DNA of 40,677 nt from a virus: IMG/VR virus record IMGVR_UViG_3300006805_000011, positions 1 to 40,677 of that record. One strand, given 5' to 3'. Below are positions 1 to 40,677 of the stretch, one piece after another. Position numbers and translations under genes: made by a program. The notes under the pieces are model-generated. The model saw only the letters and a program-made list of their open reading frames with translations. It did no database searches and had not been told where the DNA came from. The number at the start of each line of letters is the position of its first letter. The stretch's first letter is position 1.

Positions 1-123
1 ACCTGCCAGTTGATTCTCAGGAAGTAGATACCGGCGTTTATAAGTTCTTCTTTAATAATGACGGAGAGCACAATTCAGTCTGGACACTAATCGTTACATA
101 CGGCGGTGTCGGTTGGATAGAGG
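1..123. repeat. terminal direct repeat (copy 1 of 2), circular-genome overlap
   Basis: These 123 bases are identical to 40555-40677. The repeat lies inside a reading frame that continues correctly from the right edge of the window into position 124, so the molecule is best read as a circle or circularly permuted genome of about 40,554 bp. The repeat cuts a gene rather than an intergenic space, so an assembly overlap is more likely than a true packaged terminal repeat. Confidence 0.95.
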
Positions 124-233
124 ACTGGTTTGTAAAAAAGCAGCTTGTTGAACAAGTAGTTCAAGAGATTAGAGCCAAACAAGGCGAGGGTGGTTTCTTT
201 CAGGGCGCAGCCACGGACAAAATATCTCCATAG
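1..233 (+). CDS. 3' part of a 114-aa hypothetical structural-region protein split by the contig join
   Basis: Reading from the first full codon at 3 to a TAG at 231-233 gives the C-terminal 76 residues of a protein that starts at 40443. Joined across the circle it is about 114 residues. I do not recognise the family. It is mixed alpha/beta with a short aromatic-rich stretch (VGWIEDWFVKKQ) and a helical, charged C-terminal third. It follows the two-domain fibre-like protein (39225-40442) with its ATG directly after that stop codon and precedes the tail hub at 240, so it is probably a small tail or fibre-associated virion protein. That role is inferred from position only. Confidence 0.8.
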   Translation, partial: LPVDSQEVDTGVYKFFFNNDGEHNSVWTLIVTYGGVGWIEDWFVKKQLVEQVVQEIRAKQGEGGFFQGAATDKISP

Positions 234-239
234 TGACAT

Positions 240-2267
240 ATGACCATAGCAGGAGATCAGACAATACCGAGGCAGCAGCAGCGCTTCCTAGTGCGCTCTG
301 GGCTAAGCGGCAATTTCGCTGACGCGGGTGCTCAGCCGGTAGGATTTCTCAAACTCATTAACTGCTATCCTGATAAGCGAATCGGCGCAATCCTCAAGAG
401 GCACGGCAGCTCCTTAGAGGCTCTAGACGCAGCCCCGACTGCCCCAGCCAGAATACTTGGGATAAGTGAGTATGTAGTCGGAGCCCCCGACTCCTCCATT
501 CCACTCAGCACTAGGGTAATTGCAAACTGCGGCAATCAGTGGCAAGTGCGAACTGGTAGCAACTGGGACCCCGTATCAGTCAGCAATAGCTGCTCCTTTT
601 CCACTACGCGCCTAAATACTATGGTCATGCATGGTGATAGGCTTTGGATAGCCGGTGGTCGTCCGGCCTTCTGGGCTGGTCCTGGTAGCTCTATAGAGAG
701 AGTCGGCATCCCGGCTCCCACTCAAGCACCGACCTGGATTACCTCTCTAGTGGGACCACTTGACCAAGAAGCTAGGTCAGGTTGGCAGTGGATGTATACT
801 TATTACAACGAAAATACCGGCCTAGAATCCGACTGGTCGCCTCTCTCGACTACTTTTGTAGGCGAAAGAGATAGCCACCTAATATCCGTGCCCACGGACG
901 CGGGGCTTACTAACGTGACGCACAAGAGAATATACAGAACCAATGATGGCGGCGCGACTCCCTATCTTGTCACCTCAATAGCAGTAGCAAGCACTAGCGT
1001 TTACGATGACAAGGAAGATAGCGAGCTAACTACGGCAGCCCAATATTTCGGGAGAAATCAACTTCCACCAGATTCGTCTTTTATTATAGCGACATATGCG
1101 CAGAGGCTTTGGATGGTCGATGCAGCGGACCCGTCTAAGCTAGCATTTAGCCTAGCATATACGGGACAACCATCGGACCTAGAGCTATTTCCGGCGACTA
1201 ACTACGTTCGTACTACTCAGCCTATTACAGCTCTCCTGGTTGTTCCTGGTAGGATGCTCATATTTCATCCACGGAGCATTAGTTATATCTCCGGCACAGA
1301 CGAAGACTCTTTCTCGCTACAGCCCTTTCGCACTGGGGTAGGTACGCTCTTCCCGCAGTCAGTTGCTACTAACGGGCAGAATATTGTTTGTCTAGCCGAG
1401 CAAGGATTTGTTGATGTTTCTAGCAATGGAATGCACATCTCTAGGGAGATAGACCATGACCTACAGCCGTTGCTAGCTGGCAGTTATAATAGTCAGATTT
1501 ACTCAGCTTGCGCATGGAACCCGTCGATTCGACAGTTCGTCTTTTTTGTTAATGCAGTTTCCACGCAATACGTGCAATGGGAAGACGCTAATGGCGCAGC
1601 GGTCTCTTGGGTAGACGGCTCACTCAATACGGTTAATTGGGTGACTGAGGCCGGAGCTGGCACTCCAACTAACCGAGTTAAGATTTGGGGATGGTCACCG
1701 GAATTGTCTGGCGGTGGTCGTAACATGTGGTGCGAATACACATTCCCGACAATCACAGACGAGAACACTAGCGGCGCTTATCCGACGACGCTATTTCATC
1801 CGCAACCCTCAGCCGAGCTACTAGACCCACAGCAGGATAAGACTTTCCTTGGCTTCTTCAACGGCACTCGCGGACATATTCGTAGTATCTTCAGACGAGA
1901 CAAGACCCAAGATGACAGCTCTAACATAACCTCTACGCTACTCACTAATAGGTTATCATTCGGCTCTGACAACGGTGGTTATAAGCGCATCTTTGGACTA
2001 CAGTTTATGGGTAGCTACGGCGACCCAACGTCCGATGGCTTATGTACTTTGCAGTACCTAAAGGACTTTGAAGACCCCCACCTTCGCTCATTTTCGGGTA
2101 GTCTAATAACTATCCCAAGCAATAGTACAGACGTAAAGAACGTGCCGCAGGGGTTAGCGCGATATATACACCTCTATCTGGTGGACACCTCCGCAAGTCA
2201 GTCCAAGGTTTTACTATCAGAGCTCTTTATTCATTTCAGGGAACGCCTACGCAGAGATAATAGATAA
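240..2267 (+). CDS. tail hub/nozzle-type structural protein (candidate beta-propeller)
   Basis: This 675-residue protein most resembles the large tail proteins of short-tailed phages (T7 gp12 nozzle and P22 gp10 classes). Near the N-terminus it has the signature LINCYPDKR followed by a short step to KRHGS, which matches the 'N-C-Y-P-(D/E) ... K-R-P/H-G' opening of that class. The rest is rich in short beta strands with repeated Trp/Arg/Gly patterns such as MHGDRLWIAGG and RLWMVDA, as expected for propeller blades. In the virion it would form the distal tail tube beneath the head-tail adaptor encoded at 37069. The ATG at 240 lies 6 nt after the previous stop and has no strong Shine-Dalgarno sequence, so coupled translation is likely. 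The next ATG overlaps its TAA stop (TAATG). The structural role is fairly sure; the precise T7/P22 equivalence is inferred. Confidence 0.7.
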   Translation: MTIAGDQTIPRQQQRFLVRSGLSGNFADAGAQPVGFLKLINCYPDKRIGAILKRHGSSLEALDAAPTAPARILGISEYVVGAPDSSIPLSTRVIANCGNQWQVRTGSNWDPVSVSNSCSFSTTRLNTMVMHGDRLWIAGGRPAFWAGPGSSIERVGIPAPTQAPTWITSLVGPLDQEARSGWQWMYTYYNENTGLESDWSPLSTTFVGERDSHLISVPTDAGLTNVTHKRIYRTNDGGATPYLVTSIAVASTSVYDDKEDSELTTAAQYFGRNQLPPDSSFIIATYAQRLWMVDAADPSKLAFSLAYTGQPSDLELFPATNYVRTTQPITALLVVPGRMLIFHPRSISYISGTDEDSFSLQPFRTGVGTLFPQSVATNGQNIVCLAEQGFVDVSSNGMHISREIDHDLQPLLAGSYNSQIYSACAWNPSIRQFVFFVNAVSTQYVQWEDANGAAVSWVDGSLNTVNWVTEAGAGTPTNRVKIWGWSPELSGGGRNMWCEYTFPTITDENTSGAYPTTLFHPQPSAELLDPQQDKTFLGFFNGTRGHIRSIFRRDKTQDDSSNITSTLLTNRLSFGSDNGGYKRIFGLQFMGSYGDPTSDGLCTLQYLKDFEDPHLRSFSGSLITIPSNSTDVKNVPQGLARYIHLYLVDTSASQSKVLLSELFIHFRERLRRDNR

Positions 2268-3331
2268 TGGCTAAAGATAAAAAGAAAGACAGCAAGAAGG
2301 AAGGGCAGAAGCAGCAGGGGCAAAAACAACAGAATCAGCACCCGCAGCAAGACGCCTCGACTTTTGATCCTGATAAATTTGCCAAGAATAATCCGCAATA
2401 TGCGGATATCTTTGCTCAGTATGGAGTGCCCCCGGATGCACGTAGACGCGCCAGCGGCGGCCTAGAAACGGAGTACCGCTTTGTACCAGGCAAAGGCTGG
2501 GAGAAATACAACTCGGCCACTGGACAGATGGACTACAGCAATTTTAACGGTGGCGACGCAGCCCCTTCGGATAACGGCGGAGCAACCTCCCCCAGCTCAG
2601 GGAGTGGCAGCACCGGCGGCGGTGGTGGAGCAGACGGCGGCGCGGGGGACGGCGCGGGAACTGGTGACGGCGGTACTCATCAAGAGCCCCCGATTGGCGG
2701 CAACCAACCCCCAACAGGCGGCGGAGCCGATCCAGGCCAGTTCCCGGATTGGATACCAAACTCCCCCGAGTGGCAGAATCCAGCCCTCATCGCATATGAA
2801 GGGCCGCAAGGGCCAATGCAGGCCGAGGGTTTATTTAATCAAATCTTCCAGCAGGCAACACAGGGCAATCAGTCTGCATATAACAACGCAGCAAACAGAC
2901 TCCGCGAAAGGTTAACCTCGGCGGCTCAAGGCGCTCAAGACCGCTTGTCCGGTCAATTTGCTGGTAGAGGCTTTGGTGCTAGTGGTGCATATCAAAATGC
3001 CAGGCAGTCACTAGACCTCGGCGAGAGACAGCAATATGCGCAGGGCTTAAATGAACTTGAGCAGAACTTTGAAAATGCGAGGTTGCAGGGATTGGGACTT
3101 GCCACCGGAGCGGCATCTGGGCTTGGTGGGCTAGAGCAATTTACGCGCAACATGGCGCAGAATGCTTGGCAGTTCCGTAATGAACAGCAGATGCAAGAGC
3201 AGCTCGCGCAGAATCAAAATGCCCTTGACTACTATAACTCTCAACTCGGTGCATACAGCAAAGAGCGAGATAGGCAGACAGAAGAGCGCATGGGTAAGCT
3301 CAGGGCTAAAGTTGAATTGGGACAATACTAA
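2267..3331 (+). CDS. putative internal virion/ejection protein, Gly-rich centre
   Basis: This is a 354-residue protein. The Lys/Gln-rich N-terminal 30 residues are followed by a small ordered segment, then a low-complexity Gly/Ser/Ala stretch at roughly residues 100-165, then a long amphipathic, Gln/Ala-rich helical half (RLRERLTSAAQGAQDRL...). That layout, and its place directly after the tail hub and before a 1259-residue protein, fits the internal or ejected virion proteins of podoviruses. No catalytic motif is visible. The ATG overlaps the preceding TAA by one base, and the same TAATG coupling recurs at its own 3' end. The function is inferred from context. Confidence 0.7.
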   Translation: MAKDKKKDSKKEGQKQQGQKQQNQHPQQDASTFDPDKFAKNNPQYADIFAQYGVPPDARRRASGGLETEYRFVPGKGWEKYNSATGQMDYSNFNGGDAAPSDNGGATSPSSGSGSTGGGGGADGGAGDGAGTGDGGTHQEPPIGGNQPPTGGGADPGQFPDWIPNSPEWQNPALIAYEGPQGPMQAEGLFNQIFQQATQGNQSAYNNAANRLRERLTSAAQGAQDRLSGQFAGRGFGASGAYQNARQSLDLGERQQYAQGLNELEQNFENARLQGLGLATGAASGLGGLEQFTRNMAQNAWQFRNEQQMQEQLAQNQNALDYYNSQLGAYSKERDRQTEERMGKLRAKVELGQY

Positions 3332-3825
3332 TGAATTATGAAGATCTTTTCCGACAAGCCTTTGCGCAATATCAGCAAAAGAACGCACCTCAGTTCCAAA
3401 CCCCGAACTTTGGGCATAGCGGCGCATTTGGCGGGGGATCTGGTTTTGCGGGAATGCTCAATCAACTAGCCTCTCAATATGGAAGGCGGCAGCCCGTAAT
3501 GTCTGGCGGCTTTGGGATGCCGGTAAGGCCATCAATGCCCCCGGGCGGATTTGGCGGAGGTTTTAATGGTGGAAACCTAGCTGGTAGTCGCTCCGACCCA
3601 AGACTAAACGGCAATGGCAATACTGGGATTAATGGCGGCAATCTAATGGGAAGCCGGTCTGACCCGATGCTTCATGGCGGAATGCCTAATGGGGGATTTG
3701 TTCCACCTCAAAGAACACTAAGACCTATTGGTATGGGACAGACTGGGGGCTTTAATCCAAACATGCCAAACCCAGACCCGAATGCCATGATGTCGGCATA
3801 TATGCAAAGAAGGGGGGCTTACTAA
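3331..3825 (+). CDS. Gly/Pro/Asn-rich hypothetical virion protein with short internal repeat
   Basis: This 164-residue protein is almost wholly low complexity: Gly, Asn, Pro, Met and Phe dominate. A motif is repeated in tandem, NGGNLAGSRSDPRLNG and then NGGNLMGSRSDPMLHG, about 24 residues apart. An ordered helical N-terminus (residues 1-20, YEDLFRQAFAQYQQ) precedes the disordered part. It sits between two putative ejection proteins with TAATG overlaps on both sides, so it is probably packaged and partly unfolded in the virion. I do not recognise a family. Confidence 0.7.
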   Translation: MNYEDLFRQAFAQYQQKNAPQFQTPNFGHSGAFGGGSGFAGMLNQLASQYGRRQPVMSGGFGMPVRPSMPPGGFGGGFNGGNLAGSRSDPRLNGNGNTGINGGNLMGSRSDPMLHGGMPNGGFVPPQRTLRPIGMGQTGGFNPNMPNPDPNAMMSAYMQRRGAY

Positions 3826-4550
3826 TGTCGGGGCGCGGAAGTAGCCATTCATTAGGAGATCTCATGTCAGGAGCCGGTCGATTCTTAGGGATCATCCCCC
3901 AAGAGAAGACACAGGACGGTGGCCAGGATCTAACCGAGGATGCTCAACGCTTGCAATTAGGGCAGCTTGGTAGGTCTTTGCAAGCTGATGGCTCTGGGCA
4001 TATCAATCCATACGGCGGTGCTGGTGGCGGTGGTATGAGCGGCGGCGAGTACGCTGCCTACTTAGACGCAACCACTAATCCCTTAAGGTCTAGCCTAGCC
4101 GGAGCTGGTCCTCTTGCTAATATACTATTCTCAGCAGCCCTACAAAAGAGCCTTGCGACGCAGAATCGGAAGACTGGTAATCTTGACTTTGCCGAGTCTG
4201 GTAGGCAGCAGGAGCGGCTTTCTATGCAACTTAGCGATCTAGCTAAGAAGATGATGGGCGGCGCAGGCGCGGGAGGCCAGGCTCCTCAACCTAGGTCCGG
4301 GGGCGGAATGGCGGTAGCTGGTGGGCGCATGAAGACAGGTGGCGGCCTAACCATAGATGAGGCTCTCAAGCGCGACATGGAAAAAGCTGAAAGAGAGCGC
4401 CAATTGCGCATGGATAATGCCATGTTTGAAATGCAACAACGAAAGCTAGAAAGTGAATTAGCTAGTGACGCTGTTAATAGAAAAATGCTCCTTGCTCAAA
4501 ATAGACGTAGGGAGCTAATGGCGGCGCTTCTTAGGCGGGATTTGTTTTAG
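3825..4550 (+). CDS. putative internal virion protein with coiled-coil C-terminus
   Basis: This 241-residue protein has Gly-rich segments around residues 60-75 and 140-170. Its last ~65 residues form a strongly charged, heptad-like helix (ALKRDMEKAERERQ...RKLESELASD). The composition matches its neighbours, supporting a shared role in the ejection or internal core complex. It overlaps the upstream stop (TAATG) and is followed after 3 nt by the next ATG. No family was recognised; the role comes from the conserved podovirus-type location after the tail hub. Confidence 0.68.
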   Translation: MSGRGSSHSLGDLMSGAGRFLGIIPQEKTQDGGQDLTEDAQRLQLGQLGRSLQADGSGHINPYGGAGGGGMSGGEYAAYLDATTNPLRSSLAGAGPLANILFSAALQKSLATQNRKTGNLDFAESGRQQERLSMQLSDLAKKMMGGAGAGGQAPQPRSGGGMAVAGGRMKTGGGLTIDEALKRDMEKAERERQLRMDNAMFEMQQRKLESELASDAVNRKMLLAQNRRRELMAALLRRDLF

Positions 4551-4553
4551 GCG

Positions 4554-5510
4554 ATGGCCGATAAAGCTGCCGAGTGGTTACGCTCGCAAACAATGGATCG
4601 GGATTATCTTATGGCGAATGGACAATCTGATTATCTAAAGCTTTTACAGGACTCTCTCTCTCAGGGGGGGCCGGAAGGGCTAATAGCCGGATTGCAAGCC
4701 ATGTTCCCTAGCTCAGAAGATGTACGCGGCGCGGCGGCTAAAGCTAGGCAGCAGATTCCACTAGCTCAGGCAATCAATCAAGCTGTATATTCTAATCGCT
4801 CAGCCGGGGATATTGCGAGGGAGCTTGGCTCTGGTGTTGCGCGACAAGCGATTGAACCATTTAAAATGGGATGGGCGATTGCTAGTCCGCTTGTCTCTGG
4901 CGCAGCAGACGTTGCTGGCTCAGCTATCGAGGGTGGCGTTTCTGAACTAACCGGCTCCCCATTCCGATTTAAAGACGATGCGACTAAGGCGGAAGTCAAT
5001 GCCATAGAACAATTAAAGGCAGCGCAAGAAGCTGTTATCCAGGAAAATCTAGCCAAAGAAGCCAATCGCTCAAAGGCTATCGCGGCCCTTACCGACCTCG
5101 CCTCCGTAGCTAGTAACACAAGACCGGAAGACATGTTTGTTGCAATAGGAAACGAAGGGATATACCAGGGTGGACAGAAACTAGGACCAATGTTGGAGCC
5201 TCGTTCTAAGGCAGAGAATCGCAAAATCAGTTCAGGCGAAGCCAAGAATGACCTTGGTGAAACCATTACCCAGATGCGCTTTAGACAGCTCCAAGAACAA
5301 GGGATGCGCCAACAGTTGCTTGATGCTATGCTTAAAGCTATCATCAATAGAGCCGGGAGTGAGATGACGACTCCCGATGAATTTCAGAACCTACTCAAGC
5401 AAATAGCCGAAGCCGGTCACTCAGGAGCCCCACTCCTCAGCGCACTACAAGCTACATCCTCCCCGGAAGAAATAGACGCAGCCGTAAAGAAACTTGGCGT
5501 GGTTAAATAA
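4554..5510 (+). CDS. putative internal virion/ejection protein, helical
   Basis: This 318-residue protein is predominantly alpha-helical. A hydrophobic, Gly/Ala-rich segment near residues 105-130 (FKMGWAIASPLVSGAADVAGSAI) could contact or cross a membrane, as ejected proteins of short-tailed phages do. Long Ala/Glu/Lys/Gln helices follow. It lies 3 nt after the previous stop and overlaps the giant 1259-residue gene by TAATG. There is no enzymatic motif. Assignment to the ejection set is inferred from position and composition. Confidence 0.68.
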   Translation: MADKAAEWLRSQTMDRDYLMANGQSDYLKLLQDSLSQGGPEGLIAGLQAMFPSSEDVRGAAAKARQQIPLAQAINQAVYSNRSAGDIARELGSGVARQAIEPFKMGWAIASPLVSGAADVAGSAIEGGVSELTGSPFRFKDDATKAEVNAIEQLKAAQEAVIQENLAKEANRSKAIAALTDLASVASNTRPEDMFVAIGNEGIYQGGQKLGPMLEPRSKAENRKISSGEAKNDLGETITQMRFRQLQEQGMRQQLLDAMLKAIINRAGSEMTTPDEFQNLLKQIAEAGHSGAPLLSALQATSSPEEIDAAVKKLGVVK

Positions 5511-8500
5511 TGACCAATCCATTAGCAGATCTCATAGCGCAGCCAGGGCTTGACTATCAAGCTAGACGCGCAGCTATGGACGTGTATAAGCTACAGCGCA
5601 GCCTAGAGAAGGAGGGTATTGACCCTGGTCCAATAGAGCCGAGGAAGAGCACATTTAGCCAGGTATTGGATTGGATTGCGACCCCACAACAAGCCGTAGG
5701 TGGCATAATCGACTCAGCCGTTCAGGGCAAGCTTGGAGAAGAGGGTATAGGCGGCGCTATGTATAGAGGCGCAGCCGATGACATTACCGGTTCTCAGATA
5801 CTCAAACACGCCAATTGGGGAACTCCGGCAGGGCGAGCCGTAGCAGGTTTTGCTATGGACGTTCTTACAGACCCACTTACCTATCTTTCATTTGGTACTT
5901 CGAGATTCGCGCAGGCTGGCGGAAAGGCGCTAACGGCGGCGGGATTAGCAGAAAAGACAATCATTAGTGAAGCACTGCGCTCCGGGATGGATGACGCGAC
6001 CAGAGCCGCGACCGCGCTCGATACCGAGAAGCTTATAGACGTAGCCTATCAAGGGCTATTCGAATGGAAATCAGCAGCTAAGAACCTAGCCAAGGCAAAG
6101 GAAAGCGGTAGCCAGGCAGCCTTAGAGGCGGCCACATTCGCGGCCAATCAAGCCCATAGCAAATTCAAGCCCCTCATCGAAGCGAGCCCTGAGATTGCGG
6201 CTAAGCTTGGGAATGAAAATGAGCTAGCGGCATTTATCGACAAATCCTTTGTTAAGCCGGGATTTAGAGTTGGAATTGATCTACCTTTCGCCGGGCATCT
6301 TTTTGCAAATGAAACGCAGGCAGCTAAGCTAACTAAGTTAGCTACAGACACCGGGCCAGTCGCGGATATCTTTGCCCCAGCCGAGAAGGTGGACGGTATC
6401 ATCAAGAAGACCTTTAAGGGCGTAGCTAATCAACTATCCGAAATCGGCAAGACTGGTAGAGTCAAGATTTTCGAATGGGAAGCGTCGGACAATCTAGTAG
6501 ACTCCATTTCGCAGATTAGCGAAACTGTCAATAATAAGTTACTAAACTTCACCAATAAGGTCGGCGAAGCTGTCCTATCAACCCCCGGCATTGGTAAGCC
6601 ATTGGAGATGGTTACTAACGCTACTAAAGAGTTCTATAAAGGTGCTCAAAGAACTTTTCTGCGCACATTCGTAATAGGGCCAAAGGCTAAGATAGCTGAG
6701 AACGAATACCGAAATGCGCTCGCTGAGATTGATGATGTCTCTATGGAGCACATGGTCAATGACCTCGGAAACTTTATATTCCAGAAGGGACCAGACGGTC
6801 GAGTAGTTCGCGACGCAAAAGGCGCAATACTAAAGAATGCCACCGGCACCAAGGCTCTCAATGATGCGGCCTTAAGAATGGACGCCGCTATGCGCGGCTC
6901 TCTAAAAGAGTTTAATGACTATATAGAACTCGCCTCCCCGGACTATAAGCGCCAATTGCTTGGTGCTATGGAGAGATACGCTAAGGGCGTAGCCAATGAA
7001 ACCGATGATGCTATTCTCGGCATGGCTAAGCAAAGCGGCTTTGACAACATAGCCCAGCGGCGCATTGATGAGATTCTAGCGGACCCCTCCCTCGCCGGTG
7101 AGGAACGAGATGCATTCATAGCGCTCAAGAAATCGTTCGACACCATGCACGATGAAGATACTATCGCTGGCGTCGGCACTTCATATTTAAATGGATATAT
7201 CCCACACCTCTACCACAACCCGAAAGTTAGTAGCGTGAAGGTAGGCAAGTCAGGCACTGGCTTTGACTTCTCAAAGACCCGCAAGTTCACCACGCTCCAA
7301 GAAGCCCTCGACGCTGGCTACGTCGGACAAACCAACGCCCCCTTACTATACTTCACTCGCAAGCGAGCATCTCTTAGTGCGCAAGCCAGGGCGGCCTACG
7401 TGAAGCGCATGACCCTAGAGAACGGACTGCCAAAGCAGGTTGTAGAGAATCTTTATAGAGAAGCTGCTACTGACCCCGCCGGACCAGCAGCGGAGATGTT
7501 GCGAAAGTTTCGTATACCAACCCCACAAAAAGTTACCGACCCAGAAGTATTAGCGGATGCTGCTAAGATACAGATGTTCGGTAAAAGGGAGTCTCTTCAG
7601 CGCGAACTAGCGAAGCCTAACCTTCCCCCAACTCTACAGAAGCAGTTGCAGCAAGAGCTAGATGACGTACAGACTGTCATTCACAACAAAGCATGGGAGG
7701 GTAATTTTAGGCCATTAGACGGCAATGCCCCCATGTTAGGGGAGAAGGCGTCCTATCGCACCGTAGACGGTGAGGATTACTGGGTACCGGATCACATAGC
7801 GAGAGCGATGGATGAAAACCTAGCTGCTCGGGATTGGCTGAAAAATAAGTTATCCGATAGTCCCTTCGGGCAAGCCCTGCTTAGGCTAAACGATAGCTCG
7901 ATGTCATTCCTAAAGAAGTCTGCGACGATACCATTCCCAGCTTTCCACATACAGAACGTCATCGGCGATGGTCTGCTTAGGTTCTTCGATGGCGGTATCG
8001 CAGCGCATGACCCCGGACTACTTGCTCGGCTTGATGATATACTAGGCGGAAGAGCTGGCATCCGCACAGCCGGAGGTGCCATTATAGACGGCGCTACATT
8101 CAAACGCGCTCTTAGAGCTGGCGGTATTAAAGCTAGCGCAACTGACTTATTCGAATTAGTCGACGGCGCTGCTAAGCTCGACGTAGATTCATGGGTTAAG
8201 GGTAAGAATAGCGTTCTTGCCAATGCCAGAACTCCCGGCAGTCGGATGCTTGCATTTAAACAAGCAACCGAAAAAGTCAGAGGACTCTTCGAGCAAAACT
8301 TTCGCGCAGCTCACGTCCTCCATCGACTAGAAAGGGGTGACACTCTGCCCGACGCGCTAAGGCATACCCAAGAGATTATGATCAACTACCGGGACATGAC
8401 TCCGGTTGAGCAATCACTAGCGCGTAGATTTTTCATGTTTTATGGTTGGATGAAGGGCTCGACCAAGCTGACGTTACGCTCGCTCATCACTCAGCCCTCG

Positions 8501-9289
8501 GACCTTCTAGCACAAATGAAGGCAGCTCGGTCTACAGCAGAGTTCTTCGCTTCCAATCAAGAAGTACAAGACCTAGACACTCATGACTATGATTTGCTCA
8601 AGACAGCTACGCAGCAAGAGCAAGTGGCCTTTATGCTCGGCAAAACAAAGTCCGGCGACACATTGGTAGCCAGAAACTTCGGACTACCGATGAATACACT
8701 CCTTGCTTCTTTTAGCCTACAGTCACCACGCAAAGCGTCGGTCGGAGAGATTGTAGATGCCGTCGGCGACTCGGCCCACAGGACGGCGCAGAAGCTATTT
8801 GCAGCGGGTAACCCTTGGATAGTGGCGGCAGCGGAACAGATTAGCGGTAAGAACCTATACTTCGATAAGCCGCTTAATGCAGAATTTCTTCGCAAAGTTC
8901 CAGCGCTCAAGGAAGCTGGTAAGCAACTTGCCCAATTCACTGGTGGCGCTATCCCAGAGACGGTCTTTAATGGACTTGATGACTTCACCAAACAATACTT
9001 AGGCGGAGTCCCCGATGGGAAAGGTCGGTATATCGTTAATTCTGGAAGGCTCTGGTCTTTAGTTACCTTCATTCCTGGAATAGAAAGAGCCCTATCCCTC
9101 GGTAATCTTGCTATCAACCCAGAAGTCCCCGCGTCTATGAAGGCGCTACAGGCGTTCTCCGGTGCTCGCATAGAAGAGCAAAACGTCGAGATGCAAGCCC
9201 TTGGACAGATTCGTAGTCAGCTTCAAGAGGTGGCGGAATCCCGCTCCCTCAGTGCGCGACGGAAGGCCCGGCGTCACGGCTGGGAATAG
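5510..9289 (+). CDS. large internal virion / DNA-ejection protein (1259 aa)
   Basis: This is the largest gene in the genome. The protein is mostly helical throughout. It contains the sequence FFMFYGWMKGSTKLTLRSL in the C-terminal third, an aromatic/basic helix I associate with very large podovirus internal proteins, preceded by INYRDMTPVEQ. Gly/Ala-rich helices occur in the N-terminal 200 residues. No lytic transglycosylase Glu motif of the T7 gp16 type is evident at the N-terminus, so it should be considered a structural/ejection protein without assigned enzymatic activity. It ends the virion block before a 30-nt gap and the 182-residue unknown gene. Its size and place are characteristic; the exact family is not identified. 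Confidence 0.72.
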   Translation: MTNPLADLIAQPGLDYQARRAAMDVYKLQRSLEKEGIDPGPIEPRKSTFSQVLDWIATPQQAVGGIIDSAVQGKLGEEGIGGAMYRGAADDITGSQILKHANWGTPAGRAVAGFAMDVLTDPLTYLSFGTSRFAQAGGKALTAAGLAEKTIISEALRSGMDDATRAATALDTEKLIDVAYQGLFEWKSAAKNLAKAKESGSQAALEAATFAANQAHSKFKPLIEASPEIAAKLGNENELAAFIDKSFVKPGFRVGIDLPFAGHLFANETQAAKLTKLATDTGPVADIFAPAEKVDGIIKKTFKGVANQLSEIGKTGRVKIFEWEASDNLVDSISQISETVNNKLLNFTNKVGEAVLSTPGIGKPLEMVTNATKEFYKGAQRTFLRTFVIGPKAKIAENEYRNALAEIDDVSMEHMVNDLGNFIFQKGPDGRVVRDAKGAILKNATGTKALNDAALRMDAAMRGSLKEFNDYIELASPDYKRQLLGAMERYAKGVANETDDAILGMAKQSGFDNIAQRRIDEILADPSLAGEERDAFIALKKSFDTMHDEDTIAGVGTSYLNGYIPHLYHNPKVSSVKVGKSGTGFDFSKTRKFTTLQEALDAGYVGQTNAPLLYFTRKRASLSAQARAAYVKRMTLENGLPKQVVENLYREAATDPAGPAAEMLRKFRIPTPQKVTDPEVLADAAKIQMFGKRESLQRELAKPNLPPTLQKQLQQELDDVQTVIHNKAWEGNFRPLDGNAPMLGEKASYRTVDGEDYWVPDHIARAMDENLAARDWLKNKLSDSPFGQALLRLNDSSMSFLKKSATIPFPAFHIQNVIGDGLLRFFDGGIAAHDPGLLARLDDILGGRAGIRTAGGAIIDGATFKRALRAGGIKASATDLFELVDGAAKLDVDSWVKGKNSVLANARTPGSRMLAFKQATEKVRGLFEQNFRAAHVLHRLERGDTLPDALRHTQEIMINYRDMTPVEQSLARRFFMFYGWMKGSTKLTLRSLITQPSDLLAQMKAARSTAEFFASNQEVQDLDTHDYDLLKTATQQEQVAFMLGKTKSGDTLVARNFGLPMNTLLASFSLQSPRKASVGEIVDAVGDSAHRTAQKLFAAGNPWIVAAAEQISGKNLYFDKPLNAEFLRKVPALKEAGKQLAQFTGGAIPETVFNGLDDFTKQYLGGVPDGKGRYIVNSGRLWSLVTFIPGIERALSLGNLAINPEVPASMKALQAFSGARIEEQNVEMQALGQIRSQLQEVAESRSLSARRKARRHGWE

Positions 9290-9319
9290 TTCGCTAACCC
9301 ATAACCATATAGGACCAAT

Positions 9320-9868
9320 ATGGCGAGAGTTGTAACTCAACGCATCCCTAGCTACTTCTATTCATGTACTAACCCCATAAGATGGCGAGATCCCTACAGC
9401 CATCCAGACGACCAAGAGAGGTTGATACTAACTCCAAACGAGATTGTGCAGCGCGGTAAGCGAAACGAGGCATATGCCAATTGGCTCGTTAGGCATGGCC
9501 TCAAGAACAAACTCATGCGGTGGCAGGTAATACAAATACTAAGATTTAAACACTCGGAGTCGAGTAGGCGCGATTGGTGGGAGAGGTATCAAGATTGCCT
9601 GTTCCGCGTGTGGGTATCGCCGGAAACTCTATATTGCAAAGATACCAAGCAGTATAAGCAGTGGTACGTTCTTTGCCCCGAAGATTCAGAACTGCTACTA
9701 CGCTACGAGTTTGCTCTTCGCAACCCAGAACTACCCCCACGCTCGCCACTAAGCGAGCCTTACTTCTCAAAGTTTAAACACCTCCGCAAGGCGCGGCTTG
9801 TGCCCGTTGAGTGTTGCAGGCATTGGCGACATGAAACGACAGCGGGGGCTCTACCGTTAGGATTGTGA
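9320..9868 (+). CDS. hypothetical protein, Trp/Arg-rich (182 aa)
   Basis: I do not recognise this protein. It is rich in Trp, Tyr, Arg and Cys (for example WRDPYSHPDDQERL and CCRHWRHE near the C-terminus), soluble, with no signal peptide or membrane segment. Its start is supported by AGGACCA at 9311-9317, 9 nt before the ATG. This upstream element also precedes the genes at 28729, 29977 and 34921. It sits between the ejection module and the lysis module, with the holin-like gene starting 1 nt after its stop, so it is probably late-expressed. Function unknown. Confidence 0.65.
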   Translation: MARVVTQRIPSYFYSCTNPIRWRDPYSHPDDQERLILTPNEIVQRGKRNEAYANWLVRHGLKNKLMRWQVIQILRFKHSESSRRDWWERYQDCLFRVWVSPETLYCKDTKQYKQWYVLCPEDSELLLRYEFALRNPELPPRSPLSEPYFSKFKHLRKARLVPVECCRHWRHETTAGALPLGL

Positions 9869-9869
9869 G

Positions 9870-10124
9870 ATGACAATAGGACAACGAGATTTGGACGTTG
9901 AACGACGATTAACTACGCTCGAAGAAGCAGTGGAACAGCTCGTAAGATCCCAGGAAAAATGGAGTTTAGCAATGGAGCGATTGGAGCGTGACTTATCCCG
10001 TATTTCCGGAGCACTGGCAACTATGAGCTATGTGATGATTGCCCTACTAGGCGGCGCTATTGCCGAGGTGTTTCATCTCAATACGGCAATGGTTATAGCG
10101 ATTAAGCAACTGATAGGTGGCTAG
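9870..10124 (+). CDS. holin-like membrane protein (coiled coil plus one TM, XhlA-like layout)
   Basis: This 84-residue protein has a heptad-patterned, charged N-terminal helix (about residues 6-48: VERRLTTLEEAVEQLV, MERLERDLSRI) followed by one hydrophobic segment at about residues 50-75 (MSYVMIALLGGAIAEVF). This is the layout of XhlA/haemolysin-type accessory holins. The following gene, a lytic enzyme, starts with GTG inside this gene's TAG stop (TAGTG), so the two are translationally coupled as a lysis pair. The protein would sit in the host inner membrane and help release the lytic enzyme. Confident about membrane topology, moderately about holin function. Confidence 0.68.
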   Translation: MTIGQRDLDVERRLTTLEEAVEQLVRSQEKWSLAMERLERDLSRISGALATMSYVMIALLGGAIAEVFHLNTAMVIAIKQLIGG

Positions 10125-10606
10125 TGTACGGCGCTCACATTCACGCAGCAGCTAGGGAGTATGGCATAGACCCGAAGCTACTAGCAGCCCTCATCATTCA
10201 AGAGTCGAGTGGTGATGCTAGGGCAAGGCGAGCTGAACCGAGATTCTATCAGAAGTATCTAGAGGGTAAGCCTCTCATTGGGGATGTTCCAGCTACGGCC
10301 TCCCGAGACACCGAGAGGTGGCTTAGATCAATGTCCTATGGCCTATGTCAAGTGATGGGGCAAGTGGCAAGAGAACACGGATACAAGGGAGATCTTCTGG
10401 ATCTATTTGATCCAGCTAAGAACATAGACTTAGGAGCTAGAATCCTGGCTCTTCACCTACGCGCAATGAGTAGAGTAGCAAGCTCAGAAGGGGCGGTTAG
10501 AGCGGCCCTGCTCAGATACAATGGCGGCGGCGATTCTACATATCCGGACAAGGTACTATCGCATATTGCGACAAACGCCTACCAGCGCGTCCTGTCTATC
10601 CCATAG
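10124..10606 (+). CDS. endolysin: SLT-type lytic transglycosylase
   Basis: This 160-residue enzyme has the lysozyme-like soluble lytic transglycosylase motifs in order: LLAALIIQESSG at about residues 20-31 with the presumed catalytic Glu, SYGLCQVM (the 'S-x-G-L-x-Q-(V/I)M' motif) around residue 71, and ALLRYNGGG ... YPDKVL near the C-terminus. It would cleave the MurNAc-GlcNAc bond of peptidoglycan. There is no signal peptide, so release would depend on the membrane protein encoded just upstream. Translation starts at GTG 10124, overlapping the upstream stop by one base. It could instead be a virion-associated enzyme, but its place beside holin-like genes favours an endolysin. Confidence 0.85.
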   Translation: MYGAHIHAAAREYGIDPKLLAALIIQESSGDARARRAEPRFYQKYLEGKPLIGDVPATASRDTERWLRSMSYGLCQVMGQVAREHGYKGDLLDLFDPAKNIDLGARILALHLRAMSRVASSEGAVRAALLRYNGGGDSTYPDKVLSHIATNAYQRVLSIP

Positions 10607-10628
10607 GTAATATTGAATTGGAGTATTT

Positions 10629-10859
10629 ATGGCAAGTAAGAGCTTCGCCGACCGATTGGTCTCGTCCTTCTTGAGTACGACCGGACTTAAGGCGGACCCC
10701 ATCTTTAGCGATTCCGAGGAAGAGTTTCTCACCCCAGAAGAGAAGCTGGCGCGATTAAGGCAGATGAAGACAGACCCCAAATACACTGACCGGTTAAGTC
10801 AGATTTCTAATCGCATAAAGGAGATTGAGTTGAGTGAAGCAATTAAAGAAGACTATTAG
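10629..10859 (+). CDS. hypothetical small acidic protein in the lysis cassette
   Basis: This 76-residue protein is mostly helical and charged (SEEEFLTPEEKLARLRQMK), with no membrane segment. It begins 22 nt after the lytic enzyme stop with a plausible SD (TTGGAG) before ATG and overlaps the next gene's GTG start by 26 nt. I do not recognise the family. Its place between the lytic enzyme and a secreted protein suggests a lysis or late accessory role, but nothing in the sequence shows one. Confidence 0.65.
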   Translation: MASKSFADRLVSSFLSTTGLKADPIFSDSEEEFLTPEEKLARLRQMKTDPKYTDRLSQISNRIKEIELSEAIKEDY

Positions 10860-11721
10860 TGCTTTAATTGTAGTAACGGCGCTCTCTGCGAGCATCAAAG
10901 TAGTAGAAGCCGAGTCGGTCGCCGGTGCAGGTTTTTTGGGATTGCTCCACCCGAAATTCCCGGCCAAGGAGGCCGCGCAGTTTTTACGGAGGTTTGAGCG
11001 ACCGGCTACGGCGTTTTTGTATAGAACCTTTGGGGTTAATGATGCGCATCTTAAAATCCTTCTTGACGACTATAGATCTGCTCGCTGGAACGGTGGCGCT
11101 CCCCTTCAAATTACTGCTTATATTGATTGTGGACCTTGCAGACGGCCACGTCGAAACGGCTCCTTGCCGCATTTCAGAGCGGATCTTACAATTTCGCAAT
11201 TCAATTCTACCCTCCAAAAAAACTCGAAAGCCAGAAAGAAGCTCCTTGCGGACTACCGCAACGAAGCGAGACGTGTTCGACGCCTGGTAGACCTGGCTCC
11301 GGATTTCGACTGGATTATCTGCCCCTCGCTGGAAGATAACTTATCGGAACAGGGGTTCAGGCAGCTTAGTAAAGTAGTGCGTACAGAATTCCGAGGCGTT
11401 AAATATAAATTGATGCGGAACCCGATGAGCGGCGGAAGAGCCGATGCGGAGGTGCTAGAGCTACACCTCACCGACGATTCAAGATTTCACTTACTGAGAC
11501 CAGGGGATATGTACTTTGCGGACGGCGAGAAAGCCCTACACTCATCTGATTTCATACGCTCTTTACTTGAATCTGGAATAGGTTACATCGCTTGGCGACC
11601 CTGCTGGCAGGGGATCACAAACAACCCAAACACGCCACCAGGTCAGCGCACCTATTCTCTCTGCGAAAAAAAGCAGACGCTTGATGCGATTCGAGAAGCA
11701 TATTTATCACTAGGATTATAG
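10834..11721 (+). CDS. exported protein of unknown function (signal peptide; possible barrel-like hydrolase fold)
   Basis: This 295-residue protein starts at GTG 10834 inside the upstream gene. It has a classical Sec signal peptide: basic MKQLKK, a hydrophobic core (ISALIVVTALSASI) and a likely cleavage site after VVEAES at about residue 29. The mature part has alternating hydrophobic strands and helices (ITAYIDCGP, DWIICPSLEDN, YKLMRNP, GIGYIAWRPCW), reminiscent of a TIM-barrel glycoside-hydrolase-like fold, and two Cys-containing stretches (CGPCRR and WRPCWQG). A periplasmic role beside the lytic enzyme would suit an envelope-degrading or surface-modifying enzyme. The signal peptide is clear; the fold and activity are guesses. 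Confidence 0.7.
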   Translation: MKQLKKTISALIVVTALSASIKVVEAESVAGAGFLGLLHPKFPAKEAAQFLRRFERPATAFLYRTFGVNDAHLKILLDDYRSARWNGGAPLQITAYIDCGPCRRPRRNGSLPHFRADLTISQFNSTLQKNSKARKKLLADYRNEARRVRRLVDLAPDFDWIICPSLEDNLSEQGFRQLSKVVRTEFRGVKYKLMRNPMSGGRADAEVLELHLTDDSRFHLLRPGDMYFADGEKALHSSDFIRSLLESGIGYIAWRPCWQGITNNPNTPPGQRTYSLCEKKQTLDAIREAYLSLGL

Positions 11722-11730
11722 GAGATTATT

Positions 11731-11961
11731 ATGTTGGACAAAATTCTCGGTAAAGCCGATGACCTTCTTTCTAAGCTTCCACTGAATGGCGGCAAGTTCT
11801 CGTTCGGCGTTCTGCTGGTGGGGGTTGCGTCTTTGTTCGGTAAACAAGCCGAGGCTAATGCTCTAATTGCCCTAGCCCCCTTGGCGATTGATGCGGCTGG
11901 GAAGGTGATTGTGGTAGTTGGTGCCTTGCACGATATCGTGAAAGCCGCCCTTAAGAAATAA
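11731..11961 (+). CDS. small two-segment membrane protein, holin candidate
   Basis: This 76-residue protein has an amphipathic start (MLDKILGKADDLLSKL), a hydrophobic segment at about residues 24-36 (FSFGVLLVGVASLFG) and a second at about 45-68 (ALIALAPLAIDAAGKVIVVVG), and ends with a Lys-rich tail (ALKK). A strong SD (GGAG, 7 nt upstream) precedes the ATG. It is the last rightward gene before the terminator at 12674-12710. Two hydrophobic helices with a charged C-terminus fit a class II holin, and it may be the main pore former, with the 9870 product as accessory. The family is not identified. Confidence 0.65.
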   Translation: MLDKILGKADDLLSKLPLNGGKFSFGVLLVGVASLFGKQAEANALIALAPLAIDAAGKVIVVVGALHDIVKAALKK

Positions 11962-12645
11962 CTATGGAGTTGAGGCGCAGGCTCTAATCTGCGCCACGCT
12001 CGTAGGATCGAAGTGAAGCTCCTGGGTAAGGGATAGTCTTAGGGGATCTGGATTCATTATAGTAATACTGTCGACGTGAGCCGCAGAGAGCGAGTGCCCG
12101 ATTTCGTGAGCACCGGCTATCATAGACTGATACATCCTGGTATCCCCATCTTGATTTACAGCATACGCATTAGAAAGCGAGATCCCCGTCCGCTTGACAC
12201 ATCTCCCGCCCATTCCACCCAGGCCTGTCATCCAGTACTTGTCTAGGTAGATTGCGGGCGGTAAGAAGAAGTGCGCCATTGGGGCGCGTTTAAAACTGCC
12301 CCTAAACTTCTTACCGCTCCTTTCCCATAACCCCTTTCCGTGATAGTAATCGCGGACACAGAACCAGGCTCCGTAGACTGACATAAAATCAATGCCATAC
12401 ACAGGGCAAATGTTACGCTTGACTACCCGAACTCTCGGCACTAAAGTTACCCCTGACTCTATTTTATATAGCGATACTATAGATTCTAGCGTTATCCTAA
12501 AGTGCCCATCTGTCAACGCGCCGTCGCCTAGTACCCTGAACACATTAACTCGCGCCGACTGTGCATTAGTAACGCATGGCGTTACCAGTACAGTAATGTT
12601 GACAAAAGCGCACCAAATTACAACATATAAAACAAATCTGAGCAT
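11962..12645 (-). CDS. secreted metzincin-type zinc metalloprotease
   Basis: This 227-residue protein has an N-terminal signal peptide (hydrophobic residues 4-22, likely cleavage after NAQS near residue 30). A metzincin active site follows: H180-E181-x-x-H184-x5-H190 (sequence HEIGHSLSAAH) with an Asp two residues on, and a Met-turn at M197 (ITIMNP). The canonical Gly of HExxHxxGxxH is Ser here. The mature enzyme is small, as in compact bacterial metzincins, and four to five Cys residues could form disulfides. It would act outside the cytoplasm, possibly on envelope proteins during lysis or on host surface proteins. It is the last gene of the leftward block and converges tail to tail with the lysis cassette with no gap. 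The SD AGAGG lies upstream of its ATG. Confidence 0.8.
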   Translation of the reverse strand: MLRFVLYVVIWCAFVNITVLVTPCVTNAQSARVNVFRVLGDGALTDGHFRITLESIVSLYKIESGVTLVPRVRVVKRNICPVYGIDFMSVYGAWFCVRDYYHGKGLWERSGKKFRGSFKRAPMAHFFLPPAIYLDKYWMTGLGGMGGRCVKRTGISLSNAYAVNQDGDTRMYQSMIAGAHEIGHSLSAAHVDSITIMNPDPLRLSLTQELHFDPTSVAQIRACASTP

Positions 12646-12673
12646 GGTCTAGCCTCTAATAAACTAACGTTTT

Positions 12674-12710
12674 CGCCGTGGTGGTCTGGTCAACTGCCAC
12701 GGCGTTTTTT
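12674..12710 (+). terminator. Rho-independent terminator of the rightward late operon
   Basis: A perfect 8-bp stem (CGCCGTGG at 12674-12681 with CCACGGCG at 12697-12704) is followed immediately by six T residues (12705-12710) on the plus strand. The left flank lacks the A-run needed to work leftward. It lies beyond the last rightward gene, antisense to the upstream region of the metzincin gene. Confidence 0.85.
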
Positions 12711-12732
12711 ATTGCTTTTCTTAACGTCAGTC

Positions 12733-13065
12733 TCAATCGAGCACCCTGGTTTCTTCGCCGTAGCGATACTCTCGCTTAATTCGGATTTCGTAATTCCCCT
12801 GCGGCAAGTCTTTGAAGCGGTAGGTCGGATGCCCAATGTCATCTCCGTGCTCCTGGTGCACAATCTTCGTGGAGGGCGCAGTGACCTTCACATACATTTT
12901 TTCGTCAAAGCCTTTCATCACCACAGCCCCCTCCAACACTTTGTGATGATGCCCGGTTGCTTCGCCCCGCGCGATAATGTTGTCGGCAACAATTTCGCCT
13001 TGTGGCTCTTTGTCAACTTTGATCAAAACTACATCGCCGTGAAAATACCCGATTTTCTCTTTCAT
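12733..13065 (-). CDS. companion protein of the DUF6745-like cassette ('GDVLL...GEaTGHxH...HEEH' type)
   Basis: About 110 residues, starting at MKEKIGYFHGDVV where AAGGAG lies 10 nt upstream; an in-frame upstream extension is unlikely. Motifs in order: HGDVVLIKVD, ARGEATGHHHKV, IVHQEHGD, then a C-terminal LPQGNYEIRIKREY. I recall short proteins with the pattern GDVLL(I/V)P, GE-x-TGHAH, HEEH and RQREY lying next to DUF6745 genes in many bacteria. This is a match by eye and needs a profile search. The clustered His residues could bind metal. It follows the repeat-bearing DUF6745-like gene by 16 nt on the same strand. Function unknown. Confidence 0.75.
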   Translation of the reverse strand: MKEKIGYFHGDVVLIKVDKEPQGEIVADNIIARGEATGHHHKVLEGAVVMKGFDEKMYVKVTAPSTKIVHQEHGDDIGHPTYRFKDLPQGNYEIRIKREYRYGEETRVLD

Positions 13066-13081
13066 TTTGCATTCTCCTTTG

Positions 13082-14182
13082 TTAAGCATGCCACTCGAAC
13101 TTAACTTTTTCTTTCTCGCCGTACCACTGCCATTGAAACGCCTGCTGTGCGTCTGAAATACTTGGTGGCACTCCCTCAATATACATACGCCCAGTGCTTG
13201 GACACACCATTTTCAGCATGTGTATATCTTCGCCGTCATCAATCGGTAATTTAAAAAGCTCATAATCTTTCCAGCGCGAAATGCTTTCCCCCTTCAGGGC
13301 CTCAAAGATTTTCTCCATGCCAATGTTCTCAATCAAAAGCCTTCTCACCTCAGAATTTTTTTCGTCTAAAATCCATTCCGGCTGCCACTTTTCGCGCATG
13401 ACGCGGCCCATGCGCTCCGGAATTTGGATGTTGTGAAAATGATACAGCTTGATTTCCGATCCTAGCTCAACTGAGGTTTCGCTTTCGGCGTGAAGCTCGA
13501 AAATGGGCAGCCTCCAATCATCCTGTGTCTCCCCCACCTCGACAAGCTGCACCTTGTGTGGCTTCGGGAGCACCATGTGAAATTCTTTCGCCCAAAATGC
13601 GATAGGGCAATGCCTTGAGAAGTTAATAAAGAGCTGGAATTTCGCGTCATCAAACTGTGCGCCCAACGCTTTCGCGATTGAATACCTCGCAGCCCAGTAA
13701 GACCAAAACGTGCCCAGATAGAAACTTGAACGCAGGCTCGAATCCAGGCTCCAACGCAGGCTCGGAAGCATGTTCGAACGCATGCTCGAATGCAGGCTCG
13801 AATCCAGGCTTGAACGTAGGCTTGAACGTAGGCTCAACTCCAGGCTCAACTCCAGGCTCGAATACAGGCTCGAACGCATGCTCGAATGCAGGCTCGAATC
13901 CAGGCTTGAACGTAGGCTTGAACGTAGGCTCAACTCCAGGCTCAACTCCAGGCTCGAATACAGGCTTGAACGCAGGCTTGAACGCAGGCTTGAAATTTGG
14001 CCCGCAAACGATCCCGTGGTTGGGAACCGCTCTCCCATGAGCGCATACATCGCGCGGGCAGTTCGCTCTTCGTCTTCTTTTGTCGTTTGCTCAGATTGCC
14101 ATGCCACGACTTCGCGCACAATTTCGCTCGCTCGCTTTTTTTGATCTTCAGTGATGTCAGATTTGGATATTTTCTTACTCAT
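13082..14182 (-). CDS. DUF6745-like repeat protein (SSLx tetrapeptide repeats)
   Basis: About 366 residues. The start at MSKKISKSD is fixed by an ATGA overlap with the upstream gene's stop and by GGAGG 10 nt before. A helical N-terminus is followed by about 22 tandem tetrapeptides of SSL(R/Y/E/D/H) or LSL(E/R), encoded by a 12-bp DNA repeat. A globular C-terminal half follows with PIAFWAKEFH, SWKDYELFKLPID and the ending MVCPSTGRMYIEGVPP...AFQWQWYG. That last pattern (cPSTGr.Y...VPP......a.W) resembles the C-terminus of DUF6745 proteins as I recall it. The function of that family is unknown. The gene lies in an accessory-looking section of the leftward block with its companion downstream. Confidence 0.78.
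   Translation of the reverse strand: MSKKISKSDITEDQKKRASEIVREVVAWQSEQTTKEDEERTARAMYALMGERFPTTGSFAGQISSLRSSLRSSLYSSLELSLELSLRSSLRSSLDSSLHSSMRSSLYSSLELSLELSLRSSLRSSLDSSLHSSMRSNMLPSLRWSLDSSLRSSFYLGTFWSYWAARYSIAKALGAQFDDAKFQLFINFSRHCPIAFWAKEFHMVLPKPHKVQLVEVGETQDDWRLPIFELHAESETSVELGSEIKLYHFHNIQIPERMGRVMREKWQPEWILDEKNSEVRRLLIENIGMEKIFEALKGESISRWKDYELFKLPIDDGEDIHMLKMVCPSTGRMYIEGVPPSISDAQQAFQWQWYGEKEKVKFEWHA
13725..13992. repeat. 12-bp tandem repeat array with a 96-bp higher-order duplication
   Basis: About 22 units of a 12-bp sequence of the form AGGCTYGAAYNC run in frame with the 13082-14182 gene (four codons per unit). Within it, 13782-13877 and 13878-13973 are the same 96 bp with a single C/T difference, so eight units were duplicated as a block recently. 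Because 12 is divisible by three, other frames and the opposite strand are also open here, which creates false ORFs. Confidence 0.92.
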
Positions 14183-14502
14183 TTCTTGTCCGCCTCCACC
14201 TCTTCCGAAATCTCGCTTAGCGCATCGTCGCAATTTAACGTTTCCAAACTGCGCCTATGGGCGTTTGCCATCATCCCGCACCACTCCATAAGCTTGTCCC
14301 ATGTATTAGCGGGGATTATTCGAATTGGAATAAGGGTTTGATGAGACAACTTGCTCACCCCCTTCGCACCTTCTAAATCATTTTTCTCGTAAACGTCCGC
14401 GGGATAAATGCACAGGCATTCCCACCCCTCTTGATCTAACCGCGAGTATATCCCCCCACTTTTTGACCATATCGCCCACCCATCAATTCTCTTGCTCATC
14501 AT
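14179..14502 (-). CDS. hypothetical protein (107 aa) upstream of the repeat-protein gene
   Basis: The protein is soluble and mixed alpha/beta, with a Trp-rich start (MSKRIDGWAIWSKSGG) and an acidic C-terminus (EISEEVEADKK). The ATG at 14502, or the adjacent in-frame ATG at 14499, is preceded by AGGTGGAG. Its TGA overlaps the DUF6745-like gene's ATG (ATGA), so both are translated together. I do not recognise the family; the tight coupling suggests that it belongs to the same functional cassette. Confidence 0.7.
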   Translation of the reverse strand: MMSKRIDGWAIWSKSGGIYSRLDQEGWECLCIYPADVYEKNDLEGAKGVSKLSHQTLIPIRIIPANTWDKLMEWCGMMANAHRRSLETLNCDDALSEISEEVEADKK

Positions 14503-14514
14503 TGCTCCACCTCA

Positions 14515-15078
14515 TCAGCTATTGTCATTTGATTCTTTCTTCATCCTCTCAAACACCCCGATCAAATCTTGTAGGTGCGATTGCCCTACTTCTTCCCCCG
14601 TTGCTTCCCATGCTGCCCATGCTACCCTCGCTGTTTCCCATACTACATTCCATGCTGCCCTTGCTTCTCTTTCTCCTGCCCATGTAACCGTCCATGCTGC
14701 TTCCCTTGCTTCTGGCCATGCTGCTCCTGCTACTTCCTTTGCTGCCCTCGCTGCTTTCCTCGCCGCCGCAAGTTCTTCCTTAGTCGCATTACCATTTGCG
14801 AATCGTTCAGCGACATCCAAAGCCTTGATACTACGCTCGTCTCTCATTAAGTGCTGCACGCGCCTAACGCATCGAACTGCGAACAAACGTAACTCTTTAG
14901 CCGACAGCAACTCTTCCCTGAGCACTACCCAGAAGCGATCGTCGATTGGAATCTCCTTCATTCTGAGGATGTCTAGAGCAGTACCCTTCCAGTCCTCGGG
15001 CAGGCACCTGTTGGGATTATAGCAAGGTTTCGGCTTCCATGATCTGATGTCTCCTATTGTAAAAGTTTTAAGTGTCAT
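14515..15078 (-). CDS. hypothetical protein with Ala/Trp-rich helical repeats (187 aa)
   Basis: The N-terminal ~90 residues form an ordinary globular segment (RCLPEDWKGTALDILRMKEI, RFWVVLREELLSAKELRLF). The C-terminal ~75 residues are short Ala-rich helices with Trp about every 7-8 residues (AAWPEAREAAW, WAGEREARAAW, RVAWAAWEA). Such Ala/Trp repeats are common in phage and bacterial hypotheticals of unknown function. The SD GAGGAG is 7 nt before the ATG. It sits directly upstream of the SSLx repeat gene, so two low-complexity repeat proteins lie side by side. Confidence 0.72.
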   Translation of the reverse strand: MTLKTFTIGDIRSWKPKPCYNPNRCLPEDWKGTALDILRMKEIPIDDRFWVVLREELLSAKELRLFAVRCVRRVQHLMRDERSIKALDVAERFANGNATKEELAAARKAARAAKEVAGAAWPEAREAAWTVTWAGEREARAAWNVVWETARVAWAAWEATGEEVGQSHLQDLIGVFERMKKESNDNS

Positions 15079-15091
15079 CGTTACTCCTCGT

Positions 15092-15352
15092 CTATTCGTA
15101 TAGAGTCAAAACGCCCTGCTCGTGATCTATAGCGTCAAACACAGCGGCGGAAAGTTGAGCCAGTCCTTGATTGTCCTTCGAGAACAGCTCAACGGGAGAC
15201 GCTTCTATGCTAGCGATTTCAGTCTTCTTGAATGAAGTATAATAAACGCGCCTTATACTCACGTTAATGAACCTACCAGCTTGCTTATCCCGCAACACTA
15301 CCAACCGATAGTCAAACGTCACTCGCTGCTTTATTGGCAGATTATTAGTCAT
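15092..15352 (-). CDS. hypothetical protein (86 aa) coupled to the sigma factor gene
   Basis: Translation most likely starts at ATG 15352, eight bases inside the end of the sigma gene (ATGACTAA overlap), giving MTNNLPIKQRVTFDYR and 86 residues. A longer open frame upstream runs through the sigma gene and is not needed. The protein is beta-rich at its start (VTFDYRLVVL, FINVSIRRVYY), and its acidic helical end finishes with GVLTLYE. There is no membrane segment. Coupling to the sigma gene makes a co-regulator possible, but no anti-sigma signature is visible. Confidence 0.65.
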   Translation of the reverse strand: MTNNLPIKQRVTFDYRLVVLRDKQAGRFINVSIRRVYYTSFKKTEIASIEASPVELFSKDNQGLAQLSAAVFDAIDHEQGVLTLYE

Positions 15353-15917
15353 CGTGCGCCTCTGCGAATTGTTCTTCAACGAGCTGACGCGCCTTCTGTA
15401 GGATCGCGTGTCCACGACGCATTGAGCAGCCAGCCAAAGCGCAAGCACGACTAACGGAGCCAGTAGTAGCATAATGCACCAAGAAGTTTTTATGTTGCTT
15501 AAAGTGGTTTGAATTAAGCGTATCGATGACGCGCCCTGCGGCTAACCGCGAGATTGTCCCCTTCTCATCAACGCATATCGCCTTTTCCGCCTCTTCTTCG
15601 AATTTAATGTTGTCAATAACAATCATTTGATATCTCAGCTGCTTACCCTTGCGATAATGCTGCAAGCACTCTCGTTGGATGATGCTATAGAGCCAGCTTG
15701 AGAACTTGGCTGTACCAGCAAACTGTGCGCGACCAAGCCATACTCGGAACCAGGCCATGCTATGTATCTCTTCATCGGCAGACCTATCGCGATTATACCT
15801 GTGAATAATACTTCTGGTGAAATCAAAATGCTGTTCATAAAGCTCGGCAAACGCTTCCTCGGAACCAGCTGCGACTAGCCCCATTAAATCCCGATCATTC
15901 TCAAATCCTGGTGACAT
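15345..15917 (-). CDS. ECF-type sigma-70 family RNA polymerase sigma factor
   Basis: This 190-residue protein has the two-domain layout of extracytoplasmic-function sigma factors. Region 2 is at about residues 17-95 (EEAFAELYEQHFDFTRSII, DEEIHSMAWFRVWLGRAQF, FSSWLYSIIQREC). A linker follows, and region 4 occupies about residues 140-185 with a helix-turn-helix (SVSRACALAGCSMRRGHAIL). It would bind host core RNA polymerase and direct it to phage promoters, probably late ones. An SD GAGGAG lies 8 nt before the ATG, overlapping the end of the preceding sigma-like gene, so the pair is co-translated. No separate RNA polymerase gene was found, which makes a redirecting sigma factor a sensible strategy. 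Confidence 0.82.
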   Translation of the reverse strand: MSPGFENDRDLMGLVAAGSEEAFAELYEQHFDFTRSIIHRYNRDRSADEEIHSMAWFRVWLGRAQFAGTAKFSSWLYSIIQRECLQHYRKGKQLRYQMIVIDNIKFEEEAEKAICVDEKGTISRLAAGRVIDTLNSNHFKQHKNFLVHYATTGSVSRACALAGCSMRRGHAILQKARQLVEEQFAEAHDD

Positions 15918-15919
15918 CT

Positions 15920-16423
15920 CTACTCCTCGAAATAATTGCCAAACGTATTCAGCAGATAGGTGCGCAGCCCCCGGATCTGATGACTGATGGCAGACTTGGT
16001 AGCTCCATAGGTCATCTTGTAGAATCCGGGGATCTGCCCCATTCCTCCATCCATGTCGACAAACATTCTCAACTTCTTGAGTCTTATTTTATCTATGCAG
16101 ATGTGCTTAAGGATCGCCTTAGTATCTAATAGTCGCTCAGCATTACCGGTGCTTACATTTTGAGAAATTCTCGTAGAGATATACGCCCTAGCCTTCTTGG
16201 CTCTCTCCTTAGCGTCCTGTCTTGCTACTGAGAGGGCTGAGTATCTTATGCTAGCCCATACATGCGCGGCGGTCTTGTGGTCCAATTCAACTAACCGAAG
16301 TAGTGCTGATGATAGCACTTCGTCGGCGCAGACATTATACTTCCTAGCGAGGCATTGGGCATACCCCTTCATGGCGCTAGCGTGTTCCGCGTAATAATCG
16401 GCCAAGTCTATGCCCCGCGTCAT
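15920..16423 (-). CDS. second sigma-like / HTH transcription factor
   Basis: This 167-residue protein has a helical N-terminal half compatible with a divergent sigma region 2 (KYNVCADEVLSSALLRLVEL, HVWASIRYSALSVARQDAKE). A basic linker follows, then a C-terminal candidate helix-turn-helix in the place of region 4 (MTYGATKSAISHQIRGLRTYL region, about residues 135-158). It ends two bases before the ECF sigma gene starts. By eye it is a diverged paralogue or a sigma-like partner of that gene; the similarity is weaker and it could be an unrelated regulator. Confidence 0.58.
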   Translation of the reverse strand: MTRGIDLADYYAEHASAMKGYAQCLARKYNVCADEVLSSALLRLVELDHKTAAHVWASIRYSALSVARQDAKERAKKARAYISTRISQNVSTGNAERLLDTKAILKHICIDKIRLKKLRMFVDMDGGMGQIPGFYKMTYGATKSAISHQIRGLRTYLLNTFGNYFEE

Positions 16424-16428
16424 ATTCT

Positions 16429-16830
16429 CTATGATGCTTTGATCTTGCTTCTAGCATCCGCATGACTAATGAGCATTGCCATATAGTGACCGAACTCCCG
16501 TTCTAGTCTCTCTTTCTTGCGAGCGGCTTGATACTTACTAATTGACCCATATTTCTTGATAATGATTTCTTTTACAGAACCCTCGATGCCCCGTATCTCG
16601 CGCACCTTAACCTCCCCCAGCTCCGGGAGTGGTTGGCTTAGTACTATAGTAAACCTAGTGCCAGGTAGAAGGTTGGGGAGGTCTAGTGCATCGTATCCAA
16701 AAACGCGGCATTGCCGTATGCGAGAGTTTATCATGCATTCAAAGGCCGCCATTGGAGCCCCTCTTTTTGTGCGACGAGCACCCAGCAAGCGAATAAAGTT
16801 CGCTTCTACGAGAACAGATGTCTTAGTCAA
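16429..16830 (-). CDS. hypothetical protein, possible OB-fold (133 aa)
   Basis: The likely start is TTG 16830, with GGAG 7 nt upstream at the very end of the dUTPase gene. A slightly longer TTG-started form beginning at 16851 is possible. The N-terminal ~75 residues (RRTKRGAPMAAFECMI, RIRQCRVFGYDAL, LLPGTRFTIVLSQ) resemble a single OB-fold such as the 'R-T-K-x-G-x-P-M-A' nucleic-acid-binding fold of DNA polymerase III alpha and RecJ-like proteins. A basic helical tail (SKYQAARKKERLERE) follows. A nucleic-acid-binding role is inferred from pattern only. It lies in the replication/nucleotide part of the leftward block. Confidence 0.6.
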   Translation of the reverse strand: MTKTSVLVEANFIRLLGARRTKRGAPMAAFECMINSRIRQCRVFGYDALDLPNLLPGTRFTIVLSQPLPELGEVKVREIRGIEGSVKEIIIKKYGSISKYQAARKKERLEREFGHYMAMLISHADARSKIKAS

Positions 16831-16831
16831 C

Positions 16832-17248
16832 TTAAGCTCCGGTGGAACCAAAGCCAGATTTGTCTCTTATTGTCCTACCCAATGCTTCTGGGACATGTAC
16901 TCTTTGAGCGGCTGAGCAATATGGAACTACGATTAGCTGGGCGATTTTGTTACCCGCCTGAAAGAACGCCCCAGTGCGGGAATGATTGCGAATCATCACG
17001 ATCAACTCACCGCGATATGTGGAATCGATGACACCGCCATGCGTATAAATCTGCCTGCGAGCGATGCTAGACCTATCACGAATAAGTCCAACATAGCCAT
17101 TGGGGATGGCCACGGTAATACCAGTCACAACCTCCGCCTGCTCATCGGGGGCCAGGGCGAAATCACTGTAACAGGTGATATCAAACCCAGCATCTCCAAT
17201 CTCCGGCGTAATGAGCTTAGCCTTATTGCGTAGGTGATATATTAGCAT
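16832..17248 (-). CDS. dut: dUTP pyrophosphatase (dUTPase)
   Basis: About 138 residues, starting at MLIYHLRNKAK with AGAGGGG upstream; a longer in-frame extension to 17383 is not needed and overlaps the next gene. All five trimeric dUTPase motifs are visible in order: DAGFDI (1), RDRSSIA (2), GGVIDSTYRGEL with the catalytic Asp and uracil-stacking Tyr (3), NKIAQLIV (4) and the C-terminal RDKSGFGSTG (5, normally RGxxGFGSTG). It hydrolyses dUTP to dUMP and PPi, keeping uracil out of phage DNA and supplying dUMP. It starts one base after the dNTP diphosphohydrolase-like gene ends. Confidence 0.93.
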   Translation of the reverse strand: MLIYHLRNKAKLITPEIGDAGFDITCYSDFALAPDEQAEVVTGITVAIPNGYVGLIRDRSSIARRQIYTHGGVIDSTYRGELIVMIRNHSRTGAFFQAGNKIAQLIVVPYCSAAQRVHVPEALGRTIRDKSGFGSTGA

Positions 17249-17249
17249 A

Positions 17250-17573
17250 TTAACCCCTCTTATATCTTGGTCTATCGTCTGATTCGTGCTGTCCGCGCAA
17301 TCTATAAGCAAGTAGGAACAGGATGCAGCAAGCCGCATGAGCAAGGTGGCTACACCCAGTTTCGGGATCGGCGTCTTGACCACCCCACCATGCAGTTAGA
17401 TGTCGCATCGCCGCCGAGTAGAGCCGTGAATATAAAAAGCCTTCCCCCTGTTCCCAGTTGCGATCTCCGTATTTCTTCGCGCCAAACCGCAGAACCTCAA
17501 CAACCGCCTCGACTGCATCGAATGGAAGCAGTGCCCAGGGTGTCTTTGTTTCATCGTGTTTAATTGGTGTCAT
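17250..17573 (-). CDS. dATP/dGTP diphosphohydrolase-like protein (DUF5664-type)
   Basis: This 107-residue protein has the pattern K-x-P-W-x-LLPF-x-A-(V/L)-E ... VLxFGAKKYG-x-x-NW near the N-terminus, then YSAAMRHLTAWWGGQD-x-D-x-ETG and HLAHAACCILFLL. These are the conserved helical motifs of the phage family annotated as dATP/dGTP diphosphohydrolase (DUF5664, MazG-like all-alpha NTP pyrophosphatase class). It probably trims nucleotide pools alongside the dUTPase directly downstream. No PurZ, DatZ or other genome-modification gene is evident, so a Z-genome is not indicated. Confidence 0.78.
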   Translation of the reverse strand: MTPIKHDETKTPWALLPFDAVEAVVEVLRFGAKKYGDRNWEQGEGFLYSRLYSAAMRHLTAWWGGQDADPETGCSHLAHAACCILFLLAYRLRGQHESDDRPRYKRG

Positions 17574-17842
17574 TTGCCATCCCAGAAAGGTCCGCCAAAT
17601 ATTCGAGCAAGATAATAAAAGAGCCGCGCCCTAGCTCGCTGAATCCTATTGTCGCCAGCGATGACTAGCATCATATGCAAGAAGCGCCTATCCACTTCTT
17701 CTCGTGTGAGGTTTAGGGATGCCCAGGAATCTTGGCTATAGGCCATATCATGCCACTCACAAGCGGGGAAAAACCGCGTGTCTTTGAGGAGGATGGGATA
17801 GATTCCGCAGCCGACGCCGTAAGTATCACGACTTTTTGACAT
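17570..17842 (-). CDS. small phospholipase A2-like / 'C-x-x-HD-x-x-Y' protein
   Basis: This 90-residue protein contains FFPACEWHDMAYSQDSW followed about 10 residues later by EEVDRRFLHMM. The C-x-x-H-D-x-x-Y helix plus a second helix carrying D-x-x-F is the active-site architecture of the phospholipase A2 superfamily (His/Asp dyad), and short phage proteins of this type exist. It would hydrolyse phospholipid if active, but the Ca-binding loop is not obvious, so activity is doubtful. Its ATG at 17842 overlaps the end of the zinc-ribbon gene and its stop overlaps the next ATG region, so it is firmly part of the operon. Confidence 0.62.
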   Translation of the reverse strand: MSKSRDTYGVGCGIYPILLKDTRFFPACEWHDMAYSQDSWASLNLTREEVDRRFLHMMLVIAGDNRIQRARARLFYYLARIFGGPFWDGK

Positions 17843-18077
17843 ATGCCGACCATATATTCTTGCGATTACGATCCGTCACTTCCGGTGCTTCCTGTACGCC
17901 GCGACCAAAGCCACACCAGGCGCACTCGCCGAGCGCGACGTGAGGTGACCAATTCTCCCGCTCGCATACAGGGCAGTGACGTAGGTACAGGCGACCGCCA
18001 GCTCCCTGAAAATTTGAGGCGCTGTAGTTCAATGCTCGTTGGATTATCTCTAGCTTATACTCAATAGATAAACTCAT
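17826..18077 (-). CDS. zinc-ribbon hypothetical protein (83 aa)
   Basis: A helical first third (SLSIEYKLEIIQRALNYS) is followed by a four-Cys zinc-ribbon pattern: HCPVC, then ECAWCGFGRG 17 residues on (C-x2-C ... C-x2-C). A short acidic/basic tail ends it. The fold suggests nucleic-acid or protein binding. The ATG overlaps the upstream TGA (ATGA), and the end overlaps the PLA2-like gene by 17 nt. I do not recognise a specific family. Confidence 0.7.
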   Translation of the reverse strand: MSLSIEYKLEIIQRALNYSASNFQGAGGRLYLRHCPVCERENWSPHVALGECAWCGFGRGVQEAPEVTDRNRKNIWSAYVKKS

Positions 18078-18478
18078 AGAGTCTTCGCCTCCTGCCTGAT
18101 TGCATCGAGGGCTCCGCCAATTTCGCGAGTAATCTGAATAGCACCCTCTAGGTATGCGATATCATCAGAGCCATATACGCCAGTACTGTTGATGGTCTTG
18201 GCTTCTACTACCAGCTCATCCAATCGAGAACGCACATAAGCCACGGCTTGATTCAATGCCGCCACGAAGCCCACCTGGAACTCCTTTTTGGCGTAATAAG
18301 CCGCAACATCTGCCATCGCTGGATCTTTCGATATCTCTTCAGCGGTCCACCTTGAGACCCCCAGCTCTGCGCGTCGTAAGTGCACTTCGGCCACCCGTCG
18401 CTGCTCGTTGAGTTGCTTGATTATCTGATGGGACACGCTCGCTATTGCCTCGGATGTTGGATTTGCAATCATGCTCAT
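18074..18478 (-). CDS. hypothetical helical protein (134 aa)
   Basis: The protein is almost wholly alpha-helical with heptad-like charge spacing (HQIIKQLNEQRRVAEVHLRR, VAALNQAVAYVRSRLDEL). It has no Cys and no membrane segment. ATGA overlaps link it to both neighbours. Unknown function; composition suggests a coiled-coil oligomer. Confidence 0.68.
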   Translation of the reverse strand: MSMIANPTSEAIASVSHQIIKQLNEQRRVAEVHLRRAELGVSRWTAEEISKDPAMADVAAYYAKKEFQVGFVAALNQAVAYVRSRLDELVVEAKTINSTGVYGSDDIAYLEGAIQITREIGGALDAIRQEAKTL

Positions 18479-18732
18479 AGCTTTGGCCTCGCTGTGATAA
18501 TGTTTTTCGCGAACCGCTCCGCTTGCCTGGTCGCCAGTCTCCTGCTGTAGACATCGCTCAGCTTAGACAAGAACTGCGCAATCATCTGTACCTCGCTGTC
18601 GAAAGTCTCATCTGATTGTAGCTCTGCGATTGACACATAAGTACCGAGGTTGACTCGCACGCCATCGAGTAGTCGAGCCAACACACTGCACTTGGTCATG
18701 TCATTTAGTTGCTTATTTATTTCCTCTACCAT
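18475..18732 (-). CDS. hypothetical helical protein (85 aa)
   Basis: This small helical protein (VEEINKQLNDMTKCSVLARLL, EVQMIAQFLSKLSDVYSRRL) is linked by ATGA to the next gene and overlaps the upstream gene by 20 nt. A weak SD (GGTAGG) precedes ATG 18732. Internal ATG at codon 12 is an alternative start. No family was recognised. Its charge pattern is like that of the following 134-residue protein, so the two may interact. Confidence 0.62.
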   Translation of the reverse strand: MVEEINKQLNDMTKCSVLARLLDGVRVNLGTYVSIAELQSDETFDSEVQMIAQFLSKLSDVYSRRLATRQAERFAKNIITARPKL

Positions 18733-19060
18733 GACAATACCTACCCATTTCCCTTATTGTTTTTAGCCATTTATGTTTCTTAGATCTCGGTTGCTCGCAT
18801 AGACTCGACACGCATTTAAGTAAATCTCTTGAATCGATTCCAAGGGCCTCGCAGCACCAGCGGAATGAAAACGGATCGTCGTCATCCGCATCACTCCATT
18901 CTTTTGCATCGCGAGCCAGACCCGCTCGATCACTAAAGAGAGCAGTTGGGCACTCAAGGTAATCGCAGGCCCAGACATATAGTACTCCTAAAATTAAGCT
19001 GCCCTCTTCTCTCGGAGTCCTGCCAAAAAACTTATACTCAGTTGCCGGATCTATCGTCAC
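18713..19060 (-). CDS. hypothetical protein (115 aa)
   Basis: I place the start at GTG 19060 (VTIDPATEYKFFGRTPREEG) because GAGGAG lies 6 nt upstream; the frame is open further but without a better start. The protein has GSLILGVLYVWACDYLEC, an acidic run (WSDADDDDPFSF), a Cys pair (RWCCEAL) and a basic end (RSKKHKWLKTIREM). It is not recognised. It is clearly within the operon, overlapping the next gene by 20 nt. Confidence 0.65.
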   Translation of the reverse strand: MTIDPATEYKFFGRTPREEGSLILGVLYVWACDYLECPTALFSDRAGLARDAKEWSDADDDDPFSFRWCCEALGIDSRDLLKCVSSLCEQPRSKKHKWLKTIREMGRYCHGRGNK

Positions 19061-19154
19061 TCTGTTCTCCTCGCGATATCTCAACAACTATCGAGCCAGG
19101 AAAATACTCTCGAATCTTCTGCAACCTCTCTCCGATGCGGTCTATTAGCTCCAT
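19038..19154 (-). CDS. possible small protein (38 aa) between exonuclease and 18713-19060 gene
   Basis: ATG 19154 opens 38 codons (MELIDRIGERLQKIREYFPG...) just 4 nt after the exonuclease stop, ending 22 nt inside the next gene. The N-terminal 18 residues form an amphipathic helix, and the operon otherwise leaves no unexplained gaps, so a real gene would fit. There is no clear SD, so translation would rely on coupling. Moderate to low confidence. Confidence 0.42.
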   Translation of the reverse strand: MELIDRIGERLQKIREYFPGSIVVEISRGEQSDDRSGN

Positions 19155-19158
19155 AAAA

Positions 19159-19809
19159 TCACAGTAGGTTATACAGGGCAGAGAGACCGAGATAGAGTCC
19201 TGCTGTAGATCGGACATCGATTTCGTTGTACGTGAGTATCGAGTCCCAGTCTCCTTTTGCATACCACTCCAATATCTTTGAACCATTCTCTTCTGCGGCA
19301 ATAACACCATACGCCCTTGCGGCATCTTTCATTTTGTACCCTCGAAGTGGGTAGTCCATTAAATCAACCGCATCCCATTTGCCAAGCTTGTACTTAAGCT
19401 GCTTACCCGACTGATGAACGGCGAGAGCTAGGATAGGAATATCAAAGTTCTTGGAATTGAACCCGATAAACCGCCAAGGTGCGCCGAGGTTATTCAGCCA
19501 GTCCACTAACTCGCCTCCCATTTTTTTAGGGTTATCACCGTGGAACTGCGTAACCCTCACATCGCCCGCCGCATTAACTAATCCGACCCCAATTACCACA
19601 GGGCGGCAACCATCTATGCGGAAGTGGTATCGCTCAAGGAATGCGGCCTTGGCTGCCTCTTTATGTTGCGCTATCTTTTCTGGATCTTTGTAGTTCTTCG
19701 GTGCTTCATACTGCTCTTCAAATCGAGAGAGGACATCGGCCGCTAAGTCAAGCGGTACGGTCTCAATGTCTACGAAAACTTCTATTGCTGAGTTGCGATT
19801 GTATGCCAT
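19159..19809 (-). CDS. DnaQ-like 3'-5' exonuclease (PolB-exonuclease-related)
   Basis: This 216-residue protein has the DEDD exonuclease motifs. Exo I is VFVDIET near residue 11, with the metal-binding Asp and Glu. Exo II is GFNSKNFDIPIL near residue 115. Exo III is the C-terminal YNEIDV near residue 199. The F-N-x-x-x-F-D-x-P form of Exo II and the length match the stand-alone 'predicted 3'-5' exonuclease related to the PolB exonuclease domain' family. It would remove nucleotides from 3' ends during phage DNA repair, recombination or host DNA degradation. The SD AAGGAG lies 5 nt before ATG and the gene directly follows the SSB candidate. Confidence 0.85.
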   Translation of the reverse strand: MAYNRNSAIEVFVDIETVPLDLAADVLSRFEEQYEAPKNYKDPEKIAQHKEAAKAAFLERYHFRIDGCRPVVIGVGLVNAAGDVRVTQFHGDNPKKMGGELVDWLNNLGAPWRFIGFNSKNFDIPILALAVHQSGKQLKYKLGKWDAVDLMDYPLRGYKMKDAARAYGVIAAEENGSKILEWYAKGDWDSILTYNEIDVRSTAGLYLGLSALYNLL

Positions 19810-19818
19810 GCGATCTCC

Positions 19819-20742
19819 TTAGAATGGAATATCATCATCAAACGGCACCTGGTCTTCGGCTCGAACAACCTCAGTGTTCTTCTGAGGTGGTTGCTTAGCG
19901 TCCAACCGTGGCTTATTAGGAGTCCAATGTTGTGCGTGTTGGTGTGCCTCTCTACGGGCCTTGGCTAAGGCGAACATCTCCTCGCTCTCCTGCTCGCTGA
20001 GCACGTCGAGAATCTCAATGTGCAGAGCATAGAACTTGCCATCCAGTTTGTGGCTTAGCTCTACTTGCTGGGCATAGCAGGGGATTCTCTTATCCCGCAA
20101 ATGATTCAGTAGGTCTAGGTATTCCCCGTGGTAATTCGGCGAAGTGCTAGCCTCTCGGCCTCCAAGGTCCATGCGAAATTCCCGTTTGTTGTCTAAATCG
20201 AATCCATATAGAGCAACTCCCGGCTTGCATGGTCCCGGCTGGTTACGAATAGGATCGCGAGTAGCCATTGGGCATATTGGTATAAAATCACCGGACTTAG
20301 TGGGGAGGGCACAGAAGTGTAGCTTGGAGTCTCCTTCTGTTAGCTCAAGTACGGTAGAGTCAATCCTAGCCTGGTCCATTCCCTTCCATTTAGAGATTAT
20401 CTGCACCACGCCATCGGCATTTAACTTATGACAACCAGGCGATGCTACTCTCGCGGACGGGGAGTGACCGTCGTGTGACTGACACTGCACCTCACCATTA
20501 CGCCCCTTGAGTGCGCGAGTGGGACTCGCGTAGAGAATAACCGCCCTAACCTTCTGGACCGTGGTAATGTCGTTGATTATCTTACCATCGGGGCCTCTCC
20601 CTCTCGGCACTCGCATCCGAATGCCAGGGGCGAAGTTGCTGATGTCACCGCTTGGTGGTTTATTTGCAACACGGTATGTGGGGAGCGGTAAGAATGTTGT
20701 CGCTTTAGTCTTACCACCTCTCGGGATAAAATCGTCTTCCAT
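19819..20742 (-). CDS. probable single-stranded DNA-binding protein with acidic C-terminal tail
   Basis: About 307 residues starting at MEDDFIPRGG, with GAGGAG 8 nt upstream (the longer open frame to 20871 lacks support). The last residues, VPFDDDIPF, are the typical acidic, Phe-ending SSB tail that recruits replication and repair partners. The preceding region is disordered and Pro/Gln-rich. The body holds Cys/His pairs (QCQSHDGHS, SPGCHK, FCALPT, ICPM) that might bind zinc, and beta-strand stretches around VRAVILYAS. Its position at the head of the replication genes, divergent from the primase-like gene, supports the role. The tail is seen; the SSB function is inferred. Confidence 0.75.
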   Translation of the reverse strand: MEDDFIPRGGKTKATTFLPLPTYRVANKPPSGDISNFAPGIRMRVPRGRGPDGKIINDITTVQKVRAVILYASPTRALKGRNGEVQCQSHDGHSPSARVASPGCHKLNADGVVQIISKWKGMDQARIDSTVLELTEGDSKLHFCALPTKSGDFIPICPMATRDPIRNQPGPCKPGVALYGFDLDNKREFRMDLGGREASTSPNYHGEYLDLLNHLRDKRIPCYAQQVELSHKLDGKFYALHIEILDVLSEQESEEMFALAKARREAHQHAQHWTPNKPRLDAKQPPQKNTEVVRAEDQVPFDDDIPF

Positions 20743-20756
20743 TGGCTTCTCCTCAA

Positions 20757-20779
20757 AGCATCTTATTGTGTAAGATGCT
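20757..20779. promoter_or_regulatory. 9-bp inverted repeat in the SSB/primase divergent gap
   Basis: AGCATCTTA (20757-20765), a 5-nt spacer and TAAGATGCT (20771-20779) form a perfect dyad between the two divergent genes, reaching the ATG (20775) of the primase-like gene. It could be an operator for both directions, or an RNA hairpin hiding the rightward start codon. Thirteen bases of it (TGTGTAAGATGCT) recur at 24593-24605. Confidence 0.7.
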
Positions 20780-21308
20780 CTTACCCGACCTAGTACAGCA
20801 GAAAATATCCTTACGGTGGACTGGAACGGAGTGGATTGGACTGTGCCCCTTCCATGAAGAGAAGACTCCAAGCTTCCGCGTCAATGGTGAGAGGTTTCAT
20901 TGCTTCGGATGTGGCGCTCATGGTAACGCGACCGCCTGGCTTATGCGCACCGAGGGACTTTCGTTCACGGAGGCCAAGGGGAGGGTATTCGGATATCGCA
21001 CCGATCTTATCGAGAATAGCTCAGAAACTAGAGACTATGGCACCTTCGCTGATCGCGTAGCATGGTGCAGAGAGAGGCTTCCATATGAGGATTTATTACT
21101 TGCGCTCGTGTGGAGTCGTATTGGTAGAGTGCTTGAGAGACGGGCTTTCATTAGCCTTACTCCCATTGGGGGCGAAGATGAGATTCCGTTCCTCATGGAA
21201 TACTATCACCTCGGTAGGGATGAAGTGGCTAAGTATGAGGCGCTAAAAATTTGGGAGCTGCTTGTTGAGAGACATTGGATACCGTTCGTTAAGCAGGTAG
21301 GACTATGA
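20775..21308 (+). CDS. stand-alone CHC2-type primase zinc-binding protein
   Basis: About 177 residues from MLLPDLVQQK. The DnaG-type zinc-binding domain occupies the N-terminal ~65 residues: WIGLCPFHEEKTPSF, then FHCFGCGAHGNA (C-x2-H ... C-x2-C ligands), then the helix W-L-M. The remaining ~100 residues are helical and contain no TOPRIM or RNA-polymerase-like primase core. It may therefore recognise DNA templates together with host DnaG, act as a regulator, or be a remnant. The start codon lies in the inverted repeat 20757-20779 and has no SD. It leads the short rightward block. Confidence 0.85.
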   Translation: MLLPDLVQQKISLRWTGTEWIGLCPFHEEKTPSFRVNGERFHCFGCGAHGNATAWLMRTEGLSFTEAKGRVFGYRTDLIENSSETRDYGTFADRVAWCRERLPYEDLLLALVWSRIGRVLERRAFISLTPIGGEDEIPFLMEYYHLGRDEVAKYEALKIWELLVERHWIPFVKQVGL

Positions 21309-21493
21309 CTATGAGCGATGATAATAAGAAGGATAGCGAGGAGTGGTTAATTGCGCCAGACCCAGAGGTTCGCCTAATTGTCGTTGAGTGTGACGTGTGC
21401 GAGAAGCTAATTAACCTATCTGAGGCGTATCCAGAAGAGGGTGGCCTCAACTTGTGTTGGTCTTGTTGGTGCAAATGGAACTCCGACTCCTAA
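21305..21493 (+). CDS. small zinc-finger-like protein (62 aa)
   Basis: An acidic, Lys-rich N-terminus is followed by C-x2-C (ECDVCEKL) and, ~20 residues on, C-x2-C (LCWSCWCKW), a likely four-Cys zinc knuckle. The ATG overlaps the upstream TGA (ATGA pattern), and a second in-frame ATG two codons later is possible. Its end overlaps the next gene by 19 nt. No family was recognised; the size and fold suggest a small host-binding or nucleic-acid-binding protein. Confidence 0.65.
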   Translation: MTMSDDNKKDSEEWLIAPDPEVRLIVVECDVCEKLINLSEAYPEEGGLNLCWSCWCKWNSDS

Positions 21494-21765
21494 GTTCAGA
21501 CCTAGCCCTCGACACGAGGCTAGCCCCCGATTTCATCCGTAAGCAAGTCAACGCCAATATCGATGACGGCTATCCTCAGCTAAACTACATCGCTATTTGT
21601 TGCGCTATTGCCAAAGAAAGCTTCCCAGATTTGCATACTACGCTACGCACAGCGGCGGCAGTCGTCTACAGAAAGCTTAGCAAGAACATCCAGCCCGACA
21701 CCATTGAGTGGCGACGATTCCACACGGCATGGATGGGGCTAGCGACTAAAGTTAAGACTAGATAA
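21475..21765 (+). CDS. hypothetical helical protein (96 aa)
   Basis: I choose ATG 21475 (MELRLLSSDLALD) inside the previous gene rather than the earlier TTG. The protein is helical with an Ala-rich middle (YIAICCAIAKESF, TLRTAAAVVYRKLSKN) and an Arg/Trp-rich end (EWRRFHTAWMGLATKVK). Not recognised. The overlap with its neighbour and co-directional packing support a real gene. Confidence 0.65.
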   Translation: MELRLLSSDLALDTRLAPDFIRKQVNANIDDGYPQLNYIAICCAIAKESFPDLHTTLRTAAAVVYRKLSKNIQPDTIEWRRFHTAWMGLATKVKTR

Positions 21766-21774
21766 TATCCGAGT

Positions 21775-22143
21775 ATGCCAATCAACTCTCGCACTAAGGG
21801 CAAGGTTGCCGAACTAGAGATAGCGCACTTACTAACTAAGGCTGGATACCCATCCTACAGAGCGGCACAACGCACCGGCAAGCATGGTGACTGCGATGTG
21901 GTATGTAGGGCGCTACCTAATTTCGCAATTGAAGTTAAGCGTCGTAGGTCAATCAACGATTTATGGCGATGGCTTATGCGTCAAGGTGACGATGCGCCGG
22001 GGAGGTGGCCGTTGGTGTTTACAAGGCGCAATCACGAAGGTTGGGTGGTATCGATGAGATTGGAGGATTTTCTGCTTGCAATCAAAGGTTGTACGGTCGC
22101 GCAAAAAGACCCCGAAGAGATCAAGGCTAGCTCAGTACCATAG
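21775..22143 (+). CDS. Hjc-like Holliday junction resolvase / PD-(D/E)xK nuclease
   Basis: This 122-residue protein carries the archaeal-Hjc/VRR-like signature: KGKVAELEIAHLLTKAGY (conserved Glu), then QRTGKHGDCDV (motif with the active-site Asp), then FAIEVKRRR (E-x-K catalytic pair). It would resolve branched DNA before packaging, a common need of phages using host replication. The start ATG follows a 9-nt gap. The next gene (HNH) begins 68 nt before its end, so two nuclease genes overlap. Confidence 0.83.
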   Translation: MPINSRTKGKVAELEIAHLLTKAGYPSYRAAQRTGKHGDCDVVCRALPNFAIEVKRRRSINDLWRWLMRQGDDAPGRWPLVFTRRNHEGWVVSMRLEDFLLAIKGCTVAQKDPEEIKASSVP

Positions 22144-22540
22144 AGATAGGCGACAGCTCGCTAAGCGCTTGAATAAGTGCGCCTGGTGCCACGGCCCACG
22201 CGCAATCAAAGCTCCCAGCTCGTTATGTAGAGAATGTACCTACCGCAAGATTGCAGCTAAGCATCTTGGCAGCGCTAAGAAGTGGGAGCAAATTAAAAAG
22301 TTCTGGCTGGCTCGGGGCGGAAGGTGCGCCTACACAGGGCGGCGCATCGGCATAGGCAAGGGGGCAAGTATAGATCACGTCAAGCCCCGCTCGCGCCACC
22401 CCCATCTCGCAGAGGACATCGATAACTTACGCTGGGTGGATACTCGCGTCAATATAGCTAAGCGTAACATGAGCCTTACAGAATTTGTGCAATTATGCAT
22501 CGATGTCGTGAGGCATTTTTACTCAATAAACGATGACTAA
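22076..22540 (+). CDS. HNH endonuclease overlapping the resolvase gene
   Basis: About 154 residues from TTG 22076, chosen because GGAGGA lies 8 nt upstream. A basic N-terminus is followed by a zinc-binding CAWCHGPR ... CRECTYRK pair (C-x2-C twice). The HNH core follows: RCAYTGRRI, SIDHVKPRSRHP (the D-H of the HNH motif) and DNLRWVDTRVNIAKRNM (Asn and the final basic residue). It nicks or cuts DNA. It could be a homing enzyme, a packaging-associated HNH, or a host-DNA nuclease; it lies far from terminase, so packaging help is less obvious. Its TAA overlaps the following ATG. Confidence 0.82.
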   Translation: MQSKVVRSRKKTPKRSRLAQYHRDRRQLAKRLNKCAWCHGPRAIKAPSSLCRECTYRKIAAKHLGSAKKWEQIKKFWLARGGRCAYTGRRIGIGKGASIDHVKPRSRHPHLAEDIDNLRWVDTRVNIAKRNMSLTEFVQLCIDVVRHFYSINDD

Positions 22541-22832
22541 GAAATGGATTAAGTCTGGTTGCTGTATATCTTGCGGCTCAGGGCTAGTGCGCGTCGTGGA
22601 CGATAAAATGTGGTGCTTCTGTTGCGGCATGAACGCCGAAGCATCCGACTATGAGAAGTGCTCGCTAAATGAAGACGAGCTAAGAGAATGTCTGCGTAGA
22701 GAGCCGGGGTTGGCGCATCAAATAATTGAAAGGGTTCATTCACCGATGTCTCACCGAGGAGATAGCGTGATAACAAAACCCATTAGAATAAAGAAGGATG
22801 ATAACAATGATACAGTACCCACAGATAGCTAG
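22533..22832 (+). CDS. zinc-ribbon hypothetical protein (99 aa)
   Basis: The N-terminal half is a four-Cys ribbon: CCISCGSGLV and MWCFCCGMNA (C-x2-C ... C-x2-C). The C-terminal half is charged and helical (NEDELRECLRREPG), with a polar, likely disordered tail. It overlaps the HNH stop by 8 nt (ATGACTAA). Function unknown; together with the products of 21305 and 22076 it makes three Cys-rich proteins in a row. Confidence 0.68.
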   Translation: MTKKWIKSGCCISCGSGLVRVVDDKMWCFCCGMNAEASDYEKCSLNEDELRECLRREPGLAHQIIERVHSPMSHRGDSVITKPIRIKKDDNNDTVPTDS

Positions 22833-23049
22833 TATCGTAGCTCCGGATAGCATCCCAGAAGCGGAGATAGGTAAGTATGTTAGTGCAGCTAGCGCATTGA
22901 TAATACGTAGCTTGACTAATGTGAACAGGCGACAACCGCCGATGCTTAGACATGTGACGGGCAGGCGCTACGACCTGCACTATACACTGGAGACGGTCGA
23001 TGCCCAAGAAACGCAAAAATACATCGCGTCGCTGGCTAAGGCGAAGTAG
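22807..23049 (+). CDS. hypothetical protein (about 80 aa)
   Basis: I prefer ATG 22807 (MIQYPQIASIVA), which has GAAGG 9 nt upstream; ATG 22798 in the same frame is the alternative. The protein has a helical middle (AEIGKYVSAASALIIRSLT), a basic stretch (NRRQPPMLRHVTGRR) and a helical end. It overlaps both neighbours. Not recognised. Confidence 0.62.
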   Translation: MIQYPQIASIVAPDSIPEAEIGKYVSAASALIIRSLTNVNRRQPPMLRHVTGRRYDLHYTLETVDAQETQKYIASLAKAK

Positions 23050-23716
23050 CCTAGCCTCGCACTACGAGACAGCAGACAGGTGGCCAGTTAATAGCCATCC
23101 ATCATTAGCGCCGATTTATTTCCATCGCTACAGACTAGTTCGCCCAGAGTGGCGGCCTATCGGCTTCATACATCACACAACGGGCACTAGACTATATGCG
23201 TTTGTAGATGAAGCTAGCGGTGGAGATGTGGTTATTATGCACGCGGAAATTCCGAGCCCGAAATACGGTAGGGCCAGGGGCCTTAAGTTCGGTGACCCAC
23301 TTTACTCAGAGCGATTACGACTATACACAGACCATGCGCAAATTTGGACCACGGCATTCGCTGAGCTATGTAGGCACATAGGAAGCGGCAACATCGGAGA
23401 GCCACGGAATAATGAACATCGAGTCCTGTTTGAGCATTGGCTATGCAGAAAGTACTCGGGTACGAGGGTGGCTGCAATTAGCAGCGGAATGCTAGCACTG
23501 CAAGGATACTGGATGCCTTTTCTTGGCATGACCTACGCCAACGGTGTACGAAAGACGCTCATGTGTGCGCTTAATAGGTGGCCCACAATGGCGCTATTAA
23601 TAGAGAGGTGTCTAAATGAAATCACGAATGTCGTTCAGAAAACAGAAGAGCGAGAATATTCTTACTCAAACATTGCCAGAATTACAGCCTACAGATCCAA
23701 GAGGTCCGGCGTATGA
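23000..23716 (+). CDS. hypothetical protein, basic N-terminus (238 aa)
   Basis: ATG 23000 has GGAG 7 nt upstream and lies 50 nt inside the previous gene. The N-terminal ~20 residues are strongly basic (KKRKNTSRRWLRRSS). The body is mixed, with many aromatic residues (APIYFHRYRLVRPEWRPIGF, WMPFLGMTYANGV) and a conserved-looking EHWLCRKYSG. I see no catalytic motif. Its end overlaps the next gene by 101 nt in another frame, an unusually long overlap. Confidence 0.6.
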   Translation: MPKKRKNTSRRWLRRSSLASHYETADRWPVNSHPSLAPIYFHRYRLVRPEWRPIGFIHHTTGTRLYAFVDEASGGDVVIMHAEIPSPKYGRARGLKFGDPLYSERLRLYTDHAQIWTTAFAELCRHIGSGNIGEPRNNEHRVLFEHWLCRKYSGTRVAAISSGMLALQGYWMPFLGMTYANGVRKTLMCALNRWPTMALLIERCLNEITNVVQKTEEREYSYSNIARITAYRSKRSGV

Positions 23717-24062
23717 GTTTGTCGCTCGCGTAGCTAGGGAAAGGTCGATTAACTTCAGCGCTATTGCCAGGTCCATGAACTTATCCTGGACGCGAGACAT
23801 TGTGCCAGCCATCCTCGATGATATGGTAGCTACGCAAGAATTGCGGGATGCCATAGCGAGCATTAAGCACACGCTGCAAGATAGCATATTACATGTGGCG
23901 CTTTTCGGTAAGGAGAATGCGAAGGTCGATCCCGTGGCCGCGAGAGAAGCTATTAAGCTGATAGACTCAGGGGCCTTGTTGTCGGACTTTGATACAGACA
24001 AGCCACAGGATTCTGCCATTACAGAGAAGTTCCTTACCGAGTTGGGGTTAAAGAAGGAATAG
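23616..24062 (+). CDS. hypothetical HTH-like protein, remote small-terminase candidate (148 aa)
   Basis: The N-terminus is basic. Residues ~35-75 look like a winged or simple helix-turn-helix (FVARVARERSINFSAIARSMNL, SWTRDIVPAILDDM), followed by helices (QELRDAIASIKHTLQDSIL) and a conserved-looking VAAREAIKLIDSG. This arrangement, an HTH then an oligomerising helical region, is what small terminase subunits show, and no such gene was found beside TerL. The remote position argues against that, so DNA-binding regulator is equally possible. The SD GAGAGG precedes the ATG. It ends the rightward block, converging with 24072. Confidence 0.6.
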   Translation: MKSRMSFRKQKSENILTQTLPELQPTDPRGPAYEFVARVARERSINFSAIARSMNLSWTRDIVPAILDDMVATQELRDAIASIKHTLQDSILHVALFGKENAKVDPVAAREAIKLIDSGALLSDFDTDKPQDSAITEKFLTELGLKKE

Positions 24063-24071
24063 GTCCTTGGC

Positions 24072-24281
24072 CTACTTACCCTCGGCTTGCTTAGCCTTTA
24101 CGGACCGAAGCACGTCGTCGATTCTGGCTATATACCCCGCCAGAAAGGCTTCCCGCACCTCATCCTCGATATGCACGCAGTGGCAACACTCGTTACATTC
24201 GATGTATGCCAGATCGGCGGCAAATTCTTCGGCTCTGGCTATTGCCGCTTGCTGCGGCGTTAATTGCTTGATGTTGCTCAT
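24072..24281 (-). CDS. hypothetical small protein (69 aa) with His/Cys cluster
   Basis: A helical N-terminus (KQLTPQQAAIARAEEFAADLAY) leads into a dense Cys/His stretch, CNECCHCVHIEDE, which may bind a metal, and then a second helix (REAFLAGYIARIDDVL). AGGAG lies 6 nt before the ATG. It is the last gene of the leftward early-type block. Not recognised. Confidence 0.65.
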   Translation of the reverse strand: MSNIKQLTPQQAAIARAEEFAADLAYIECNECCHCVHIEDEVREAFLAGYIARIDDVLRSVKAKQAEGK

Positions 24282-24288
24282 ACCACTC

Positions 24289-24579
24289 CTAATTCATTAC
24301 ATCGTCTAAGACTAGGTGCTTGCTTAGCTGTGAGCCAATATCTTCGGACACATTTGATATAGCCGCTAAGATATCCTCCCTTTGGCCCTTGTCGGTCAGC
24401 GCTAGCCTCACGCGCAATGCGGCTAGAATGCCAATGGCCTTAGCAACTAGAACGGATGGTTCTAATCTTCCTAGCTCGCTAAAGTTACTAGACGCGAATT
24501 CCCTTGATATTTGTGCTGCCATTTCAGGGGAGTTTAGCGATATACTTTTCATGTCCGTAGCCTTGATTATGCGTGTCAT
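24289..24579 (-). CDS. hypothetical helical protein (96 aa)
   Basis: The protein is helical throughout (SPEMAAQISREFASSNFSEL, VAKAIGILAALRVRLALTDK), acidic at the end, with no motif recognised. AAGGG precedes ATG 24579. A 13-bp sequence shared with the SSB/primase gap lies 13 nt upstream of the start codon (24593-24605). Confidence 0.65.
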   Translation of the reverse strand: MTRIIKATDMKSISLNSPEMAAQISREFASSNFSELGRLEPSVLVAKAIGILAALRVRLALTDKGQREDILAAISNVSEDIGSQLSKHLVLDDVMN

Positions 24580-24592
24580 ATTGTACCCTTTA

Positions 24593-24605
24593 TGTGTAAG
24601 ATGCT
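24593..24605. promoter_or_regulatory. second copy of the TGTGTAAGATGCT element
   Basis: These 13 bases match 20767-20779 exactly, but without the left arm of the dyad. In both places the reverse complement (AGCATCTTACACA) lies just upstream of a leftward start codon (24579 here; 20742 for the SSB candidate). It may be a shared regulator site; chance is not excluded. Confidence 0.45.
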
Positions 24606-24721
24606 TATAGTCTAGTTAGTCGCGCACTCCTGAATGCTCTTTGTATCACCAAAGCTGGATCTTCATCGGCGCGAACGTTGGTAGCTTCCAAGATCTCCCT
24701 TGCCCTTTCTTCATGTTATGT

Positions 24722-25075
24722 TTAATGCTTATGTGGCGATGTCTCTAATACTAAATCGGCATCGTCATATAGAAACTTGCGAATATTTTCTAAGTCTGAG
24801 CCAAATATTTGTTCGGCGCTTGCACCTGGTTGCGCTTTATAAAAAGCTGTCAACCATCGCCCTCTATCCTCGATAGCCTTTACAAGGGTACGCAATTTCG
24901 CAAGATGGAAGGTTGAACAAACCCGCGCACCTGTGGGGAGATGCGTTAGATGCCACATACCCTTAGGATCGCTGCGATATGCGCCAAATAACCCAACCTT
25001 ACCCAGCTTATGTCCGGCAACATTCTCGGGACCTCTTTCGGTCGCGATGAGGAATATGAATTTGATGTCTTTCAT
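24722..25075 (-). CDS. hypothetical protein (117 aa)
   Basis: ATG 25075 overlaps the preceding TGA (ATGA) and gives MKDIKFIFLIATERGPENV; an upstream TTG in frame is less likely. The protein has GKVGLFGAYRSDPKGMWHLTH, LPTGARVCSTF and a helical end (SDLENIRKFLYDD). It is coupled to the DUF7007-like gene. Early-region phage or plasmid hypotheticals with such composition often act on the host, but nothing here shows how. Confidence 0.65.
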   Translation of the reverse strand: MKDIKFIFLIATERGPENVAGHKLGKVGLFGAYRSDPKGMWHLTHLPTGARVCSTFHLAKLRTLVKAIEDRGRWLTAFYKAQPGASAEQIFGSDLENIRKFLYDDADLVLETSPHKH

Positions 25076-25605
25076 GGTGATACTACCTGACAATCGCTAA
25101 GCAGGTTCGGACAACGGCGACTCTCGTATGAAGTAGCCGTAACAACGTAAATCTTATCGTCCGCAGTATAAACCTCGACCATACCGCTATCGAGACCCCT
25201 TGCTGCTACAATGAGATTCGGATGTCGTGCTTGACGCATTTCGGCATCCCGTTTGCGGTCTAGGTATCTTGCATACGCCTCAGTATCGGGAGTGATACCG
25301 CGCTCTACTAAATATTCCGGTATCCAAAGACTAAGGCTTTTGACAATCTCCTCATGCGTAGCAGAGCAATATAGTACGGCCATTGCTTCGGGAACCTCGA
25401 TAAAGATGATGTTAATTGCGACGTCCTCCTCGTATGCTAGGTACCCTTGCCACGCCATACCGCGAGACCGCGCTGCACAAGAGAGTCTCTTACTGGCTAC
25501 GCCACGCGCAACAAGGACGCCCCCGTGCCCCGCCGTTGTTACAAACGTAATTCCGCGTGCAATTTTAACCGACGTTTGAACTTTGCCCCAAGGTGAGTTT
25601 CTCAT
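25072..25605 (-). CDS. DUF7007-like hypothetical protein (177 aa)
   Basis: The opening SPWGKVQTSVKIARGITFVTT and TAGHGGVLVARG match the pattern 'SPWG-x-x-Q ... G-(I/V)-x-x-V-(S/T)-T-x-GHGG' of a small domain often found beside antirestriction genes on plasmids and phages (DUF7007 as I recall; to be confirmed). An acidic segment (YEEDVAINIIFIEVPE) follows. The second half is mixed, with EAYARYLDRKRDAEM. It lies in the same block as the ArdC-like gene, consistent with an early host-takeover or anti-defence set. GGAGG precedes the ATG. Confidence 0.68.
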   Translation of the reverse strand: MRNSPWGKVQTSVKIARGITFVTTAGHGGVLVARGVASKRLSCAARSRGMAWQGYLAYEEDVAINIIFIEVPEAMAVLYCSATHEEIVKSLSLWIPEYLVERGITPDTEAYARYLDRKRDAEMRQARHPNLIVAARGLDSGMVEVYTADDKIYVVTATSYESRRCPNLLSDCQVVSP

Positions 25606-25642
25606 TGTTCCTCCGTATGTTTTAATATTTCCACGTCGTCAT

Positions 25643-25945
25643 TTATCGCCAACGATAAAATGCATATCGATCTTCATCTTCCCATGGAAGATCCTCTTCG
25701 GGCGCATCGCGCATGTCGGACATATCAATGCGTAATTGGCGCGGACGGTTGTATGCGATGCTGCTTTCTCCGGTCGGGCAGATTACCGCGTCAACAATGT
25801 AGTACAAACCATGCGCATGATCGATATCGGCGCTGATTATAGGATCGCTAATAATACGATATGTGTCATCGCCGGGAACCTCGATAATACCACGAATTTC
25901 GCGATATGCGCCCGAGGCGGGATCGAGTACGTATTTGTTCTGCAT
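25643..25945 (-). CDS. hypothetical protein (100 aa)
   Basis: ATG 25945 has AAGGAG 7 nt upstream (a TTG two codons earlier is unlikely). The protein begins MQNKYVLDPASGAYREIRG, has beta-rich DTYRIISDPII and GLYYIVDAVIC, and ends with acidic and aromatic residues (EEDLPWEDEDRYAFYRW). Not recognised. It follows the 52-residue gene by 12 nt. Confidence 0.65.
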   Translation of the reverse strand: MQNKYVLDPASGAYREIRGIIEVPGDDTYRIISDPIISADIDHAHGLYYIVDAVICPTGESSIAYNRPRQLRIDMSDMRDAPEEDLPWEDEDRYAFYRWR

Positions 25946-25957
25946 ATTCAAACTCCT

Positions 25958-26116
25958 TTAATCAACTATCTTAATCAAGACACTGATCTTGCAATTCAGC
26001 CGCGCAAGATGCGCGTATACCTCGTTAGCCGTGCCTGCAATCATGAGCCTGCCCCGCTCGTCATGCGCTTCTATTGCCAGGTGCGCGTTATGTACTGTGA
26101 TGATAATTTGTTTCAT
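25958..26116 (-). CDS. small protein (52 aa), short gene in the leftward early block
   Basis: ATG 26116 overlaps the upstream TGA by the ATGA pattern and has GAGGGG upstream. The product begins MKQIIITVHNAHLAIEAHDE, continues through RGRLMIAGTANEVYAHLARL and ends with KISVLIKIVD. The alternating hydrophobic strands and one helix look like a small alpha/beta protein. It exactly fills the gap between two genes, which supports it strongly. Function unknown. Confidence 0.72.
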   Translation of the reverse strand: MKQIIITVHNAHLAIEAHDERGRLMIAGTANEVYAHLARLNCKISVLIKIVD

Positions 26117-26328
26117 ATGCCCCTCTCCGTGTGTCTACGCATCGCATCAGCGATATAACTAATATCGACGCTATCGCGGCTAAGCTTGAGCGTTGCAAGT
26201 GATTGCTCGATGAAATGGTGGATTTTCGCATCATTCCAGCGCTCTCTAGGTAATGCGCTTACGCTCTCTAACATGGCGTGAGTGACGGAGAGCGTGAGGC
26301 GATTGGGAAGGGGGAGGGATGCGGTCAT
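26113..26328 (-). CDS. hypothetical protein (71 aa)
   Basis: I choose ATG 26328 (MTASLPLPNRLTLSVTHAM), with AGG about 10 nt upstream; the frame is open to 26373. The protein is helical (HHFIEQSLATLKLSRD, ISYIADAMRRHTERG). Its TGA overlaps the next ATG. Not recognised. Confidence 0.6.
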   Translation of the reverse strand: MTASLPLPNRLTLSVTHAMLESVSALPRERWNDAKIHHFIEQSLATLKLSRDSVDISYIADAMRRHTERGI

Positions 26329-26415
26329 AAGTACATGCCTAACAAGATTATATTGATAGCCGCCAAGATGCATGTGTCGAGGTATTGGGAGACTGATAAA
26401 AGTTCGCGTTTTAAT

Positions 26416-26637
26416 TTACAGCTCATGCGCGGCACTCCTATTGGTTCTTATGTGATAATCTTCCCAGCTTAGTCCGTACTCGTCGAGCCGTCCAATGTCC
26501 TCGACCTCTTTCTCGGGGTCTTTGCAGTAGGCTTTGTACAATCGCAAGATGTCAGACAATCTGCTTTTGCAAGCATTGCGCACTATGTCTTTGCATTTTA
26601 AGTGTGTGCGTTCTGTTGTTATTGTTGTGGTGTTCAT
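26416..26637 (-). CDS. hypothetical protein (73 aa)
   Basis: The start is supported by AAGGGGGAACGG before ATG 26637. A Thr-rich, basic N-terminus (NTTTITTERTHLKCK) is followed by helices (RLSDILRLYKAYCKD) and an acidic stretch (KEVEDIGRLDEYGLSWED). It lies between the ArdC-like gene and the smaller early genes. Not recognised. Confidence 0.62.
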   Translation of the reverse strand: MNTTTITTERTHLKCKDIVRNACKSRLSDILRLYKAYCKDPEKEVEDIGRLDEYGLSWEDYHIRTNRSAAHEL

Positions 26638-26693
26638 GTTCCGTTCCCCCTTGTGTTATCATGCATATAATATCGACATACCGTGCAATAACT

Positions 26694-27560
26694 TTAGTGC
26701 GCTTCTAGCTTTTTTTCCTCATCGGCGCACGTAATATCGCGCACAACTCTATTATGTATAAGATCGCAAGCTTTTTGAGCCGCACTAGCAGCACTGGGTA
26801 ATAGCCTACAGTCAGACTTAATAGCCTTTAACCAATGTTGTAAGTAGCTCGTGCTGTTATCGAGCGTGCGATTGGCAATGTGGCAATCAGCGCATAAGAA
26901 AGAGGCCGCCAATTCTGCTACTAACTCCTCCTTGCCGTATTGCTCCAGGTCGGCGCGTGTATCTGTGACCTGGAACCGTGCTAGGCGTTGAGAGTGTCCC
27001 GTGGAGTGGGCCAACTCATGGAATAATGTTGAGTAATACGCCTCCGGCGAGTCGAATTGGGCGAGGTGAGGCATATATACCGCATCTTGTGAGGGTACGT
27101 AGTAAGCATTGCCACAATGGTGATGGATATTCGGGCCCGTCGCGTACTTAGCAACAAGCAACTCACATTGCTCGAGCGGACTATGCTTGGATAGCTCTAC
27201 TGCAATCGGTGTATAGTTATCTACTTGAGATGCCGCAAAGACAGTGCTATAGCGCACGCAAGCTTGACGCTGCGTCTTGCCGTTCTTATCTTCTTTCTCT
27301 AGGACACTCCAAAATACGACGGGTAGGCCCTTCTCCCCCCTGCGCACTTGCGCACCGAGAGTCGCCCATTGCTTGTAAGTAGCGTAGAGAGATTCTCCGG
27401 CGATGCTTAATATAACTCTATTAATGCCGTTATAGTGCTTGCCAGTAGCGGCATTCCGAGGCGTGCCTAGAGTGCGCCAGCTCTTACGCCAAGGCAAGCA
27501 TTGCTCTTGCTCGATAGCTTCTATAATGCGTTCGGTGACAATTTCATAAACCTTATTCAT
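26694..27560 (-). CDS. ardC: ArdC-type antirestriction protein (ssDNA-binding domain plus zincin domain)
   Basis: About 288 residues from MNKVYEIVTERI, where GGAG precedes ATG 27560; the frame is open to 27719 but without a supported start. The N-terminal domain (residues ~1-130) shows the ArdC/DUF1738 pattern: CLPWRKSW, PRNAATGKHYNGIN, YKQWATLGAQVRRGEKG and VVFW. The C-terminal domain has a zincin motif FHELAHSTGH (HExxH) with a later E in EELVAELAASFL. ArdC proteins protect incoming DNA from host restriction. As the first gene of its leftward block beside the control region, it would be expressed early, just after entry. A truncation is unlikely: both domains and the usual length are present. 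Confidence 0.9.
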   Translation of the reverse strand: MNKVYEIVTERIIEAIEQEQCLPWRKSWRTLGTPRNAATGKHYNGINRVILSIAGESLYATYKQWATLGAQVRRGEKGLPVVFWSVLEKEDKNGKTQRQACVRYSTVFAASQVDNYTPIAVELSKHSPLEQCELLVAKYATGPNIHHHCGNAYYVPSQDAVYMPHLAQFDSPEAYYSTLFHELAHSTGHSQRLARFQVTDTRADLEQYGKEELVAELAASFLCADCHIANRTLDNSTSYLQHWLKAIKSDCRLLPSAASAAQKACDLIHNRVVRDITCADEEKKLEAH

Positions 27561-27798
27561 ATGTGTGCTCCATGTTTGTCGCGTATTATTAATATCGACG
27601 CGTTTTCTGTGGATCTTGAGAGTATTTTTACTAATTACGTGTGAAATCCCAGAAATCACTAGGCGATTCTGCGAATAATAACTAGGACCAGATGCCTTTG
27701 CACAACCCCGCGGAATCATTGGCCTTTCCCGCTACCCCGCACCCTATGCAATTTTTGCGTAGTTTACGCTAAGTGCGCGATGTTCTTCGCGAGTTTAC

Positions 27799-27824
27799 TT
27801 AACTAGTATTATATTTCTAGTTAA
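27799..27824 (-). promoter_or_regulatory. leftward promoter -10 inside an operator-like palindrome
   Basis: TTAACTAG (27799-27806) and CTAGTTAA (27817-27824) form a perfect 8-bp inverted repeat, extendable to 10 bp with one mismatch. Its 10-nt centre contains TATAAT on the minus strand (27813-27808). The -35 region is poor (TTACCC, 17 nt away). The arrangement suggests that the ArdC block promoter is controlled by a dimeric regulator or by a host factor. Confidence 0.6.
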
Positions 27825-28008
27825 CTAAGAGGGTAATGTTATCAATACGTTGCGCGTAAGTAGTAGTGTCCGCCTCATGTGTGGTGTGAATGGTTCCGGA
27901 TACTTGGAGCCGATGGACAAGCCCCCGAAGCCTAGGATTTAGATGACACTCTCCCAGCGAAATAAAAAATAAAATTGCAGGCTTAACTAGCGCCGGGGCA
28001 TACCTGGC

Positions 28009-28059
28009 ACTACTACCGGACTTGAGGATAAGGTACTTATCCGAGAGGACGGTAGTAGT
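28009..28059. repeat. nested hairpin: 10-bp outer and 7-bp inner stems
   Basis: The outer arms ACTACTACCG (28009-28018) and CGGTAGTAGT (28050-28059) pair perfectly. Inside, GGATAAG (28026-28032), a GTA loop and CTTATCC (28036-28042) pair perfectly. A short T-rich tail (TTTCTC) follows on the plus strand. It could act as a terminator, a structured RNA or a protein-binding origin element. Confidence 0.75.
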
Positions 28060-28095
28060 TTTCTCATCACGTTATCCCGCCTTGTCCCTTTATCC
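28026..28095. promoter_or_regulatory. cluster of TTATCC hexamers, possible DnaA-box-like origin region
   Basis: GGATAA at 28026 and TTATCC at 28037, 28072 and 28090 give four copies of the first six bases of the DnaA box (TTATCCACA) in 70 bp, beside an AT-rich tract. None is a full nine-base match (the best is TTATCCATG), and two form the arms of the inner hairpin, so this is a weak candidate. Confidence 0.35.
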
Positions 28096-28341
28096 ATGAG
28101 AAGGTAGTGAAGGGGAAGAAGGGGGCAATACATACACCGAGGGTTAGCATTGAGGCTTATATACCACAACTATAGGAGTAGATTTGACAAAATGCTGCCG
28201 CAAGCTATCGACAGGATTGCCTTTTTAGATATTTTTCGCACCGCTAAAAACTTTTCCTCGAAATCGTCAAGAGCATGACGAAAATTAATCTTGTAAGTGC
28301 CTGTAATGATTATTTTTGCGGAATCCCACCGTACCTAGCAT

Positions 28342-28371
28342 TTGACAATGCTTTTCACTAGAATGAATATT
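28342..28371 (+). promoter_or_regulatory. candidate rightward promoter
   Basis: TTGACA at 28342-28347 is a perfect -35 hexamer. With an 18-nt spacer it faces AATATT (28366-28371), which matches TATAAT at four positions. A second TTGACA at 28184 has no good -10. It would add to transcription through the structured leader. Confidence 0.4.
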
Positions 28372-28439
28372 CTACACCACTATAGTATTAATTTCATTAT
28401 TGAAATTGTACCTCCCTCCCTCCTCTCTTCATTTTCTTA

Positions 28440-28468
28440 ATCTTACTTTTGTGAGGAAATGCTATAAT
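28440..28468 (+). promoter_or_regulatory. extended -10 promoter of the late/structural operon
   Basis: TGCTATAAT (TATAAT at 28463-28468) is a perfect extended -10 box preceded by a T-rich, weak -35 region. It lies at the left end of the hairpin-rich leader and is the only strong rightward promoter seen before the structural genes. Transcription should start near 28475. Confidence 0.7.
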
Positions 28469-28474
28469 TAGAGT

Positions 28475-28702
28475 AGGCGCTATAAGGAAGAAACGAGGCA
28501 ACGAGTTTCTGACGTTCTGGGAACAAGGCGATAGCCTTGTGACTCACAACGCAACTTGCTAAGCAAGGCAACAGAATATGTAACGCTACACGGCAGGAAA
28601 GTGTAGTTCTAGATAAAACCTTCTGCCCTCTAGAGCAATTCAATCAAAATTCTCGCGTACTTAGGGCCCCGAGACCCCGCGCTTGACCGAGGGCTTCTTT
28701 TT
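28475..28702 (+). ncRNA. structured leader RNA with five hairpins and a terminator-like end
   Basis: In order: AGAAAC/GTTTCT (28489-28510); ACAAGGC-GATA-GCCTTGT (28523-28540); CTTGC-TAA-GCAAG (28555-28567); CTACAC/GTGTAG (28586-28606); and TCTAGA/TCTAGA (28608-28634). A weaker GCCC.CG/CG.GGGC stem at 28666-28694 follows and is trailed by TTCTTTTT. There is no open frame with an SD. It may be a cis-acting antitermination or attenuation leader for the late operon, or an independent small RNA. Seen: the hairpins. Inferred: the role. Confidence 0.6.
28666..28702 (+). terminator. attenuator-like terminator before the first late gene
   Basis: GCCCCG (28666-28671) can pair with CGAGGGC (28688-28694) with one bulge, and TTCTTTTT follows (28695-28702). 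It is weaker than the terminators at 12674 and 37015. Its place after a structured leader and 27 nt before the first structural gene fits conditional termination. Confidence 0.5.
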
Positions 28703-28728
28703 AAACCCTATCCGACCAATAGGACCAC

Positions 28729-29178
28729 ATGACCGAAGATTACCTCGTCTCAGCTCGTATCAGAGCTGATGCACTACAACTAACTCCACCATCGCCAGCA
28801 AGTAAGCTATTCGCCGAGATTCAAGCTCGCTGCCCCATTGATAAGCTCTACGCTGTCATTCCTACCGAGACCGGTTTTGCCTATCGGGAAATAGGCGACG
28901 TAGTGATTACCTTCATCCCGAAGGGTTCTACGCTTGACGTTCCGCCACTTCCCGAGATTCGGCTAGTCCCCGCTCCGCGAACGGAAACCGACCTCCCTGC
29001 CCCTAAAAAGAGGCGGCCTAGGGTGCGGGCCCAACCCAAAGAAGATCTCTCAATAGAAGCCAAAAGCGACGCTCAGCCAAACCGGCTAACCAGCGGTTCT
29101 CAGGTTCCAGAGGTTGGTGAGATTACCAAATGTACAAACCCCGACGACCCCTCGCTAAGGGTATGGGGGCATAACTAG
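28729..29178 (+). CDS. hypothetical first gene of the late operon (149 aa)
   Basis: The start ATG has AGGACCA 8 nt upstream. The N-terminal ~80 residues look folded (DKLYAVIPTETGFAYREIGD, VVITFIPKGSTLDVPPLPEI). The C-terminal half is Pro/Lys/Glu-rich and probably disordered (PAPKKRRPRVRAQPKEDL). No family was recognised. As the leader gene of the structural operon it could be a minor virion or assembly protein. Confidence 0.65.
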   Translation: MTEDYLVSARIRADALQLTPPSPASKLFAEIQARCPIDKLYAVIPTETGFAYREIGDVVITFIPKGSTLDVPPLPEIRLVPAPRTETDLPAPKKRRPRVRAQPKEDLSIEAKSDAQPNRLTSGSQVPEVGEITKCTNPDDPSLRVWGHN

Positions 29179-29190
29179 GATTAATAAATC

Positions 29191-29475
29191 ATGGCATTCC
29201 TCCCCGTTCAGTCATTACTGGGCACTGCCCTTACTGGTACTTTTCAAACTATCCGGTCTTATACCGGCAGAATCCGACAGATTGTAATAACTAGCGATTG
29301 CAACGCAGCCATAGAGCTATCCTTTGATGGCGGCGTTACTTCTCATGTACGCCTCCCGTCCTCCACGTCAATTGTACTGGACGGCGTAAATATCCAAGAG
29401 GCTATAAAGGTCAAGCATGGCGGTTCGGCTCCCACAAGCGGCCACGTAGCCGTTACTGGCGATTTGATGGATTAA
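29191..29475 (+). CDS. small beta-rich virion-like protein (94 aa)
   Basis: The sequence is dominated by short beta strands with small and polar residues (YTGRIRQIVITSDCNAAIEL, SFDGGVTSHVRLPSSTSIVL), like phage decoration or head-fibre proteins. It lies 12 nt after the previous gene and 3 nt before a fibre-like gene. The role is inferred from composition and neighbours. Confidence 0.62.
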   Translation: MAFLPVQSLLGTALTGTFQTIRSYTGRIRQIVITSDCNAAIELSFDGGVTSHVRLPSSTSIVLDGVNIQEAIKVKHGGSAPTSGHVAVTGDLMD

Positions 29476-29478
29476 TCC

Positions 29479-29958
29479 ATGTCATCGGTCTTTACCTCGC
29501 CATCCGGCGTTTCACTATCAAGCCTTAGTTGGAACGGGACATTAACTTACAACGGTACTGTCCAAATTGGCTCAGGCACCAGCGACGGCTCGGATAATCA
29601 GCGACTCAGGCTTCATGGCGGCGGTGCTCCCGGAGCTACTCGCGGTGCTATGATAAACCTCGCAGGTAACGAACACACCAATACTGGTAAGATGCAGCTC
29701 ATCACTGGCGACGTAGCCGGTGGAGATCTTGAGTGCTATACTCGTGGCATTCTCAGGTGGACTTTTGCTGATGATGGCCGATTAGTGCAGGACGCTACCA
29801 ACGGAGGCCCTATCACCTTCACAAAGGCCAATACGACCCTTAACTTCGCTGGCACTATGGGAACATCCAGCAAGAATCCCGCAGTTGACGCAGCCAATGG
29901 ATTTGTTGAACTTCAGGTTAATGGCGTCACGAAGTACATACCATATTACACAGCATAA
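29479..29958 (+). CDS. fibre/head-fibre-like protein (159 aa)
   Basis: A beta-rich protein with Gly/Ser/Thr/Asn runs. Residues ~85-130 (RWTFADDGRLVQDATNGG, ITFTKANTTL) match by eye a segment of the 37788-38840 protein (VWNLDASGNLNQNATNGG, LVLTKASSAV). The 'W-x-(F/L)-(D/x)-x-x-G-x-L-x-Q-(D/N)-ATNGG' element is common in phage fibres as a short adhesin-type strand repeat. It is probably a virion appendage protein. Confidence 0.65.
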   Translation: MSSVFTSPSGVSLSSLSWNGTLTYNGTVQIGSGTSDGSDNQRLRLHGGGAPGATRGAMINLAGNEHTNTGKMQLITGDVAGGDLECYTRGILRWTFADDGRLVQDATNGGPITFTKANTTLNFAGTMGTSSKNPAVDAANGFVELQVNGVTKYIPYYTA

Positions 29959-29976
29959 ACCAAACATAGGACCAAC

Positions 29977-30246
29977 ATGAAGCCGGACCAGCTTCGATTC
30001 GTTTCCGATGCAGCCAAGGAAGCCCATGACATTCTGGGCGATATCCTACTAGGAGAGACCCCGCTACGCGCATTGCGCGAGGTCCGCCTGTTCCTAGCTA
30101 GACTACACTTTGACGCTCTTAAGTCCATAGAGGAATTCAATGCTCAACATCCTACTGGCTGTAATAGCCGCGATCCTTACATCGGACAGCCAGATTCAAG
30201 TGCGCCCCCAAAACGCGCAGGACGAGCTCCAAGAAAAAAGGCGTGA
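29977..30246 (+). CDS. hypothetical helical protein with basic tail (89 aa)
   Basis: AGGACCA lies 9 nt before the ATG. The N-terminal 60 residues are helical (RFVSDAAKEAHDILGDILLG, LREVRLFLARLHFDALKSIEE). The tail is Pro/Arg/Lys-rich (PPKRAGRAPRKKA). Its last 107 nt overlap the next gene in another frame. It precedes TerL, where a small terminase would be expected, but no helix-turn-helix is evident. Confidence 0.62.
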   Translation: MKPDQLRFVSDAAKEAHDILGDILLGETPLRALREVRLFLARLHFDALKSIEEFNAQHPTGCNSRDPYIGQPDSSAPPKRAGRAPRKKA

Positions 30247-30409
30247 GCTTTTGAGAAAGTGGGATACGTACATTTGGGAACAGCTCCTCAAAGAGCCTCG
30301 CCAGTGTGACATAGAGTTTCACCTCCCCCAATGTCGCAGACATGAACAATTCCTCATTAACACCAGACCAGAGAGTCTTAGAGGCCCTCAAAACATTAGA
30401 ACAAGCTAG
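30140..30409 (+). CDS. small membrane-anchored helical protein overlapping two neighbours (89 aa)
   Basis: ATG 30140 has AGAGGA 6 nt upstream. The N-terminus is hydrophobic (MLNILLAVIAAILTS, a signal-anchor or signal peptide), followed by a charged helix (QDELQEKRRELLRKWD) and two Cys residues (RQCDIEFHLPQCRRHE). It overlaps the previous gene by 107 nt and TerL by 68 nt in other frames. A hydrophobic anchor plus helix and the overlap recall spanin-type genes, but it stands next to terminase and not to the lysis genes, so this is uncertain. Confidence 0.6.
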   Translation: MLNILLAVIAAILTSDSQIQVRPQNAQDELQEKRRELLRKWDTYIWEQLLKEPRQCDIEFHLPQCRRHEQFLINTRPESLRGPQNIRTS

Positions 30410-31943
30410 AAAGTCTGGCGCTGATTACTGGCGATTATACGCGCATCTTTGCCTTAAGGACCTCTGGTTCTTCATCCGCGTAGCACTTGGATGGGACTGG
30501 TTAGACAGCAAGCTCCACGGCGAAATCCTTATTCCTTTCTATGAAGAAAACAAGGGGTGCGATACAGCCGTTTTCATCCCTCGTGGTCATGGTAAGACCC
30601 TCGTAGCAGCAGCTCGCATTATGCGAGAGATGTTAGCTAACCCTAACGTCGCTATCATGTTCGCCTCGGCAACCGAGGACCTAGCCAACTCACTGGGTTC
30701 AATGATTGCCCAGAACCTCATCGGCAACGACAATATCCAGCGAGCCTTCAAGGGTATAGTTCCGACATCGACGCAAGACACCGATAGGTGGGGCAAGGAC
30801 GGTTACGCGCTCCCTAATAGAAAGCCCCGAACTGACGCAACGCTTTTTTGCTCATCTCTCAAGGGTAACGTCACAGGCAAGCATCCAGAGATAATCTTCC
30901 TAGACGATACGGTAGTACGCACCAATAACACTCCCCAAGGATGGGCGATGACCGAATCCTTCCTGCGCGAGTGTATGATGCTGCTCCCCCCACAAGGAGT
31001 TATCCACGTTACTGGGACTAGATGGCACGACGGCGACCCATACGGCAAGATTCTGGCTGGGCGCATTCACGGCAAGCAAGGCCCATTCCGCACGATGGTT
31101 CTTTCATGCTGGGAAGATGACAATCCACTAAAGGCTCCTACATATCCACGCGCCAAGAGGTGGGGCAAGAGTCACTTTACGGGATACAGTAACGAGCAGT
31201 TAGATGCTATGCGTAAGCCAGAGAGCGAAGGTGGGCTGGGTATTTATTTCGATGCGCAGATGCGGAATGACCCGATACCCGTCGAGCGACAGGACCTTAG
31301 AATATCTGATGTTAATACCTTCTCGGACGATGAGGCACCGGAGTTGGGTGAACTTAGGCTATTTGGCCTAGAAACCACAGCAGGCGGTAAGCCGATTTAT
31401 TCGTTATTGCAAGACCAGGCTGACAAGCTCAGGCTATCCATTCCGATACAGCCGATAGAAGTTAAGCGACAGCGCGGCTCTACCAAGCTAGACCGTATTC
31501 GGGCCTCCCTTGAACCCGTTATGCGCGAGGGGCGATTGTTTGTTAAGTCATGGATGCTAGGCGATAGCTCATCTTCGGATGGGCTCGGATACGAGATTCG
31601 CAGGTTCGGTGCGGCCAAGCATGATGATGTAGTAGACGCTCTGCACATGGCTATTGACTACCTAGCTGGTCAGGCAAGGCCGAGCAAAGGCTCCCCCGCA
31701 GATGTCTACATTGCTTGCGACCTGAGCTTCTCAGAAGAAAGGCGCTCTGACTGGACGGTGGCGATGGCGGTAGCTGTTACCGCAGAAGGCAATTTTTATT
31801 TACTAGACTACGATAGGTTTCAGACTAGCTCAGCCTCCGGGCTCGTCGGTCGTTTAATCGAGTTTTTTCAAAAGTGGAATCGAGTGGGCAAGAACCGGCG
31901 TAATGCTGCCAAATCCTACTCTATCGCGCTTAGTTATAAATAG
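30342..31943 (+). CDS. terL: terminase large subunit with permuted nuclease motifs
   Basis: A 533-residue packaging motor. ATPase: Walker A RGHGKT (residues 81-86), Walker B IIFLDD (184-189) and motif VTGTRWHDGDPYG (223-235). The nuclease (RNase H-like) motifs appear in unusual order: FGLETTAGG with the Glu (E344), STKLDRI (380-386), then HDDVVDAL (427-434), which normally closes the domain. After a linker (GQARPSKGSPA) comes DVYIACDLSFSEERRSDWT (454-472), with the Asp-bearing first strand, and YLLDYDRFQ (486-494), which normally open it. The domain therefore looks circularly permuted, with all catalytic acids kept. The total length is normal. It starts 68 nt inside the preceding gene. Confident that it is TerL; the permutation is read directly from motif order. 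Confidence 0.9.
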   Translation: MNNSSLTPDQRVLEALKTLEQARKSGADYWRLYAHLCLKDLWFFIRVALGWDWLDSKLHGEILIPFYEENKGCDTAVFIPRGHGKTLVAAARIMREMLANPNVAIMFASATEDLANSLGSMIAQNLIGNDNIQRAFKGIVPTSTQDTDRWGKDGYALPNRKPRTDATLFCSSLKGNVTGKHPEIIFLDDTVVRTNNTPQGWAMTESFLRECMMLLPPQGVIHVTGTRWHDGDPYGKILAGRIHGKQGPFRTMVLSCWEDDNPLKAPTYPRAKRWGKSHFTGYSNEQLDAMRKPESEGGLGIYFDAQMRNDPIPVERQDLRISDVNTFSDDEAPELGELRLFGLETTAGGKPIYSLLQDQADKLRLSIPIQPIEVKRQRGSTKLDRIRASLEPVMREGRLFVKSWMLGDSSSSDGLGYEIRRFGAAKHDDVVDALHMAIDYLAGQARPSKGSPADVYIACDLSFSEERRSDWTVAMAVAVTAEGNFYLLDYDRFQTSSASGLVGRLIEFFQKWNRVGKNRRNAAKSYSIALSYK

Positions 31944-31950
31944 GAGAATC

Positions 31951-32124
31951 ATGAAAAGAGAACCAATCAATAGCAAGAAGATGCCGGTGCCCTCTAAGCC
32001 GGAGAGTAAGAGAATTACCTACGACGGCTTACAGAGACAGAAGGGCGGCTCTGATGCATCGCACAACCTCCCTGCTCAGAATCCGACAATTGTTAAGGGC
32101 CCCAACAAGTCCGGTAACTGCTAA
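31951..32124 (+). CDS. small basic protein between TerL and portal (57 aa)
   Basis: The true start is ATG 31951 (MKREPINSKKMPVPSK), with TAGGAG 5 nt upstream; the longer frame through the end of TerL is a shadow. It is Lys/Pro/Ser/Asn-rich and likely disordered, ending GPNKSGNC. No family was recognised. Small basic proteins in this location are common in phages and may be packaged or assist assembly. Confidence 0.65.
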   Translation: MKREPINSKKMPVPSKPESKRITYDGLQRQKGGSDASHNLPAQNPTIVKGPNKSGNC

Positions 32125-32138
32125 GGACTAAGCAAACA

Positions 32139-34220
32139 ATGGCCCAGGCTTCTCGCAAGGACGATATTGATGCACGCAAGGTGGCGTGTATTGATAAATT
32201 CATCGATAACTGCGAGAAGTCCTCTACCGTCGTCGTTAAACGGTGGCAGCAGAATTACGACATGTTCGTAAGCGGTAGCCGCTTTGAAGGGAAGAAAGGC
32301 TGGCAATCGCAATTCTCGATTAACAAATTCGCGAACGTCATTCGGTCAGCTCACGGGGAATTGATTAACACAATAGTTAATAACCCCGACTGGATGGACA
32401 TCGTAGAGCGGACGCCTAACAATACCAGGGCAGCTCTGCTTAAGCGACCCATCAAGAAGATAGTTGAATACTACCTAGATAGAGCCAACTTTCGCCGTCA
32501 CGCATCGACCTTCATCCTTAACTCCCTCATCTCGATGGGCAGCTTGTATGTAGGATGGAAGGAAATGCTCATTCAGAATCCTGAGTATGTAGCTGCCAAG
32601 ACGCGCAAGTTACGTCAAGAGGAGATGAGGCGACTAGCTAAGGTGGTAGCTAACCCCAGCGTAGAGTCCGAGCACAACGCAAGCGCGATTACAGCTAACA
32701 TCGAACAAGCCATAGACGATACGGTTGCGATGCTCCAAGGAGAGGAGTCGGCTCCAAAGGAGGATATCCCAGAATATCTCCAATATGGCTGCATTGAATT
32801 TCGAGACTTAAATCACGAGAATATCTTCTGGGAAACTAACGTCGCCTACATGGAAGACTCGGCAGCCAAGGCATGGCGCGAGTTAGTGACGGAATCAGAT
32901 TTAAAGCTCTGGGCTAAGCAGGGATACATCAGCAAGTCTAAGATTAAAGACTTACCGGAGCGTAAGCGTAGAGATAAGGAGGTCTCTTCAAGGTTGCGCA
33001 ACACTAATATCATGCGCACCCCCAACTCACCGAGGGACGACCTTGTAGAGCTAACCTACTACTTTGGCCCTCTTATTATAGATGGGGAGATTAAGAAGGA
33101 TGCTTGGTTCTGCTTAGTCGCCAACGGCTCCCGCATTATCAAAGAAGGCGATTATCCTTACTGGGAACCTCCGGGACATAAAACTCCGGTGGTTAATATG
33201 GCAGTAAGGCAAATCCCTTACCGCGCTACCGGAGCAGGCATCGGTGATAACGTCTACGACATCCAGCGCCAAATGGATAGCAATTGGCACTTAGTTAATG
33301 ATACGTTCCGGTTTGGTATTGCTGGAATAAACGTTGTCAACGTTCAGAAGTTAGTTGATAAGGGCCAGCTAGACGAAGGAATTGAACCCGGAAAAATCAT
33401 TGAAGCCAGGGACAATCCCAAGGCCGTATTTGAGCGTATCAGCCTCACTGACAACCTTGAGAATCAAGTGCATCCCATGCAGACTATCCTACAGTCTGCT
33501 ATCGAAGAAGGTGCCGGTATCAACGACCTCATGTCCGGCGGTAACAACCTACGCTCTCGCACAACCGCAGCCGAGACTAATGCCAGGATGCAGGGCTCTC
33601 TGCGCAATGTAAACACAATCGCTCTTGACCTAGAGCAGAATTTCCTTATCCCAGTCCTAGAGAAGGTGCTCGCTAGGGTGCTTCAATTTGGCCTTGAGGA
33701 TATTCAGCGCAATCCTGACCTAATAGCGCTCTTGGATGAAGCTGAGCTATATGAATTAACCCAGCTCTCCGAGGAAGATAAGATTTCCATCGTTAATCAC
33801 TTCTTTAAATTCAAGATTAACGGATTTAGCGCACGTCAAACCGAAGAGTCTGACCTCATGCGCATGAATGAGCTATTGCAGATAGCGAACTCAGGCGGCC
33901 CCCTCTCTCAACTCATAGACCTTAGAACGCTTCTTAAGCACTGGATGAAGCTAATGAAGCTCGACAAGGATGACGCGCTTATACTCAAAGACGCACCACA
34001 GGCGCAGATAGAAGCAGAGAACGCCGTACTAATGGGTAACCACATTGTTTATCCAGACCCGAACGACAACGATGAGCTTCACTTACAGCTTCAAGGGCCG
34101 TTAGCGCAATCTCCTTACGCTACCCCGGCCCTACAGCAGCACGTCGCCATGCACCAGCAGCAGATGCAGCAAAAACAAATGCAACAGCAAGGCGGTCAAG
34201 GAGAGCCGCCTATTCAGTAA
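32139..34220 (+). CDS. portal protein (podovirus type, 693 aa)
   Basis: The length, and the place after TerL and before the scaffold and coat genes, fit a large portal of the P22/podovirus class. The N-terminus has the typical helical stem-forming opening (WQQNYDMFVSGSRFEGKKGW). The middle has FILNSLISMGSLYVGWKE and IEFRDLNHENIFWE, features of the clip/wing region. The C-terminal ~100 residues are helical and end in a Gln-rich low-complexity tail (HQQQMQQKQMQQQGGQ) like the extended barrel ends of large portals. Twelve copies would form the DNA channel and dock TerL. The start ATG lies 14 nt after the previous stop. Confidence 0.82.
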   Translation: MAQASRKDDIDARKVACIDKFIDNCEKSSTVVVKRWQQNYDMFVSGSRFEGKKGWQSQFSINKFANVIRSAHGELINTIVNNPDWMDIVERTPNNTRAALLKRPIKKIVEYYLDRANFRRHASTFILNSLISMGSLYVGWKEMLIQNPEYVAAKTRKLRQEEMRRLAKVVANPSVESEHNASAITANIEQAIDDTVAMLQGEESAPKEDIPEYLQYGCIEFRDLNHENIFWETNVAYMEDSAAKAWRELVTESDLKLWAKQGYISKSKIKDLPERKRRDKEVSSRLRNTNIMRTPNSPRDDLVELTYYFGPLIIDGEIKKDAWFCLVANGSRIIKEGDYPYWEPPGHKTPVVNMAVRQIPYRATGAGIGDNVYDIQRQMDSNWHLVNDTFRFGIAGINVVNVQKLVDKGQLDEGIEPGKIIEARDNPKAVFERISLTDNLENQVHPMQTILQSAIEEGAGINDLMSGGNNLRSRTTAAETNARMQGSLRNVNTIALDLEQNFLIPVLEKVLARVLQFGLEDIQRNPDLIALLDEAELYELTQLSEEDKISIVNHFFKFKINGFSARQTEESDLMRMNELLQIANSGGPLSQLIDLRTLLKHWMKLMKLDKDDALILKDAPQAQIEAENAVLMGNHIVYPDPNDNDELHLQLQGPLAQSPYATPALQQHVAMHQQQMQQKQMQQQGGQGEPPIQ

Positions 34221-34226
34221 TAGACC

Positions 34227-34685
34227 ATGCCGCAGCCTCTTGTAGTTTTTAAAGCATACGCCACAAATACGCTTTTTTATACCATCCGCGTATGGCGCAC
34301 CCGCAAGGAGCTACGAGACCACTGCCACTGGGTGAGGCTCTGTAGGCGCACAATAGGCCTATGCTCTACCCATGTAATCACCAATTACGCAAAAGGCAAA
34401 CCCAAAAAATCCCCGGATTGTGGCGAGATTAATGTTTGCCTACCAGTCACAGCCGAGCTGATAGCGCATGAGCTACAACATGCAATCTTAGGGTTAGCGC
34501 GTAGGCGTAGATGGAAGCTAGACGCAGAAACTACCGAGACTCTAGTTCCGCAAGATTCCGGCGAAGAAAGAACAGCCGAGGCTTACGGAAGAATTTTCGC
34601 AGATACGACCAACAAACTACATAGGCTTGGAATATGGCCGACTTTAGACCGAAGACTTCAAAAGAACTCGAAGAAGAAAGGGTAA
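34227..34685 (+). CDS. putative zincin-like metalloprotein (152 aa)
   Basis: The central motif TAELIAHELQHAILGL contains HExxH in a helix, and a second helix, GEERTAEAYGRIF, carries acidic residues in the place of a gluzincin third ligand. The N-terminal ~60 residues are strand-rich and basic (YTIRVWRTRKELRDHCHW), and the C-terminus is basic (RRLQKNSKKKG). It could be a capsid-maturation-like protease or a metal-binding scaffold. No substrate can be inferred. It sits between portal and scaffold, where some phages encode a prohead protease. It overlaps the next gene by 52 nt. Confidence 0.6.
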   Translation: MPQPLVVFKAYATNTLFYTIRVWRTRKELRDHCHWVRLCRRTIGLCSTHVITNYAKGKPKKSPDCGEINVCLPVTAELIAHELQHAILGLARRRRWKLDAETTETLVPQDSGEERTAEAYGRIFADTTNKLHRLGIWPTLDRRLQKNSKKKG

Positions 34686-34924
34686 TTGCCCTTCTCGATA
34701 ACCGCGCATTCTTAGATACAGTCAAATCTTGGATCGATAGCGACATCGATGCCGCTACAGTCGAGATGGCTAGTGAGGATGATCCGATTAAAAACGCCAA
34801 GGCTAGAGGCAAATATCTTGCTCTTACAGCCATTACGGCGAGGCTTGAGGCGGTGGCTAAACGCAGCGCAAGGCGCTCGCAGGCAGCAGAAATTTTTGAC
34901 CTAAATAAAGGACCAAGACCATGA
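34634..34924 (+). CDS. hypothetical helical protein between portal and scaffold (96 aa)
   Basis: Begins MADFRPKTSKELEEERVIA at ATG 34634, inside the previous gene, with a weak SD (TTGGA). It is helical throughout (WIDSDIDAATVEMASEDD, ITARLEAVAKRSARR). It ends four bases into the scaffold gene (ATGA). No family was recognised; it is probably a head-assembly accessory. Confidence 0.65.
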   Translation: MADFRPKTSKELEEERVIALLDNRAFLDTVKSWIDSDIDAATVEMASEDDPIKNAKARGKYLALTAITARLEAVAKRSARRSQAAEIFDLNKGPRP

Positions 34925-35583
34925 GTGAGACAGTCAATACAGAAGCAGCGCCAGTAGAAAAACCGGCAGAGAAGCAGGAGCCCCCTACCCCGGTTGCGAT
35001 AGATGTCGAGAAGATACAGCGCGAAGCGGCCAAGGCGGCTAGGGATGAAGTAGCCAAGGACGCCGAGAAGATGATCAACGAGCGCCTATCGGCGGCGGCT
35101 CGCTTACTATCTGGCGAACCCGAGAAGAAGAAGCACGACCCCCTACTTGAGCGCATAGTTGCCGAACCAGCAGCGCTACTCTCGGATATCAAAGAACTCA
35201 CCAAGGAAGAGCTTAGGCGCGAAATGAGAGAGCAGGAATCTCTCAAGCAATCAGCGCAGCAGATATCGCAAGAATACCTCAGCAAGTATCCAGGGCTAGA
35301 GGAGCATCCTGATTATGTTGATGCTCTTGTTCGCACAGAACTAAGAACCGAAAAAGACTTTAATAAAGCAGCTCGTAAGGCATTTGACGTTGCCGTCAGG
35401 AAGCTAAACCTAAAGTCAGTCGATGAGGCGGCGGCAAAGCGAGGAAGACTAGACGCCATTATTCCCGGAAGATCCTCTGGGGTGGCATTTGGAGTTAGTA
35501 ATCAAAAATCTCAGCGCACTAGCGCCGAGGATTATATCAAACAAGCTCGCGAGAAATTTGCAAGCTTTAAACGTAAAGGATAA
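34921..35583 (+). CDS. capsid scaffolding protein
   Basis: This 220-residue protein is highly charged and helical, as scaffolds are: an acidic, Pro-rich N-terminus, long Glu/Lys/Ala helices (EKIQREAAKAARDEVAKD, REMREQESLKQSAQQISQ) and a basic C-terminus (DYIKQAREKFASFKRKG), which is the usual coat-binding end. It immediately precedes the coat gene by 6 nt, with AGGACCA and an ATGA overlap at its start. The family is inferred from composition and context. Confidence 0.78.
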   Translation: MSETVNTEAAPVEKPAEKQEPPTPVAIDVEKIQREAAKAARDEVAKDAEKMINERLSAAARLLSGEPEKKKHDPLLERIVAEPAALLSDIKELTKEELRREMREQESLKQSAQQISQEYLSKYPGLEEHPDYVDALVRTELRTEKDFNKAARKAFDVAVRKLNLKSVDEAAAKRGRLDAIIPGRSSGVAFGVSNQKSQRTSAEDYIKQAREKFASFKRKG

Positions 35584-35589
35584 TTAATC

Positions 35590-36558
35590 ATGCAAACTTG
35601 GGGAGATTTTGACGGAATTATCAACGTCAATGAACTAAGCGAATTTGTGCGACATGCCGCGCAGGACTTGCAAGGATTCGCGCAGCTTTGTAACCCGCCT
35701 ACTGGCAAGGCTCTTGGGCTAGGCAAGGGTGATACCGTTCAGTACATATATTACGCTGATATTGGTATCGCAGGTGGCGAGCTAGACGAGAACGAGGAGG
35801 TTCCGCAGTCTACGCTTACTCCTATTAGCGCAACTTACCAAATCAAGGAGTTTGGAAATTCTCTGCGATGGACGAAGAAGCTAGAAGACCTTTCTCGCCT
35901 CTCCGTCGAAGACGACTTCACCGTTGCTCTTGTTAATGACATGAAGAAGCTGGAGAACAGCCAAGCCTATACACAATTCAAGGCTACTGACTGGATAGCT
36001 TCTTTTAATAGCTCAGCCGATGCATTTGTAACTAACGGCACTACCATTACCGCATGTAACGAAGGACTCACATTCGCTAATCTGCGCTACTTAGTGCGCA
36101 ACGCCGAAAAGAGACTCATTCCGTACTTCGATGGCGAAAGCTATGTTGTTGTAACTGGCGTAGACAGCCTGGACGCTCTTGTATACGAGCAGCCCGGAGC
36201 TGGTGCAACTGGTGCTAACGTAGCCAGTGTGTTCGAGGCTCTTAAGAGAGATTCTGGTATGGCGGCCCTTAACGGCGAATGTGGCCGTGTGGCTAGATGC
36301 CGACTTGTCAAGGATACCCATAAGGTAGCTAAGATGGGCGGATCATCTTCCGGCGAAGGTGCTAACCTGGACGAAACATTCTTAATTGGTGCCGATGCTG
36401 TGCAGAAAGATGTTGCTGAACCATGGTACCTGAGCATTGAAGACAGGGACCATAAGCGCAATATCTCGGTGGCCTACTTGGGGCTTATGATCTGGAATAA
36501 GATCCTTGATCAAACCACGCACTCCAAGGAGCACATCATAAGAGTAGCGTCTGCCTAA
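35590..36558 (+). CDS. major capsid protein, N4 gp56/P22-coat type
   Basis: This 322-residue protein fits the 'N4-gp56 family' coat pattern: KGDTVQYIYYADIGIAGGEL near residue 50 (the 'K-G-x-T-V ... R/Y ... E-x-L-x-E-x-x' opening), then ATYQIKEFGNSLRWTKKLEDL near residues 85-105, then EDRDHKRNISVAYLGLMIWN close to the end. It would assemble on the upstream scaffold into the head shell. The hairpin just after its stop, and the decoration-like gene downstream, are typical of a highly expressed coat gene. Confidence 0.85.
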   Translation: MQTWGDFDGIINVNELSEFVRHAAQDLQGFAQLCNPPTGKALGLGKGDTVQYIYYADIGIAGGELDENEEVPQSTLTPISATYQIKEFGNSLRWTKKLEDLSRLSVEDDFTVALVNDMKKLENSQAYTQFKATDWIASFNSSADAFVTNGTTITACNEGLTFANLRYLVRNAEKRLIPYFDGESYVVVTGVDSLDALVYEQPGAGATGANVASVFEALKRDSGMAALNGECGRVARCRLVKDTHKVAKMGGSSSGEGANLDETFLIGADAVQKDVAEPWYLSIEDRDHKRNISVAYLGLMIWNKILDQTTHSKEHIIRVASA

Positions 36559-36580
36559 ACATCAAGTTATTATATAGTGG

Positions 36581-36596
36581 CGGGGCGTAGGCCCCG
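36581..36596 (+). repeat. GC hairpin after the coat gene
   Basis: CGGGGC (36581-36586), a GTAG loop and GCCCCG (36591-36596) form a perfect 6-bp stem without a T-run. It probably stabilises or processes the coat mRNA rather than terminating transcription. Confidence 0.6.
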
Positions 36597-36616
36597 TCAA
36601 TTATGGAGATTTTGCT

Positions 36617-36997
36617 ATGAGTGGATACGCATATAACAGACGCCAGCTCTTCGTTAGAGTTGGTAACGACGCCAATGATAAGGACATCGGTCACTTTATT
36701 GTCCCGGCTCGCCGAGTTGTTGAGCTTTTTGGTATGAAGGCAGTTGTTGGAACAGCCCCGAATACCGGCAATGCCGTGAAGGTTGAGGTTGTAAATTCAG
36801 CGAACGTAAACGTCTGCGACGTTGCCGTTTCGCCAATTGGATCTACTAATCTGATTAACAGCGGCGACACCTTCCCAATTACGCTCACCAACAACACAGA
36901 CAGCGATATTCTGTATAAGTTCCGCATGGACGGCGCGGGTGATTCCAATACCAACGCCACCGTGATCCTAGATGCCAGCTTTCCTGGTAAGCTGTAA
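36617..36997 (+). CDS. head decoration/stabilisation protein candidate (126 aa)
   Basis: GGAG lies 8 nt before ATG 36617. The protein is strongly beta-rich with Asn/Thr/Val alternation (AVKVEVVNSANVNVCDVAVS, FPITLTNNTDSDILYKFRMD), the composition of small capsid decoration proteins. It directly follows the coat gene and is followed by a strong terminator, so coat and decoration may form a highly transcribed unit. Confidence 0.68.
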   Translation: MSGYAYNRRQLFVRVGNDANDKDIGHFIVPARRVVELFGMKAVVGTAPNTGNAVKVEVVNSANVNVCDVAVSPIGSTNLINSGDTFPITLTNNTDSDILYKFRMDGAGDSNTNATVILDASFPGKL

Positions 36998-37014
36998 TTA
37001 GATCTCGCTCCTCC

Positions 37015-37057
37015 TCCGGGCTTCGGGTGCTATCAGAGGCCCCGGCCCGGATTTTTT
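37015..37057 (+). terminator. Rho-independent terminator after the coat/decoration genes
   Basis: TCCGGGC (37015-37021) pairs with GCCCGGA (37045-37051) and is followed by TTTTTT (37052-37057). The interior can pair partly (CGGG/CCCCG). It lies in the only sizeable gap inside the structural block, so it may lower expression of the downstream tail genes relative to capsid. Confidence 0.8.
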
Positions 37058-37068
37058 ATTAGTAGCCC

Positions 37069-37785
37069 ATGACAACATACGACGGACTGGTTTCGACGGT
37101 ACTAGAGCTGTGCGACCATGTAGGCTCTACTGATGCGCAAACAGTAGCCAATAGAGCGATGGTGCTATGTATGCGGTACGTGTCTAGTCGTGTTGAATTA
37201 CCATCTCTAATAGGCAGCGCGAGCTTCACATGGGGGGCGCTCACAACCTCCGCCCCTCTATTTACTTCGCAAGGTTTTAATATCACCGAATCGACATACG
37301 GCAGCCCCAATCGCCTATATGTTAAGCGAGATTCTAGCGCAACCGATCCAGGTATACCATACGAATTTCTTGAATATGTACACTGGCTAGATTTAAAGTC
37401 CGCCGTTAGCGGCGGTGCGCGGTCATCCCTATTTGAGCCACCGTCGAACGATGAGCGACCACAATACGCATATACTATTGACCACAGCAATGCATTAATA
37501 GCGTATCCTATCGCAGAAAATAACGTTCTTAAATTTTACTACAATAAACTTCCAGCGGCCTTTGCTGGCGGCGCTACCCCAGAAATACCGGCTCAGTTCG
37601 ACTACATCCTTATCAACGGAGCCTCCCTCTATCTCAAAGAATGGATTAGAGAACCAGCCGACATACTAGATTCTTATCGTATATTTCAATCCCTCAACCC
37701 CCAAATTGAAGAGATGGATTCCTTTCTTAATGCTCGTCGCAAACGTAGGCAATTAAAACTAGCCAATAGCTATAGGGTATATTAG
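37069..37785 (+). CDS. head-tail adaptor (podovirus gp4/gp11-type)
   Basis: This 238-residue protein has an opening of YDGLVSTVLELCDHVGSTDAQ and NRAMVLCMRYVSSRVELPSL (helical, as in T7 gp11/P22 gp4 adaptors). A beta region follows (GSPNRLYVKRD), then a C-terminal helix with a basic end (FLNARRKRRQLKLANSYRVY). It would dock below the portal and connect to the tail hub encoded at 240. Its position right after the coat module supports this. Confidence 0.72.
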   Translation: MTTYDGLVSTVLELCDHVGSTDAQTVANRAMVLCMRYVSSRVELPSLIGSASFTWGALTTSAPLFTSQGFNITESTYGSPNRLYVKRDSSATDPGIPYEFLEYVHWLDLKSAVSGGARSSLFEPPSNDERPQYAYTIDHSNALIAYPIAENNVLKFYYNKLPAAFAGGATPEIPAQFDYILINGASLYLKEWIREPADILDSYRIFQSLNPQIEEMDSFLNARRKRRQLKLANSYRVY

Positions 37786-37787
37786 CA

Positions 37788-38840
37788 ATGACCGCCACAC
37801 CGTCTGGGCAAACAGAAATTTTAGTTGATACCATCACTGAAAAGACATCCTCTAATGGTGTTGCAATAGAAGGAGTTAGACTTAAAGACAATGGCATCGA
37901 GAATAATTCGACCAACGACCTCCCAATCACACTCAACGCAGGGATCCGATGGCGGCTCCTCGGATCGTCCTACCACCTTAGGCCAGAAGTTGATAATACC
38001 TACGACATTGGCGCAACTTCTTACCTCCTACGCAAAGTCTATTCACGGAATTTTCTTTGCAACGGAGCGGCGGGAGTCCTCGGGACGGATAGCGCCCACG
38101 GATTCGGATTCCAAATAAATAGTAATGAAGTCTGGAATCTTGATGCATCGGGCAATCTTAATCAGAACGCTACCAATGGTGGGAATCTTGTTCTAACCAA
38201 AGCCAGCTCAGCCGTAGCGCAACCCTACGCGGCGACAGTATCCGCAGCCGGGACCACTATCTCTGATGCCACCGACCTCACAGCCGTCCATAATGCAATC
38301 ACTTCATGCTCGTCTGGTCAAGGCGTCCAACTCTGGGATGCTCCACTGGGTGCGGTTATATCAGTCTTCAACAATCAAGGCTCTGACGTCCTCCGAGTCT
38401 ATCCGCATAGTGGAAGCGGCACTATCGACGCAGCGAGCGCGGGAGCAGCTATTCAGCTCGGCATATATCAGAAGGCGTTCTTTATTCGTCTTTCCTCTAC
38501 CGCCTGGTCGATGCACATCTCCCCAGCGGCCTCAGTAGCGACCGGACTTACCGCAGCCGGTAGTACAATTAGCGATGCGCTGCAACTCGTTGCTATTAGC
38601 AATAACGTCACAACAACCGCTGGTAGCACAGGAGTTAAGTTATTCGATGCCCCGTTAGGCACTATGATTTATATAAGAAATGGCGGAGCTAATGCTCTGG
38701 CGGTCTATCCCGATAGCGGCTCTAATCAATTTAACGCTGGCTCGGCTGGCGCGTCTGTGTCTATAGCAGCCGGGGCTCATGCGATTGCGATTAGAGTATC
38801 TTCTACTATTTGGTTAGCCTCAGAACCAGTGGCGGCATAA
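37788..38840 (+). CDS. tail/head fibre-like protein with two tandem domains
   Basis: A 350-residue beta-rich protein. After an N-terminal segment holding the NATNGG strand motif also seen at 29479, two ~90-residue domains repeat. The first has AAGTTISDATDLTAVHNAIT ... WDAPLGAVISV ... VYPHSGSGTIDAASAGAAI ... RLSSTAW. The second has AAGSTISDALQLVAISNNVT ... FDAPLGTMIYI ... VYPDSGSNQFNAGSAGASV ... RVSSTIW. Such repeats are typical of receptor-contact or fibre proteins. The repeats are seen; the fibre role is inferred. Confidence 0.75.
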   Translation: MTATPSGQTEILVDTITEKTSSNGVAIEGVRLKDNGIENNSTNDLPITLNAGIRWRLLGSSYHLRPEVDNTYDIGATSYLLRKVYSRNFLCNGAAGVLGTDSAHGFGFQINSNEVWNLDASGNLNQNATNGGNLVLTKASSAVAQPYAATVSAAGTTISDATDLTAVHNAITSCSSGQGVQLWDAPLGAVISVFNNQGSDVLRVYPHSGSGTIDAASAGAAIQLGIYQKAFFIRLSSTAWSMHISPAASVATGLTAAGSTISDALQLVAISNNVTTTAGSTGVKLFDAPLGTMIYIRNGGANALAVYPDSGSNQFNAGSAGASVSIAAGAHAIAIRVSSTIWLASEPVAA

Positions 38841-38841
38841 C

Positions 38842-39222
38842 ATGACAGCCACGCAGTTTATCATCGGTGCAGGCGCTCAAGATCTAACGTGGCTAGACGA
38901 TGATATAGACGAAAACTCTCAGATTATCTATCCAGGCCCATGCGTCCTGACTGGGTACATGCTAACCAATGCATCATCAACGGTTAGGGCATTTCTCAAA
39001 CTCTACGATTCTGCCTCAGTAGTGAACCTAGTCACCGACTATCAGCTACTTAAAGCGTATTTCGGTATCCCAAAGGGGCAGAGCGCCAATGTGTCCTTCC
39101 CGAGAGGTATTCTTTTCTCTTCCGGTTTGGTTATTGCCGCCTCGGGTGCAGCGGGGGTGGCGGACGCTACCCCATTAGCTACGCAGGCACTTGGTGGAAC
39201 GATACTGTATAAGCCCGTGTAA
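38842..39222 (+). CDS. small beta-rich virion protein (126 aa)
   Basis: Begins 1 nt after the previous stop. Hydrophobic strands with small residues (FIIGAGAQDLTWLDDDIDE, RGILFSSGLVIAASGAAGV) and a Thr/Ala-rich end suggest a virion appendage or base protein. It lies between two fibre-like genes. No family was recognised. Confidence 0.65.
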   Translation: MTATQFIIGAGAQDLTWLDDDIDENSQIIYPGPCVLTGYMLTNASSTVRAFLKLYDSASVVNLVTDYQLLKAYFGIPKGQSANVSFPRGILFSSGLVIAASGAAGVADATPLATQALGGTILYKPV

Positions 39223-39224
39223 GG

Positions 39225-40442
39225 ATGGAAGCAAAGCTAGGCACGATTTCTACGCCCACGTCAACCGGACTCTATTCGGTGACGGGACTAGGGTTTCAGC
39301 CTAACTTCATCATCTTCCTAGGAACTAGGTTTACCAGCGCCTCTCCGGCAACAGCGACAAACACCGGTTGCTTATCGGTAGGCTTTGCGAACGACCTTGG
39401 GGATAAGTATTGCCAGCTCTGGTCTGGCGAGAACCTACAAATTCACTTTGAGTTGCAATCAACGGCAGCGGCGATTAAGAGCGTAAATGCATCAATCACC
39501 ACGGATTATGAAGTAAATACCGTGACGATGACCGCCGATGGATTTGATCTTAATTTCAATGTTGCAACTGGAACTAGCAGGATATTGTTTTACATCGCCC
39601 TCTCAATAGAGAGCAGTGGTTTTACTGCTACCGATTACGGTTACGATAATTCAGTAGGAAGTTTTACTACAGCAGTTCTAAATCCAGCGATTCAGCCACA
39701 TGCAACCTTCCAGCTGCTAGCCGGAAACCTTAGCTTCTCTAGTCCATCCAATACATTTGGATATGGTATTTGCACCGGGGAGTCTGAGCAATATTTTCAG
39801 GCTCATGCGCACAGACCGTTCTCGACATCCCCAATGTGGAATTTAGCGAGAAACCAATTCTTGCACATGGCGACCCTCGCCGGTGTTACGGAAGGGGTTC
39901 TAGACTTTAGCGCCATGAAATCCAATGGAGCGGAGTTTGAGCAAATTTCATATGCAAGTGACGGACTAAGAAATGCTCGGTTTCGCAGTGTTGGTATCCG
40001 AGACTCATCGGAGACCTTTAAGAGTGGAACTATCTCTAGACCATCCGGATTATACACAGGGACCCAGGAAATTACGCTCGGCTTTCGCCCTAAGCTCATA
40101 CACTTCATAGCCCCAAGATGGGGATTGGGCTCGCGAGGGGGTGCTGGTGGTCCACACTTCACGGACGTCGATTATATGATTAGCATAGGCTGGTGCGACG
40201 GAGAGCTGAATCAGTTCAGTACAGCCATTCGCGGCACAAAGAATAGCACCTCATCACCAGCAGCAGTCAACTACATAAGCAACCAGCATCATCACTACGC
40301 TTACGCACAAGCTAAGGTAGTCTCAATCTCTGATACAGGATTTACGATCGAATGGCTATCCGGGGAATCTTACGATCATTACTACCTAGCCATAGGCTCA
40401 GAAGGATCGGCGGGTGCCCTGCCCCTTATTGGAGTGGGATAG
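39225..40442 (+). CDS. fibre-like protein with two related domains (405 aa)
   Basis: Two halves share a pattern. The first has GLYSVTGLGFQPNFIIFLGTR ... CLSVGFANDLGDKYCQLW ... ADGFDLNF. The second has GLYTGTQEITLGFRPKLIHF ... YMISIGWCDGELNQFSTAI ... DTGFTIEWL. The strand-rich 'GF-x-P-(N/K)-x-I-x-F' unit is a recurring fibre domain. It is probably a receptor-binding or tail-associated appendage. The next ATG follows its TAG directly. Confidence 0.72.
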   Translation: MEAKLGTISTPTSTGLYSVTGLGFQPNFIIFLGTRFTSASPATATNTGCLSVGFANDLGDKYCQLWSGENLQIHFELQSTAAAIKSVNASITTDYEVNTVTMTADGFDLNFNVATGTSRILFYIALSIESSGFTATDYGYDNSVGSFTTAVLNPAIQPHATFQLLAGNLSFSSPSNTFGYGICTGESEQYFQAHAHRPFSTSPMWNLARNQFLHMATLAGVTEGVLDFSAMKSNGAEFEQISYASDGLRNARFRSVGIRDSSETFKSGTISRPSGLYTGTQEITLGFRPKLIHFIAPRWGLGSRGGAGGPHFTDVDYMISIGWCDGELNQFSTAIRGTKNSTSSPAAVNYISNQHHHYAYAQAKVVSISDTGFTIEWLSGESYDHYYLAIGSEGSAGALPLIGVG

Positions 40443-40677
40443 ATGGCTGAAGTACCGGCAAGAGCCACGCATTATAGCATCATGCCGTTTGGAACGTCTG
40501 GTTTAATACGCACAGACTTCGGCATTACTCTTCTTAAGAATGGAGAGGTTAATGACCTGCCAGTTGATTCTCAGGAAGTAGATACCGGCGTTTATAAGTT
40601 CTTCTTTAATAATGACGGAGAGCACAATTCAGTCTGGACACTAATCGTTACATACGGCGGTGTCGGTTGGATAGAGG
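40443..40677 (+). CDS. 5' part of the 114-aa protein continued at 1-233
   Basis: ATG 40443 follows the upstream stop directly. The frame (MAEVPARATHYSIMPFGTSG...) is open to the right edge and continues in register at position 124, giving 115 codons including the stop. It is annotated as one gene across the join. Family not recognised; structural-region location. Confidence 0.8.
   Translation, partial: MAEVPARATHYSIMPFGTSGLIRTDFGITLLKNGEVNDLPVDSQEVDTGVYKFFFNNDGEHNSVWTLIVTYGGVGWIE
40555..40677. repeat. terminal direct repeat (copy 2 of 2)
   Basis: Exact duplicate of 1-123; see that entry. Removing one copy restores a continuous gene across the join. Confidence 0.95.

Follow-up and report, generated by a model that had tools for sequence, protein, structure and literature searches.

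The terL locus and its gene neighborhood

The window, by which we mean the whole stretch of DNA analyzed (40,677 nt), is a metagenomic record of one uncultured tailed phage. It carries an exact 123-bp direct terminal repeat (positions 1-123 and 40555-40677), which suggests that the genome is complete and measures 40,554 bp. Positions 30342-31943 on the plus strand form one uninterrupted open frame of 533 aa, and the whole protein matches the PHROG family phrog_38 (terminase large subunit; E 1.8e-51). The terminase large subunit (TerL) is found in all tailed phages, evolves slowly and serves as one of their hallmarks. An earlier note on this DNA had claimed that the nuclease domain of this TerL is circularly permuted, and the open reading frame, coordinates and motif positions from which it argued are all as it gave them. 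The gene is laid out as follows.

30342..31943 (+): terL, large terminase subunit with permuted nuclease (single frame; phrog_38)
30342..31286 (+): N-terminal ATPase domain, residues 1-315 (motifs; profile; identity to canonical TerLs)
31287..31355 (+): linker from ATPase to nuclease, residues 316-338, entering beta4 and not beta1 (profile boundaries; model)
31356..31670 (+): nuclease B half (the canonical C-terminal half), residues ~339-443, standing first (phrog_38; HMM; residues)
31671..31700 (+): linker QARPSKGSPA between the original C and N termini, residues 444-453 (sequence; model)
31701..31880 (+): nuclease A half (the canonical N-terminal half), residues ~454-513, standing last (phrog_38; HMM)
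31881..31940 (+): basic C-terminal tail, RVGKNRRNAAKSYSIALSYK (low-confidence model: an extension of alpha1)

The ATPase domain is about 24-36% identical to those of canonical TerLs. Its motifs, Walker A (RGHGKT, 81-86), Walker B (IIFLDD, 184-189) and TGTRWH (224-229), stand in the normal order, as the earlier note had stated, so that the P-loop ATPase, its coupling motif included, is arranged as in a TerL. The gene order around terL is also ordinary, with portal and head genes nearby: an SU10-type portal gene lies downstream (32139-34220; PF23899, E 1.2e-17), followed by a capsid protein gene (35590-36558; PF25209, E 2.1e-7).

Two small genes on the plus strand precede terL (29977-30246 and 30140-30409); the second begins inside the first and runs on into the start of terL. 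Neither has a family match, and by position they resemble the genes for small terminase and spanin upstream of T7 gene 19. Elsewhere in the genome, a 12-nt unit is repeated about 27 times at 13701-14024, within an unassigned ORF on the minus strand (13082-14233), and encodes a four-residue repeat (SLRS/SLDS/SLEL), and the minus-strand gene at 26694-27719 matches phrog_7245 (anti-restriction protein; E 2.3e-69).

Exchanged halves of the nuclease domain

The motifs of the nuclease follow one another in the order FGLE (341-344), STKLDRI (380-386), HDDVVDAL (427-434), DVYIACD (454-460), SDWT (469-472) and YLLDYDRFQ (486-494). The B half, with beta4 and its Glu344, K382, R385 and HDD (427-429), thus stands before the A half, which carries beta1 with Asp460, D470 of SDWT, beta2, beta3 and alpha1, so the protein departs from the canonical element order beta1-beta2-beta3-alpha1-beta4-beta5-HDD. 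Profile comparisons place the two halves next to each other but reversed. In the match to phrog_38, the first half of the nuclease (31326-31679) corresponds to profile positions 608-705 (E 7.5e-15) and the second half (31680-31940) to positions 546-606 (E 3.4e-7); the two ranges adjoin in the profile and are swapped in the window, although the protein as a whole matches the family. Likewise, in Pfam PF17289 (Terminase_6C) the A half aligns at profile positions 1-55 and the HDD end of the B half at 138-153, in a split and reverse-order match that falls under the curated cut-off.

A nuclease-only HMM built from 83 canonical relatives gave two matches in the native order, at model positions 67-160 (37.0 bits) and 4-64 (47.6 bits). 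Restoring the canonical order of the halves and trimming the linker gave a single match of 103.3 bits over positions 4-160, while 200 shuffled sequences reached 3.0 bits at most. HMMER splits the match at the linker, so rotations were not separated until the linker had been trimmed; a rotation scan with a profile including the ATPase was confounded by the missing linker and was set aside. The exchange of halves proposed as a check in the earlier note gave the same outcome with a profile of nine canonical TerLs, in which three separate out-of-order matches in the native order (58.4, 3.6 and 38.3 bits) became one match of 104.6 bits. Since the halves occupy model positions 4-64 and 66/67-160, the core profile is covered in full and is interrupted only once, where alpha1 gives way to the Glu strand beta4. 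This is a small correction to the earlier note, which had placed the new termini between the helix of the second strand and the Glu strand; the helix at the break is the one after the third strand.

The residues expected of an RNase H-fold nuclease (an Asp in beta1, a Glu in beta4 and Asp in the HDD motif) are all present as D460, E344 and D428/D429, in line with the claim that the acidic residues are retained. Seven of the eight positions invariant in the 83 canonical sequences are kept (D460, D470, E344, K382, R385, D428 and D429), and these come from both halves; the eighth is changed from A to S462. Well-conserved nuclease positions that are altered comprise this one together with Y to M394, H to V401 and E to G416. 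The old ends are joined, as had been claimed, by GQARPSKGSPA, located at residues 443-453. No second copy of either nuclease half was found in the 40,677-nt record, which bears out the view of a rearrangement and not an extra copy. The swap of motif order is confirmed and is no chance reading of motifs: the halves of the nuclease are exchanged about one clean alpha1/beta4 break, and the core profile is complete.

The structure of residues 311-533 was predicted with AlphaFold2 from an alignment (A5) in which the A and B halves of canonical relatives were entered as separate rows. The permuted domain was modeled with a mean pLDDT of 83.4 and a pTM of 0.82, and a canonical control, the relative L084, with a pLDDT of 87.5 and a pTM of 0.83. 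In the model of the permutant, the first part comprises strands (E) and helices (H) at E25-34, H39-52, E59-62, H72-85, E89-92, H105-110 and H119-131, and the second part E143-150, E162-169, E175-183 and H188-221. The resulting order is beta4-alpha2-beta5-helix-strand-helix-HDD helix-beta1-beta2-beta3-alpha1, and not the canonical strand order that the earlier note had named as a refutation. The control has E17-26, E38-45, E51-59 and H64-78 in its first part and E82-86, H92-106, E111-115, H124-137, E141-143, H149-157 and H165-178 in its second, that is, beta1-beta2-beta3-alpha1-beta4-alpha2-beta5-helix-strand-helix-helix. After rotation, the elements of the two predicted structures correspond one to one, and the full set of strands and helices is present in the permutant model. 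The linker QARPSKGSPA has neither helix nor strand in the model and lies between the HDD helix and beta1. The basic tail forms the end of the predicted helix 188-221 (pLDDT 52-72). The domain thus has the makeup of a circular permutant: core elements once each and rotated, the old ends joined, and the new ends at one loop.

With Foldseek, an aligner that follows sequence order, the permutant model matched viral terminases by one half at a time (53-125 columns, TMq up to 0.40 among well-fitting matches), whereas the L084 control matched the same entries end to end (about 160-220 columns, TMq 0.57-0.85). For example, A0A5Q2WAN5 was aligned over 112 columns with the permutant (TMq 0.40) and 175 with the control (0.71), A0A8S0I2C3 over 61 (0.26) and 176 (0.69), and A0A076GAJ5 over 57 (rmsd 1.0) and 184. 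Among the Foldseek matches listed from the viral structure library, none had the permuted order end to end. A PDB search with the permutant model returned no significant match, as expected of an aligner of this kind. The prediction shows that the permutation and its linker would be sterically feasible; since the halves were separate rows of the alignment and an artificial permutant might fold too, the model speaks to feasibility and not to activity.

Relatives and alternative explanations

All 80 of the nearest relatives (the best 80 of at least 505 IMG/VR relatives) have the canonical nuclease order, so homologues in canonical order exist, as for a natural permutant. Two of these 80, L079 and L104, have large insertions between ATPase and nuclease; that in L079 (about residues 300-530 of the TerL ORF) looks intein-like. 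No second permuted terminase was found in IMG/VR with four degenerate DNA patterns (HDDxxDA then D[WY]T, at the spacing of this gene), or in 84,980 GTDB species genomes with one such pattern; these patterns miss permutants with other motifs or longer linkers, and near-identical records may be absent from the set scanned. The pattern matches that did occur were out of frame, lay in unrelated proteins, or belonged to canonical TerLs with DWT or DYT in the tail. Exact peptide patterns from the whole TerL retrieved only four distant loci, all canonical, and those from the ATPase part or the portal retrieved no close relatives. Searches against named phages with tblastn and blastn gave distant relatives at about 25% identity only, or nothing. 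The motif scans of IMG/VR and GTDB genomes thus yielded no more than one independent permuted sequence, and the permutation is known so far from the single genome of this phage. The literature searched, which takes in few subscription journals, contained no report of a permuted terminase nuclease, and a natural circular permutation of this domain appears not to have been described before.

The solitary occurrence, a permuted order without a homologue, is what might be expected if the true gene were canonical and assembly or cloning had joined its pieces in the wrong order. Such an artefact is unlikely. It would take three wrong joins, each in frame and at exact domain boundaries; the reading frame runs on through all three junctions, and the position of the break coincides exactly with the boundary between alpha1 and beta4. 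A k-mer assembler would also have had no repeat on which to mis-join: the exact repeats that touch 31200-32000 are at most 13 nt long, and there is no useful repeat between the break points, which makes repeat-driven misassembly unlikely. Moreover, the joining stretches, PVERQDLRISDVNTFSDDEAPELGEL and QARPSKGSPA, make sensible linkers. It is about as improbable that the gene is a chimera, in which the A half of another terminase was fused to a TerL that no longer had its own. The best matches of the two halves do differ, the A half being closest to Zobellviridae-like sequences with a DRFKT motif and the B half to the L079/L090/L069 group. In trees, however, the A and B halves each group weakly with L001/L002 (support 0.83 and 0.85), which argues, with modest support and from short segments, against different donors for the halves; the ATPase half groups with L069 and not with L001/L002. 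Composition is also uniform along the gene, with GC3 of 0.57, 0.53 and 0.53 in the ATPase, B and A parts and 0.49-0.57 in the neighboring genes. Even if the chimera were true, the architecture would still be that of a circular permutant.

Slightly less probable still is a real rearrangement whose nuclease is inactive and is either retained for a structural or DNA-binding role in the motor or being lost. The altered conserved positions fit such a loss, and the lack of a second permuted lineage is as expected of a short-lived form. On the other hand, every catalytic acid, whichever half it lies in, has been retained, as have the invariant K and R, and the record yielded no further copy of TerL. 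Tailed phages normally need the terminase cut. The best explanation, to which we assign a probability of roughly 0.8, is that the TerL of this uncultured tailed phage has an RNase H-fold nuclease that is a natural circular permutant. The interpretation given in the earlier note is thus supported.

Proposed function and comparison with known systems

In the simplest origin for the natural permutant, the permutation would have arisen within one gene by an in-frame tandem duplication of the nuclease, after which the outer halves were lost, A from the first copy and B from the second. A GIE read in the shifted frame beyond 31880 (KSGIEWARTGVM) might be taken for a trace of the lost second B half, but it overlaps the well-conserved KWN and is too short to be so interpreted.

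It is plausible that the permuted nuclease is active. DNA would be packaged by an ordinary, unchanged ATPase motor and cut by the permuted nuclease, with a two-metal site formed by D460, E344 and D428/D429. A two-metal cleavage site is usual for this fold (PMC7617512). The linker between the old ends would bring beta1, beta4 and the HDD helix back into their usual three-dimensional positions, from which the usual two-metal cutting may be expected. The ATPase would be tied to beta4 in place of beta1, and the C terminus would be a basic extension of alpha1, replacing the usual tail after the HDD helix. We consider it probable, with less confidence than the permutation itself, that this is the first natural circular permutation of a terminase nuclease, active in packaging, in a protein whose ATPase motor connects to the nuclease at a different strand.

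Models of communication between the TerL ATPase and nuclease rest on a fixed connection from the linker to beta1. If the proposed reading is true, coupling of motor and nuclease need not run through that connection, since in a natural permutant the ATPase is linked to another strand and the position of the C terminus is changed as well. The permuted TerL would then offer a ready-made test of the role of this connection in translocation, nuclease control and portal docking, and a rare case of circular permutation within an essential viral enzyme. It also cautions that profile or structure searches which proceed in sequence order detect only half of a permuted domain.

The closest known TerLs are Zobellviridae-like, namely those of Roseobacter phage SIO1, Vibrio phage ICP2, Pseudomonas phage GP100 and Methylophilales phage MEP401, together with the canonical TerLs of the IMG/VR relatives L069, L070, L079 and L090. 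The permuted TerL shares with all of these the ATPase motifs and their order, the residues D, D, E, K, R and DD, the overall size, and a portal gene after terL. However, the A half precedes the B half in those proteins, whereas B precedes A in the permuted TerL. Since the canonical order is common to all the relatives examined but dispensable for TerL function as such, we class the protein as a variant TerL, which agrees with the family in ATPase, fold, residues and gene context and departs from it only in the order of the nuclease elements. Natural circular permutants among phage enzymes include the adenine methylases of jumbo phages (PMC7824862), which likewise have a circularly permuted catalytic domain but differ from the permuted TerL in fold and in enzyme.
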